A DNA stretch of 64,000 bases from Acanthamoeba sp. SK_2022b (taxonomy: Eukaryota > Discosea > Longamoebia > Acanthamoebidae), in contig JANDJZ010000013.1 in NCBI GenBank assembly GCA_027943245.1, positions 186,001 through 250,000 of the forward strand, written 5' to 3'. The notes under the pieces were generated by a model. It was not told the DNA's origin, did not search any database, and was given only the letters and a program-made list of their open reading frames with translations. Positions within the stretch are counted from its first letter, which is position 1. Each line of letters begins with the position of its first letter. Position numbers and translations under genes: made by a program. Positions 1 through 64,000 of this stretch are shown here, piece by piece.

Positions 1-321
1 ACCACTAGCAGTGGTGGCGCCACAGCGCCGAGTTCGAGTAGTGTTTCGATGCACACTAGCGGCGAGATGGAAAAGAAGCCCACGATGCTGTCGCGCTTGA
101 AGAACATCACAAAGAAGACACCCAAGAACCAGCAACACTTGGTAATGACGAGGAAGCGGTCGTTCTCCACCGAAGACGCCATCAACCTTGCCAAGGAGAA
201 GATCCTGGCCTCGCGAGAAGACATCGACAGCCTGCCCGAGGAGGGCATGCACTCACCAGGACCCTCACGAAAGGAAGACACCCAAGAGGCCGCGCCTTCT
301 TCTTCTCCTCCCACAAGCTGA
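1..321 (+). CDS. 3' end of an unknown Ser/Lys-rich protein (partial)
   Basis: The reading frame is open from base 1 and ends with TGA at 319-321, so the gene starts left of the window. The visible 106 residues are low-complexity: a Ser/Ala-rich stretch, then a basic segment (RLKNITKKTPK), then an acidic, Pro/Ser-rich tail. No domain is recognisable. The ATG at 49 is internal to the frame and is probably not the start. The GC-rich third codon positions agree with coding. Function unknown. Confidence 0.55.
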   Translation, partial: TTSSGGATAPSSSSVSMHTSGEMEKKPTMLSRLKNITKKTPKNQQHLVMTRKRSFSTEDAINLAKEKILASREDIDSLPEEGMHSPGPSRKEDTQEAAPSSSPPTS

Positions 322-1266
322 TAGAGCGGTGTGGCCTTGTGCATTAGCTTCCGGTTTGTTTTTTTGGCCGCGGATAAGAAAAGAAAGGAAAAACAGCCGG
401 CGAACTCAAATAATCGTGCGAGATTCGGGATGGAAGTGCTCCTGTCCCCTACGCTGTTGAAGATAACCTCGCGAGATCCCCTGGGCCATCCGTCCCTGCT
501 CGTGAGCGAGCTTTGGTTTGTTCTCTTTCTGCAAATCGTGTACAGCTACTACCTGGATTGGAACATCCTCACCCTCTTCATACGGCTCTCTCAATTGGTA
601 CCCTTGCTCCCACGAACTGAACCGAATGACCGTCGGTCACCAACTCCATATGCCAGGTATGGTTGGCCCGAACGGTGGGCAATCCTCAGCAGCGGCAGTC
701 AGCAACCAACTTCTTGTGCATCACCAACTGCTATGTTATCTTTATGCACATCGTAAGCCGGGGTCACCCTTTCTCCATTAACTTCATAGGCAAAAGTGCG
801 CCACACCCACATATGTGTGTTGTGTGGCACTTGCAACCCAGCCCGCTCACTCTGCTTTTGCCGATCGACAGCTGTCCGTGCGTCGTTCTTCCACCTTTTC
901 TTTGTAGACTCTATCATGGCCTTCCTCGAGCTGCTCATGCTGCACCTCCTCGCTACCATTCCGCCCAACACCACCCGGTAGTCCCTCCCCTCTTTGCTCC
1001 ATCTCAGCGAGGGATACCCGCCTTACCTCACAACTGTCCGCCGTACGCAGACGAACGATGTCCCTATGGAACTTCCTCCGCGCACGGAGCTAGCAGGACC
1101 ACCCAGGCACTGTACACAGCTCGGGGAGATCAAGAGTGTTGCTGGGTGGCCTATGCACAAATGTACATTGCAGGACCTCTTCGCCACGCGAAGGCGAAGA
1201 GCCCGTCAATGGCTCGAAAAAGGAGAAAAGGATGAGTATAGGTGAGGGAAAGCGGGGAGCGAGATC
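322..1266. other. Convergent intergenic region, nothing recognised
   Basis: This lies between the 3' ends of the left-edge gene and the GH31 gene. Open frames here are short, shift between frames and show no domain. No tRNA, polyadenylation hexamer or repeat was identified. Confidence 0.5.
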
Positions 1267-4200
1267 TCAGGCCATGGACAGGAGGACGAGGGCCTGCTTC
1301 TGGGCGGGAGAGGCGGCGAGATCCATGATCTCCCTGTTGGCCTTGAGCCATAGGGCGTTGAAGTTGTTCAGTATGTCGAATACGTTGTCTGCCGTGGCGT
1401 TTAGCCCACTGCCGGCCACCCGCACCAGATGCGGATACTCGTCTAATGAACACACACGACAAAGAGAGCAACCAGTGAGCCACAACTCTCATCCAGAGCC
1501 GAGCTCTCACACGGACACTACGGCTGGCAACGACCAGAGCGGCCTTTGAGCAGAGGGGAGGGTTACCGGGGTAATAAAGGCCCCATTGCTGGTCGAGGAA
1601 GTCTTTGACCGTCTGCGCGACGTAGACCTTGCGCATGAAGCCAAAGCCGAGCAGGTTCGAATCGGAGGCCTCGCGGAACTGGACCTTGACCTCAACCTTT
1701 TTGTCGACGTCGTACTTGGTCACGAGGTTGACCCGCACCGAGAGGCTGCTGCCGTCGTACGTCCACGAGTCCCGAGATGGCGTGGAGTAGGGGCGGAAGG
1801 GGATGTCTACGCCGTTGACCGTGACCGAGGCGGCCGGCCACACGCCCACGAATTGGAACTGATAGTTGCGCCTCGACGGCATCTGGGCGAAGCCCTTGCC
1901 CTCAAAGGGGAAGATAGTGAGCTCTGCTGACTTGCTGCTTGTCGCCTGTCATTGCGGACAACAAATAACAAGGCTTCATCCGATCAGCATCGCAGACAAG
2001 GCGATGAGCGGAATGGCTTTGTAGTAGAGGGGTGAACCATGAGCTGGACGGTGGTGAGGGCGTAGGCACCGGCGGTGTAGGCGTTGGTAATGCCATCGTC
2101 GTCGTAGTAGGTGCTGTTCTTTACGCCGCCCGCGCCCAGGCCGGGGTACACGATCAGCTCCAGACTCTCGGGGACCTCCTGGGCCGAACCGAACTGACGC
2201 GTTCCTGACGAGAAAAGGAGAGAGAGAGAGAGAGAGAGCGTCAGACATCGACGCCCTTACGGTGGATTCGAGGCAACGCTACACTTGGTGCCGTACCGGG
2301 CGAGCGGGTGGGGATGACAGCGCCGGCCTGCACGTAGACAGGGACCTCGCGCAAGAGGAAGTTACGCTGAATCCGGGCCGGGCCGACGAATCGCTGGCCG
2401 CTGTAGTACTCGATCCACACGCCCGGGGGGATCCACAGGTCAACGCTGCGCGCGTGAAGAGAGTTAGGCCCAGCCACCCACAGCTGCACCAAACCGAGAT
2501 CGTGACGGCTTATACGATACCTGGAGATGTTGTACTGCAGGCTGGGGGTGGTGATGGGCGCGACGACCATATCGCTGCCGAACAGATACTGGTTCGGGTT
2601 GGTGTAGGCCTCCTGATGGGGGGAATGAAGCGGCGGCGACGTGGTGTTATGGTTTGCTCCATCCAAAAGCAATGCCGGGGAGCAAACGCAGCGCCTGCCG
2701 CACCTCGCTTTCAGGGAAGTCGTAGTAGAGCGGGCGGAGGAGGGCCTGGCCCTTCTCGTACGCCCAGTAGTTGCCGGTGTAGATGTAGGGCACCAGCTTG
2801 GAGCGGAGGAGGAACGACTCGCGCATGATCACAAAGTTGTCAAACGGATACAGCCTGAAAAGGGAAGAATTGGAAGGGGGAGGGCACGAAAGTTGAGGCG
2901 AGTGCGTCAGTCAGAGCTCGCCCGACAGAGGCTACATACGCGCGCGGGAATAGTAGCTGAGGCTATGTACCAGATGTCGCGGGTGAAGCCGCCGCCTCGC
3001 TTCTTGCCGTTGCAGTGGGTGCGCAGAATGGGACAGAAGGTGCCTATCCGGTCACACAAGGTCAGCAGCGCTTCAAAGATAATAGAGCGAGGGAGAGCGT
3101 CGTACCCCACTGCACCCAACGCGTGAAGAGCTCGGGATCGGGCTGTCCGTTGAAGCCTCCGAGGTCAAAGCTCCAGTAGAAGCCTGCCCAACCATTGTAC
3201 GAGTGAGTGTGTGTGTGAAAGAAAGAGAGAGAGAGAGAGAGAGATAGGGAGCTCTCGACGCCACACACAGAAGTGGAAGTACGCACCCACGTTGGAGGCC
3301 GTGCTGGCAAAGTAGGGTTGGAACTTGAGGGACTCCCAAGACGTGATGACATCGCCTGAGAAGCCGATTGTGGAGTAGCGGTGGCTGCCCACACCTCCCC
3401 AGCGGGCCATGATCACCGGCCTGCACCCATGTACACCACGAAATGTACGTAAGTGGACACGGGCGTGTGATCGTCGGTTTGCGTGACGCGATCGCGCCGG
3501 GCAGAGTGACGGGCCGGCGGCTCACCTGTCCTCGGGGCTGAACCAGCTACGCGCGCTGGAGAAGACATAGTTGACCCAGATGGTGGGGTTGACGCCGGGC
3601 GCGACCGGGTTCTCGCCCTGCTGCCAGTCGATCCACCAATAGTCGATCCCCTCAGGTCCGCCGAGAGGCTTCAGGACCGTGTCGAAGAAGCTGGACGAAT
3701 ACTGCAGCGGCAGCATGCGTGCGCACTGCATGAGCTCACTGATATGCATGGTGCCTCCTATGTAAGGTTTGGCGTACCTGCTTATCCCCGATCGCGTAGG
3801 GAATGCTGACATTGGTCGCAGGATCGACGCCCATGGCTAAACCGCAGATACAAGCGAGGGTCAACGAGAGGAATGTTGTGTGTGTGCAATTGGCGAGCAG
3901 GTGGGCAAGGGGTACCGCGAGCCATCTCGGGGTATCTCTTTTCCGTGCACTGCACGCCAGCAGCGGGGTGCATGTTGTTGGTGACGTGCAGGCCGTACAG
4001 CTGTACAAAAGCGGAGAAGAAGAAGAGGTGAGACAACAACGCCCATGCAAGGAAAAGGAATTTGGGGGAGGAGGCGTGTCGGGGTGGAAGTGAAGTCGAA
4101 ATACCTCCTTGATGCTGCCCAGGAAGTTGGAGGGGTTGGGGAAGAGGTTGGTCTCCCACGTGTAACCAGTCCAGCCGTCCACCTTCTGGCCGGCGCAGAG

Positions 4201-5205
4201 GACGGTCTCGCCATAAACTGTGCGAAGCCCACTCGTTGCAAGGTCAGACAAGTCGGACAACGACTCAGAGATCAACAGCCAACCAACCAGTCAATCACGT
4301 ACAAGTGGTGTGCCAGTCCATGTCGAGCACCATCACATCCAGCGGTACGCCAGACGAAGCGAAGCCTTCCTCGATAAGTCTACCGAGAAGACCACGCGGG
4401 CATACCGGTCAGCAAGTCATCTCTTGGCAAAGGAGGAAACAGAGAAACAGCAGGGCAACGATGTTGCGTACGTGCGGACGTCGTTCTCGTTGAACGCGTG
4501 CCACTGGCTGTACTGTGGACCCATGAGGTAGCGAGGCAGCAACGGCTGGCGACCAGAAATAGCGTAGAAGTCGGCCATTGCCGCATTGTAGTCGTGGCCA
4601 TACCCGAAGAAGTAGGCGTCCCTGATGTGCGAGTGGGGAGCGGGGATCGCCGTGGTGAGGCGATGCATCAAGCGCGCATAGCGAGGGCAAAAGAGGGCCG
4701 GTACGAGCTTGTGACCGGCCGCTCGGGGAAGTAGCAAGAGGGAACCTCGTCCAGCTTCGACCCGCCCGATGCGTACACGGGCCGGTAGCAGCATCCTAAC
4801 GACCAAAAAGAAAAAGTTTGTTTCGGTTGTCCAACGTAGAGCTGACGGTGGGCGTCACCTCTTTTCTCGCATTCCTGTTGCTGGCCCACGTCGCCGGGGT
4901 TGCAATCGACCTTGGTGGTGTTGGCGAGCGAACAAGTGGAGTCACTACCCTTGCCCAAGCCGTGAACATGCAGATGTGAGAACAGCACGCACGCGCCAAA
5001 GGGAGGCTCTTGTATGGGCTGACGTAAGCTACTGCGCACCTGGCAGGCGGAAGCAGGAACCAGGGCCACTTGCTGTCCTTGTCCCATTGCGCAGTTGCAG
5101 TGTCGTTCAAAACGGCCCACCCGTCCTTCGAAATCATGGCCAGCGCTGCGCATACCAATGAGACGGGTCAGCACTATTATAGACACCGACAGAAATCACA
5201 ATCGC

Positions 5206-5238
<33 letters not shown>

Positions 5239-5240
5239 CA

Positions 5241-5318
<78 letters not shown>

Positions 5319-5389
5319 GCGACATGGCCCTCCAGATTCTGAACAACGCCCCGCGCGGCGTGATAGCCATCGTCTTTACCAACACTCTG

Positions 5390-5476
<87 letters not shown>

Positions 5477-6492
5477 ACACACCACACACCACACACCACA
5501 CACCACACACCACACACCACACACCACACACCACACACCACACACCACACACCACACACCACACACCACACACCACACACCACACACCACACACCACACA
5601 CCACACACACGACACACACCACGTACCGCAGTGGTTGTCAGAGAGGTCGGCATCGTTCATGCTGGGACAGTAGAGCGGAACGCTTCCGTTCGCCCCGTCG
5701 AGTGTGCGAATGGTGCCCAGGAGATTGCCCTTTGGTTCGGTCCCGACGACCCACTTTTGCAAGCGACCGCCCACGGGCTCGCGCAGGGTGATCATCAGGT
5801 TGGTCGCATCAAAGTCACGAGGCTGCTGCGCGTAGTACTGCAACTGCAGATATTGTGTCTGCGCTCGTGGCCACATACGCACACGCATCGCACACAACAC
5901 GCCCGGGCCGTAGGCGGAACTCCTGCGTTAGGGGAAGGGGTGGGAAAGGGAGGGAGTAGGGTGTCACGTACCGTGATCACACACCAGCCGCCGTTCATAT
6001 CCACCTGATGGTCCACCGCAGGCAAATTGCGGTTGAGCACGGCCAGGGTAGCATTGTCCTGAAAGCTACCGCTCGACGACCACTACCGCACGGTGCCCAA
6101 GCGCATTCAGTCAACAACGGCCAAAGAGTCACCGCTCCACTCCCCTCAGGGAGAGAGCCTGTGCAATGGCGAGTGAGGGCGTACCTCCATGCGGATGAGG
6201 CGCGAGGTGAGCAGGGTAAACCTGACGGTCTGAGTCCCGCAAGTGACAACCGACTTGGGGTTCGGGTTCGGATCGAGTGCTGCGGGCAAGTGGGTGGTTT
6301 GTCGCCCGTGCTCGGCCGTAGAAGCGCGTGCTCCCATGGCTTGCAAACCAATCCCCATCATAAGTGATGAGTTGTGAGGTGGCTTTGAATCAACAACACT
6401 GCTGAGCAAAAGATCCAGTGGTCGGGACCTGTACCTATGGCAGCGAGAACCCCCAGCAGCAGGCATAGAAGAGGCGGCAAGCGATACCTCAT
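1267..6492 (-). CDS. GH31 alpha-glucosidase-like enzyme with trefoil domain
   Basis: Secreted or lysosomal glycoside hydrolase family 31 enzyme, spliced from about 17 exons. The ATG at 6492 begins a signal peptide (MRYRLPPLLCLLLGVLAAI). The GH31 N-terminal beta domain follows (VRFTLLTSRLIRME). Next comes a P-type trefoil module at about 4950-4730 (VDCNPGDVGQQQECEKRG then CCYRPV), interrupted by an intron between EKRG and CC. The TIM barrel contains LDVMVLDMDWH, YWWIDWQQGE (candidate nucleophile Asp at 3627-3629) and GFSGDVITSW (candidate acid/base Asp at 3351-3353). The C-terminal beta domains end at the stop at 1267. Family knowledge predicts exo-cleavage of alpha-glucosides or alpha-xylosides. 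The catalytic loop WIDWQQGE differs from the classical WxDMNE, so substrate is uncertain. One intron (about 5152-5634) is packed with microsatellite. Exact exon edges are approximate. Confidence 0.88.
5227..5316. repeat. (CA)n microsatellite in GH31 intron
   Basis: About 90 bp of CA dinucleotide with two CCA interruptions near the left end. A short CT tract (5207-5226) flanks it. It is (TG)n in the sense of the GH31 gene. Confidence 0.95.
5392..5620. repeat. (CA)n followed by a (CCACACA)n heptamer minisatellite
   Basis: A CA tract (about 5392-5475) passes directly into roughly 19 copies of a 7-bp unit, CCACACA, ending near 5610. All of it lies in one GH31 intron. A 75-bp non-repetitive islet (5317-5391) separates it from the other CA array. 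Confidence 0.93.
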
Positions 6493-6787
6493 CTCTCTCT
6501 TTGTGGTGTGGACGCTTGGCGGTGGAGTGGAGACTCGCTGCCGCACTGGTCCACGGAGAGTGAGGGATGCAGGGTCAGTCAGTGCTCATCATCACGTGCC
6601 ACCATTTATCCTGCCGGCGAGACGTGCGCAAGTCGTGCTCCTGGTTTGGACGCGTCGACCAGGCCTCGGTCAGCTGCATTTTCGCTTGTTGTGCCGCACT
6701 GCTAGCGCAACGTACCAGTTGTAGCGGAGCTTACCCCAACGTAAAAGAGGAAGCAACCAACACAAACTCAAGACAAACAAGAAGGCA
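6493..6787. promoter_or_regulatory. Divergent promoter region, GH31 / START gene
   Basis: A 295-bp gap lies between two divergent start codons and must carry both 5' UTRs and promoters. No TATA box or defined element is obvious. Confidence 0.4.
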
Positions 6788-7767
6788 ATGAGCATGGACG
6801 TGGCACAGCGCAAGGCCGAGTGGGAGGAGGGCGTGAAGAAATTCCTGGAGGTGGCGGCCAGCACCGACGGATGGACCGAGTCGCACGAGAAGCTGGGCGT
6901 GAAGGTCCACAGGAAGGACACCGACGCCATCGCCATTATCAAGGTTCCCCCCCCCGCAAGCAGAGATAAAAAAAACAATAAATAGGGGAAATGTATTTTT
7001 CTGTCCCTAACACGCCTGGGAGGGAGCTGACCACTGGTGTGGCGTGCAGGGCGAGGGTGTAATCAAGGCGAAGCCCGAGGCTGTAGTAGAGCTGTGTGCC
7101 TCGCTAGAGCAGCGTCCCAAGTGGGACACTTTCTTCGAGGGCGGCAAGCTCCTACAGGTGCTTGAGGAGCCCAACAACGTACGTTGGACGTGCAGTAATC
7201 GCAACAGTCTCTGGCTGCCGCTACTTGACTTCAAGATTGTCTAAGCGTTCTCTTCCTTTGTTCGAACTGTAGCTGGTGCTCGGCCATGGATGGACCAAGG
7301 GCAGCATGGGCGTGTGGCCGAGGGACGTGGCACTCCTCATGGGCCAGAGGCCTCTCACCGCTGAAGAGGGCGGCGGCTACGTGCTCTACGGCCAGTCTGC
7401 CAACGGTGTGGTTGACGAGGACACTTCCAAGTATACCTCCCTTCTTTTTGCCTCTCCAGTGGCTCGCCGCGGGCTAACGATCGTTTACAACTCTCAAGGT
7501 TTGTCCGTGCCACGGTGCATATGTCTGGCTTCATTATCCGACCATTGTCCGACAACGCTGAGCACTCTTCCATCACCTACATCTTCCAGAGTATGTCGAG
7601 TGCTCTGGTTGCCGTTGCGGCTCAATCTCTAGTGAACTCACATTTGCCTCTCCACAGTTGACGGCGCTGGCTGGCTGCCCTCGTCCATCACCAACCTGGG
7701 CTACACCTACCAGCCTCTCGGCATCATCGGCATGCGCAAGCTTCTCACCGGCTCGCCGCAGCCCTGA
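6788..7767 (+). CDS. START-domain lipid-binding protein, 214 aa
   Basis: Five exons fit exactly in phase: 6788-6943, 7050-7178, 7273-7430, 7499-7590 and 7658-7767, totalling 645 nt. The protein is essentially one START (StAR-related lipid transfer) domain. Visible blocks are VELCASLEQRPKWD, then GMWP-like SMGVWPRDVALL, then VRATVHMSGFIIRPL, and the C-terminal GAGWLPSSITNLGY resembling the usual GWLP...N block. START domains bind a sterol, phospholipid or ceramide in a closed cavity. The ligand cannot be told from sequence. No signal peptide or membrane segment is seen, so it is probably cytosolic. The ATG at 6788 is followed by a second one (MSM), and either could be used. Confidence 0.85.
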
Positions 7768-7939
7768 TGTTCCCCATCCCCCACATTTGGTGCCTTACAT
7801 GCTCTCGAGAAGGCCGTTGTTGCAGCAGAAGCACATAAATTATTCCAAGAATACAGAAAGGTGAAAGGCCGAAAGAGAGACACAACTCGACAGGAAAAAA
7901 AGAGAGGGAGGCTCGATCTCTCGAGAGAAAGAAGGGAGG

Positions 7940-9857
7940 ATGAGCGAGAGCGTAGTGGAGGCCAAGTGGTCATGCCCACGCTGCACGTTCTTAAATCCTG
8001 ATTACAGCCCCACCTGCGAAATGTGCGACATCACGAGGACAGATGCCGACCCCACCATCCAGATCTACACGAACGATGCACCTGCGCACGATGCAGGGGC
8101 AGGGTCGGGACAGCAAGGAGAAGATCAGCAACACGGCAGCACAGGTGGTGTGTACGCTGCGACAGATTTCGCTGTTGACCTCGAAGGCGCGCAGCCGGTG
8201 AGCTCCCCCCCTCTCTTCCAATGCCGCTCATGCAAGCGTCTGTTGCGCCGCACGAAAGGCTCCGAGCATGGCCCACCTGCTCACATTTGACTCCCAACGC
8301 TTGTAGAACGACGACCTCTTCACCGACCTACCCCCTCTTATTGAACCCAGCGTCGTGGAGGCGCCACATCAAGACGGCTACGTGCGCTTGCAGGACGAGC
8401 CAAGGGGCACATCACCCTCGGCATCTGCCGACGCCACGCTCACTGCCAAGGAGGAGCTGGCCCTGCAGAGCTACTGCGAGTCGATAGAGTTCCCCCCGCC
8501 TCCCCAGAACGAAGAGCAGGTAACGAGGCCGGTCCCACGCGTGCGCACACGTGCTCTGCCGCATGATGTACGATGGCGCGCTGATGCTGTACGGCGTCTC
8601 CTGCAGGGCCTGGAGACTCTGGCGGAGCACCTGCGGTCGGCCTACGGGGAGAAATCGTACAGTGATCTGCTGCGGGAGTATCCCAAGGGCGCCGAACGGC
8701 TCTACCATCGCTACTTTGCCGTGGTGTGCCCTCAGAAGAACCTGTCGTTCGGCTCGGCCATCAAGGCCTGGGAGGCGCTCAGCTTCGAGACGGTGTTCAA
8801 ATCGTACGGCGAGTGGAAGGAGTTCCTGCTCAAGGACAAGAAGCTGAGGGGCAGTATCAGCAGAGTACACGACCCCTCTCGCTCTTCTTGTTTCACTGCG
8901 CGATCGATTGGCTCATCGCCATGGGTGCGTTGACGCACCTTGTGTTGTCCCTCGTCTCCCTTCCTCCTTCCCTTGCCTCAGGACGGGTGGCAGATGCTGT
9001 GGGCCTTCGCTGAGAGCGAGGACCGTCTGCTGAATGACTACTCGACCGACGAAGCCTGGCCGAGTATTATCGACTCGTTCGTCGAGTGGAAGTACGAAAA
9101 GGAGGGACGCACGTTCAAGTCCGAGGTTTGTGCTTTCCCCCTCCACCCCAACTGAACGTTCGGCTAACGTCGCCACCCGTCAGTCGACTTTCATGACCGA
9201 CGCCTCGGCCTACGACCACCGATGGCTCAACAACGGCTCAGCTAACGCGACCTACTCCCCGTCGGTCTTTTTGTCGTCGGTCCCCGCCAACACGTCCTCG
9301 TCGGCGTCGTCCAACATGTTCTCCACCAGCTTCTCGTGGAACTCTGATTACCGCGGCCTCTACAACCAGGGGGCCACGTGCTACATGAACAGTCTTCTGC
9401 AGACCCTGTTCATGACGCCCGAGTTTCGGCGCAGCCTCTACCTGTGGAAGGGCGGCAAGGGCCTCTCAAAGGAGGAGGAGGAGGACAGCATCCCGCTGCA
9501 GCTGCAGCGGCTGTTCGCGCGGCTTCAGTTCGTCGAGGGCTCCTCGGCCATCTCGACGCAGGCGCTTACCAAGAGCTTCGGCTGGGACAGCGGCCAGTCG
9601 TTCGTCCAGCAGGACGCGCAGGAGCTCTGCCGAGTGCTGTTCGACGTCATCGAGGAACACTTTGCCGGCACGTCCGAAGGTATCCCCTGCCTCGCCTCCG
9701 CTGTCCTCCACGCAATCTTGATTCCTCGCAGCAGCTGACGGACTACTTGTTGCTCTCCCTCCCCCTTTCCTCTCGCACAGAGCATGTCATTCAGGAGTTG
9801 TACCAGGGGCGAGTGAAGGACTACGTGCAATGTACAGTGTGTGGCTACGAGGTACCC

Positions 9858-9918
<61 letters not shown>

Positions 9919-12900
9919 CTGTCCACCGCGCGTCGTTCGCCCCGCTGATCGGCCCGCGTGTCGTTGCTGTGGCCGTCGAGGCACCACCTAGTCCTCGCGT
10001 CCAGACAAATTTCTCGACATCTCGCTCGACATTCATCAGGTGAGCACGCTCACCGAGGCGCTCGACAAGTTCGTGACACCCGAGATCCTCTCCGGCTCCT
10101 CCCGCTGGCGATGCTCCAAGTGCGACGCACTGGTACGCTGGGTCGGGATCAGGTGATCGCCTTGGCTGCGCGTGCGCCTGATGAAGGGCATATGGCGCGT
10201 CTTATCACAGGTCGACGCGCGCAAGGGCCTCAAGATCGTCGAGCTGCCCTACATCCTCATGGTGCAGCTCAAACGCTTTGACTACGACTACCAACTCGAC
10301 CACCGCATCAAGCTCAACCACTCGGTCGAGTTCCCGCACCGCATCGGCCTGGACAAGTATGTGGACGACTCCTTCGAGCCCGAGGCCATCACCCACCCCG
10401 ACACCCCGGCCCGAGGTACGCGCCGTGCCGCCCTGTCAGGACATGCCACACCGGTCTCACCGCAATGGCCGCTCGGCCCCCGCCCCCCGCCACCCAGGCA
10501 AAGCAGATTCGAGTCGCAGCGGCGATGGCGCCAACGCGGCGGCGGTGGCCAAGAAGTCGATCCAGGAGCGGAGGCAGGTGCTGCAGGATAGCGTGGCCAA
10601 GCTGCAGGAGGCGCTGCAGGTGGGACCACCCGAGCTGTTGGCGGACCACTATCGACGCGAGATCGAGCGCCACGGGCAGACGCTGAGAGAGCTGGACGAG
10701 CAGGAGAGCAAGGAGCGGGAGGACGCCGCCCAGGCCGAGGAGGAGAGCGCTAAGGGCAAGGAGGTGGTCAAGGACACCGACGGTGACTCCCCGTATGCCG
10801 ACAACTTCAAGAAGAGGAAGGGCGACACCGAGAGGGCCGAGGCCGACGAGAAAAAGGGCCGAGCGAGCATGGACGACGGGTCGGACAACTCCACCGAGAC
10901 GCAGCAGCATATCTACGAGCTCTATTCGGTCCTGGTCCACAGCGGCTCGGCGACGGGCGGCCACTACTACGCCTACATCAAGTCCTTCGAAAAGAACAAG
11001 TGGTGCGCGCCGCCCTCGGTGTACTTGAATGGAGGATGGCTCGCTGGTCGTTGACAGGGCTGGGCGCGATAGGTACGAGTTCAACGACAGCTACGTGACC
11101 GAGGTGTCGGAGGACAAGGTCAAGCAGGCCTACGGTTCGTTTTGTGCTCCCTCCCTCCTCTCTTCATGTCTTGACTGCTGGGTGGGACTCCGTGCAGGCT
11201 CGGACGACGGTCATAAGTCGCTGATGGGCACCTCATGGGGCTGCTCCGCCTACATGCTCTGCTATAGGTGCTCTTCTCACCACCCAAGCGAGGCCGTCTT
11301 GGGTTTCCCCTCACCTTGGTCGTTGGCTCATGGATCCCCACAGGCGCGTCGATCCAGACCGCAACATCAGCTCGGTGCTGTCGGAGGAGGTCGACGAGGA
11401 GCTGCGAAACATCAAGGAAGGTAAACACCGACTCCCCTTCTCTCGTCCACCGCCACCAGAGGGGGAGGACCAGAGCAGACCAGGCGACCTGACACCCCTT
11501 TGTTTGTGTTAGCCGAGGCGTCGTGGTCGTTCAGCATCGAGCAGAAGGACAAGAGGAAATGGCGCCGGGACAGCAGCGACGAAGAGGCCGACAACGAACG
11601 AGGCACGCGACATCCCCGCGTGCCAATTCTCCCGATAACCGCTGACGATCGCCGTTTGTGTGCATGCGTGTGTGTTGGTGTAGGAAATACGAGTGACGAC
11701 ATGGAGACGGGGAATGAGGACTGGGAAACCGAGTCGCAGATGGGCCTCGACGACGAATACGACACGACCACCACGACCACCAGCAGCGCCACGGGCGTTG
11801 AAGTCATCGTGGCCACGAAAGAGGTAATAACCGAAGAGGAGGACCTGGAGCTGCTCATCTTCTTCAAGCACTCGGCCGACACGGCGCCGCCCGACGACGG
11901 CGATGGCAACGACAAGCTCCTGGAGAGGAAGGCCGTACGGATCTCGTCCAACGCCACCCTCAGCCACCTCTTGAAGAAGGCCAAGACCGCGTTTGGCCTC
12001 ACCACGACCGACGAGTCGGCGCTGGAGCTGTCGGACTACCACCCTGCTACACAGCAGGTCCGTGGCGTGGCGTGGCGTGACATGCGTTTGCAGTGCAAAG
12101 CCGGCGCTGATGCAGAGAATTGGTTTGGGGGGGCTCTCCCTAGGTGGGACACCCGTACCGCAGCTGGACCACGCTTACAAACCGCCTTCGCGATGAGTAC
12201 ATCGACGATGGCTCGGCGTTCTTGTTGGAGGTCCCCCCCACCATCCTCTCCGTTTGCTGTTCCCTCTCCCGCCCACGACTCACGGCGACCCCGTCCTCCC
12301 TCGTGTCCCCTCCAGGTCAAATCCGCCGGCACCGCCAACATGTTTTGTTGGGACTCTAACTTTGACGCGCAGCTGGCCATGGTACGCCACTCGGTGGAGG
12401 GAAAGTGGGGTGGTCTCCTCGTTCGCTTAAGCTTCAACCGTTCTGTTCTGTTCTGTTCTGTTCTGTTCTGTTCTGTTCTGTTCTGTTCTGTTCTGTTCTG
12501 TTCTGTTCTGTTGTATGCTGCTGATGATGATCTATCCGCGCGATTAGATGCTGCTGGTGTTCGAGGTGCTGCCGATCTCCAACCCAGACTCCACCACGGA
12601 CGGTATGGGTCTTCTTTCTTCGATGAACCTAACGGCGCAGTCTGGGAGCTTGTGTGGTTGACTCGGGGGGGGGTCCCGTGCCCGGCTGCAGGGGCGTCTG
12701 TGGCCGACTGCGAGTTTAGTTCGCCAAAGAAGGTGTTTGTGAAGAAGAAGGACTCCCTTCTCGACCTCAAGAAGGCCATCCACAGGGAGCTCGGCGCCCA
12801 CCTGCCGCCCGACAAGCAGCGAGTCATTCAGGCCGCCGGCACCTGGACCACCGTGCGCCACCCCGACCACACCACGACCCTCCACTTCTCACGCGTGTGC

Positions 12901-13244
12901 ATCACGTTGTACAGAAGGACCTATGCGAGCACTCCGATTCCACGCTGCTCTCGACGCTGTTCCTGTTCGACAAGGACAAGATCTACGTCGAGTACTGCGA
13001 CGACCTGGCTGCGCCCTCCCCAGCGCTCAAGAAGCTGCGCGGCTCCTTCTCCTTCCCCACCTCGTTCGCTTCATCTTCGACGTCAAGCTCTACGTGGACC
13101 GAGTCGTCATCATCGTCATCATCGTGGATCTCGTCAACGTCGTGGCGACCCAAGGAGAAAGGCATCCAGATCCGACGGCGGGCGGACAGACCACCAACGC
13201 AGCCCGCCTCCGATCCACTCGACCCTCCTCCCCCGCTGCCCTGA
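7940..13244 (+). CDS. USP47-like deubiquitinase fused to RanBP2 Zn finger and DCN1-like domain
   Basis: Multi-exon gene with the start at 7940. The N-terminus is a RanBP2-type finger ([20 protein letters not shown]). A DCUN1/PONY-like domain follows at about 8608-9122 ([22 protein letters not shown], then [20 protein letters not shown] and [14 protein letters not shown]). The USP catalytic domain has the Cys box [20 protein letters not shown] (Cys codon 9379-9381), [23 protein letters not shown] and the His box [16 protein letters not shown] (His codon 10962-10964). Ubiquitin-like segments follow, and a Ser-rich tail ends at 13244. The order of USP blocks and the downstream region match USP47 closely. 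It should cleave ubiquitin (family knowledge). The neddylation-domain fusion is unusual. Introns contain (CA)n and (TTCTG)n arrays. Exon edges beyond 11,500 are approximate. Confidence 0.85.
9861..9916. repeat. (CA)n microsatellite in USP intron
   Basis: 56 bp of pure CA begins about 10 nt after the intron donor (GAG|GTACCC), in the sense CA orientation. Confidence 0.95.
12441..12510 (+). repeat. (TTCTG)14 pentanucleotide repeat in intron
   Basis: Fourteen perfect copies of TTCTG (70 bp) lie in an intron between the exons encoding NFDAQLAM and [10 protein letters not shown] of the USP gene. Confidence 0.95.
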
Positions 13245-13349
13245 GCCTGCTTGGCGCGTCCCGCGAGGGCTCCGGCTCTTGTTTGTTATTTACTTGAAAA
13301 CGTTTCAACGCAAAAATGGGGCCTTGCCGCGTCCTGCATCTCTCTCACG

Positions 13350-15598
13350 TCAGCCCTCGGGATCGAGGACCTTGTCCTCGCGGATGGGGTAGGGCAGCTT
13401 GCCGTTGGCCTTCAGTCGCTGGAGGGCCTCCATGCGCTTGCGGTTGATGGCGCCGCGGTACTTGGCCTCCCACGCGCTCTCCTCCTCCACGAAGTACTGG
13501 TCGTAGGGCCGCGGGCTCACGGCGTGGGCGGCGCTCCGGGCCACCAGTCGCCCGTCTGCGCCGATGAACTGGCCGTGGTTGGCCACCCGCTGGTCTCGCA
13601 GCCACAGGCCCGCATACTTGGTGCCGTCCTCCCACGTCATCACTCCTACGCCCGACACACGAGGATTAAGACGACACATTAGTGCGCAGCCCCACTACTC
13701 CGCTGCGTAGGGCGAGCAGACGCGTGATCGGCGAGTACCCTGCCCGTGTCGATAGCCGTCTTCCCACTGGCCGGTGTAGGCACAGCCGTCGTTGCCAAAG
13801 TAGTAGGTGCCCATCCCCTGCTTCTTGTTGTAGTCCCACTGCCCCTCGTAGCGCCGTCCGTCAAGCCATGTGTACACTCCGTAGCCATGGTGGCACCCGT
13901 TATTCCACTCGCCCTCATATCTGCTGCCTGTTTGTTTTGGTTTTTTTTATTTTTTTTTATTTTTTTTTATTTTTTTGTTTTGTTTTTTTTTTGTTTTGTT
14001 TGTTTGTTTGTTTTTTTAGTCCATGCAAAGGAGAGGTCAATCAACAGACCAATCAGCAGAGGTGGCCGATGGGGTCGTACCGTTGGGCCAGCTGTACGTG
14101 CCCTTGCCCGTTCGCTTGCCGGCGATCCAGTCGCCCTCGAACACGTCTCCGTCGGGCCACGTGCGCACGCCGTAGCCGTCGCGGTGGCCTCCTCGCCAGA
14201 ACCCTTCGTACTTGTTGCCGTCAGCCCTGTGCGCAATACCCGCCCCCAACAAAGAGTGAGCCAGGACGACGTCGGGGAGAGGCGAGGCGCGCTGATTCGT
14301 ACCAGTGGTAGATGCCGTAGCCCTCGTGGAGGCCTTCTCGCCACTGCCCCTCGTAGTAGGCGCCGTCTGCGATGGGACACGCAGGCAAAGGAGGGGCGTG
14401 AGCACGAATAGAATGAGGGGAAGCGTGCAAGGCGGATTGAGGGAGAGGTGAGGTACCCGGCCACTTGTAGACGCCAAAGTGCATCTTGCCGTTCTTCCAC
14501 TCACCCTCATAGAATTCTGTCGCAGATGGCGACGCAGATTGGCATATGAGCGCAGCGGGGAGACGATGGCACAACAACTACTGGGCGCGTTGCGAAGAAG
14601 GGAGAGCATCGGGGGGGGGGGTTACCGTTCTCGCCCCAGACTTTGGTGCCGAGGCCCTCGGGCTTGCCGTCCTTCCACTCGCCCTCGTAGTACGAGCCGC
14701 CGCTCCACTTGTACCGCCCGACCCCGGTCACCTTGTCCGTGTGCGGCTGCTGCAGGATCGTCTGTCGCACGACAATAAACAATAGCAAAAACAAAAAACA
14801 AAAAACAAAACAAAAATCACAAACGGCAACGGTCAGTCGATGATCGAGAGACCGAGGAGGTCGAGGTGGGCACGGGTACGGTCTTGCATCGGTAGACCCA
14901 CTTCCAGTCGCGGGCACTGGGCTTACGCAGGTCGTAGGTCTGCACCTTGGCCTTCATCTTGCGCCTCCTCTCCGCCGCCGACACGCTCCCTCGGCGCGCG
15001 CCCGCATTGGAGGAGGAAGAAGAAGAAGATGCCCCGATGCCCTTCCCCTCGCACCCACACCCACCAAAGTAGTCGTCGTCGTCGTCCTCGTCGATGTCGT
15101 CACACTCATCGTGCTCCCCTCCGCTCCTTTCCTTTTCCTCGTGCCCTTCCTCGTCCGTCATCAAGGCGTTGCCTGCACCGCCGCCGCCGTCACCGGTGGC
15201 CGTGTCCGAGTGAGGATAGGGCGCGTCGCGGTCGGGCACAACGGCGCCGACAGCGGCGTCGGGCTTGTCCTCCATCTCCATGCGCTCGCCCTCCTGCGCT
15301 TCGTCCGTGCGCACGTGCTTGCAGCTGCCGTCGTTGTAGAGGCCGCCGTTGTGGGGGCCGTGCTCGCCGCCGGAGCCGCCGGTGATGCTGCTGAGCCGCC
15401 GCTTGAGCTGGGCCTCGCGTCGCTCCGTGGCCTGCCTGCGCCACCGCTCGGCCCGCTCCCGCTTGACCACGCGCTTGGTCATCAGGAACCACAGGTAGTC
15501 GTCCTTGGTCAGCCGCAGCAGCCGCTTGCACGCCCGCCCGCTCTCCTCCACCTCCCGCCCGTCCAGGTGCGACAGCACTCCTGCATGCGCGTGCGTGC

Positions 15599-15631
<33 letters not shown>

Positions 15632-16118
15632 AAAGAATGAACGCGGCGTAGGTGGCGAGGCGACAGAGAAGGATCGTACGTATGAGAATTTCGTCGGGAA
15701 AGGAGAGGAGGTGGAGACCTTCCGAAGAGGAGGAGGTCGAGGTAGTAGATGTGCATATGGATGTAGACGAGGAAGAAGACGTGGAGGGAGGAGCTGCTCG
15801 ACGCCAAAGAGGCGACGCATCGTAGCCCTCTTTCTGCTCGGAGCAGTCTTCGTCGTTCAATAGCAGAGATGGAGGGAGATGGGGTGGAGGAGAAGCGGGG
15901 GGCGCAAGAGCCGAGAGAAGTCGCGGGGAAAGCGGGCATCGATCTCGAAACGGCGAAATGCCAGTCCCTGATGCCGTTGTTGATTCAAAAGAGGGTGAGG
16001 GCGAACACGCGCGCCATGTACCCGGGGACGGGCTCGGGCTGGCAGCCGTGGGCAGGATTTTCGGTTCTTCTCGATGGACCGTCACGGAAGGGTCGAAGGA
16101 AGCCATATCCTCTTCCAT
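13350..16118 (-). CDS. F-box / MORN-repeat protein
   Basis: The chosen start is the ATG at 16118 (MEEDMASF). The N-terminal part is Ser/Pro-rich, followed by an F-box-like segment (LLSFPDEILIRTI, then after an intron VLSHLDGREVEESGRACKRL) and a basic, acidic-patched linker. The C-terminal half has at least seven MORN repeats spread over small exons: YEGEWKDGKPEGLG, YEGEWKNGKMHFGVY, YEGQWREGLHEGYGIY, YEGFWRGGHRDGYGV, FEGDWIAGKRTGKGTY, YEGQWDYNKKQGMGTY and YTGQWEDGYRHGQG. MORN repeats bind lipids or proteins, and an F-box would link the protein to an SCF ubiquitin ligase (family knowledge). An upstream in-frame ATG (16301) exists but adds no domain. The stop is at 13350. Confidence 0.8.
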
Positions 16119-16810
16119 TCCCAGTAAGATGGCAGCCGCAGCAGAGGGGGGGCAAATCGCTCTCTTTGTACTTCTCCTTCTGGTCTTGGCACACGCCTCG
16201 TGTGGGTGTGTGTTGCTGTTGTCGTGGGGAGGTTGCCGTATCTGTGCGACGCGAACGACCTGCGTTCCATTTCGTCGTCGCATTCCGACCGTTCCATACA
16301 TTTCCCTCGGCCGCGTGGTGCCGTGCAGGTCGCCTTGAGGTTCGCCTCGTCACCGCCACCTTTCCAACCCCTTCTGAGTTGGTGAGAGGTTGCAACCGCT
16401 GGCCACCCTCGTCCCCATTCAGTTGGAAACAGCGTTGTGTACGTGGTGCGGTAGGTATTGTACACGGAAAGGATGGGGGCTCACAACCAAAAAATAAACG
16501 CAAGGCAAGAAGCCCAGAAGCGCGGCCACCTGCACAAGCAGACGACTGCGCTGAACTCCCCAGGGCACCGCCGGCTGCTCGATCCTATCTTCACATTCCT
16601 CTCTCTCTCTCTCTCTCTCTTTCACGTTCTGCTCTCTTGAGGCGTGAGGCTCCTAGCACTTGTGGTCGGTCGTGCGCGTGTGCTTTCTCCTCTCGGGATC
16701 GCTCCTCCTCTTCCTCTCATTGTTCCCACTCCTCAGTTCTTCCCTTGCAGCGGTCGCCGCGTGTGTGCGTGTGTGTAGCGAGTAGTTCATCTCGGAGCGC
16801 AGGTCTGGGT
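16119..16810. other. Intergenic region between F-box/MORN and Ras genes
   Basis: Holds the upstream region of the minus-strand F-box/MORN gene and the 3' region of the Ras gene. It contains a CT-rich tract (about 16600-16622). No supported gene was found on either strand. Confidence 0.4.
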
Positions 16811-17893
16811 CTATACAAGGGTGCAGTTCTTCTTCTTTTTCTTCTTCTCCGACTTCTCGACAGGCGGTCCGGCCTCCTTCCTCGCCTGCATCACCTCGCG
16901 CACGAGCGCTGTTCGACAACACGAGAGTCCTCAGTCAGCCCACCCTTGCGGGGAGAGGGGGGGGGGCGTATATATACTGATGAACATCTCCTCGACGTTG
17001 ATCTTCCTCTTCGCCGAGGCCTCCATAAACTGCGCGTTGAGCTGCTTGGCCAGCTCCTCACCCTCCTCCTTGGTCACCTTCCTCTCCTCCTCGAGATCGG
17101 TCTGGTGTCCGAACGAACGAACGAGCGAGAGAGGGTCAGTAGCTTGGACGCTGCCATGACCACGCGACGGGGCGTATGCGCACGCACCTTGTTGCCGATG
17201 ATGACAAAGGGTATCCGGCTGCCGCTGTCCTTGACGCGCTTGATGGCGCTGTGGAAGATCTTGACCTCGTCGAAGCTGCTGCGAAGGATGATGGAGTAGA
17301 CGCACAGGAACCCATCGCCCGTCCTGTAGTACTGATCCCTGATGGCCGAGAAGTCGTCTTGGCCTGACCACAATAACAGGGCACACAGAGAGAAAGTTCA
17401 CACCACGGGTCAGGAGGCACTGGTGTATTAGAGCAGCTGGTACAGTTGTTGGTGTTACGAAGTCGGAAATTCACGACTATTATGACCAGAGGCTTTCCTT
17501 TTTCAAGTCATCTTTGATAGTGGAGGCACACATACCGGCTGTGTCAAAAATGTCCAGGATGCACTCACTGCCATCAATGGTGATTTGCTTTCTCTGCGGA
17601 TGGTAAATTAATTACGTCAGCAAAAAAAAAAAACTGAAATGGGTCGAAATTGAATTTGGCATGCGAATCACGTACGTAGCTATCCTCAAGCGTGGGATCG
17701 TATCTGTGTAAAATCGTGGTGAATGGTAATAGTATGATTTTTGGTTAAAAAACGAGATGGTGAAGTTAGAATTGGAATGAGCAGGGTGATCGTACTCTTC
17801 GATGAAGCGATCTGCAATGAATTGAATTGTGAGGCAACTCTTGCCCACACCACCCACGCCAACCACCACTAGTCGATAGACGTGGTGCGACAT
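16811..17893 (-). CDS. Ras-family small GTPase with CaaX box, 193 aa
   Basis: Six exons join exactly in phase: 17893-17796, 17703-17676, 17593-17536, 17363-17188, 17101-16978 and 16908-16811. All G motifs are present: G1 [10 protein letters not shown], switch [11 protein letters not shown]3 DTAGQ with the catalytic Gln, G4 NKTD and G5 EASAK. The tail is Lys-rich and ends NCTLV, a CaaX prenylation signal, so the protein should be lipid-anchored to a membrane. Its overall shape is that of the Ras/Rap/Ral group rather than Rab or Rho. The switch II sequence after DTAGQ is [18 protein letters not shown], so it reads DD where most Ras proteins have EE. Effector and upstream regulators are unknown. 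Confidence 0.93.
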
Positions 17894-18313
17894 CTCGCTC
17901 TTCGCTCTTTTGGTAGGAGTTAAAAAATCGTTTTACACAAGAGCTCTCTGTCCTGCGGCCGCACGGGTTCTTTCTGTTTTTCCACAACCCGAGAGCGAAC
18001 AAGGCGAACAAGGGGGGTGTCCGCACGACCGTGGCTCTACCCGCATGCTTCGGCGAATGAGGCGTAGCTTTAATAGTTCGCCGACCAATTGCGTCGTCCG
18101 ATGGCAATAATGAATTGGTGGCAAGGCAGCGCTGAGTGGGCGATCTCCTCCTGGCCAGTTACCGTGAGGCTCATCTCGTTTCCCCTTTTCCGCTGTAATA
18201 CTGAGCAGCAGGGTGGTCGTAGTCGTACACGCCGTTTACTTGGCTGTTAAAGGTCAGGCTTGGTGGTGGAAACACAACGACACACGCAATTGCGCACACA
18301 ATTCCCTATCTGC
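17894..18313. other. Intergenic region between Ras and FHA-PH genes
   Basis: 420 bp upstream of the minus-strand Ras gene and downstream of the FHA-PH stop. No feature recognised. Confidence 0.35.
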
Positions 18314-21300
18314 TCAGAACATAGCGTTCAATTTGCTGATGCCTTCCTGCGCTTGCGACTTGACTGTGTCGTCCTCCTCCGAAGAGGAGCTTGAGTCGCT
18401 GAGGGTGGAGGCGGCCTTGTGCTTCTCGAGAAGGTCGGCCACCTCGGCGGGGAGGGCGGTGGTCTGCTTCCGCCGGTCGGCGTCTAGCTGGGCGCGCTCC
18501 TCGACCTCCTCGCTTTCCTCATCCGCCGGACCGCTGCTGGCGCCCTCCACGATCGCGCGCTGTCGTTCCTTCCTATCGGCTTCCAACCGTTGTGCTGTCT
18601 TCCCGGACGCCTCCCGCAGCGCCTGAATCCACACGTTCCTCTCTTCCTCGTCCTTGGCCTGAAACTCGAACACTCGCATGATGGTCTTGATCTTGAACAC
18701 TGTGGGCGAGCCGCCGTTCTCGTCGTCGGTGACGGAGACGACCTGCTCCATCGACACCGATCCCTGCGGCAGCCGGTTCTCCTGTGCGGGTCGAGTGCCA
18801 CGCACGCAAGGGATTGTGCGGGGAGGGGGTGGTCGTGAGTTTCCACAGGGTCGCTCGGAAAGGTGCATGTGTGTGATAGAAGAGGGGGGAGCGGTGCCTT
18901 GGAGCGGTAGTAGTAGAGCTTGATGATGTCACGCTGGCGTTTCTTGAGCACGCAGTACCGCTTCTGCCACGACTTGTGGAATGCGGGGCTTCGCTTGGAG
19001 ATCACCCCCTGGAGAGCGGTTCGGCGTTCAGCGCGCGCTCTCACCGAAGATTGCCACCCCATCACTTTCCTCCCGCCAACGGCCAAGTGTCGTACCTCGA
19101 TGATGGGGGCTTCCACCTGAAAGGTGAGTCTGATGGAACCGAGCTTGATGCTGTCGCCGACGGCGAGTGGAGCCTTGCCGGTGACCACTTTTTCGTTCAC
19201 CCTCGTCCCGTGCGTCGAGTTCAGGTCCCTGAGTAGTAGTTTCCAAGGTGAGACCCGCCCGCGCATCAGGGAAGTGCGGTCGAGCAACATACCGAATGAA
19301 CGCCGTTCCGTTCTTCAGAGTGATAGTGGCATGCTTGCGGGATACGCTTGCCGCCTTCAACACAATCTGCACGTCGCCTCGACCTGCCGAGCAAAACCAT
19401 GTTGTCGTGGATCAGCGTCGGGGAAGGGGGTTTGGGGTGGATGATGTCCGTGATGCAGCGGTTGACCCACCCAGAGTGTTGTTGCCCTCGGCCAGCTTGT
19501 AGGTTCGCTTGGCCGACACGAGCGATGCGCTGCCGAAGCGGCTGAACTTGACCCCGCCCTCCTCGCCTCCCCGCTTGTTGGCGGGCTCCTCGCGCTTCGC
19601 CGGGGCGAGCGAGGAGACGGTCTGTGACTCATCCTTCGCGGACTTGGTCTGAGCTCTCGCGTCGTCATCGTTGCCGCTGCCACTGCCGCCGGAGCTGACC
19701 TTCGAGCCCAGCGGCACGTCGCCGGAGGATTTGGACAGCGGCTTGGCGGCCGCTTTCTTCAGGTCCCCGCTCGTGCTCTTGGTCAGCGGCTTCTTGGCGT
19801 CCTCGTCGTCCGAACCTCCATCCTCGTACTCGCTGGCCTCCTCTTCCTTACCCTCCTCTTCAGCTTCATCCTCTTCTTCCTCCTCCTCCTCTTCCTCTTC
19901 GCTTTCTTCATTCTCCTTCTTCTCCTTCTCCTTCTTCGCGTTCTCGTCTTTCTTTGCATCCGCGCTGTCGCTCCTGGTCTTGCTCGTGGTGACCAAAGTT
20001 TCGACGTCGGACGGCTCGACAGTGGGGGGACCGGAGTTTGTGCTCGTCGTGGTGGTGCTCGTCGTGGCGGTGCTGGTGGAAGAGGTGGAGGTCTGCTCTC
20101 GAGAGGTCATGAGCGGACGCTTGGCGGAGGGTTGGGACTTGAGAGGGGCGAGCCGGCGATCGAGGAGGGACTTGCGGTGGTCGGCCTTGACCTTTTCCTT
20201 GGGAGGAGCCGCGCGAAGCCAGCTCGAGCTGATCGTGTCGGCCTTCTGTCTTCCGCCTCTTGGCTCCTCGCTTTCCCTCACTTCCTTTTCGCTTTCGCTC
20301 TTCTGACCATTGTCTTCGTTCTTTGGTTTCATCGCGATCGCTGACTTACCGGGACCGAATGTGATGCTCCTTGGGCTGTGCACGGGCTTGTTCTTCGGCT
20401 TTTCGCCGTTCTCATCCGTGGCCTCGCTCTTGTCGCCGTCGTCAAGGTCCTCTTCCATCGGGACCGGGACCGGCATTGGCACGGGAACCGGGACAGGCAC
20501 GGCCATGATCGGGGCGGGCATCGCCACGGCCTTCACCGAAATGGAACGCGGCAGCGGGAGCGTGCCCAGCTGAACCGGCCCGGTAGTCGCTTGGTCGGGA
20601 TGGGGATGGGACAGCGGCTGAGCTGCCTGCGAGGTGGCGTTGGGCACCGGCGCAGGAGATGCCTCGGTTGAGTTGCCTGCAGTAGTCGTAGTCGAGCTTG
20701 AAGGCATCGGTTGGAAATTGGCCGCCGTTGGCAGGGCACCCGAGGAGGCGGCCATCGATGGCGTGCGCGAACCGGAGGCCAGCGAAGCTCCCTGAGCTTG
20801 ATCGACGGCCGTGGTACTCACCTCCTTGTCGCTGCCACTCAGCTGCGTGGGAGCCGTGGAAGCGGTGGCCTTCGGCGTCGTTTGTTCGGTGTCGCTGTTG
20901 GTCGCCCGAGCGCCGGCGCACTTACCCTCGCCCATGATCTCACGCTGGCGCTGCGCCTTCTTCTCCTCGACGGCCCGGCGGATGCGCTCCATTTCCTTGT
21001 CCATCTGCGGGTTCCTGGACTTGCGCGTGGGCGTGGTCTCCTTCCTCGTGCTCTCTCGTGGGAGCCGCGTCGTTCGCCCCGGTGAGCCCACCGCGACGGC
21101 CGACAGGGTCTCCTCCTTCGTTGGTTCGCTCTTCTTCTTCTCTTCACTCGCAGGCGGGCCGCCCTCTTCGAGACTCTGGCTCCGGGGCTCACTGGCGAGA
21201 CCTGGCGCGGAAATGACCTTTTCCTTCTCCTTCTTGCCACTTACGAACAGGTGTATGAGCTTGTCCACTTCCACGTCGTCATCCTTTGTTTCGATCTTGG

Positions 21301-21643
21301 CCACTTTTTCGGGCTCGTTTTCGCTCTTTTTTAAGTCCGAAGAAAGAGGGAGAGGCGCGTCGGCCCTCTTGTTCTGTTCCTCGTCCGCAAGGTACTTGGC
21401 GAGGAGTGGATGGTTCTGCATCACAGGGTCCTTGAGCATAGGCCCCAGGTCGCCCATGATTTGAGCCAACATCTGCGTTGCGGATCTCGACGATTTCACC
21501 ATCGATGCTTCGAGATCTTCGTCGTCCTTGGCGCCTCCTTCGCCCTGTTTGAGCTCTTCGTAGATCTGTCGCATCTCGCGCTCCATCGATTCCATGTCCA
21601 TCGAGACGTTCAGCACGGACGGCGCGCGCTTCTGGTCGCCCAT
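18314..21643 (-). CDS. FHA and PH domain protein with long disordered N-terminus
   Basis: The start is the ATG at 21643 (MGDQKRAPSVLN). The first exon is a very long, charged and Ser/Thr/Pro-rich region of more than 700 residues. It includes a VPVPMPVP repeat and an unbroken acidic tract (about 19,860-19,910). The FHA domain follows across three exons: GNNTLG, RGDVQIVLKAASVSRKHATI and DLNSTHGTRVNEK, so the SRKH and STHGT phosphothreonine-binding motifs are intact. A PH domain comes next (GVISKRSPAFHKSWQKRYCVL to EERNVWIQALREA). The tail is acidic. FHA binds pThr peptides and PH binds phosphoinositides or proteins (family knowledge), so the protein may couple phospho-signals to membranes. No enzymatic domain is visible. 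Confidence 0.82.
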
Positions 21644-21928
21644 CTTTGTGAATTGCAATCGAACAAGGAGCTCTCTCGGTGTTAACAAGCACGGCCCAAA
21701 AATTGGCTCGCCGTCATTTGCCGCCGGCCTATGAAATTTCGAACGTTCACATCCCTCCCTCTCAAAGAAAGCATTCCGAGTTGCTTGCTTTTCTGTTATC
21801 GATCGGCCACAAGCCACACGAGGTTGATTCGAAGATGGCCGCGGGCTAAGCAGACACACAACGTGGCCATGACGCGTGGAGCTCACCCGCCTTATTGCGG
21901 AGAGGCGTGAGCAGCACTGCTGGCAATA

Positions 21929-22577
21929 CTACCACTTCATCTGGGGATTCGCCTTGAAGGCCAGGAACTGCGCCGTGTTGTAGCAGGAAATCTCGGTCTC
22001 GTGCTCTGCGAGGCGGCAGTTCACACTGACGGTCAGCCTGTTCATCACACGCTAGAACAGCAGCGCGACGCACCCACTCCAAGCTCGGCCAGCGATTTGT
22101 TCATGTCAAAAGGTTCCTGCTCCTCGTTGATGAAGTAGATGTTGTTGGGCTGTATTGTGGAATTAGGAAGAATTAGAAGGTTGCGTCCTGTCTGTATGAC
22201 TAACGTGGCGCACTTTTGCCCCTTGGGCCTTTGTCATTATGCGCAGGGTATCTGCAGGGGCAGGGGGATTGATTGATTAGCTAAACACCTAAAGGTGTTT
22301 CAGTTCGTCAAAGAATTGGACGACGAGAAGCACCCATAGTAGCATTCCGGTACGGCGCGTATGCTGATTGGCTTTGAATTGGTGGGCCAGAGTTAAGGGC
22401 CAGAGACCAGAATGTGCGAATGCGGAGGGGGGGGGGGATTGCGGGGAGGATATTAGCAATAATCTGGGCCATGAATTCGGAAGCCTTCATGCTCAGATCT
22501 ACATCTTTGATCACCATGGTTTTCATGGTGCGATATTCAAAGGACTTGACGAGGTAAATCGTGAGCACGACCGACAT
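21929..22577 (-). CDS. C2orf76 / UPF0538-family protein
   Basis: A small conserved eukaryotic protein of unknown function. The start is the ATG at 22577 (LTIYLVKSFEYRTMK). Later exons encode DTLRIMTKAQGAKV, then NNIYFINEEQEPFDMNKSLAELG, and a terminal ETEISCYNTAQFLAFKANP with MKW before the stop at 21929. The order and spacing match human C2orf76 (RSFEHRN, PPPFRNYKYDTLKI, ETEIAFF, YKANP). The join after the first exon (around 22350-22450, a poly-C stretch with PPPLR) could not be resolved exactly. The fold is probably ubiquitin-like. Confidence 0.75.
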
Positions 22578-22927
22578 TATATTATAATGAACGCGATAAT
22601 CAGCAAAATCGCGATTTGTGTGTTGGTTTCTCTCTGTTTTCCTGCCTTTTCTTTTTTGCGAGCACTCCGATTGGTTGTCGAGGGCTGCCAGTGATTGGCC
22701 GCCAGTCGTGGTGGGAAATTACCGGGCGTGGAGCTTAGGGAAACAGGCCGTACCTGGACTTTTCTCGACTTGCCGCCACGTCGCCCAGTCCCAGTCCTCC
22801 TCTGTTCCGTACTGCAGCGAAGCCTCTGATCGTCTGCATCACCATCGCCTTCTTTTTTGAGATTAGGTTGTTAGCATCGATCTAGTTTCATTCCTTCACC
22901 TCCCCCTACCCCTTCCATCGTCGTTGA
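22578..22927. promoter_or_regulatory. Divergent promoter region, C2orf76 / CDK genes
   Basis: 350 bp between two divergent start codons. No defined promoter motif was recognised. Confidence 0.35.
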
Positions 22928-25885
22928 ATGCTCCCTGTTCAACAACAAGTTGAAAATGGGCAACTTCAACTACCTCCTGGAGGGGATACGGCGGGGATGA
23001 CTTGGAAGAAGCCTGCGGTGGGCCTTCAACAACGGCTTACCTTCGATGATTTCCACATTATCGAGCAGGTTGGCGAAGGAACCTATGGGTGCGTTTCCCT
23101 GCTTCACTTCTCTCTATCTCTCTTCGTACCACGGTAATGTTGGTGTTGCATGTCATCACGCCGCTGCTTTCCGTTGTATTCGACGTCGGAGTCGATAGAG
23201 AGCTCTTGGAATAAACCCACTTCGAATCCCCGCACGACAACACCATCATCATCATCATCATCACCCATTCTACGCAGCTCCTTCATGTCGCGACTTTCCA
23301 CTCAACCCTTTTCCTATCTCTCTCGCGTTTCTCTTGCAGGCGTGTATTCAAGGCGCGAAACAAACACACTAATAAGCTTACCGCGCTCAAAGTCGTTTTC
23401 CCGACTGAAGATGACGAGGGGGTATACATTCACTCATTCGTTGCCATCTTATTTCATCTCGAGACTGCGTCAGCATCCCATCGTTGCCACAGTGTCTCAT
23501 CATTCCATGTGCACATGTCGTGTTGGCTTGTGCGCAGCTTCCGTTCACGGCTGTTCGGGAGATCAAGTACCTGCAGATGCTGCATGAGCACTCCAACGTC
23601 ATCAAGCTTGAGGGAACCTTCTTTACCAAGGGTATGTCCACACCGCCGTATGCGTGAACTCAACATGTTCCGACATCATCATCGAGGCACAATCGCAACC
23701 TCAGAGAGCTCTCTCTGATCTGAGTCCCTCACCATCACCATCCTCAACCGATTTCCTCTTGTTGTGTGCGCTTCTCAGACGGCGAGCTGGTGTTGGCCTT
23801 TGAATACATGGAAAACGATCTGTCGGGGTTGCTCTCTCTGAAGAACCTCCAGTTCACCCCGGCGCAGACCAAGTGTCTCTTCAAGCAGGTGCTCCACGGC
23901 CTCCATCAGTGCCACAGTGCCGGTATCATGCACAGAGACATCAAAGGTAATGGGCGGCACTGGCTCGAGAGCCTCTCTTGCAAAGGAGGGTGAGCCTTAC
24001 GGTTTAGCTAAACCAAGTGCACTGTCGCATGCCTATCGCTGTCGCTCCGTGTTCTTCCGCGCGCGCTACCTTTTTGCTCGCACAGCGGCCAATCTGTTGC
24101 TCAACAATGGCCAGCTGAAGCTGGCCGACTTTGGCCTAGCCTCCAACTATGCCCGGCGGCGCACGTTCTCAACCAACGTGGTGACGCTCTGGTATCGCGC
24201 CCCCGAGCTGCTGCTCGGCGTTAACACATACGGGCCCAAGGTCGACATCTGGAGCGCAGGGTACGTGTCATGATCCACTTTCCCAGTCACCACCCACTCG
24301 CGCCGCCTCTTTGCTCTCCAGAGAGTGAGGCGCCTTTTGTTTCGGGGCTGACATATAAGCGTTTCCCATGTGTGCGTGTAGGTGTTTGTTCATCGAACTC
24401 CTGACGCGCCAGTCGCCGTTCCCGGGTCGTGAAGAAAAGCACCAGCTAGAGCTCATCGTGCGAACGTGCGGCACGCCCGACGAAAGGAACTGGCCGGGCG
24501 TCACCAAGCTCGACGGCTACAAGCTGCTCCAGGGACTCACGGGACACAAGAACCGACTGTCGGAGGTCTTTGGCAAGTTTGATCCGAGGGCGCTCGACCT
24601 CCTGTCCAAGATGCTTGCTCTGGACCCGACGCAGCGCCCGACCGCTTCTGAGGCCCTCGACCACGACTACTTTTGGTCGGACCCTTTGCCCTGCAAAGCC
24701 AGCGAGTACGTTCTGCCCTCTGCAACCTCAATGGCCACACGTCCCGTTCTCGAGTTGAGCCTCAACTCAGCCTAACAATGGCTCCTCCCCGACAGGTTGC
24801 CTCACTACCCTGCGATGCACGAGTACGAGGCGAAGAAGACGCGACAGAGCGAGCGCCAGCCCAAGCGACAAAAAGTCACGGGCTACGCGCCGACCGTTCC
24901 AGTCGCCCCTCTTCGAGCGCAGCCCTACCCGCCGCATCACCATCACCACCAGCAGCAGCAGGGCTATCCCGTGCCACAGCACTCCCAGTCTCGCAGCGAC
25001 TACCCGCCCCCGTCCCACTATGCCCACCCTGCGCCGTACCCGCCTAAGTCGAGCCAGTACGCGCCGGCCAGGCAGAATCCTCCCCTGGGTCCGCACTGGG
25101 GACCCGCGGCTCATGGAACGCAGCCCCAGGCCGGCCGGCATCCTGCCGCTGGGGGCGATGGCCTCTTGCCGACGCCTCCCGTCCTTCCTCCTCATTCGAG
25201 CCGGCCGACGGGCTACGCGGGAGGGTATCCCAATGGGGCGCACCCTCCCTCCTCGAGCGCGATGCCTCACTACGACGCCGCGCGAAGCAGTGGCAGCCGG
25301 CAGCCGAGCGGGCACGCCCACGCTGGAATGATGGGCGCACGGCCTATCCAGCACCACGGTCGTCCGTCTGCTTCGTCGTCGACCCTGCAGCGAAACGGAC
25401 AACACCCCCCAGCGACCGGCCATTCGGCGGTGTCCTCCACGAGCGTGCCGCCGCACCGGAGCACTAACGGCATGCACCCTCAGCCGCACATGCCGCCCGG
25501 CAGCACAGCCCACCACGGTGGCAGCGGCCACTACCCTGCGGGGCGGAGCGCCGAGTACCACCATGCCCCGCGGGAGCACCGACCGCCATCGTCGTCGGCC
25601 GTGGCGCCGTCTTCGGTCGGCAGCGGCACCGGCGGCGGACATCTTATGGACGGGCCGCGACACGACATGCCTCCCATGGCGTCGTACAACCGCCCGCCAG
25701 CCGGAGCGCATCGACCGCACCACCTCCATCACCCCCATGGCCACCCGATCGCGGACGGCCACGCCTCGGCGTCGGCCTACAACGTGCACCGTAGCCATGC
25801 GCGGGCGACGCTGAGCAGCGTCGAGCGGCTGGAGGTGGGCGTCGACACCACCGGCAAGCGTAAGAGGGAAGCCGCGCCTCTCTGA
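22928..25885 (+). CDS. CDK9/CDK12-class cyclin-dependent kinase
   Basis: Multi-exon kinase with the start at 22928. Visible motifs: Gly loop VGEGTYG; catalytic Lys in [10 protein letters not shown]-helix PFTAVRE, equivalent to [32 protein letters not shown]; and the C-lobe through [24 protein letters not shown]. The YFWSDPLPC block and the following [17 protein letters not shown] are characteristic of the CDK9/CDK12/plant CDKC group, which phosphorylates the RNA polymerase II tail (family knowledge). After the kinase there is a roughly 350-residue His/Pro/Ser/Gly-rich low-complexity tail in a single exon (24797-25885). A basic KRKRE sequence near the C-terminus may be a nuclear signal. A cyclin partner is expected but is not in this window. 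Confidence 0.87.
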
Positions 25886-26049
25886 TGGCCAGCCGGTGTT
25901 GCCTTGGTTGGTTGGCGGGCAAGGATAAAAGATTGTCTGCGGGAAGTGTGCGCGCCAAAAGAGGTTTTTGCTCGCGTGCCCCCCAAGGTTTGCTTGCCCT
26001 CGTGTGTTGGTGGCCTACAAAAAACGTTATTTATTTGTATTGAACGCAT

Positions 26050-26055
26050 AATAAA
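26050..26055 (+). terminator. Poly(A) signal AATAAA downstream of the CDK gene
   Basis: A canonical hexamer about 165 nt after the CDK stop and before the CDF transporter start. Confidence 0.55.
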
Positions 26056-26095
26056 AAAGATTTCTATTAATTTCTATCAATTTGCCGAGGTACAG

Positions 26096-27061
26096 ATGAA
26101 GCGCTTGGCTCGGCCTCAGGCTGGTGTGGCACTGGGGTCGGTGCGCCCACGGGACACTACAACAGCACGAGGCTTTACCGTCAAGAGCCTTTTTCCGCCT
26201 ACCACACAAAGCTCCATATTGTCTCCATCTCCATCTTCAAAATTGCTGCGATTTACATCGGATCCTTCTTCCACCTTGCGATGCCCCTCCTCCTGCCGGT
26301 CTTCCTCTCTCTTGCCGCTGGGGACACCTTCATCTCCTTCCATGCAAGCGCGATTTCACGGTGGCGTGAGCCACGGTGGCGGCCCGCCCCATCATCACGA
26401 GCCTCACAAAAGCAAGCAGCCCCTAGCAACGTCTTTCTCGCTGGCAGCCCTTTGGCGAAAGATCTCGGGCCAGGAGGACAGGAGCGAAGAGGCCAACACG
26501 AGCAAGGAGAAGAAAGACGACGAAGTGAACTACAAGAGAGAGGCCGAGGATGCGCAGGAGCAGAACAAACAGATGCGAGTCATCACGTGGGTCGGACTGG
26601 GCCTCAACATCCTCCTCGGCACCAGCAAAGCCATCGCCGGCACCGTACGCTGGCGCCGCTGCTCTATGTGGGAGGCATTCGCGTGTGCATGGTGTGCGCA
26701 CCGCTGACTCCAAGCTTACCGTGCACCACGCATTTCGGTGTACTGATGCGTGTGTGTAGATGGGCAACTCGCAAGCGCTGGTAGCAGACGCTGTGCATTC
26801 CTTCACGGACGGCATTTCGGACATCGTCACTTTGTGGGCCATCCACATGATGCAGGTCCCTGCTTGCCTCCTTCTCCCACTTCTCACTTGGCACGCACGC
26901 AAACTTTCTGATGCTTGCGCGTTTAACACAGCTGCCGCACAACGCCCAATACCCGTACGGTCACGGCAAGTTTGAGACCATGGGTGCGTCACACGCCCTT
27001 TTTCTCTCGCATGCGCCACTGCGAGCATCTATGGCAAACAGCTTCTCTCTCTCTCTCTCTC

Positions 27062-27097
<36 letters not shown>

Positions 27098-28461
27098 TGT
27101 TGCTGGTCAGGCACGTTTCTGGTAGCCGTCACATTGGTGGCGACGGGAGTAGGCATCGGTGGCCACGCCGTCGACTCCCTCATGAACATGTCCAATGGTT
27201 CGTCCTCCGGCTGAAGAGTTTGCGCTACATCGCGCGCGCGCGCTCTCTCTCTCTCTCTCCAGCGGTAGGTTGCACTTTTGGCTCATGCTCGGACCTCTCT
27301 GCCCCGACTTCTCCATAGAGGTGCCGTCCAACCTGGCCCTCTACGGCGCGATGGGGTCGATTCTCTTTAAAGGTACGGCGACGTGCCAGCGCGGATCGCC
27401 TCCGTTGTGCGTTGTTGGCTGATATAGTCGACATGGTTGTATGTGTGTTTCGGTCTCGCAGAGGCGCTCTACCACGCGACGGTGCGAATTGGAAAGCGGG
27501 CGGGAAGCGAACTGCTCATCGCCAATGCGTGGCACCACCGAACGGGTAACGCGTCTTACCGCACACGCACGTCTCCTTCTTCGCGTGCAACTGACACAAT
27601 CCGCATCAATGGCACGCACGTCCAGACGCCATTTCATCGGTGGTGGCGCTGTTCGGTGTGGCCGGCGCGCAGTACGGCATAACGTGGCTCGATCCGGTCG
27701 CCGGCCTCGCCGTCGGTGCCATGATCGTGAAGATGGGCGTCGGTGCGTGTCTCCCATAAATATGGCGCTATGTGACATGCGCTGACCAACACCCGATTCG
27801 CTCGCGCTGACTGCTGCACGCGATGGCCGCAGAGATGGGGATGAAGAGCGTGCGCGAGTTGACCGACGCCTCGATCGAACATGATATGCTCAACTACATG
27901 GAGAAGCTCATCAGGGACGTCGAAGGAGTGGTGGAGGCACGCAAGATCAGGTGCCCGCCTCATCCCCCCCCCCCCGTTCTCCCCCAATGCGTGCACGACT
28001 CATCCTTTGTGTGGGGTGCGGTGGCGTCGACGGCAAAAAAAAAAAAAAAAAACGAAAATAACAGGGCTCGAAAGATGGGAACGTACAGCATTGTGGACGT
28101 CAAGATCCAGGTGGACCATCTACTGAGCGTGTCCGCCGCGCACCAGGTCGCCAAGCGAGTAAGGCTCACGCTCCTCGATGCAATCCCCCAAGTGAACGAC
28201 GTGATGGTACCGCCCATCCACGTCCTACGCGCCCGCATATAATGCGCGTCTGCTTGCTTCGTCTCGGTGAGCTTGCTGACGCGGCCTTTGTGCCAGGTGC
28301 ACGTGGACCCCGAGCCGCCGCAGTCACAAACCCTGCAGACACTGATGCGACCGCAGTCCGAGATCTACCAAGACGTCGTCTCTAAAGTCGACCTCTTCCC
28401 CGAGGCAGTCCCTCCCATTCTTTCACACAGTGCAACGCGAACGGCCGTGCTGAGCCTAGCC

Positions 28462-28499
<38 letters not shown>

Positions 28500-29034
28500 G
28501 CACGCACGCACACACACACACACACACCACAAACCGTTGGTGATGTGCAGGTGTACCTCTCGTACATGTGCTGCCACTACTATAACATGCGCTTGACGGT
28601 CGAGGTGGACCTGCTCTTTGCCGAGGAGAACATCAGCCTCAAGCAGGCTCAGGAGCTCGCCAAGAAGATCCAGAGGGAGATACTCACCATCAAGGTAGGC
28701 ATGCGAGCCTGACTTCTCCCTGCACTTTTAATCTAACGCCACATCATGGGTCTCCTCGCATGACGCTGACGTTGGTTGTTGGGCGGAATGCCAGGACGTG
28801 CATCACGCCGACATCATGAGCAACCTGACCCTCCAATCCGCCAGCAAGGAGAGGGAGTGGAACAACTGGATCAAACAGCAGCGTATGATGCGGGCCCGGA
28901 TGGAGGAGGAGGGCGGCAAGGGCCTGGGCGACCTCAAGCTGCCCCTCTCGCCCCCGTCCCTGCCCTCCTTCCCCGCCATCCGCGAGGCCGAGTACCCCCA
29001 AGGCCGCCCGGGCCACATGTGGTCTCCCAAGTAA
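26096..29034 (+). CDS. Cation diffusion facilitator (ZnT-type) transporter, probably mitochondrial
   Basis: Multi-exon gene. From the ATG at 26096 the first residues are basic and hydroxylated (MKRLARPQ, TTTARGFTVKSLF), like a mitochondrial presequence. An alternative start is the ATG of MQARFHGG at 26342. CDF landmarks: LNILLGTSKAIAGT (TM1), then LVADAVHSFTDGISD with its HxxxD metal site, PYGHGKFETMG, FLVAVTLVATGVGIGGHAVDSL, and the second metal site AWHHRTDAISSVVALFG. TM6 is DPVAGLAVGAMIVKMG. A cytosolic domain follows with MRLTVEVDLLFAEENISLKQAQELA, then a Pro-rich end. HxxxD pairs indicate Zn2+/H+ exchange (family knowledge). The long presequence and tail suggest a ZnT9-like or mitochondrial member, but the compartment is inferred. 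Introns carry TG, CA and poly-A tracts. Confidence 0.85.
27063..27096 (+). repeat. (TG)n tract 14 nt before a 3' splice site
   Basis: About 34 bp of TG preceded by a CT tract, in a CDF intron whose acceptor AG is at 27109-27110. Confidence 0.9.
28464..28528. repeat. (CA)n/(CGCA)n microsatellite in CDF intron
   Basis: About 65 bp of CA with a GCAC-variant core, in the intron before the exon encoding VYLSYMCCHYYNMRL. Confidence 0.92.
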
Positions 29035-29141
29035 AGAAAAGAGCAAGACAACGCCCAAACGAGCGCGCGCAGTTGTTGTTTCTCTTTTTCTGTGTGTGAT
29101 GGGGAGAGGGGCCGGGGGGGGGGGGTGACGTTCATGTGGAC

Positions 29142-31014
29142 TCAGTCGATCTTGGCCAGGTCCTCTTGAATGACGCTGATGAGCTCCTTCTCGGACATGT
29201 CTACGTAGAGCATCTCCTCACCAAACTGGCCCACCTTCTTGACGATCTTGTGGTCGAAGAACTCCCTGAGATGGCCATTGAGTGCATCGCGTCCGCCCGC
29301 AAGCAGGTTCTGCTCGCAGACCGTTGAGAACTCGGCCAGTGCGATGGCCTTTGCTCGTGCCCCGCCTGATGCGAGAGGTGTGCGGGCCATGAGGCAGAGA
29401 GAGAGAGAGAGAGAGACGGTTGAGGTACGAACGCGCACGAATGAGAGAAGAAGAGCGACGTACCTCGACCGCCGAGCTCCTTCATTTCCTTGATCTTCTG
29501 GAGCTGCGTGGTGGCCAAGAGCTTGAAGATGCGTTTGGCGTTGGCGGGCACTGACCCAAGCACGGATCGCACGCTCTTGTGGCCAGCTGTGCCGTGGCGC
29601 CAGCACGCAACACGCCGTCGTCAACGATTGCCATCGCGAATCAGCCCGCGGCCCTGTGGACTCCTACAGAGAGGGATGGGCGAGGGAGTGAAGAGCGTAC
29701 ACTGCACTTCATTTTTGCCGAAGGACTTGAAGAGGGCGAGGTTGGCTTCGCTTTCGTGCTCGTAGGGCTCGAACGTAGTAGCATCCTGCCAGGCAAAATT
29801 GAAGTGGCCGACCATGATGTGGTTCCACACTGCGGCAAAGCGATCTCGCGTGAGGCACCACAACTGGTCGAGACCATGCCAGAACACGGGGAATAGGTGC
29901 GCGCGTACAGAGTGGAGCGTAGGCGTGATCAATAGAAGCCAGCATGTGGACTTGTGGTATGGCAGCGAGCCTGGCAAGGACCTGGATGCATGTGGGCCAG
30001 CAGCGTCAGGTCTGCCGTCCCCGGGCCCGTGGGTTCAGCACAAGGGAAGGAGGAGCCGGCGATGCACCGATTGAGCAGCCGGACTTCGGAGCGCAGGTCC
30101 GTCGATGTTGTGTACAATGATGAACAGATCGGCAGGAACGGCAGCCCGAGCAGCGCTTGCCGCGGCCTGCAGGAGAGCGGGGGGGGGGGGAACAGGCGTG
30201 AAGACCCGTGACGCGCACGATGGCCGTGTCAGGGCAAGACGCGCCTTGTTTTGGAATAGGGCTTGCAGCGCTCGGCAGTGATCCATGGGTTCGGTGGGCA
30301 TCGGTCGCCCAACGCCGAGTACGCTCTGAGTGATCATCGCCAATAGCTGTGGTTGAAGCGAAAGTTTACCCGAGGTCAGTGAGGTGCGGCTCAGCGCGTA
30401 CAGGAGGCCTGAGCGAGGCAGCACAGACGCGAAGAACGGTCCACGTACGTTGCGGACGGTGGTAGTTGGCGAGTAGCCCTCGACAGTGACGAGTGGGTAG
30501 GCAGAGAGCATCGACTTGCCGAAGTCGTTGAGTAGATTGAACTTTGATCCGAAGCCATAAAAGAGGAGATTGAAGCCCGACCTGTGGTGCTTTGAGTTCT
30601 TCTTGTCCCCTCAGCTGAAGGCAGACAACAGTTGGTGTGCAGGGCGTACTGAATCTGATGCATCCATTTGGGGAACGATTTCTTGAGCTCTCGGGAGAGA
30701 AGGCTTCGGTGTTCGGCGTACTCAGTATTCCGAGCCTGTTCAGGAACGCCCTCAATGAAAGCCTTGGAAAGAACCTCTTCGCTAAGGTCCTTGAAGCTCG
30801 ATTTTGTGGTTTTGGAAGGTTTGGCCTGAAATGCGAAGTAGTCCTCACCCTCATCGTCGTCCACGAGCTCTGGTTGCAGCCTCTTCTTTCGCTTCCGTCC
30901 CTTTGCTCCATGCCCTTCGTTGTGCCAACATCTCACCACCTCGATACTAGGTTGAATGGCTTGTACGTCTTCCGATTCGAGAGAGCAAAATTGAAACTTG
31001 TCTTCCTCGTCCAT
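29142..31014 (-). CDS. ORC2: Origin recognition complex subunit 2
   Basis: Nuclear subunit of the ORC replication-origin complex. The chosen start is the ATG at 31014 (MDEEDKFQF); an ATG at 31071 lies in frame upstream. Hallmarks, in order: an acidic and basic N-terminal region; SGFNLLFYGFGSKFNLLNDF, matching the ORC2 'llyGlGSK' block; LVTVEGYSPTTTVRN; DLFIIVHNIDGPALRS; LTLLASIDH; HFNFAWQDATTFEPYEHE; and a C-terminal winged-helix region (LLATTQLQKIKEM, then EMLYVDMSEKELISVI) to the stop at 29142. ORC2 has a degenerate AAA+ fold and does not hydrolyse ATP itself (family knowledge). Exon edges near the N-terminus are approximate. Confidence 0.88.
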
Positions 31015-31236
31015 CTTTGTCTCGCCCTGTTCTCTCTCTAGAAAAAGGCGCGAACCATGCATGCCTGGCATAGTTTAAAAAAACATTGCTTTTGCGTGGC
31101 CGGTTTTTTGGGGGGACTTGGCAGGAAGCATTATCCGGCTTTGGTAGCTGTTTTCATTCTCCTTCTTCTCTCTTTCTCCCCCGCAAGCATCGGCCATCGC
31201 CCTCCCGCGTACGACCGGCTTCTTGAATCAGCAACC
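31015..31236. promoter_or_regulatory. Divergent promoter region, ORC2 / eL33
   Basis: 222 bp between divergent starts. It contains a long pyrimidine-rich stretch (about 31150-31190) upstream of the ribosomal-protein gene, as is common at ribosomal-protein promoters. That role is inferred. Confidence 0.4.
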
Positions 31237-31692
31237 ATGGGCAGACAACCTGTGAGGTACGCACCCCCCCCCCTGTGATGGATCGTTCCCTCCTCAGCTC
31301 TCTTTCGGCGTGGCTCTTACATAATCTTCGCTGGTGGCGCATCATTTTGTTAATCCGCCCCTTGCATTTTGATTTCTGCGTACAGACTCTACACCAAGGG
31401 TACCTTCGTGGGCTTCCAGAGGGGCCACCGTACCCAGAACCCCGACGTTGCGCTCGTCGCCATCGAGGGTGTCCAGCAGAAGGAGGACACTGACTTCTAC
31501 CTCGGCAAGAGGATCGCCTTCGTCTACCGGGGCCACAAGAAGAAGCAGGGCACGAAGATCAGGGTCATCTGGGGCCGCATTGCTCGTCCCCACGGCAACA
31601 GTGGTCTCGTGAGGGCTAGGTTCGTGAACAACCTGCCCCCTCAGGCCATGGGTGCTACCCTCCGTGTGATGCTCTACCCTTCGCGCGTATAA
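31237..31692 (+). CDS. RPL35A: 60S ribosomal protein eL33 (L35A), 108 aa
   Basis: Two exons: 31237-31256 (MGRQPVR) and 31386-31692, totalling 327 nt. The protein aligns along its full length with eL33: LYTKGTFVGFQRG, FYLGKRIAFVYRG, RVIWGRIARPHGNSGLVRA and the ending VMLYPSRV. It is a structural component of the large cytosolic ribosomal subunit. The tiny first exon carrying little more than the start codon is a common ribosomal-protein gene layout. Codon use is the most biased in the window, fitting high expression. Confidence 0.97.
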
Positions 31693-32695
31693 ATTAAATG
31701 GTTGTCGTTCTTGATCTTTCTGACACATAAAAACAAGGCTCTGATTCTCTATTCATCTGTAAGCGTGGAAACAATCAATTCGAGTAAGTACTAAGCTTAC
31801 ATATCCGGGACCAGCGTGGTGTGGACTTGCAAAGGCCCTATGTTGCGGTGAAGGCGTAAACAGCCTGAGCGCAGCAACAACAAATCGCAGCGGTGATGAC
31901 CGTCGTCTTACATGTAAGACAACAATAAATAACACCACCTGATCGGCCAACGTTCCAGGCATCACTGGGTATTAGACGACTGATAAAGCGCAGCAACACC
32001 CGGGCACCTCAAGGCCTGGTGGTGGTTTTCCCGGGCAGCTGTCTGGGTGAGACGCCAGCCGGCGGGCGATCAGGCAGCTAACGCTTTTTGTTGGCTCGTC
32101 GGGGCTTAGGTCTTTTGCCCTACTGGTGGGTCATCTGTTACGAGGCCTCGCGGTCTTGTAGCCTGTAGGGAATCGCCACATCTCTTTAGCGCTCTCGACA
32201 CATGTTCCCGTGGCTCAGCACTCCGGGGCGCTCGACGGAGCGGTTGCACCGAGTCAGAAGAACCGCACACCCACACTCACGTTTTCTACTGGTGGCTGGG
32301 CAAGAAAAGCAGCGACGAAGTACGGAAGTTAAGAGCGCTCTAGGCCCAAAAGTGACTCCGCGCAATGGTGTTGTGCTCTCTCTCTCTCTTGGTTATTCGT
32401 GCTTCTCCGTCTCTCGCCGACACGCATTGCCGTGCAGACCTTGCCCTCTCTTCTCCGCTCCAGCAGTGTCGCGGGCTTACCAGACGCACGGTAATTCGGC
32501 GCGGCCGACCTGTTGTTTGCCTCCCTTGAGACTGACTGACTGACTCACGGCTCGTCACGCTACTTCTTGCAGGGAATCACCGCAAGTGCGTCACACGCAA
32601 ACGCACACACACGCAAGCGAACGCGCAACTGCTCCAACAACGCCCTGACCGCCGCCCACGACAAAGAGCTCTCTCAAGAAAAACACACAAAGAAG
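31693..32695. other. Intergenic region with possible 5' UTR intron
   Basis: A 1-kb gap after eL33. A plausible 3' splice site (CTACTTCTTGCAG, ending 32572) upstream of the next ATG suggests a 5' UTR intron for the following gene. An AATAAA lies at about 31925. GC-rich inverted segments around 32000-32090 (CCCGGGCA...CCCGGGCAGC) could form structure. No RNA family was recognised. Confidence 0.35.
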
Positions 32696-34101
32696 ATGGA
32701 ATCTTCTGGCGAGTGCCGAGGGTGCCAAAGAAACATCAAGTTTGCCGTCAAGCAAGCGCGCCTGTGCCGAACGTGCTACAACAAGACATACCTTACCTCC
32801 CAGAAGCGACGCGAGTACTACAAGAACAAGAAGAAGAGGCGAGAGATTCACAGTACAACTTCGGCATCCGTGGAGCCGGCCATCGACGTGCACCAACATC
32901 GACACGTCAAAAACCGACCCGGCAAGAAAGAAGATCACGACCCAACAGGCCGCAGATCGCCTCCGCGCCACCAACCCGACAACCTAGGCCAGGTACATCG
33001 CTCTTCTTTGGGAAGCTGCACATCATCCGTTTCATTTTATTTCCTTGGTCCCATCTTGTCTGGTTGGCCCTCTTTTGTCCGCGGAGGCCTATCATTTCTT
33101 CTCTCCTGAGAGACTCTCGGCGGTTGGCGCTTTCTGACCACCGGGTTTCACCCTTCCAGGACCCCGTGGCAGCGCATCTCTACCTGCTCAGTTATCACCA
33201 GAGCAGTGGCCACATCCATTCGCCGAGCTGTTCCGATTGCGTGCCACGAGGGAGTAGCTGCTTTGGTGGGCCCTCGCCGCCGGGCGCTCTGTCTCTGGCC
33301 GCCTTGGCCCATGCCTCGCAGCACCATGCCTCGTCGTTGCCCGCCTCCCCGTCTCACGCCAGTTCACTGGGATCTTCGTCGCATCATCAACTTTCCTCGG
33401 CGACCTGCTCTTCGATGCCTTCTTCGCCTTCCTCTTCCTCCTCACCGCCCCTCTCCGTGCTGCCCTACCAGCAGCTGCAGCTGCAGTACCAACAGCAAGT
33501 CGCCCAAAATGCGGGTCCGGCGTCCCCGATCCGCGCGTCTTTGCCTCCCACGGCGTCGGCCTCATCTTCGACGGCTGCCTCTCCCTACGGCTCTCCGGCG
33601 ACGGCTACGACTCTTCTGCACGATCTTCTGCAGCAGGTGTCCGCCTTCCCGGCCTACTACGCGGCCCTAGCTCCCGCTCTGGGCCTAGTGCCGGCCATGC
33701 CCACCGAAATGTTTGCCTCAACTACTACGACCTCCTTTTCTACAATCTCTTCTGCTGCTGCGGACCACCGCAGCCAGCTTCCGTCGCTTTCCAGCTTTCT
33801 CTTGCCCAAGGGTTCGACGAACCCGCTCGCCATTCCTACTCCCCGCTATCCTTCCTCTTGCGCTCTTCCCGCCACCAGCCTGCGGACCTGCGCGCAATGT
33901 GGCCACGCGGCTCACCAGCTGGTTGACGCTGATAGTTCTCATCATTGGTACCCAACAACACCCTGTGGCGCGAGCCTCAAGGACTCTGCTGACCTTCTTC
34001 ATCTCCCCCGACCCAGGCTCTGTGCCTCCTGTGTCACGACGCAGCAGCGTGCCGCGCCAGCCGCCACGAGAAGTCCAGCGATCCAGAACCTGCTCAACTG
34101 A
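32696..34101 (+). CDS. Unknown protein with N- and C-terminal Cys clusters, 412 aa
   Basis: Two exons in phase: 32696-32992 and 33160-34101. The N-terminus has CRGCQRNIKFAVKQARLCRTC, a compact CxxC-x13-CxxC zinc-knuckle-like cluster, followed by a strongly basic helix (KRREYYKNKKKRRE). The middle is Ser/Ala/His/Pro-rich with Gln runs (LQLQYQQQ). The C-terminus has a second pair, CAQC and, about 40 residues later, CASC. The layout resembles a DNA- or RNA-binding regulator. No named domain can be assigned and function is unknown. Confidence 0.7.
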
Positions 34102-34631
34102 GCCACAACACCACTCTTATTTATTCTCACTCTGTCATACTGTTGTACTCTCACGACACTCGATATATTTGTTGATTTCGAGATCAACACGCGTGTAAAT
34201 ACTTGAGTCGTGTTCAGAATAAACATGTTCTCTCCGGCGTTACCTGGCACAGCAGAATCCTCTTGTTCGCTGCCGATCTTCGTCTAGCATGTGCTCTTTC
34301 CACGCGTGCTACGGCAGATCCTCACCGCACGGACGTTTCTCAGTAACGGATGTCCCAATGGCGTGCTGGTAAACCTGCCGCGGTTGTTATCGAATATTAA
34401 CCGTTCATTTATCCGCGGTCGGTCATGTTCTGGAGTACTCCGTCCATGCAACCGAGTCGGCGCTTTGTGCGGACCCTTTTTCCGCCGGCGCTTCACTTCA
34501 GTGGCCGCACCAGCCACTGGCTGCGTTGCGCAACAAAGGTGGAGCCCCTAGCCGGACTTTTTCTATCCCATAATCTTCAGTACGTAGCATCTCGCTACCC
34601 ACGTAAAGGGTCAGTGCACAACGACAAGGTT
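34102..34631. other. Intergenic region upstream of U6
   Basis: 530 bp holding the 3' UTR and poly(A) signal of the preceding gene and the putative upstream promoter of U6. TATA-like AT patches occur near 34560-34580. No established pol III element was recognised. Confidence 0.35.
34218..34223 (+). terminator. Poly(A) signal AATAAA
   Basis: Canonical hexamer 116 nt after the stop at 34101. Confidence 0.6.
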
Positions 34632-34660
34632 GGACCTCCCGCAAGGGAGGATCCATCTGT

Positions 34661-34692
<32 letters not shown>

Positions 34693-34744
34693 GGCCCCTG
34701 CGCAAGGATGACACGCAAAATCGAGAAGATACCCAACTTTTTTT
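34632..34744 (+). ncRNA. RNU6: U6 spliceosomal snRNA
   Basis: The strongly conserved U6 core is present. It includes the ACAGAGA box (34676-34682), the AGC catalytic triad (34688-34690) and the internal stem-loop region (CCCCTGCGCAAGGATGACACGCA). The 5' end forms a hairpin, GGACCTCCC-GCAA-GGGAGGATCC, with one bulged A, replacing the usual GTGCTTGCTTCGGCAGCAC type of stem by a different sequence. The gene ends in a T7 tract (34738-34744), a pol III terminator. U6 forms the spliceosome active site with U2. The exact 5' end is inferred from the hairpin. It lies on the same strand as, and 77 nt upstream of, the GT8 start codon. Confidence 0.95.
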
Positions 34745-34821
34745 GCCTTACCTCCGCTTGTTGCCACTTTCCTGATCGGAAAAAGTGTCGTCCGTTTTTT
34801 TTCGAAGCTGAAAACAATTAG

Positions 34822-36915
34822 ATGGAGCTGCGCGGGACGAGCCGTGGGGTGCTGACCCTCGTATCCATGGCCGTTCTGATAGCCGTTGTTGTAGCGAAGG
34901 GATCATCGGGAAGGGGCGCCTACGTGACTTTCATCGCCAACGACGAATATGCCATTGGCGCGCGCACGCTGGGTGCCTCCCTCCGGGCAACAGGTCCCCC
35001 CCCCCACCACATCGCTTTCTTTCTTCGTTTTTCGCTCTTCGGCTCAACCCGGTCCTGCCTTCTTTGCCCGCTGTACTTGGCTACTTGGGGCGTCCAGGAA
35101 CGCAGAAGGACATGGTGGCCGTGATATTAAAGACTGTGTCGGCCGACGTGCGAGCGAGAATGAAAGAAGACGGGTGGCGCCTGTGGGTCATGCCTCTCTT
35201 TCCCAATCCGTTTGATATGGACCACTACACCTTCACCAAGTTGTCGCTGTGGTCCCTCCTCGACTACGATACCGTCGTCTTCCTCGGTATGCGGGTCTCT
35301 CCTCATGTTCCAATGGCCAATCCCCCTCCCACCAACTCACCGCCTATTGCCAGATGCTGACTGTATCGTTCGCACGAACATCGACGAGGTGTTTGAGTGT
35401 GGAGATGTGCTGTGCGCTGGCATGGGGCGGCATCAGTCGCGCAAATTTGATTTTGATCTTGGCCTCCTGGTGCTCCATCCTTCCAAGCCCGTCTTCCAGC
35501 AGATGATCACGTGTGCCTCCGTTCCTCCTAAGCACTATCACTCTGGGGATGACTTTCCTCCTGACACTCTTGCCCACCGCATTCCACTCCATTCCACGCT
35601 TTCATGACGATTGCCACCGTGACCAGCACTGCGGAGCAGATTGCCAAAGGGGGGACCCAGACCGAATTCAACTTCCTCAACTTCCTCTTCTTACATTGGT
35701 GCCAGTACGTGGACTCTTTCACAATCTCCATCTCGCGAATTGCTTTCCGGCGTTTTAACCTAGCCGTCCACTACTTCCTAACATCGGTTCCTTGCAGGCA
35801 CGGCGTTCACCCGGACTCGGCGCCGTCGCTGGCTGAACCGGACGATGACCGCTACGAGCCGCCGCTCTGGACGCCCACGTCCGAGACCAAAGGTCGCTGC
35901 TTTCGGCTCGACGCGCGCTACAACTGGCAGTGGGGGTCCGACTCCAACGACTCGCTCATTGGGACTGAGGAGAGCAGTTCGGGGTTCGAGCCGGACATTC
36001 GCGTGCTCCACTTCGCCGGGAAGAACGTCAAGCCGTGGCACTGGAAGAATTACCCGCTCCACGGCTGGATCGTTCTCTGGCAATCCTACGCCAATGAGGT
36101 ACGCGTGCGCATCTCAACAACCCACTATGCAATCCCGCACAAGCTAACCTCTTTGTGGCGGATTCCAGGTAGCGGCCCTGTTTCCCCCGTCGTCGTACAT
36201 ACTGTACCTCGGATTCCCGGTCGTGGTGATGCTGGCCATCTACTCGCTCGCTGCCGGCGGCTTCTTGGAATCTCGCTTCTCCAAGGCTCTGGTCGCCACC
36301 TCCGATGTGAGTGTCTGGTCGATCCTGTGCCTGCCGCCCGTCCTGGCCAAGTACCTCTCGATCTGGCTCGCCGGTGCCGTCCCGCTTCTGGCCGTCCCGG
36401 CCGCGCTCTACCGCTGGGACGTGATCCTGCCCATCACCCTCTCTGCGCTCACCGGGTGGTTCCTCTACTTTGAGTGGACGGCGCTGCTCTACTGGGCGGT
36501 CTACGGTCCCTACGTGTACTACCACTACCTGCTGGGCTGCGCCTTCGCCGCGGGCTCTCCGCACCTGACCAAGAAAAAGATGGAGGCGCAGTTGACGTGG
36601 CTCCGGCGTACACCCTGCCTTATCCCGCGCGAGACCTCGGTGGTGACAGCGAGCCTCATCCACTCGCTCGTCTTTGCTCTCCTTGGCAACGTCCTGATCC
36701 TTCTACTTTCTTCCTTCTTCGCGTGGTCTTCGCCGCGTGAGCACCTCGTCTTCTCCTGCATCTACGGTGCCATCGTATTCCTCACCCTTTTTGCCTTCTG
36801 GAGCGCCGGCCTGCCGCGCCATGCGTTCCTCGTGGGGTTCCGTCACATCGCGCCTCAAGCCGTCGGCCTCCTTGCGCAGGTGGAAGCCGGCGGCCTCTTC
36901 CCCAAGCACGAGTGA
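34822..36915 (+). CDS. GT8 glycosyltransferase with multi-pass C-terminus (IPUT1/PGSIP6-like)
   Basis: The ATG at 34822 opens a hydrophobic signal or anchor segment (VLTLVSMAVLIAVVVA). GT8 blocks follow: AYVTFIANDEYAIGARTLGASLR; YTFTKLSLWSLLDYDTVVFLG then DADCIVRTNID, holding the metal-binding DxD-like motif; FDLGLLVLHPSKPVFQQM; FNFLNFLF; and HFAGKNVKPWHW. The last exon (about 36170-36915) encodes at least five hydrophobic segments, for example YILYLGFPVVVMLAIYSL and ITLSALTGWFLYF. GT8 plus a polytopic C-terminus is the architecture of plant inositol-phosphorylceramide glucuronosyltransferase (PGSIP6/IPUT1). A Golgi sphingolipid glycosyltransferase role is therefore the best inference. Donor and acceptor are unproven. 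Confidence 0.82.
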
Positions 36916-36974
36916 TAATTTCTTTTTTTTTTTGGCTTTTCTCCTTGCGTGTAAAAACAACAAAATTGAAAATT

Positions 36975-36980
36975 AATAAA
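36975..36980 (+). terminator. Poly(A) signal AATAAA of GT8 gene
   Basis: Canonical hexamer 60 nt after the GT8 stop, in a locally AT-rich 3' region. Confidence 0.65.
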
Positions 36981-37148
36981 ATAGTAAACAAAAAGTCGCC
37001 TGAATTATGAGCCAAAACCACACCAACAACAGAAAGCCCAGATTTCGTTCTCGTGCCCTTCGATTAGCTGCTACCCCGTACGCTCGTGGCGCCAGGGCGC
37101 GATAGGGCAGCGGTCACAGGCCACAGCAGAGAGGAGGAAGGCCCTTAC

Positions 37149-39763
37149 ATGCACAACAACGACGCCGCGGCACCCAGAGAGGCGACACGGCCACCAAGCA
37201 AGCTGAGTCTGAATCGAGGAGGAGCGAACAGCAAGCCACAAGCGAGCCCTCACAGACCCTCTCTGCTCTCTGAACACACAACAGCTGCGAGCGGCAGATC
37301 GTCTGCCACTTCTGCATCTAGCGTACCTCAATTCAAACTGAAGAGCACGTCCTCTTCCTCAACCATTTCATTCACTCGGGTTGCCTCTACGTCCAGTACG
37401 CAAGCCAAGACATCAAATTGGACCGAAGATGTGAGTCTTCCTTGCGCCAATAGCATTGATTTTCGCACGCTGTAGCGCATGAGCTGATTGTCAACCTTCT
37501 CCGCAACACGCAGATGCAAACGCAAGAAAGCAGTTCACAAGGCCCCCTAGCGTCGCAGTTTGACTTGGGCCCGTCGCAGCCCCTCTTTACACAGGGCAGA
37601 GAACCGTCGTCAACCATCTCTCAGCCACCCCGGATCGTCCTTGATCCTTCTTCTCGAAAGATTGGTAAGTCTCTCCTCCATCCTTTTCTTCTGGTCTTCA
37701 TCTCTTGGCCACATAGTAACACGCGACCCGCTTTAGACCCACTCGACGAGGAGAGCGACTCAAGCGACTCAAGCAGCGACGACGATGACGACAGCGACAG
37801 CTCGTCGGGCTCGGAGGGCATCGAGGTCATATCGGCAGAGGACAGCTCAGGCGACGAGGAGGACTCGCGCCGCGCACAGAATAACGAGCGCCTAAAGGCC
37901 CAGACCGCGCTGCTGACCGCGTCAGCCGTGCCAACTGTTACCTCCAAACCCGCCACCCCCGAGAAGGGTTCGTGCCATGTTGCGCGTTGTGCGTACAATG
38001 GCTCAGAGCCTCTGGCTCACACAACACATCGATGGAATGAACAGGGGGAACGGTGACGTCTGCCTCTCACTCGCCTATCAAGGACGAGCAGCAGCAGACC
38101 GCGTCCGGGATATCGACGCCGGCCAAGGAGCTGGCGCCCACTGGGCCCGGAATGGACCTATGCTGCATCGACGGCTGTACCAAGGTCCACTCCAACCACG
38201 TCTACAACGAAGCTGTCGGCCGCATGCGAGAGCTACCCAACAGCCAGCGGTACTCTCCTCCTCAGCCTGGCACACGTGAGGTTGGGAGAACGCAGTCTGA
38301 TCGATCCCTTGTCGCTTGTCGTTCTCCACGCCAGCATGTGTCGGGCGCATTACATTCAAGGCCTGGGTCAGTGTTGTGTGAAAGATTGTACAAATAAGGC
38401 AACAAACCGGTATAACCCATGGCCTCGCATCTTGTGTGGTGTATGCGTGCGTGTGGTCTCGAGATGCTGCTCACACAAGTGAATTGATCATCACACAGAA
38501 ATTTGAAGAAGGGCGCCAAGCTGCCCATCAAGGAGGGCCTGCACGATCAGTTGCACAAGGTGTGCATGGAACACTGGAATCTGGTGGATCAGCAGACCAA
38601 GAGCAACGAGACCAAGAAGAAGGGCAAGAGAAAGAAGAAGGACGCCAAATCCAAAGGGAAAAAGCGAAGAAGGAACAGGCACGCACTCGGACCCCGGCTG
38701 GCGAGCTTATCATGTAAGTGACTCACGTTGCTCCTTCCTTTCGTCTCACTGTGTGCAGCGGCGATGCCGAAGTGGAGGCGTTTCTTGCGAGCGAGCTGGG
38801 AGGCAAGGTCTCGGGCGAGTCGGATTCGGGGCACAGTGACGACGACTTCGAAGCCGAGGCCACAGACACTCGAAGGAACAGTACGCACGCACTGATGTCC
38901 TCCTCCTCTTCAGTCATCGTCATTTCCGTTTTCTGTACGTGACAGTTGAAACTGCGCAACGCTCACGGTGCTTCTCTCCTTGTGCAAAGGCGCCAATGAC
39001 TTTTATGCGGTGCAGAAGAGCAGCGCCGAGACCAGAGGGGAGAAGCGGGATCGCGTGGCGAGCACGCTGAGCGAGGAGGACGCCTCGAGCGACGACTCGG
39101 ATAGGGAGGGTGTGAAGCGGCGAAGGACTCTCAAGGAGGACAACGGCCGACCGGCTAAAGGTAGCGCAAGGCAGCCCGCAGTGCTAGAGCAGCCCCAGGT
39201 CTCATCCGCTCTCTTTCTCTTTCCTCTTCCAACGTGCAGTGGTGATCAAGGCCAAGCCAACCCCGACCACGCCCGCGAGGACCATCGCGCATGGCCATGC
39301 GGACAGAACGGAGGCCAACCTCGGCGAGCCTAAAGCCAAGGAAACAAAGGGGGCCACGTCCGAGGGTACCGCGCCCTCTCCTCCCCCCAATGTGACCCGT
39401 TACGCCCCTCACCGAGCTCTCCACCGACCCGACAGTCCAACTGTTGCGAGGCGAAGTCGCGCAGCTTCGAAATGAACTGCGCGAGATGAAGCACTTTATG
39501 AAGGTTCTCCTCGGCTCCTCTCTCAGCTTAAAGTAAGCGTTTTGGCTGATCACGATCTACGTGCTCTGCAACAGAACGCGCTGGCGCAGCAACTGGAGGT
39601 GCTGCGGAACTCGTGCACAGGCCTCATCGACGCCAAGCTTAGCGAGGCGCACGAGCGGGAGATGGCCCAGTTGCGAATAATCCATCAAGCCGCCGCCAAC
39701 CGCCAGCCGCGACCGCCCAGTGCCGCCGCCGCTGCCGCCGCCGCCCGAGAGCGCTCTGCCTAA
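37149..39763 (+). CDS. Unknown acidic/basic protein with two CC-x3-CT...C-x2-H units
   Basis: About ten short exons. The first ATG in the frame is at 37149 (MHNNDAAAPREA). The N-terminus is Ser/Thr-rich and is followed by a Ser/Asp tract (SDSSDSSSDDDDDSDSS). The central part has two similar putative metal-binding units. Unit 1 is CCIDGCTKVHSNHVY ending MCRAHY. Unit 2 is CCVKDCTNKATNRY ending VCMEHW. A Lys-rich, nuclear-signal-like stretch follows (KKKGKRKKKDAK), then another acidic region and a C-terminal coiled-coil-like segment (LLRGEVAQLRNELREMKHF, NALAQQLEVLRNSC). The protein is probably nuclear. No named family was recognised. Exon joins in the Cys region were chosen to keep frame with GT-AG borders. 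Confidence 0.65.
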
Positions 39764-39855
39764 TGCAACTGCTGCCCGGGCCGCGAGAGTTGGGTTGGTG
39801 CTGTGAGACAAGAGCGTCCACCACCCCACCGCGCTCGTGGTTTCGACGACGAACA

Positions 39856-39861
39856 AATAAA
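39856..39861 (+). terminator. Poly(A) signal AATAAA
   Basis: Canonical hexamer 93 nt after the stop at 39763, separating this gene from the kinase downstream. Confidence 0.65.
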
Positions 39862-39975
39862 CGCTTGCAAATTGGCCAGGACCGAGAAGGGAGCAGAAGA
39901 AGCAACAGAGAGCTCAAGTCGTGCCAACTAGTTGGAAGAGCTGCAGCTGGCCCTGATCCAGATGAGCGCAGGGAG

Positions 39976-41647
39976 ATGAGAAAGGCGCTGCCAGAAGAAT
40001 GGCTGAATCAACCAGAGAACACTGGGAAGACGCACGATGAAAGGGGCGAGGAAGATGAGGAGATAGTGAGCCCGCGGGGCAAGCTGAAGACGAGGACACG
40101 ACTCAAGGCCAAGCTATTGGGGAAGGGCAAGAAGAAGGAGCATCACAATTACGAAGGCGCTGGAAGTGCAGCACCAGAATTAAAATGGGGAGATGATGTA
40201 CATCCGAATGCCGCAACGCGGCCAGGAGGAGAGGCAACGGGGAGGGTAAAAATGATTGTCAGCGGGCCAATCCGATCGACACATCGCATTCACGTCGATG
40301 CAGAGCTCGTGTGGTCTCCATTCGAGGGCGGCGGCAGCCACGGGCAAGTTGGCGGGAGCGACATGTTCGCGCTCGACGATGAGCCCATCGGGCAGGGCGC
40401 GTTCGGCAAGGTTTTTCGAGCCACCCACCGCAGCGGGTTCCAGCTGGCCATCAAGGAGATCGACCTCTCCATACTCGACCGCATGAGCCTCGCCGGCGGC
40501 CTCTCCGTCGCAGAGGAGATCAGGCTCGGCATCACCCAAGGCACTCCTTTCCCTCTCACGTCGCATATCTGCGCGAGCAAGCCTTACGTCTGGCGTGGCG
40601 TGGCACGGCGTGTGTGTGTGTGTGTGTGTGTGCGTGCAGAGATCGACCTGCTGCGTCAACTGGTGTCACCGTATGTGGTGCAGTACTACGGCAGCCTGTG
40701 GGCCGAGAAGAACCGCCTGTGGATCCTCATGGAGTACTGCCAGGCCGGGTCAGTGCGCGACCTCATGGAGACCATCAACCTACCCTCCATGAAGGAGAAG
40801 CAGATCGCCTTCGTCATGCACACCACGCTTCAGGTGTTCCCTCATCTTCTCCATCGAACGAGTGTGTATCATATCACCCACCAGTGTATTGTCGTTGTGT
40901 GGTGCGTGCACAGGGCCTGGCATACCTGCATCAGCAGACACCGCCGATCACGCACTTCGACGTGAAGGCCAACAACGTGCTGATCACCTCGGAAGGCACG
41001 GCCAAGCTCGCCGACTTTGGTCTCGCTCGCAAGATCGACGACGCCAACGGCAAGCGGCCGGTTGCAGGCACCAGGTTTGCACCCACACGCACACGCACGC
41101 GTGGAGGTGGGAGGGGGGCGCACTCTCATCCACGCGCGCTGCTCGGTCTCAGGTATTGGATGGCGCCGGAGCTCTTTGAGCGGGGCCAGCCCAAGGCGGG
41201 ACCGCCAGCGGTGCGTGTTGTGGTCCAATCGCAGAGATGAGGTGTGACCACCGAAAATAGAATCGCAACGTGCTTACGATCGCCGGTTTGTGTGTATGCT
41301 CAGGATATCTGGTCGCTGGGCATCACCGCAATTGAACTCGTACGTGCGCAGTGTCGTGTCGCGTAAGCTCCATGTGCTGTAATCGTCATCGAATGTGTGT
41401 ACGTATTTGATAGGCGCACGGTAAGCCGCCCTATTTCGACGAGGGGCCAATGGAAGCCATGCGAGCTATCACGCAGCGGCCGCCACCGCGTCTATCTGAC
41501 TTTGAGGGCAAGAAGAGGAAGAAATGGTCGCACGATTTTGACGATTTTGTGGCGCAGTGCCTCACCAAGGAGCCCCACGACCGACCGACAGGTAAGCCTT
41601 CCTCTCCTCTTCTCGCGTACATGTTGGTGGACGCTCTCCCCTCTTTG

Positions 41648-41725
<78 letters not shown>

Positions 41726-42311
41726 TGTCTTACACCTTTTGCGTTTGAACAGCCAAAATGCTGTTGCTCCATCCGTTCGTGGCGAGCGTGCCCAAGGCGG
41801 GGAAGCGCACCGTGCTGCACAAGAGTCTTACCAAGCGGAATAAGATTATCAAGCAGCGACAGAAGGAGGCCAGCAAGAGCGACAGCGACCACTCTACCAA
41901 GGCCACCAAACTGTTCCACAAGAAGGGCAAGGGGGAGGACACGAGGTGGAAGCAGAAGAAAGCGAAGAAGGGGACAGAGCCCAGGCCCCAAACCGACGGA
42001 AGCGAAAGCAGCGAGACAGAGGACACTGATGCCGAGCAGGGAGACACCGAAGAGAGGGACAGCCATGCCAGGCCACCTCAACACAGAGCCGCGCCATCTG
42101 CAAAGCAGGGCAGCTCGTTCCTCGACGAAGCCAAGGTATCGCCTGTCCTCTCCCAGCATGCCTTCTGTAGCACGGCCGCCTCACCCTCGTCGTTGTGGCT
42201 GGGTGTGGCCAGGTGCCGCTGCTGGGTGGCGACAGCAAGGGCTCCCTTCCCGAGGCACAGACGCGACACAGGCCACAACCCGCCAAGCGATGCTGCTGCA
42301 TTCTCTCCTGA
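39976..42311 (+). CDS. Ste20-type protein kinase with probable CaaX tail
   Basis: The start is uncertain; the first ATG after the upstream poly(A) signal is 39976 (MRKALPEEW). The N-terminus is basic. The kinase domain begins near 40370: IGQGAFGKVFRA, catalytic Lys in LAIKEIDLS, VQYYGSLWAEKNRLWILMEY, ITHFDVKANNVL (HFD in place of HRD), DFGLARK, GTRYWMAPELFERG and DIWSLGITAIEL. This pattern fits the Ste20/GCK group. A Lys- and acid-rich tail follows. The last exon (42213-42311) joins 42135 in phase 0 across a 77-nt GT-AG intron and ends KRCCCILS: a basic patch, two palmitoylatable Cys and a CaaX box. If that intron is retained, the frame ends at 42399 instead. Membrane anchoring is inferred. 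Confidence 0.78.
40610..40634 (+). repeat. (TG)n abutting a 3' splice site
   Basis: 25 bp of TG ends 3 nt before the CAG acceptor (AG at 40638-40639) of a kinase intron. Confidence 0.85.
41649..41716 (+). repeat. (TG)n microsatellite in kinase intron
   Basis: 68 bp of pure TG, 35 nt upstream of the acceptor AG at 41751-41752. Confidence 0.95.
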
Positions 42312-42399
42312 CACCTCGCCTCCGTCAACACTATTTATCTCTGTCAAGTTGTATCGCCATTACCCAAAATTGACCTCCATGCCTGTCTTCATTCTTTGA

Positions 42400-44272
42400 T
42401 TACTGACCTTCTTCGGTCTTAATGGCGGCTTCTCCGTTGTCGGTGGTGTGGGGAGAAGAATCCTGTTCGTGTTGCACTGACTGAGTGGTGGTCTCCTCCT
42501 GCGCGGGCACCGAAATTGAAGGCGACGACGAAGACAAAGAGGGAGACGAGGCCTCTCCGTCGGTCGGTGCTCGTTGCACCGGGTGTTCAGGCGCGCGCCT
42601 GAAGTTGCGCACCAGTGCTTCGTTGAAGCGATCTAGACACTCCAAGTTCACCACGTGTCCAGCTCCTTCCCACACCTTGACCACTGATAGTCAGCCATCG
42701 TTATAAATAAAAAGGAACAAATGGAAATAAAATCACGTACGTGGAACTCGATGGGGTTTAGCTCCTGGGCCAGCAGGTAGCTGTTCTTGGGCCGCACCAA
42801 CAAATCGACGGTGCCGGTCATGATGATGATGGGCACTTGCGCCTCGCGTAGCAGGCGCAGGCGCTTGGAGGTTACGCGGTGAGTGGTCACACAACGCAAA
42901 TGCCCCGCGAGCCCCTTCGGAGTCATCTGGGGTTCGGACCGCGCGCGCTGGATGTAGCTCTACAGGTGGGGCATAGACAACTGCAGGTGAGTCAAGTCGC
43001 AAAATGGACCCACGGCCGAGACGGGAGGCCGTACCTCTTTGCAGTACTCCGCCCACGTCTTGGAGGAGTCGAACTTGCACTGCCCGGCCAAGAACTCCGG
43101 CGAGCAGATGATCTTCATCACTGCGCTCGTGCGTGAGAGAGAAACGGGAGACAGAAGCGGGAGGGAGCGCGTTTGCGATTCGAGCAAGGCATAAGGCAAG
43201 CGTACGGCTCTCGGCCTTATCCTCGGGATTCTTCTTGAGGATGCTGCTCATCATGCCAAGGACTCCGGCCATTGGCGCCGTGGCATAGATGCCACCTGCC
43301 ACCATCAATATCCCATAACGCCGTCAGCACCTGAGACCAAATGGAGGAAACGGAGGAGAGGAATATAGAGGGACAAAGGATACCGGCGTGGGTAACGGCG
43401 AGGGCGAGCGAGAGTAGACGCTCTTGTGGGACGAGCAGCAGCGAGAGCTCCTGCGAGATCATCCCGCCCATGGAAATGCCCACTACATGAACCTGCGTCC
43501 ACACACCACAGTCGCACAGACAGCGAAACGTTGGCGTGCGTTGAGCGTTCCACACGAGCGGTCGTAGGGACACCGCACCTTGTCCCACTTCAGATGGTCA
43601 AGCAGGTCCAGCGCATCGCTGGCCATGACCGACGTGCTAAATGAAACGAAAACTGCGGTCAGCTGTTGTTGCAGGCTGTGCAACTTAGGCGATGTCCGTG
43701 TGCGTGCATGTCCTCACGGACGTGAGGAACACGCACCTGAACTTAGAATCGGGACACGAAGAGCGGCCGCAGCCGCGATTGTCGAATATGCACATCTCGA
43801 ACTCGTCACCGTGCTCCTCGGCCAGCGGCGCCACCTGCCCCAGGCCGAGAGTGAGCGCGAAAGAACGGGATTGGGCAGCTACCGGAGATGATACGGAGAC
43901 AACATGGGGGAGTCACTGCGCTCCCTCAGCTGGGACGGGGCTATGCGGGCGTACGTTGGTCATCCAGGCCTTGCATGACGTGGCAAAGCCTGGGCGGGGT
44001 GGAGGGGTAACGTGAACGACAAGTGGCGAGTGGTACCACAGAGGGAAGGCTCAGGTGTGGGTGGCTGCGCATGGGGCCAAGACGGGATGGGACGAGTGAG
44101 TACCCATGATGAAGAGGACCTTGTTGGGGCCGCGTCCGTGCAGTTCGAAGTAGATGTCCACCGGATCCTTTCGACCCTCGCCCAGTCGTGCAATGTTGCC
44201 GTTGATGGGCGTGCTCGCTCTAGCCCCGGTCTTCTGCGAATCTCCCTCGTACGTTGGTGCTTCCGCTTCCAT
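42400..44272 (-). CDS. Alpha/beta-hydrolase fold protein
   Basis: The start is the ATG at 44272 (MEAEAPTYEGD). Alpha/beta-hydrolase landmarks: IYFELHGRGPNKVLFIMG (first strand, oxyanion region), FEMCIFDNRGCGRSSCP, VHVVGISMGGMISQELSLL with the GxSxG nucleophile elbow, IIIMTGTVDLLVRPKNS with a candidate acid Asp, and WEGAGHVVNLE with the catalytic His. After the fold there is an acidic Ser/Thr/Glu-rich tail ending at 42400. The fold is an esterase, lipase or haloalkane/epoxide hydrolase-like serine hydrolase; the substrate is unknown. Several exons are short, and the boundary of the helical lid region (about 43000-43300) is approximate. Confidence 0.8.
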
Positions 44273-44602
44273 CTTGTTGTATCTCTCAGAATGATGTTTT
44301 TCTTTCTCTTATTCTCTGATCTTTTCTTTCAAGAAACAAGCACCGCAAGTGAGTTTTCGTGCTCTCCTCTGCCTCTTCTCCTCGTTTGCCTCCGCCGGAG
44401 ACGGGGCAGAGGCTCAGTTTCTGGAAGGCGGTGGCCAGGCGTGTGTCCGCCTCAGCAGTTTGCCTCGGTCATCCCTCCGGAATTTCGACACACCAATGGA
44501 GCCAGGCGAGGCCACACGCCTGGGAGCTTCTTTTGTTTGCACAACACTGTCACAGCATACCCCTTACTACACGGCACCGAAACGCACACCACAATCAACT
44601 CA
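44273..44602. promoter_or_regulatory. Divergent promoter region, hydrolase / small membrane protein
   Basis: 330 bp between divergent starts. It includes a T-rich stretch (44285-44335). No defined element was seen. Confidence 0.35.
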
Positions 44603-45055
44603 ATGACCATCACACGAACCTCCTTCCTCGTCCTTCTCGGCTTGCTTCTGGCCGCGCTCTACATGGAACGCTCTGTGGGCATGACGGTGAGTCCTGGTGA
44701 CGACCCGCGACTAGACGAGTTGATAGAGGAAGACGACGAATGGGTGGTGGCGCTCCCCATCTACGAGGGAGAAGAGCGCGGCCAGATGGAGAAGCGATCG
44801 GGAAGAGCCCAGCAAATGCGCCTGGAAGACCTGTGGGAGAAGCACTTCTGGCGAACGGTGGCCGGCGTCGGAGTCGAGCTGATGATGCTGGCCGTCATCC
44901 TGGGCGTGTGCTTGGGCGTCAGCTCCAAGATCGGCGCTCTCTTCCTCTTCGTCGTTTTCGCGCTGCACGTCATGTTCTTCTTCTTTATCCTTCTGCGCGT
45001 GCGCATCACCGACCCTGTCGTTGAGCTCGGCAAAGCGTGGGGCGACGTTTACTGA
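44603..45055 (+). CDS. Small membrane protein with signal peptide and two TM segments, 150 aa
   Basis: A single exon. The ATG at 44603 begins a hydrophobic leader (TSFLVLLGLLLAALYM) followed by an acidic stretch (LDELIEEDDEW). Two strong hydrophobic segments come next: VELMMLAVILGVCLGV, and after SSKI, GALFLFVVFALHVMFFFFIL, with a basic RVRITD after it. The acidic region is predicted to be lumenal or extracellular. No family was recognised. The open frame extends upstream to 44012, but that part overlaps the start of the opposite-strand hydrolase and lacks coding character. Confidence 0.6.
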   Translation: MTITRTSFLVLLGLLLAALYMERSVGMTVSPGDDPRLDELIEEDDEWVVALPIYEGEERGQMEKRSGRAQQMRLEDLWEKHFWRTVAGVGVELMMLAVILGVCLGVSSKIGALFLFVVFALHVMFFFFILLRVRITDPVVELGKAWGDVY

Positions 45056-45470
45056 ACGAATGCCGTGTATCGAGAACCTTCCCTTGTATAGCGGTTTGGC
45101 TGGCGCATAGGCACCACCGACCCTTTGAAAATACACAAAGTACAAACCAACCTAAAGCCCGTGGCGGTAGCAGCACTGGATTGACTGGTACCGGTTTGCT
45201 TTGCATTGTGACGTGGGGATCCCTAAATTCAAGCGTGCCACCCAAATTAGTAAAGAACCACGCTTCAGATCCCTTAACGTCAACAACAGACTCAGACCTT
45301 AACACGTACAATAGGTAAGATGCAAGAAGAGTGGCAGGACGAGCGGTGGTATCCCCTCCTGGCCAAGCAAAAAACCTGCACATTTGAAGCGGGCATGACA
45401 TTTTTCTCCTTTTTTTCCTGATGCATTTTTCGCGCGGTGCTTTCTTAATCACTCAGTCCGGATAGCGAAG
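45056..45470. other. Intergenic region
   Basis: 415 bp between the small membrane protein and the Grc3/NOL9 gene. No feature recognised. Confidence 0.35.
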
Positions 45471-48400
45471 ATGAAGAGACGATTGCCGTCGGAAGACGCG
45501 ACCACAAACAAGGGTGCATCTTCCAATCCCAAGAAAGTCAAACCAACACGTACGATTTCTCTTTAAATTTTTGTACGATTTTGTTCATCTTCATTCGATC
45601 GCTGACGGCGGGATGCGGCAGCCGACTTCTGGGTGGAGAAGACCGGTAACCACTGGGTTCGAGCACGGTTGGAGAGGGAGAAGGCCCAACTCGAACGGCA
45701 GAAGGCCGCACAACAGAACCAGCTGGAGGAGGAGAAGGAGCAGCGACGCAACGAAGATGTGCTGGCGCGACAGGTGACCAGCGTCATCCCGGTCGTTGCC
45801 GGCACAGAGCTGTCCACCATCACCGTGACTCCCTATCGCGTCGTCCCGCTCCTGCCCTTTGCTTCGCCCTCGTCCAAGGTCCACACCATGATGATCCGCA
45901 TGAAGCCCAACGAGGTGCGCCCCTTACGACAACATGGCTCCCTGATGCTCCGACTGTCAATCGGAGCTTCAGTTGCTCACTGCTCTTGCTGTGATGGCGT
46001 CGTCGTGCGAACGCGCAGAGGCTATGCTTTCATGGGCGCGTGCACATGCGCGTGTTTGAGGGATGCGCGCAGGTGTTTGGCCACCACTTTTACGCTTCGA
46101 CCGAATTCCATACACTGCTTTCCCCGTTCACCTCCAGGCACTACCCCTCCCCCCGCGCGCCGAGAGACAACTCAAAGCTGCCAATATCCCAGCACCATTG
46201 TCATTCCTGACCACTAGGCGGTTTCGTGTCCTGTACGCGCAGTGCGCTGTTCATCGATGCGGTCGCGCCGACGGAGGCCATGCTCAAGCTGAAGCAGGCA
46301 CGCGATGAGCTCAGAGCGGCCCACGCCACCGCCAGCGTCGCCGCAGTCCGGCCCCAGCTCCATCCCGCGTACACGGTGCTTGACGAGGACATCCACAATG
46401 TGCTGTCGACGAAACGAACGCAGGAGAACGCCGAGGGCAAGTGGGACGGCGAGACCGTGCTGATCCTGCGCAGCTTCTACGAGAAGGCGAGCAACGAGGA
46501 GGAGGAGCATAGCCAGGTGCAGCAGCCGATATCGCCGTCATTGGCTACGCTGCGAAAGTCGCCTGCCTCCCGCTACTTCCTCATCGAAGGGAAGGAGACC
46601 AATGAGCGCCGCCCCCCCAAGCTACGCGTCGCCCCACCCGTAGCCGTGGAGTCAAGCGACAGCGACGAATCCGAGGACGCGGCCAACGAGGACAAGAAGG
46701 AACTGCAGGAAACTCAGGAAACGCAGGAAACGCAGCAGAGCAAAGATGTGGTGGATGCTGCCAGGGATGGCGAGCCCAGCGAACAGGCAATGGAGGTGGC
46801 ACCCGATGCTATCAATCAGCAGCAGAAACAGCAGCAGGAGCCGGAGCAGGCGACGCCTGCGTCGACGGTCGATGGCAAGGAGGAGAAGAGGACCGAGGAT
46901 AGCAACGGTGAAGCAGGCGGAGCCCCCGGGGAGCCGGTCGTGCCCGTGCCCAAGGACCTCGACGATGGTGTGGACGAGAGCGAAGTCATGGAAGCTGAGC
47001 ACGACGACGGCGAACAACAGCGGACGAGGTCGGTGCCAACGCCAACGCCAACGCCAAAGCCCCTACAGGCAGATCCGAATCTCCTGCCCGAGCAGCGTGT
47101 GGACGAACTCGTCGACCTTCACCTGCGCATCCCCGGATTCTACGCCGTACGTCCTCCCGTGTTGCTTGCCGGCTGGGCTGCACGCACATCCTGACGGCAC
47201 AACACGCCACGACAGCTCTTCCCGTCCCTCGGCAATGCGGAGGAAAACGTCATGCAAGTGCCTCGCGAGTGGCCGAGCCTGGCCAGCTCGCTCGTGTCGT
47301 TCCCTGCCGCTGCCCATGGGCCGAGCCAAGAAGTGCAGGGATCGAGAGGCGCCAGGCTCGCCCACCCGCCGCGGGTGATGATCACAGGCAGGAAGGGAAT
47401 GGGCAAGTCGACTATTTCTCAATACCTCCTCAACTCGCTGCTCGACCGGTACTCGTCACCTTGCCACGCGGCCACGGCCATGACCACAGCGCAGTCTTGT
47501 TAACAACTTGCTCGCATGTGCAGGTATTCCTATGTGGTGTTCCTCGACACGGATTTGGGTCAGCCAGAGTTCACTCCCGCTGGCCTGGTGTCCCTCCACG
47601 TCATCGGCTCGCCCGTGTACGGGCCTTCCTTCACGCACCTGGCCACGCCCACCAAGTGCGTCTTTCCCTCCGCGTCGCTACGGCTGCTGATCTTGTGTGC
47701 CGCAAAAGTGGGAAAGGGATGGGGGGGGGAGAGAGAAAAACAGCTGACCTCAACCCTCGCATTAGGGCTTTCTTCGTGGGCGACGTCTCGGTGGACGAGG
47801 TCTTCGAGACCCATACTCAGGCGGTACGGCTTGATCCCTCCCCGCAGCCGCGATGCCGTCAAGCGCTCATTGTCGTTCGGTTCAGGTGCGCTCGCTGGTG
47901 GCCCACTACTACAGCGGCATTCTGCCGGGCACCAACATTCCGCTCGTCCGTCTCCCGCTCGTCATCAACACCCACGGTTGGCTCAAAGGTTTGGGCTATG
48001 AGGTCTTGCGTGATATGGTCAGCAACGCGCGACCGGACAGGGCCGTTCATCTCTACCCAATTGCCTTCGAACATGCGCGTACGTGCCTTGTGACGTGTGG
48101 TGTCGTGTGTCGTGTATGGCTCACAGAACGCCGGTGGCGTGCAGAGGGACCTGATTTCCCATTTGAGGAGGAAGAGGCCGGATTCCGCAGCGTCCACACT
48201 CTCCCCGCCGTCACAACAAAGCGGGCCAAGTACGTGCATCGCGGCGTGTGTCCTGTTGCGCCCGTCTCCTATCGCTCATCTTTTATTCGTCTTGCCGCTT
48301 TTCCGGCAGGATGTCCCTCGGCCCCGATGACCTGCGACGACTGCGACTGGACGCCTATTTCAACTGCTGGCACGAGGGCAGCCTCGTCACCCAGATCCCC

Positions 48401-49181
48401 TATCGCGGTAAGTTCGAGTGGAGCGCACTCCACTACATCTCCATCTCATATTTGTCTGTTCTTGCACGTTTTATGTGTCACACGCAGTGCCCTGGAATGC
48501 GGTTCGGCTGGCGTTCGTTGACGCCGACGTGCCGCCCTCGGAGTGCTTGCTGGGCTTTAACGCCTCGCTGATCGGACTCTGCGTCGACAAAGCCGACTAC
48601 CTCTCCTGCGCTCCCCCGGTTCGTTCTTCACATGGCGTTCATTTGTGGCAACGATCGCTCATCGTCTCGGCGACCGATCGTCTTCATCATGCAGGGCCAA
48701 CCCGACCTCAGCCGTGGGCAATCGATCTACCCCTCCCTTCTCTTGTCCTCGCCTCGATGCGAGTGCGTGGGTCTCGGTTCGTGCAAGCTGCCCCTTGCCT
48801 GTGCCCCCCCCCCCGTCCCAGAGTCGACTCACCGGAAAGGCCACATCGACAGGGATCGTGCGGACCATCGACCCGACGACGCATCATTTCTACGTGCTCA
48901 CGCCCGTCCCACTCGAGCAACTGCAGCGAGTGAACACCTTCGTGAAGGGCGCCATTTTCCTACCGGCCCCCACCCTTCTTCGTGGAGTACGTAGCCACTC
49001 CTCTTTCTTCCCCTCTCCTACAATCGTATAGCGTGGCCATATGGAGGGACGACCACTAAGCCCCATTTCACCCAATCAGGGCTGGCTCAGCAACCCCTAC
49101 CTCCTGGATGCCATTTCGCGAGCCGGAAGCAGCAAAATGACAGCGCGCTCCAACATCCAGCGAAAGCATACCGCGAAGTAG
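45471..49181 (+). CDS. NOL9: Polynucleotide 5'-hydroxyl kinase, Grc3/NOL9 type
   Basis: The start is the ATG at 45471 (MKRRLPSEDATTK, basic). A coiled-coil-like segment follows (RARLEREKAQLERQKAA), then a beta-rich N-terminal domain and a long acidic, Gln-rich linker (46600-47090). The kinase has the P-loop ITGRKGMGKST (about 47384-47416), the strand VVFLDTDLGQPEFTPAG (Walker-B-like, with DTDLGQ typical of Clp1/Grc3 kinases), VFFVGD-like AFFVGDVSV, and LPLVINTHGWLKGLGYE. The C-terminal domain ends HTAK at 49181. Grc3/NOL9 phosphorylates the 5'-OH end of pre-rRNA made by Las1 during ITS2 processing (family knowledge). It is therefore nucleolar and linked to large-subunit biogenesis. Exon borders in the long linker are reliable; those near 48800 are approximate. 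Confidence 0.85.
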
Positions 49182-49460
49182 GGCCCGCAAGATGTTAGGG
49201 CCTCCGCAGTAAAGCCTGGCGCCTTAACTGACCTCGCATCTCGCTTGTCGTCCGAAAAGGTGAAGATTACCACTAGGGGGAGTTGAACCCGGTAGGCCTG
49301 ACAAGCTTTAGTCTCCGATCATAGCTCTCCATATCAGCGACCATCAGCACCTCCTGTAGAGGAGGGTAGGATATTAGATTGAGGGACAGCATTACCAGAC
49401 CCCAGGAGTAAGAGGATATAGCAGACAGCCACAGCCATCCGTCACGGCAGAGGCGCAGAG

Positions 49461-50220
49461 ATGGATGGCACGAAGGATACGGCAATACTGGGCGGTACCT
49501 TTGCTGTTGTCAAGCGGCCCTACAAAAAATTGCCTCTGCGCTCGCGCCCCCTTTCCAGCTGTGGCATGGACCTACTGAGCTGGCATGGCCTTGTGCAAGG
49601 TACGCACCCTCGCGCTGAGCTTACTCGTGTTTTAATCATCATCTTATCCCGCAGAGCACTTACTGAATCCGGGAGGTGCAGCAGTCGACGGTGTTGCCCT
49701 TTTGTCGCCCCAAGGCCAGGTCCTCTATGCTTTTGGTTCGCTTCAGTCAGCCTTCTCCTTCGCACAAGGACAAGAAGATGAGGAAGATGCGAGGGGCGAC
49801 ATTGCGCTGCAGTTTGTGGGTCTTTTCGAACATCAATTTGATGCCAATAAGAAGGCAGACCGCGTGCAACGCGTCACGGCACATGTGGAGACCCACCAGG
49901 ACGAGGACAACCCCCTAAGCACTGACGACGATGACGCCCGTGATGTCATCACCAACCCAAGCCGCGAAGAGAGGAGGCCAAAGAGGCGACCTGTGACGCA
50001 GGAAGGCTTTGAGCTGCTGGGCGTCAAGCTTGCCGTCTGCCGGGCCGACATGCACCGGGTGCTGGCCCTCTCGGCGCACAAGGGTCGCGGCCTAGTGGTC
50101 CACCGACTGGCGAGCAAGGGCGGCGTGATGCTACTCCTCACCTTTGCTTCAGCACGACCGCACACCACCCAGCACATCGTCGGCCTCGCCGACCTCTTCA
50201 CCGGCATGCTCCGCCAATGA
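49461..50220 (+). CDS. Unknown 234-aa protein with a roadblock/longin-like beta pattern
   Basis: Two exons in exact phase: 49461-49599 and 49655-50220. After the splice the protein reads EHLLNPGGAAVDGVALLSPQ, then GQVLYAFGSLQSAF. This 'DGVALLSxxGxxLYAFG' strand pair resembles the start of roadblock/LC7 or longin-type domains. A charged, presumably loop region follows (ANKKADRVQR ... EERRPKRRPV). The end is again beta/helix (LLGVKLAVCRADMHRVLALSAHKG to GLADLFTGMLRQ). The relation to roadblock proteins is only a guess. The stop is 33 nt from that of the convergent NUDIX gene. Confidence 0.6.
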
Positions 50221-50253
50221 AGAGAAGAACCAAGATCTCTTTATCCCTTTACG

Positions 50254-50881
50254 CTAGACAATATCCTTCCTGGGCTCTTCCTCTTGTTCAGCCGGATTTG
50301 AGTGCGTGGTACCTCGCTGGCCGGGAGGCCTCGCTGCCTTCTTGGTCTTAGGTGCGCGCTCGGGGACGGGCCCGAAGAGGTGCTTTTGGGAGTTGAAGAC
50401 CATGGCCTGCGCGTCGGACTGGGCCACCCACGAGAAGGCGTCCAGCTCGGGCAGGCCTCGCACGTGCACGGGCGAGTAGTCGCCCTCAATGATCGACGAA
50501 CACTTGAGCTCCTTCTTTCGGTGCAGACGCAGCAAACCCTCCTTGTCGTCTAGCTCGTACACCAACACCTGCCAGGTCCATGGCCGTGAGCGTCACTCGG
50601 GTTGGCCCATGACGCCTCGAGGAGGAGGGAGCCGGCGTACTGTCTTCTTGGCGGCGCCCTTGCCGACAATGAAGGAGTTGATGGGCTGCGCGTCCGAAGG
50701 AGGGACGAGCGAGGCAAGCTGCTCTTCACCTTTGAGGTCTATGCCTGTCTCTTCTTTCAGTTCCCTCATGGCCGCTTCGATTGGAGTCTCGTCCACCTCC
50801 ACGATGCCCTGCGCTTTAAGTCAGTTGTACATCCAGCGTATATGGTTGCAACGCATGCACTCACGCCCGGACGCATGCGCG

Positions 50882-50956
<75 letters not shown>

Positions 50957-52228
50957 CACGCGCACAGAAGGCAGACCTTGGAAATGGTCCAGTTGCCATC
51001 GGCCGAAACCGGCGGTTTTCTGTTCGTGGCGTGGCACACAAGGTAGAGGCCGGCCGATTTGATGAGGAAGCCCGCGGAGGTGAGCGATCCTCGTGGCTCT
51101 GGCTTCGGTTGGCTCTCGCGCGCCTTAGGGTTGTAATTAAGCCTGGAATGACGTTGGTGGATCGGCGGATGAGCAGGAGACATTTAGGCTTAGACGCCTC
51201 GCGACAACAAACAGCAACGCCCACGTACTCGGGGATATTGTCGGTCTCCCAGAGGCGCTCGCCGCGAAGAAGCATCAAGAGCACGAACGCGTGGCCCATC
51301 TTTTTGTTTGGGTCGTCCAGCACCTGTGCCGCGAGCGATGGGGGCAGGTGTGAGCGAACGCTGCGGGTCACCTCGCAGTGGAGAAGGGTCGCGAAACGAG
51401 CACCTGTTGCAGACTGCGGCCCATGGAGACATGGTCGTAGCCATCAAAGTCCCAGAGATAGAGCCTCTTGTTTTGTCGATATATCTTTTCCAGCTTCTTG
51501 AACGCCACCGTGTTCTCCACCTGATGTCCACCCGTGTATTCTAAGCGATACAGACACTGCTTCGAGACAGCAAAGAGAGAGAGAGAGAGAGAGAGAAGAG
51601 AAGACCGCACCAACGAGGCATAGAGTGGAGCGTAGATACGCTTGCGGGCCGCTACGTAGCCGTATTTCTTGCCAGCCCAGTACGAATACTCAGGTTTGGC
51701 GCCTGTTGCAACAAACACCCATTTCAGGCATGCAACGAGCATCGCAACCATCTGGGCGCAAGAGGCGGAAGGTACCTCTGCCCATGGGGAAGCGCACGGG
51801 ATCGGGGTTGGCCCACCCGGCACATGCCCACTCCCAGTACTCGGCGGTAGGCTCGCCGGTCTCTGGGTCCACATGTTGCTTGTAGACCTAGGTCCATAGG
51901 CTGGTGAGGCTGTGCAAGTGGGGAGAGTCAAGCCCGACGCTGGATCTGCAGACCTTGGAGTATTGCCAGGCGTTCTCGACGTTCCTGGCCACGTGGCCAT
52001 CGTAGAGCGGCACCGGTCCCAGGAAGAAGGGGCTTAGCCTGCATAAGAGGCACCGGTGTAAGCACATGACGCAGACGTTCAAGGAGTTGTGGAAGAGAAG
52101 GAGGAGGGAACATGCCCGTGGCACCAGGGCTCCTTGGATCGTGAAGTGCAATTTATCACTAAAACCGAGGGGTCCACATAGTCTCGTCCGTTCACCGTGC
52201 GTGCGTCGCACTGCGTGTCCTGCTCCAT
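50254..52228 (-). CDS. NUDIX hydrolase fused to a large unrecognised N-terminal region
   Basis: The start is the ATG at 52228 (MEQDTQCDARTV). The first half is spread over small exons: YVDPSVLVINCTSRS, then LSPFFLGPVPLYDGHVARN, EYWEWACAGW, YSYWAGKKYGYVAARKRIY, NKRLYLWDFDGYDH and LDDPNKKMGHAFVLLMLLRG. This half is unlike typical NUDIX N-termini and matches a DUF-type conserved block rich in aromatic residues. The NUDIX domain follows (AGLYLVCHATNRK), with the box GIVEVDETPIEAAMRELKEE and TGIDL complete. It should hydrolyse a nucleoside-diphosphate-X substrate using the Glu cluster. Substrate and role of the front half are unknown. An intron holds a 70-bp CA array. Confidence 0.75.
50885..50954. 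repeat. (CA)n microsatellite in NUDIX intron
   Basis: About 70 bp of CA on the plus strand, (TG)n in the gene's sense, roughly 70 nt before the acceptor of the exon encoding GIVEVDE. Confidence 0.94.
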
Positions 52229-52717
52229 GGGAATTCTTCTAAAGATTTGGTGGTTTGAAAGATTATGATCAGAATCAATTTTGATTGGATGGGCCTGGGG
52301 TAGGCCTAGCTTCCGGGAATGCGTTCCGCGAATAACCACATCTGAATTAAGGGGGCAAAAAAACGTGTAGGTTGGCTCGAATGGTTTTGAATTGATTGTT
52401 GCTTTGGCTATGTTCTACACATTAATTATAAACAGGTGAAAGCAGAGCAAGAAAACAAATTAAAAATCGGCCCCATCATGACTCTCCTTCCATCTGTTTC
52501 GGCTGGTTCCCTTGATCTTGCCCATTTCTCTGGACAGCAAGGGCTTGCCCTCCTCCATCTTCGTCCGTGTTCAAGAGAGATGGGGTAGCTTGGCCTAATG
52601 CCTGTCGCAATGGCTCGATCAAGTGAATGGCCCCTCTGTTCATTGTTTGCTTCCTTCCGCTCTTCTACCTCGCCTCCCTCCCTCCATCCAACCGTTTTCC
52701 ACTCTCTCCTTTATCCT
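52229..52717. other. Intergenic region with possible short ORF
   Basis: Holds the upstream region of the NUDIX gene. It contains a minus-strand 32-codon ORF, described separately, at 52558-52460. Confidence 0.35.
52460..52558 (-). CDS. Possible 32-codon ORF or terminal exon
   Basis: The frame begins MEEGKPLLSREMGKIKG and ends HDGADF before TAA at 52460-52462. Third codon positions are GC-rich in the first half. It could be a tiny gene, or the last exon of the neighbouring 53110-52718 gene if that gene is spliced before its apparent stop. No homology recognised. Confidence 0.2.
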   Translation of the reverse strand: MEEGKPLLSREMGKIKGTSRNRWKESHDGADF

Positions 52718-53110
52718 TCAGCTGTCCTCTGTTTCGGAGTGGTGGCCACTGTCGTCTTGTCGCACTGCAGCGGGTTCGGTCGTCTTGTCGTTCGAATGTG
52801 CCTCCTCTGTATTCGTATCCTCGTCCTCCGTCAAATCGTCATCGTCTTCAGCTGAGCTCGTCTTCTTTGATGCAGCCTTTTCCCCTTGCCCTTCTCGAGG
52901 CGCTGGCGGAGGTGGCAGGGCTTCCTTGTCCGCGGCAGGACCCGCATTCTCTGATGGTCCATGCGCGGCGCCTCCCGCTTGGGTCGATTGAAGATAGTCC
53001 TTTACCATGGCCGCATCGGTCACCTTCTGGAAGGAGTTGTAGTCGGGCTGTCCGATGACGATGTCGAAATCACCCTTGCCACCCTTACCCCTGCTAAACA
53101 GTCCCCCCAT
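52718..53110 (-). CDS. Small acidic protein, N-myristoylation candidate, 130 aa
   Basis: A single-exon frame. The start chosen is the ATG at 53110, because it gives MGGLFSRGKGGKG, a good N-myristoylation signal (Gly2, Ser6, basic follow-up). The next segment DIVIGQPDYNSFQKVTDAAM may fold. The rest is Pro/Ala-rich and then acidic (SSAEDDDDLTEDEDTNTEE). An in-frame ATG at 53173 would bury the glycine. Function unknown; membrane association is inferred from the motif only. Confidence 0.55.
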   Translation of the reverse strand: MGGLFSRGKGGKGDFDIVIGQPDYNSFQKVTDAAMVKDYLQSTQAGGAAHGPSENAGPAADKEALPPPPAPREGQGEKAASKKTSSAEDDDDLTEDEDTNTEEAHSNDKTTEPAAVRQDDSGHHSETEDS

Positions 53111-53711
53111 GTTCTCGATCTCTTTTCGATAATGGATGTTGGTCGAGCGTCGGTTATTGGCGGTGGCGAACACGACGAAGAGGCCAAGGCGCGAGGAAGG
53201 GGGAAAAAACGAACGAGTGAGAAGGGCAACGTTATTAACTCAGAAATTATGCAATTATTTATAATTAATCAAGAGGCATCGAAATTTCCATCCGCCCCTC
53301 GGCCAAACAAGGGTTCTCCACCACCAACAACACCAACCAAGGGCTCGGAACCAGCTGTAAGACGAAGAAAGAAGGAGCCAGAGAGCTGAGAAACCTTACC
53401 TCTTTTCCTTGGTTATAGTGTTGCACTCCTCAAGGGATATCTTGGTCTAACAGCTTGAGGTTTTAATCCCCTGTTCGCCTACGTCCATCGATGTTCTTAG
53501 AGTCTCGCCACAAAGCTGTCGGACGGAAGGTCCTGTTTTGGGTTTGTGCCTACAAACCTCTATGTATCCCACCACCGCAACAGCACAAAACATGTGCTTT
53601 CTGTGGTAGTGGGCCCAACAAGCGGAAAATTCCCACCACCACAAAAATGCGGCAAAAAGAAAACAGATTTTGTGCATCTCAGAAATCTCTCCCGGAGCAG
53701 CGCAAAGAAAG
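53111..53711. promoter_or_regulatory. Divergent intergenic region upstream of WDR12
   Basis: 601 bp between divergent starts. Open frames here have poor coding character. No promoter motif assigned. Confidence 0.3.
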
Positions 53712-55280
53712 ATGGAAGGCGATCCGACCTCAACTGTGGCTGAAGTGGATTTTGAGAATGAAGAGCAGATCGAGGTTCGTTTCACCACCAAACTGAAAGA
53801 CCCCGCTCTGCAAGTTGAAGATACCCCCTTCTTCGTTCCTCTCCGGCTGGCACGCCAAGGCCTCTCCGAGATCATCAATTCACTGCTCGATTTAGGTATG
53901 GTCCCTCCTGTAGTCAGTTAATGCGGCAGCATTTTTCTTTTTTTTTTTAACACCGATTCCGTCATAATCTTTGTCAATCTCGCAGATCCGCCCCGTCTCT
54001 TCGATTTTCTCATCAACAACCAATTCTTGCGCACATCTTTGCTCACGTACGTGCAGCAACGAAATGTCAACCGAGTACGCGGCCTTGCTCTCTTGTTACT
54101 TCTTATCTGCCCGAACCCACTATAACGCACTCCATTAACAGGAAGAGACTCTCTCTATCGAATACACGGAGGTGATGCCGGAGCCGGAACACAAGCAAGA
54201 CCTTCCGCACGATGACTGGGTGGCTTGTGTGGCCGCTGGTGGTAATCCGTAAGTCCAGCGGCCAGCTGTGCGTGCTTAGCACCTGCGATTGCAGTTTGTG
54301 TGGCCACGTCTTGCTCATCGCTGGTCCCAATCCAGGTTTATTGTGTCCGGTTCGTTCGATCAGCAGGCACGCTTATGGAACGCAGAGGGCGAATGTGTCG
54401 CCGTTGTGAACGGTCACACCGGGCCTATTAAGGGAGTCGCCTGGATGTCGAAACGTACGATTTTGCCACGCTTCCCACCTTCCGTCCCGCTCCTGTTGAT
54501 GGAGTGTGTATTCGTTGCTGTCCTCTGCTCCGCAGCCTCGTCAGACAACGCGTCCTTTGTCACTGCTTCACAGGACTTTTCTTTGTTCCACTGGAAGGTA
54601 CCTATGCTCACGCTGGCAACAACACGCTACGTGAGACTGATTTTCACCCATTCCTCTTCGTCGTCGCCAGGTGAACGCCGCCGATAAGACGCACGAGGCG
54701 ATCAACAAGTACGTGGGACACACGGGATCGGTCGAGTGTGTTGCTGTGGAGCCCTCCTTCGAAAGGGTACTGCACCGCCGTTGTGTTCTTCTTGCCTCAG
54801 CAACACTGCGCTACTCACCATGCGGAAACCCTCCCTTTGATCCAGTTTTGCAGTGGCTCGTGGGATCATTCGATCAAGCTGTGGCACCCAAAGTCCACGC
54901 CGGCGGAGGAGGAGAAATCGGAGGTGAAGGACGTCGAGACAAAGAAGTCGGCGAAGAAGAAGGCGAAGATCACCGCCGACATTTCCAAGAAGGTGCGCCC
55001 TTTCTCGTTCAATCGAGGTCGAGTTGTGCTCCTTTACTAACGCTTACCCCTCCTGCTCTGATACCTCAGGGCTCTATCCGCACCCTGCAAGGACACACGC
55101 TGTGCGTGTCCTCTGTCGCATGGCCTACCCCCTACGCCATTTACAGTGGTTCGTGGGACCACTCGCTCCGTCAGTGGGACGTCGAGACCGGAATCGCCAC
55201 ACGAGTCATGGTACGCGGATGTCCTCCTGGAACGCTGATCAGCTAGCGGCTGCGGACAGAGGGAAATGACCGCGTTTGCC

Positions 55281-55336
<56 letters not shown>

Positions 55337-55773
55337 ATTTAGGCCGGTGACAAGGTTGTGAGCAGCATCTCCTACTCGTCTTCGGTCGGGCTTCTGGCTT
55401 CGGGCCACAACGACAAGATAGTTCGCCTATGGGACCCACGATCATCGGGTGCGCCCGTTCTACTGCTCTCCACGGGTCGCACCCACTCGCTGACAAGTCA
55501 ATCTCGTGTGTAGATTCGGTGGTGAAGGACAGGTTGATCTCGCACAAGCTGTGGGTGTCGAGCGTGGCCTGGCACCCGACGTCGAGCCTGCTGCTGTCAG
55601 GCTCGCATGACGGATCAATCAAGGTGTGGGACGCGCGCAGCAGGATTCCCCTCCACACGCTGCCCGGCCAGCACAAGGGCAAGGTGCTCTGTGTGGCGTG
55701 GGACGGCGATAGAATCGTCAGCGGCGGCGCCGACAACGTCATCAAGGTCCACAACGCTGTCAGCTCGGCCTAA
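53712..55773 (+). CDS. WDR12: Ribosome biogenesis protein WDR12/Ytm1
   Basis: The start is the ATG at 53712. An N-terminal NLE (ubiquitin-like) domain is present (IEVRFTTKLKDP, then TPFFVPLRLARQGLSEIINS and LFDFLINNQFLRTSL). It is followed by WD40 repeats: FIVSGSFDQQARLWNAEGE; ASFVTASQDFSLFHWK; FCSGSWDHSIKLWHPKS, followed by an acidic/basic insert before the next blade; AIYSGSWDHSLRQWDVETG; LLASGHNDKIVRLWDP; LLLSGSHDGSIKVWDAR; and RIVSGGADNVIKVHN. NLE plus WD40 with a charged insert after an early blade is the WDR12/Ytm1 layout. It belongs to the PeBoW/Nop7 complex in 60S maturation, and its NLE domain is the docking site of the AAA ATPase Rea1/Midasin (family knowledge). Confidence 0.9.
55282..55335 (+). 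repeat. (TG)n microsatellite before a 3' splice site
   Basis: About 54 bp of TG ends some 6 nt before the acceptor AG (TCATTTAG) of a WDR12 intron. Confidence 0.94.
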
Positions 55774-55968
55774 GCACGAATGAACATGCGCACAGGATGT
55801 GACGAAATTTCGGTGGAGGGGGGCCGCACGAAAACGAAGAACGAAAATTCCACCGCGTTGGGCAATACGTGGTCATCCGAAAGATTTGCCAGACTTGATC
55901 ACTAGTGCAATTGAAGGAGCGGCCCGCCAACGTTTGGGTAGATTGGAAGAAGGAGGTTCAACGTTACA

Positions 55969-56843
55969 ATGTTCAAAAGCTTCTTCGATGGCATCCTCGA
56001 ATGGTTCAGAAGCCTCTTCTGGAAGCAGGAGATGGAGCTGACGCTTGTGGGCCTCCAGAATTCGGGCAAGACTACACTGGTCAATGTCATCGCCGTACGT
56101 GCCTTCCGGAGTGCACTCGATCAATTATCAGTTGGCCTGACTCGATTTTTAGTGATATCTGCATTCATTGCCATACGCGCTGATCTAATGATTTACTCCA
56201 TTCAATTCAGTCGGGCCAATTCAAGGAGGACATGATCCCGACGGTTGGGTTCAATATGAAGAAGGTTACAAAGGGTAACGTCACGATCAAGTTGTGGGAC
56301 ATTGGCGGCCAACCTCGGTTTAGGAGCATGTGGGAGAGGTACTGCCGTGGGGTGAATGCGATCGTGTACGTTGTTCCCATCCTCTTCATCAATTCACGCT
56401 CGTGTTCATCATGAGGAGCAATCCAAGCTCTCCTTCTGTGCTGTTGACTCAACCGTGGCGGGGCTGCAGGTACGTGGTGGACGCTGCCGACCAGGAGAAG
56501 TTCGAAACGGCCAAGAAGGAACTGCAGGAGCTAATGAGCAAGCCGCCGCTGGCTGGCATTCCTCTGCTCGTGCTCGCTAATAAAAACGATCTGCCGGAAG
56601 CCGTAGGCGTGCATGACACCATTGAGCTTTTGTACGTCTCTCCCAATCCGCCATGCGATCCAACAACCAGTTCCTCTTGCTCTTGTCTGCCGTGCCTTGC
56701 TCATGACCACTCGTCCTTCCTCTAGGGACCTCAAATCGATCACGGGACGCGAGGTGTGCTGCTACTCCATTTCGGCCAAGAACAACGTGAACATAGACAT
56801 GACGCTCGAGTGGCTCTGCAGGCACTCTAAAAGCAGCAGCTAA
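55969..56843 (+). CDS. ARL8: Arf-like GTPase ARL8, 186 aa
   Basis: Four exons fit exactly in phase: 55969-56094, 56211-56365, 56470-56631 and 56726-56843 (561 nt). The N-terminus has [17 protein letters not shown], an amphipathic helix without Gly2. ARL8 is N-acetylated rather than myristoylated (family knowledge), which fits. G motifs: [51 protein letters not shown] and ANKNDLP; then [15 protein letters not shown]8 sits on lysosomes and drives their outward movement and fusion with HOPS. VPS11, a HOPS core subunit, is the next gene, separated by a repeat-rich island. That adjacency is probably chance. Confidence 0.95.
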
Positions 56844-57030
56844 AGTACTGGTCTTCCTTGACCTGCCCGGTTCGCGCAGATGCTGACCCCCTGCAACTTC
56901 GCGTGTGCACTTCAGGTGGGGCGGGAGGCAATTTTGTTGAGTAACCTTTTGAGACGTGGAGGGAGGGGCAGTCCACAACGAGCGACGCAGTGGAAGCCGC
57001 CAGTCACGCGCCACGGACCGTGCATGCACA

Positions 57031-57036
57031 AATAAA
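57031..57036 (+). terminator. Poly(A) signal AATAAA, probably of ARL8
   Basis: Canonical hexamer about 190 nt after the ARL8 stop. Confidence 0.5.
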
Positions 57037-57269
57037 CGCACCGTGCAGTTGGACTTGGCTCACCTCGCGGGGCAGTGGCTGGGCGTCAGCTGTCCTGTTC
57101 TGCCTACAGGCAGCAGTATTAGCAGGTGAAACAACACCAAGCCACAAAAACAAGGCAAGTGTGCAGAGAGTGATGAGAAAGAGGTCAACTGTCTGAGTGA
57201 TTGTCCAGCCAAGAAGAGGTCACTGTATTCACCAATTCAAGTCACACCTACCACACTCACCAGCCACCA

Positions 57270-57518
57270 CAATGGTATGCCAAGCATAAATGCCAAGAAG
57301 ACCATCACATGTGAGCATTGCATATGTGTATGTGATGGTAGAGCAGAGAGAAATGCCAAGAAGACCATCAACATCACATGCTCACATGACCAGATGGCAG
57401 GCATTTTTGTGTTGAAAGAGGTGCATGAGCATTGCATACACATATACAATGGAATGGCAAGCATAAACCCCAAGAAGGCCATCAGCACCACATGCTTATA
57501 CATGACCAAATAGCAGGT
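57270..57518 (+). repeat. Degenerate direct repeats, three copies
   Basis: The block CCAAGAAGACCATCA recurs at about 57293, 57355 and, as CCAAGAAGGCCATCA, 57470. Flanking words also recur: TGAGCATTGCATA (57312, 57425), ACATGACCAGATGGCAGG versus ACATGACCAAATAGCAGG (57385, 57501), and TGGCAAGCATAAA/TGCCAAGCATAAA (57457, 57278). Confidence 0.75.
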
Positions 57519-58451
57519 CTCTGTGTGAAGAAGAGGAGCTGCAAAACACTGCACATGTGGACACAATGGTTGCAAGCAAGCATGTGTGGTGAAGGAGGTG
57601 TACTGGCAAAACCTTGCACTTCACCAACCATGTGCAGGATGTTCAAGATTGGTCTTGGCTGTACCATGCAATATGGCGCTGGCATGTTGTACAAGTTGTG
57701 GGGAAGGTGCCATTATTTTTGGTCTCTCCCTGTTCATATCTCTGCACTCAAGACACAACAAAAACAGGTATTGGGGAGATCAAATAGAGCTGCACATCCT
57801 TGAGTTTAATGTAACCTGCCAATCAGTGGCAAGCCCAGAAAAGCCCAACGCAATGGTTCATGTGGGAGACCAGGCCAACCCCACACACAGAACAGCCACG
57901 CTCTAATGCAAATGCGCCAATTGGTTTCTCACTCATAAAATGAACGAGCAATTCGTTTTACACCTGTGCAATTCATTTCAAAATAATTCAGAAAAAAGTA
58001 ACAATGACTCTTTTGACACTTCTACACTTTTCAGACACAGAAAAATACACTGAGATATGTTTTAGGCCTCAAAAAAAAGCTTCAAATTCTGTACACCAAG
58101 GTAAAACAGTTTTGAAAATCAGATGTTTTGTACTTGATAAAATGCATTGGTCAACATGGATTGTGTTTAAATTGTTGGAACTTGATCTCTTCTAACCCTT
58201 CAAAAAAAGTTTTTCAGTACCTTGGTGCCAATTGAAAACAGTGGCAGAATGTCTTGGTGGGTAGTAAAAAAACACATAACATGAAGAACTGGTTTTTCAC
58301 AAACATCTTTAAAGCCTTGGTACCAATGCACATCAGGTCTGAGTGATTTTGTGACAACATGCCTGTTTTGCACCTGTTAGAGCTCATATTTGGTACAGAT
58401 CTGTGCACAAAGTGATATTTCTTCAAATACCTTGTATCTCACCTAAAATAT

Positions 58452-58647
58452 GTACATCTCTGGGCTGGGGTGGAAGAACCGATGCACATCAGTTCAACAC
58501 TTCTCTTGTGGGTGAAGATCTATTATGATGAAAAAGTGATATCTTGAAATGTATGCCCTTTGGGTCAAGTACATCTTTGGGCTGTGGTGGGCAAACCAAC
58601 ATGCATCAGGTCAACACTCACTTTAGTTGTTTTTTGATGAAAAAGGT
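58452..58647 (+). repeat. Degenerate tandem duplication, unit about 117 bp
   Basis: Copy 1 (from 58452) and copy 2 (from 58569) share GTACATCTYTGGGCTG then GGTGG, then AACC..CAYGCATCAG-like and GTTCAACAC/GTCAACACT, and TGATGAAAAAG. The copies differ by many substitutions and small indels, so the duplication is old. A related CACATCAGGTC word occurs at about 58329. Confidence 0.7.
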
Positions 58648-59133
58648 AGATTGTGAAAAAGTCACATTTGCAGATGTACAGAATATGCATGGGTTCACCT
58701 TGGGTCGTGTACAGGCATTTTTGGGTTCGTTAAAAAGTGACAATATTACTTTTGTCTGAACACTCTGTTAGTGGGAATACCCCAAGCTGCTGTCCTCTGT
58801 GCCACATCCCACAGTTTGAGCCTCGCCTCAGCCCACCAATGTCACACAAATGTGTGTTTGCTTGATGCAGCCACTTTGACTTCTGCAAACTTAAAATGGA
58901 AAATCAGCAGGAGCTAAATCTTCACAATCAAAAATGACTGGACCTCTCCTTCCACGGACTGAGTCTACCACAGGGGCGGGCCCAACTCACCACGCCTAAT
59001 AGAGCCGCGCCTGTTTGCAGCACAGTCGTGCCTGACTTCAATTACATGGTGGCGATAGGTGATCGTGTGCAGCACGCGTGAGATCGTTGTTCGTGCGTTG
59101 CGCGTTATGTTAAAAGACCAATTACACTACGTT

Positions 59134-62006
59134 TTACTGGGGAGGGCCTATGGGTTGTTCGCTGGCGTTGGGCATGTGCGAGAAGATGCCTCGCCCGAAG
59201 TACTTGGCCACCACCTCGAAACCGTCCGACGCCGCGTCCAGCTGCGAATGAACGCCAAGTCTCAGCCCATTGACCCGAGGGCAAACAGCGCGAGTGAAAG
59301 GGGGTGCTGCGAACCTCTCTGAAGAAAGCCTCGTGCTGCTCCGAGTTCTCCTCGAGGGACTTCTTGATCTCTAAAATCTTTCGGTTGTTGCGCACGCACA
59401 CTGGGCACTCCTTGTCGTACTCGCCGAGGCACCTCAGGTGGAAGGAGTGCATGCACAGGAAGTGGACGGAGGGCAGGTCGAGCGGACCCGTACATGCTGT
59501 GCACTTGTGCAGCTGGAAGATCTTGGCCCTACACGCATAAGGATAAGCACATGGCCAATGCCGACAACGCAGATGCAGGTGACCAGTGCTGGTTCTTCCA
59601 TGCGAGGGAGACCAGTACCCCGACCGCAGCTCTTCGAATTCCTTCTTCATCTTCTCTGTCTCCTCGCGGTAGTTGTTGATGCAGCGCTGGTCCTGCAGAT
59701 ACGGAAGAAGCAGGTTGACGATGGGCGGTGATAAAGTCAACCAACGTAGCAAGGTGGCCTTACCTCGGCGATGAGCTGGTTTTCCTGCGAGAGCCTGCGT
59801 ACGATGTAGTCCTTCACCACAGCCAGTTGCGTTGTTGGCTATCACGTAACAACCAATATCAATATGGTCCCAGGCGTATATGAGCCATGCTTCCACTCTT
59901 ACTGCGTGCTGGCCAAGTTGGCGAACCTTTTGCGAGAGAATCTGAATGATGGGGAGCGGAGGCAGAAGGTTCTCTCGGTCGATGTTATTGAGCACCTCGC
60001 CGATTTCATGCTGGCAGTCGTCGTCGCGGAGGGCGAAGTAGGTCAGTGCCTCGATCCACAGGTCCGGATCCATAGGCCTGACGATACGAGAATCGTCAGT
60101 GCCTCGTTGCCAGCAACAATAATAGAATTCACTCGCACCCATATTTCTTGCACGAGTTGATGACTTGCTCGTAGTCATTGTTCTCCATGTGGAAGTCCAC
60201 AATCTCATGATACCTGCGTTCGATGTGTTAGAAAACAACAAGCTAAGAGTCATGGAAGAGAGAGAGAGAGAGAGAGAGAGGAGGCATACAGCTTGAGGTG
60301 TTCGTAGACGACGAGGATGCCGGCCTTGAAGTCGTGCATTTGACACAGTACCAGTGCATGGTCTTCATCGAATTGCGCCTGCAACCCCCACCGTAGAAAA
60401 AGTGAGCAGAAAAAAAAATGGAGAGATGACTCAAGCCCGCTCATGACGGCGCATGCGTACCCGCGGGTCATTGAGGAGCGCAATAGCCTTATTCAGGCGC
60501 TCCTTTCTATCCGAAGCCGCGGTCTTTTCGCCAACCTGTGTCCGTTGGCCGTTATTCCATGCTCGTGTGGGTGTATGGAGCGGAGTGGTGCGGCATGTCG
60601 TGTGCCATGACTTACGTCTTCTCGAAGATAGATCTCAAGGAGGGTATTGTAGACGAGGTTGGTGGCGAGACCCTGCTGCACAATGAATTCGAGGAACTTG
60701 GCCAGCCATTCTTCTTGACCAACGAACACGTGAATAAACTCCTCAGCGTTTGCCTGCCGCCACCACACAGCGTCAGTTTCACCTATGCCTGCGCGCTCCG
60801 AGGGTCAACCGAACACTCACCTTGGGCCGTGGCTGGGCAAAGCTCTCGGAGGCCTCTGTTAGATAAAATCGGCGACGGCACGTCAGCGCTGGACACGTGT
60901 GATCACACGTAGTGCATGGCCCTTCAGGGACTTACCTTTGGTGCCCTTGGGTTTATAGTTTGTACAGAGGTCCATGAGGAGGCTGGTGGTCTGCTCCGGC
61001 ATGCAAGACACCAAGTTCTTGCCGTACTTCTTCAGTACCTTCTCGCACTGCACAGACGCACGATCCCGTTCGTAGGCCATGTCAACAACCCAGAATGTCA
61101 GCCGAGGAGGACGAGAGGCAAGAACTGGGAAAGAGGCGAAGGGGCACCTCGAAGAAGTTGAGGGTGGCGATATAAGTAAGGGCGTTCTGATAGTCCTTCA
61201 AATCCTCCACGATGATTTTCAGCGCTTGTTCGTGGTGGTTGTGACGCTGCGTAGGCCCAAGGCGCAGTTAATAGTGTGCATGTGCGTGCGCGCATGAGGC
61301 GTGCTCTTACCTTGGCAAGATAGAGCGCATGCTCAAAATAGCCCGCCTGCCTGCACACCTTGATCGCGGTCTTGACCTCAAACTTGAGGTTCGAGCCCGC
61401 CTGCATTCATGTCCAGCCAATATCAGCATACGCTTCCACACGCGGCACCAACACCCATTACCTTGATGAACTCATCGAGCTTTTGTACATCCTTGAGTTT
61501 GGTGTAGCAGTTGAACAATAGGGTCGTGTGGTCTGCGTTGGCCAAGCCTTGCTCATGCAGCGCCTACATGTTCACATGCATGCCCAATCAACCCATGTAG
61601 CGGTCAGGGCACTTACTGAGACAAGCCTTGCGTACCTGTAGGTAGGAGGTGAGGTTGTGTATGCGCTGGGCGTCGAGAAACTTGCGGATGACGTAAGACG
61701 GCTCGAGCCGACCAATCGTTCGCAGATATTGACGCATAGCTCCATCGTAGTCGCCCTTCCTGCGAATCACAGCCAAAGCGCGGTGCCGGAGTAAGAGGAC
61801 AAGAAACGAGAATCTGAACGAGGGGTAAGGCCTGTACGAATAGAGGTGGTCGCCGTATTTCCTGAAGATGTCGATAATCGAATTGTAGTCGTACTGCTGG
61901 CTGTGGGCGAGGTCGATGGCCACTGAGTACAAGTTCTTCTTGAAGAGTGTTTCCAGCTTTGTCTGTGTGTCCTTCTCTTGGACTTGGTACAGCTGCGTGC
62001 ACACGA

Positions 62007-62062
<56 letters not shown>

Positions 62063-63686
62063 CGTTGGTTATAGGTTCTTTGGGCAGTAGCAGCGGTGCG
62101 TGACGAGGCATACTAGTCCGTCGCGGGTGAGCACAAAGATGGAGCCCCACTCGGATACGATATAGGAGATGTTGGTAAAGGTGGTGGTATAGGCGATGAA
62201 CTTGTTCTTCAAATCGTAGATCGTGAACACATCCTGCTTCGGTCCACTGCGTGGCGTCGTCGTGAGCGTTGCACACAACAGCGTTAGACAGGATGGGAAG
62301 ATGAGAATTCGTGTGAGTGTGAACAAACCTGGCAACCTCCTGTTGGCTGACAACGATGAGGTAGCCACGGAACCACGACAGCATCTTCTTCTCACCTTCG
62401 AAGGCGAAGCATGGACCGCGTCCCTCCGGTTCGTAGAAGTAGACCGCCTGACAAGACGTAAAATAAGAAATCCCATCGTGCGTACATGTCCACACCCATG
62501 CGTGACGCTGACGGTGACCTACCTCCTTCCGCCCAATACAGAGGTCGTGGGTGTCACTGATCACGGCGCGACCCAGCTCGCAACCTCTATCATCGAGCAC
62601 CTCCTATTCCATCAGACACTTCGTGAGCACACAGCCGACAAGAGACACCTTGGCTTAATGCTCCGATCATACCGTTGGCGTTCGCTGCAAGGACGTGTGG
62701 TAGGCAACGGTGGAGTCGGGTGTGGCAGCGAAGAGTGTCGTCCTGTCCTTGCCGTCGTCCGAGAAGCCCAGCCCTACGAGGAAAGGCCCAAAAGTCGGGT
62801 GCGCCGTCATTTCAACGCGAGCCGGTCCAACATGGAGGAGGCAGAGGTGATGTACCGGTGATAGGCGAGTAGGAAGGGTTGGAGAGGGCCACGAGCTTGG
62901 GCGCGCGTTCCTGGCCGAGGTCCCGCATGAGGAGAACCACACCATTACACAGGCCAATTGCAACCTGCGAGAGGTCCTCGAGAACGGCCAAGCAGGTCAC
63001 GGGGACTACAGAGCCCGTGGGCGGCTGTATCTTGATCGATCGCAGGCAAAGCGGATTGCCTGACTTGTCGGCCTTGTCCAGGTTCCACACCTGCCGAGCA
63101 CAGCCACCATCACCATCAAGACGCCAATAGTGCATGCAAAACACGAGGCTACGAAGGTAGCAACATTCAGGGCGGACAGAAGCAGACCTTGAGCGTGGGC
63201 GAGATGGCATCTTCGTCGTCGCCGATAGCGACGAGGATGTTGGCCTGCTTGAGCTGCTCGGCATGGGTGACGGAGAAGCGGAAGGCCTGGAAGGAGTAGA
63301 CCTTGAAGTCGCGGTCCACCACGTTGACAAACCCCGAGGTATGTGCGCAGCAGTCAAGGAAATGACTACAAGTGGTTTGTGGGTTGCGGTGCAGTGCGTG
63401 CAGCTATGCGTAGTGTGCGCTTGTGCTTGCGTGGGTGGTATGAAGCAAGGTGGTGGAAAGGATATCTCCAAAGATGAGGTTGCCGCGGCCACTGGTGCAA
63501 CAATTAATGTCCAATTTCTGGTTAAATGTGAAAATTGTTAGCTAGAATCAAGTTGTGGCCATTTTCGCGAATCAATCTTTACATGTTAAATGAGTGTACC
63601 TGAATGATTTGGTGCGGATTATCACTGGAGCCACCCTCCTTCACCAGCTCCTGCTCAAAGAACTGAAATCTCTTCCATTGAAACAT
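59134..63686 (-). CDS. VPS11: Vacuolar protein sorting-associated protein 11 (HOPS/CORVET)
   Basis: The start is the ATG at 63686 (MFQWKRFQFFEQELVKE), as in other VPS11 proteins. The N-terminal beta-propeller region includes KVWNLDK-like VWNLDKADKSGNPLC, AVYFYEPEGRGPCFAFEG, WFRGYLIVVS, IYDLKNKFIAY and WGSIFVLTRDG. The alpha-solenoid follows: QVQEKDTQTKLETLFKKNLY, YLRTIGRLEPSYVIRKFLDA then QRIHNLTSYLQ, VKTAIKVCRQAGYFEHALYL, SCMPEQTTSLLMDLCTNYK and ALVLCQMHDFKAGILVVYEH. The C-terminal RING-like domain has CTGPLDLPSVHFLCMHSFHL and CPVCVRNN, and the end is VVAKYFGRGIF. VPS11 is a shared core of HOPS and CORVET tethering in endosome-lysosome fusion. About 15 introns. Confidence 0.93.
62007..62061. 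repeat. (CA)n microsatellite in VPS11 intron
   Basis: 55 bp of CA on the plus strand, (TG)n in the gene's sense, about 11 nt upstream of the acceptor preceding LYQVQEKDTQ. Confidence 0.93.
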
Positions 63687-63829
63687 GCTGCGCAGGCGTG
63701 CACGACTGGCGCGTAGTTTGTTGTCAATTGATATAATATCAAGCAAAAAGCAGGACGTTCCAAGCCGTTTTCCTTGCTAAATAATAAAAATTGATTATTG
63801 CTGCTAGTATTTCTGTCCACAAGGAAAAG
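63687..63829. promoter_or_regulatory. Divergent promoter region, VPS11 / right-edge gene
   Basis: Only 143 bp, AT-rich, between divergent starts. It must contain both promoters. Confidence 0.4.
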
Positions 63830-64000
63830 ATGGGAGCGGCACTGACGTCGCTCTATCGACGCTATGTGCAGGGAGCACAGCAGTTACCGGCAGAAGACGA
63901 GGAATCGAGAGGTGGCCGCGGCGGCAGCAGCAACACGCTTGGCACGTCAAATGCACCGTCGCAGAAGAACCTCGATCTGAAGGCCAATCTGGTGGTCATT
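63830..64000 (+). CDS. 5' end of an unknown protein, N-myristoylation candidate (partial)
   Basis: The ATG at 63830 begins MGAALTSLYRRYVQG, with Gly2 and Thr/Ser at positions 6-7, then basic residues, as in myristoylated proteins. A Gly/Ser-rich linker follows, and the frame is open to the edge at LDLKANLVVI. The strand-like DLKANLVVI may begin a folded domain outside the window. Not identified. Confidence 0.5.
   Translation, partial: MGAALTSLYRRYVQGAQQLPAEDEESRGGRGGSSNTLGTSNAPSQKNLDLKANLVVI

Follow-up and report, generated by a model that had tools for sequence, protein, structure and literature searches.

An Acanthamoeba gene joining an NZF-type finger, a Dcn1-type C-lobe and a USP47-like catalytic domain: a putative cullin-docking deubiquitinase

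Deubiquitinases (DUBs) work alongside cullin-RING ligases (CRLs). A locus of Acanthamoeba sp. SK_2022b raises the question of whether both activities may meet in one polypeptide, and whether such a protein would promote cullin neddylation, as a preliminary description of this DNA had proposed, or would bring a deubiquitinase to the ligase. We analyzed a window of 64,000 nucleotides (contig JANDJZ010000013.1, positions 186,001 to 250,000); the gene sits on the contig designated C205 of the 45-Mb assembly G000. An NZF-like zinc finger, a Dcn1/DCUN1 C-lobe (PF03556), and a USP47-like catalytic domain were encoded in this order by a single gene. We consider it moderately probable that the product is a USP47-family deubiquitinase docking on CRLs via a reduced Dcn1 domain, and not a neddylation co-E3.

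The gene occupied positions 7940–13244 of the plus strand and consisted of 19 exons encoding 1220 amino acids, to which the residue numbers below refer. Splice sites were picked by eye, giving a continuous frame, and the spliced model was collinear with two related proteins, P0001 and P0002, the latter being a deposited "USP47" of Balamuthia mandrillaris. The start at 7940 given in the preliminary description was retained, while its end at 9738 was not, since the gene continues to 13244; the "junction exons" listed there (8850–8982 and 9126–9184) turned out to be introns, at 8865–8981 and 9126–9183. The first part of the PONY C-lobe was encoded by exon 3 (aa 158–243; 8607–8864) and the rest of it by exon 4 (aa 244–291; 8982–9125). 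Exon 5 (aa 292–456; 9184–9679) contained a linker and the USP Cys box with the catalytic C357. The remaining USP domain, including the CxxC pairs, the His box (H751), and D769, was encoded by exons 6–12 (9781–11420, up to aa 833), and the C-terminal region by exons 13–19 (aa 834–1220; 11513–13244), all on the plus strand. Introns were short, and 17 of the 18 were of the GT-AG type. Two junctions were less sure: aa 86/87, which lies in a gapped linker, and the one after position 11602, where the donor is GC and read-through is open. The stretch 11603–11683 is a probable GC-AG intron, which, being open in read-through, may be retained in some transcripts. On the minus strand, a neighboring gene with MORN-like repeats was recognized by eye at 13330–16000 from translations only.

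Whether the Dcn1-like and USP parts belong to one protein depends on the 58-nt intron (9126–9183, plus strand) that separates the cullin-binding exons from the USP exons. It contained two in-frame stops and must therefore be spliced out for a fusion protein to be formed. These stops, an internal methionine (M295) near the start of exon 5, and the derivation of the window model from genomic DNA by eye would agree with an artefact, in which two adjacent genes (a short NZF-Dcn1-like one and a USP47) were wrongly joined by our exon chain. Such an artefact is, however, hardly credible, because P0001 crosses this junction as a single ORF on a 3990-nt contig and the three-part order recurs in the deposited protein of Balamuthia. 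P0001 showed this order in one ORF of 1243 aa; its longest contig, of 3990 nt and intronless, fits an assembled or spliced transcript and not genomic DNA. It was 74% identical overall to the window product, and the alignment ran unbroken through every exon junction lying from the Dcn1-like segment to the USP domain, the position of intron 9126–9183 among them, and through 17 of the 18 junctions in all; the one not covered was the first junction (aa 86/87), a gapped linker in this alignment. The earlier claim of one continuous gene running from the finger through the Dcn1-type segment to the USP Cys box was thus confirmed by the spliced frame, the P0001 ORF, and P0002.

The profile search proposed earlier for the DCUN1-type segment was run on the first 833 aa of the product and supported the assignment. 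PF03556 (Cullin_binding) matched aa 184–279 with 65.7 bits (cut-off 27.9, E = 6.6e-18) over profile positions 17–118 of 118. A phmmer comparison of the first 324 residues with solved structures in the PDB gave DCN1-like protein 3 (1.6e-10) and, at 5.2e-10, a Galdieria DCUN1 protein as best matches; DCN1-like protein 1 was also matched (1.3e-6). When the module, human DCNL1, and two Dcn1-type proteins encoded in the same genome were aligned by MAFFT, D244, A268, and D274 of exon 4 corresponded to D211, A235, and D241 of DCNL1, the DAD patch, which is needed there for co-E3 activity according to PMC6393609. Mutants in this patch lose cullin binding, as stated in PMC4886823 and PMC6393609, and, via cullins, the binding of DCNL to CAND1 (PMC4886823); the DAD patch is therefore the right one to conserve for docking. 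It was D-A-D in P0001 as well and D-S-D in Balamuthia. By sequence, the segment is a C-lobe of the Dcn1/DCUN1 (PONY) type with its DAD patch. The predicted structure of the module had a mean pLDDT of 57.2 and gave no usable match.

The view of this segment as a neddylation-promoting module was not borne out, since only its C-lobe was recognizable. An N-lobe profile of four sequences, searched without filters at an E threshold of 1000, matched none of the three fusion proteins; a C-lobe profile found all three (52–57 bits). In leave-one-out controls, a profile built from three of the N-lobes recovered the fourth in all four cases (43–77 bits), and C-lobe controls scored 59–119 bits. Two N-lobe controls belonged to proteins with similarly diverged C-lobes (59 and 62 bits), so divergence alone poorly explains the missing match. 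C90 and P97 were matched where MAFFT aligned a short upstream stretch to a portion of the N-lobe, and the fusion proteins may possess a strongly reduced form of this lobe.

The groove accommodating the UBC12 peptide or inhibitors comprises 16 residues named in PMC5658359, and 11 of them belong to the N-lobe. At seven of the 16 positions, every one of the three fusion proteins had a gap, and at three (C90, P97, L184) the window residue was identical. The UBA-Dcn1 of the same genome had nine identical residues and no gaps, with A180 and Y181 of the C-lobe changed. The DCN-like protein of contig C278 shared just two of the 16 residues with DCNL1 and yet had no gaps; the argument consequently rests on the gaps, identity alone discriminating poorly. 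Judged from these comparisons, a PONY N-lobe with a groove for the UBC12 N-terminus was not recognizable in the fusion proteins. Membership in the Dcn1 C-lobe family and the retained patch required for DCNL1 co-E3 activity (PMC6393609) would speak for a bifunctional enzyme, promoting cullin neddylation and deubiquitylating substrates. This appears improbable, given the undetectable N-lobe and the gapped groove (PMC5658359): as the Dcn1 lobe forming most of that groove is undetectable, there is little reason to expect co-E3 activity.

The zinc finger (aa 9–33; 7964–8038, plus strand), of the pattern W-x-C-x2-C-T-F...C-E-M-C, had been named RanBP2. Pfam RanBP scored 9.3 bits, under its cut-off of 27, while a finger as such was upheld by phmmer matches to solved NZF-type structures, namely 2crc (E = 7.9e-6), presumably HOIL-1L, and NPL4 1nj3 (E = 2.2e-5). 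By these matches and its W-x-C-x2-C...C-x2-C arrangement it is an NZF-type finger. The finger of P0002 reached 17.6 bits in Pfam (cut-off 27) and none was listed by Pfam for P0001; it was visible by alignment in both, Balamuthia having CTL...CEVC where the window has CTF...CEMC.

The catalytic domain matched PF00443 (UCH) at aa 348–807 with 217.9 bits (cut-off 23.9, E = 2.3e-64), with C357, H751, and D769 in place. Catalytic residues were found in all three fusion proteins, and by sequence the product belongs to the USP (UCH, PF00443) deubiquitinases. In a search with residues 1–900 of P0001, 7983 proteins were scored and 2746 had E ≤ 1e-5. Among the best 120 of these 2746, most of the specifically named ones were USP47, which agrees with the USP47-like protease described earlier; these matches, Balamuthia apart, had 43–53% identity over about 26–34% of the 900-residue query. 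The search depends on shared 5-residue words, and the two modules were not linked directly by it. According to precomputed domains, PF03556 was present in two of the best 120 of 2746 matches, P0001 and P0002, and absent from the other 118. The statement that no USP47 homologue carries this module has to be amended, as P0002 of Balamuthia contains PF03556; for the combination of an NZF finger and Dcn1 C-lobe with a USP domain, searches aimed at it in an open-access library gave no description. The C-terminal 387 aa of the window product (aa 834–1220) gave a sub-threshold ubiquitin match of 13.1 bits (cut-off 25.4) and possibly form one degenerate ubiquitin-like fold; P0001 and P0002 yielded neither a ubiquitin-like domain nor PF19718 at E ≤ 1. 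Residues 809–1220 were 69% identical to P0001.

In a tree of 18 rows, which contained neither a USP7 or USP40 outgroup nor any animal USP47, the USP domains of the window protein, P0001, and P0002 formed one clade (100/99); at the sequence level these domains share a common ancestry. PF03556 scored 65.7, 66.5, and 69.3 bits in the three proteins, respectively. Between the window and P0001, identity was 85% in the NZF, 45% in the linker, 85% in the C-lobe, 58% in the second linker, and 94% and 91% in the USP core; between the window and Balamuthia, it was 38% in the C-lobe and 65% and 60% in the USP core. The segment could also serve as a helical scaffold or regulatory spacer that has lost cullin binding and, for instance, regulates the USP in cis or binds another partner. 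The serine at the DAD alanine of Balamuthia and the diverged domain (38%) suit this explanation, as does the status of cullin binding as a prediction from sequence. Nevertheless, the W-P-x-I-I-D core and both DAD aspartates were identical in all three fusion proteins, and the domain was more conserved than the linkers between the window and P0001; loss of cullin binding therefore seems rather unlikely to us.

Five PF03556 matches were found in the assembly, at four loci including the fusion gene (C205): the others were the UBA-Dcn1 at C851, the DCN-like gene at C278, and a SPRY-DCN gene at C535. The C278 protein (L001) had both lobes, no UBA was found in it, and most of its UBC12-groove residues were changed. 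On the minus strand of C535 (L002), SPRY (69.8 bits) preceded a DCN domain (PF03556, 85.7 bits) with junctions joined by eye; this apparent SPRY-PONY fusion seems to retain both lobes and served as an N-lobe control. A second USP47-like gene was located at C764 (L010, about 20800–25400), with about 63 residues from the first in-frame ATG to the USP domain, more upstream exons being possible; PF03556 was not found on this contig in a genome scan scoring exons singly. The insert in its USP domain contained an NZF-like finger, which scored 26.8 bits against a cut-off of 27. Because the assembly also encodes a UBA-Dcn1 and this other USP47-like protein, the fusion gene looks like an addition that substitutes for neither parent. 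Cullin_Nedd8 matches occurred on five contigs, four of which had one above the cut-off.

For the fusion protein as a CRL-docking deubiquitinase, we infer cullin binding, catalysis, substrates, and the direction of effect from sequence. Docking at the Dcn1 site on the C-terminal domain of cullins would fall to the C-lobe and its DAD patch. Ubiquitin carried by substrates or by ligase subunits would be held by the NZF finger and then cleaved off by the USP domain, whose catalytic residues are present. The likely result would be that CRL receptors and adaptors are protected against self-ubiquitylation, that CRL substrates are trimmed, or both. The protein should not promote neddylation and, occupying the Dcn1 site, may slow it or compete with Dcn1. 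In favor of docking we counted the C-lobe conservation relative to the flanking linkers (85% against 45% and 58%, window and P0001) and the Cullin_Nedd8 matches and UBA-Dcn1 of the same assembly; against it we counted the Balamuthia serine, its C-lobe identity of 38% and altered finger, and the uninformative predicted structure. Folding of an isolated C-lobe, as well as its binding to cullins, is putative. The earlier proposal that cullin activation is linked to deubiquitination thus survives in part: a link between cullin ligases and deubiquitination is better supported, the cullin-contact patch being kept, and activation is not. We offer more tentatively the idea of a one-chain DUB that replaces Dcn1 on the cullin, blocks neddylation, and strips ubiquitin from the ligase or substrate, i.e., a built-in CRL off-switch not recruited by the COP9 signalosome. 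The docking model predicts DAD-dependent cullin binding without co-E3 activity; if true, a Dcn1 C-lobe can act alone as a cullin-binding module.

Compared with Dcn1 and DCNL1-5 (DCUN1D), the fusion protein is alike in its C-lobe with a DAD patch and in its N-terminal module of a ubiquitin-binding type, which is an NZF in the fusion and a UBA in Dcn1/DCNL1. It differs in the fused protease and in that neither the N-lobe of the PONY domain nor the greater part of the UBC12 groove is detectable. Its finger resembles NZF fingers (NPL4 and 2crc; TAB2 type) in the CTF...CEMC match to NPL4 and 2crc, but precedes a cullin-binding segment, and its ubiquitin binding is putative. With USP47 (USP7/USP40/USP47 group) it shares a catalytic domain with Cys, His, and Asp, whereas PF19718, carried by many of the listed relatives, was not detected at E ≤ 1 in P0001, P0002, or the window C-terminus. 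The nearest functional precedents appear to be human USP47, which binds the SCF receptor beta-TrCP (PMC8484750), and USP15/Ubp12 bound to the COP9 signalosome (CSN), where USP15 protects CRL components (PMC7407660). As in the CSN with USP15/Ubp12/UspA, a USP would be brought to CRLs and their components protected; the physical link there is a third, separate complex that recruits the USP, whereas in the fusion the docking element would share the chain. That nature has fused a cullin-binding lobe to a USP suggests that deubiquitylation is useful at the C-terminal domain of cullins.
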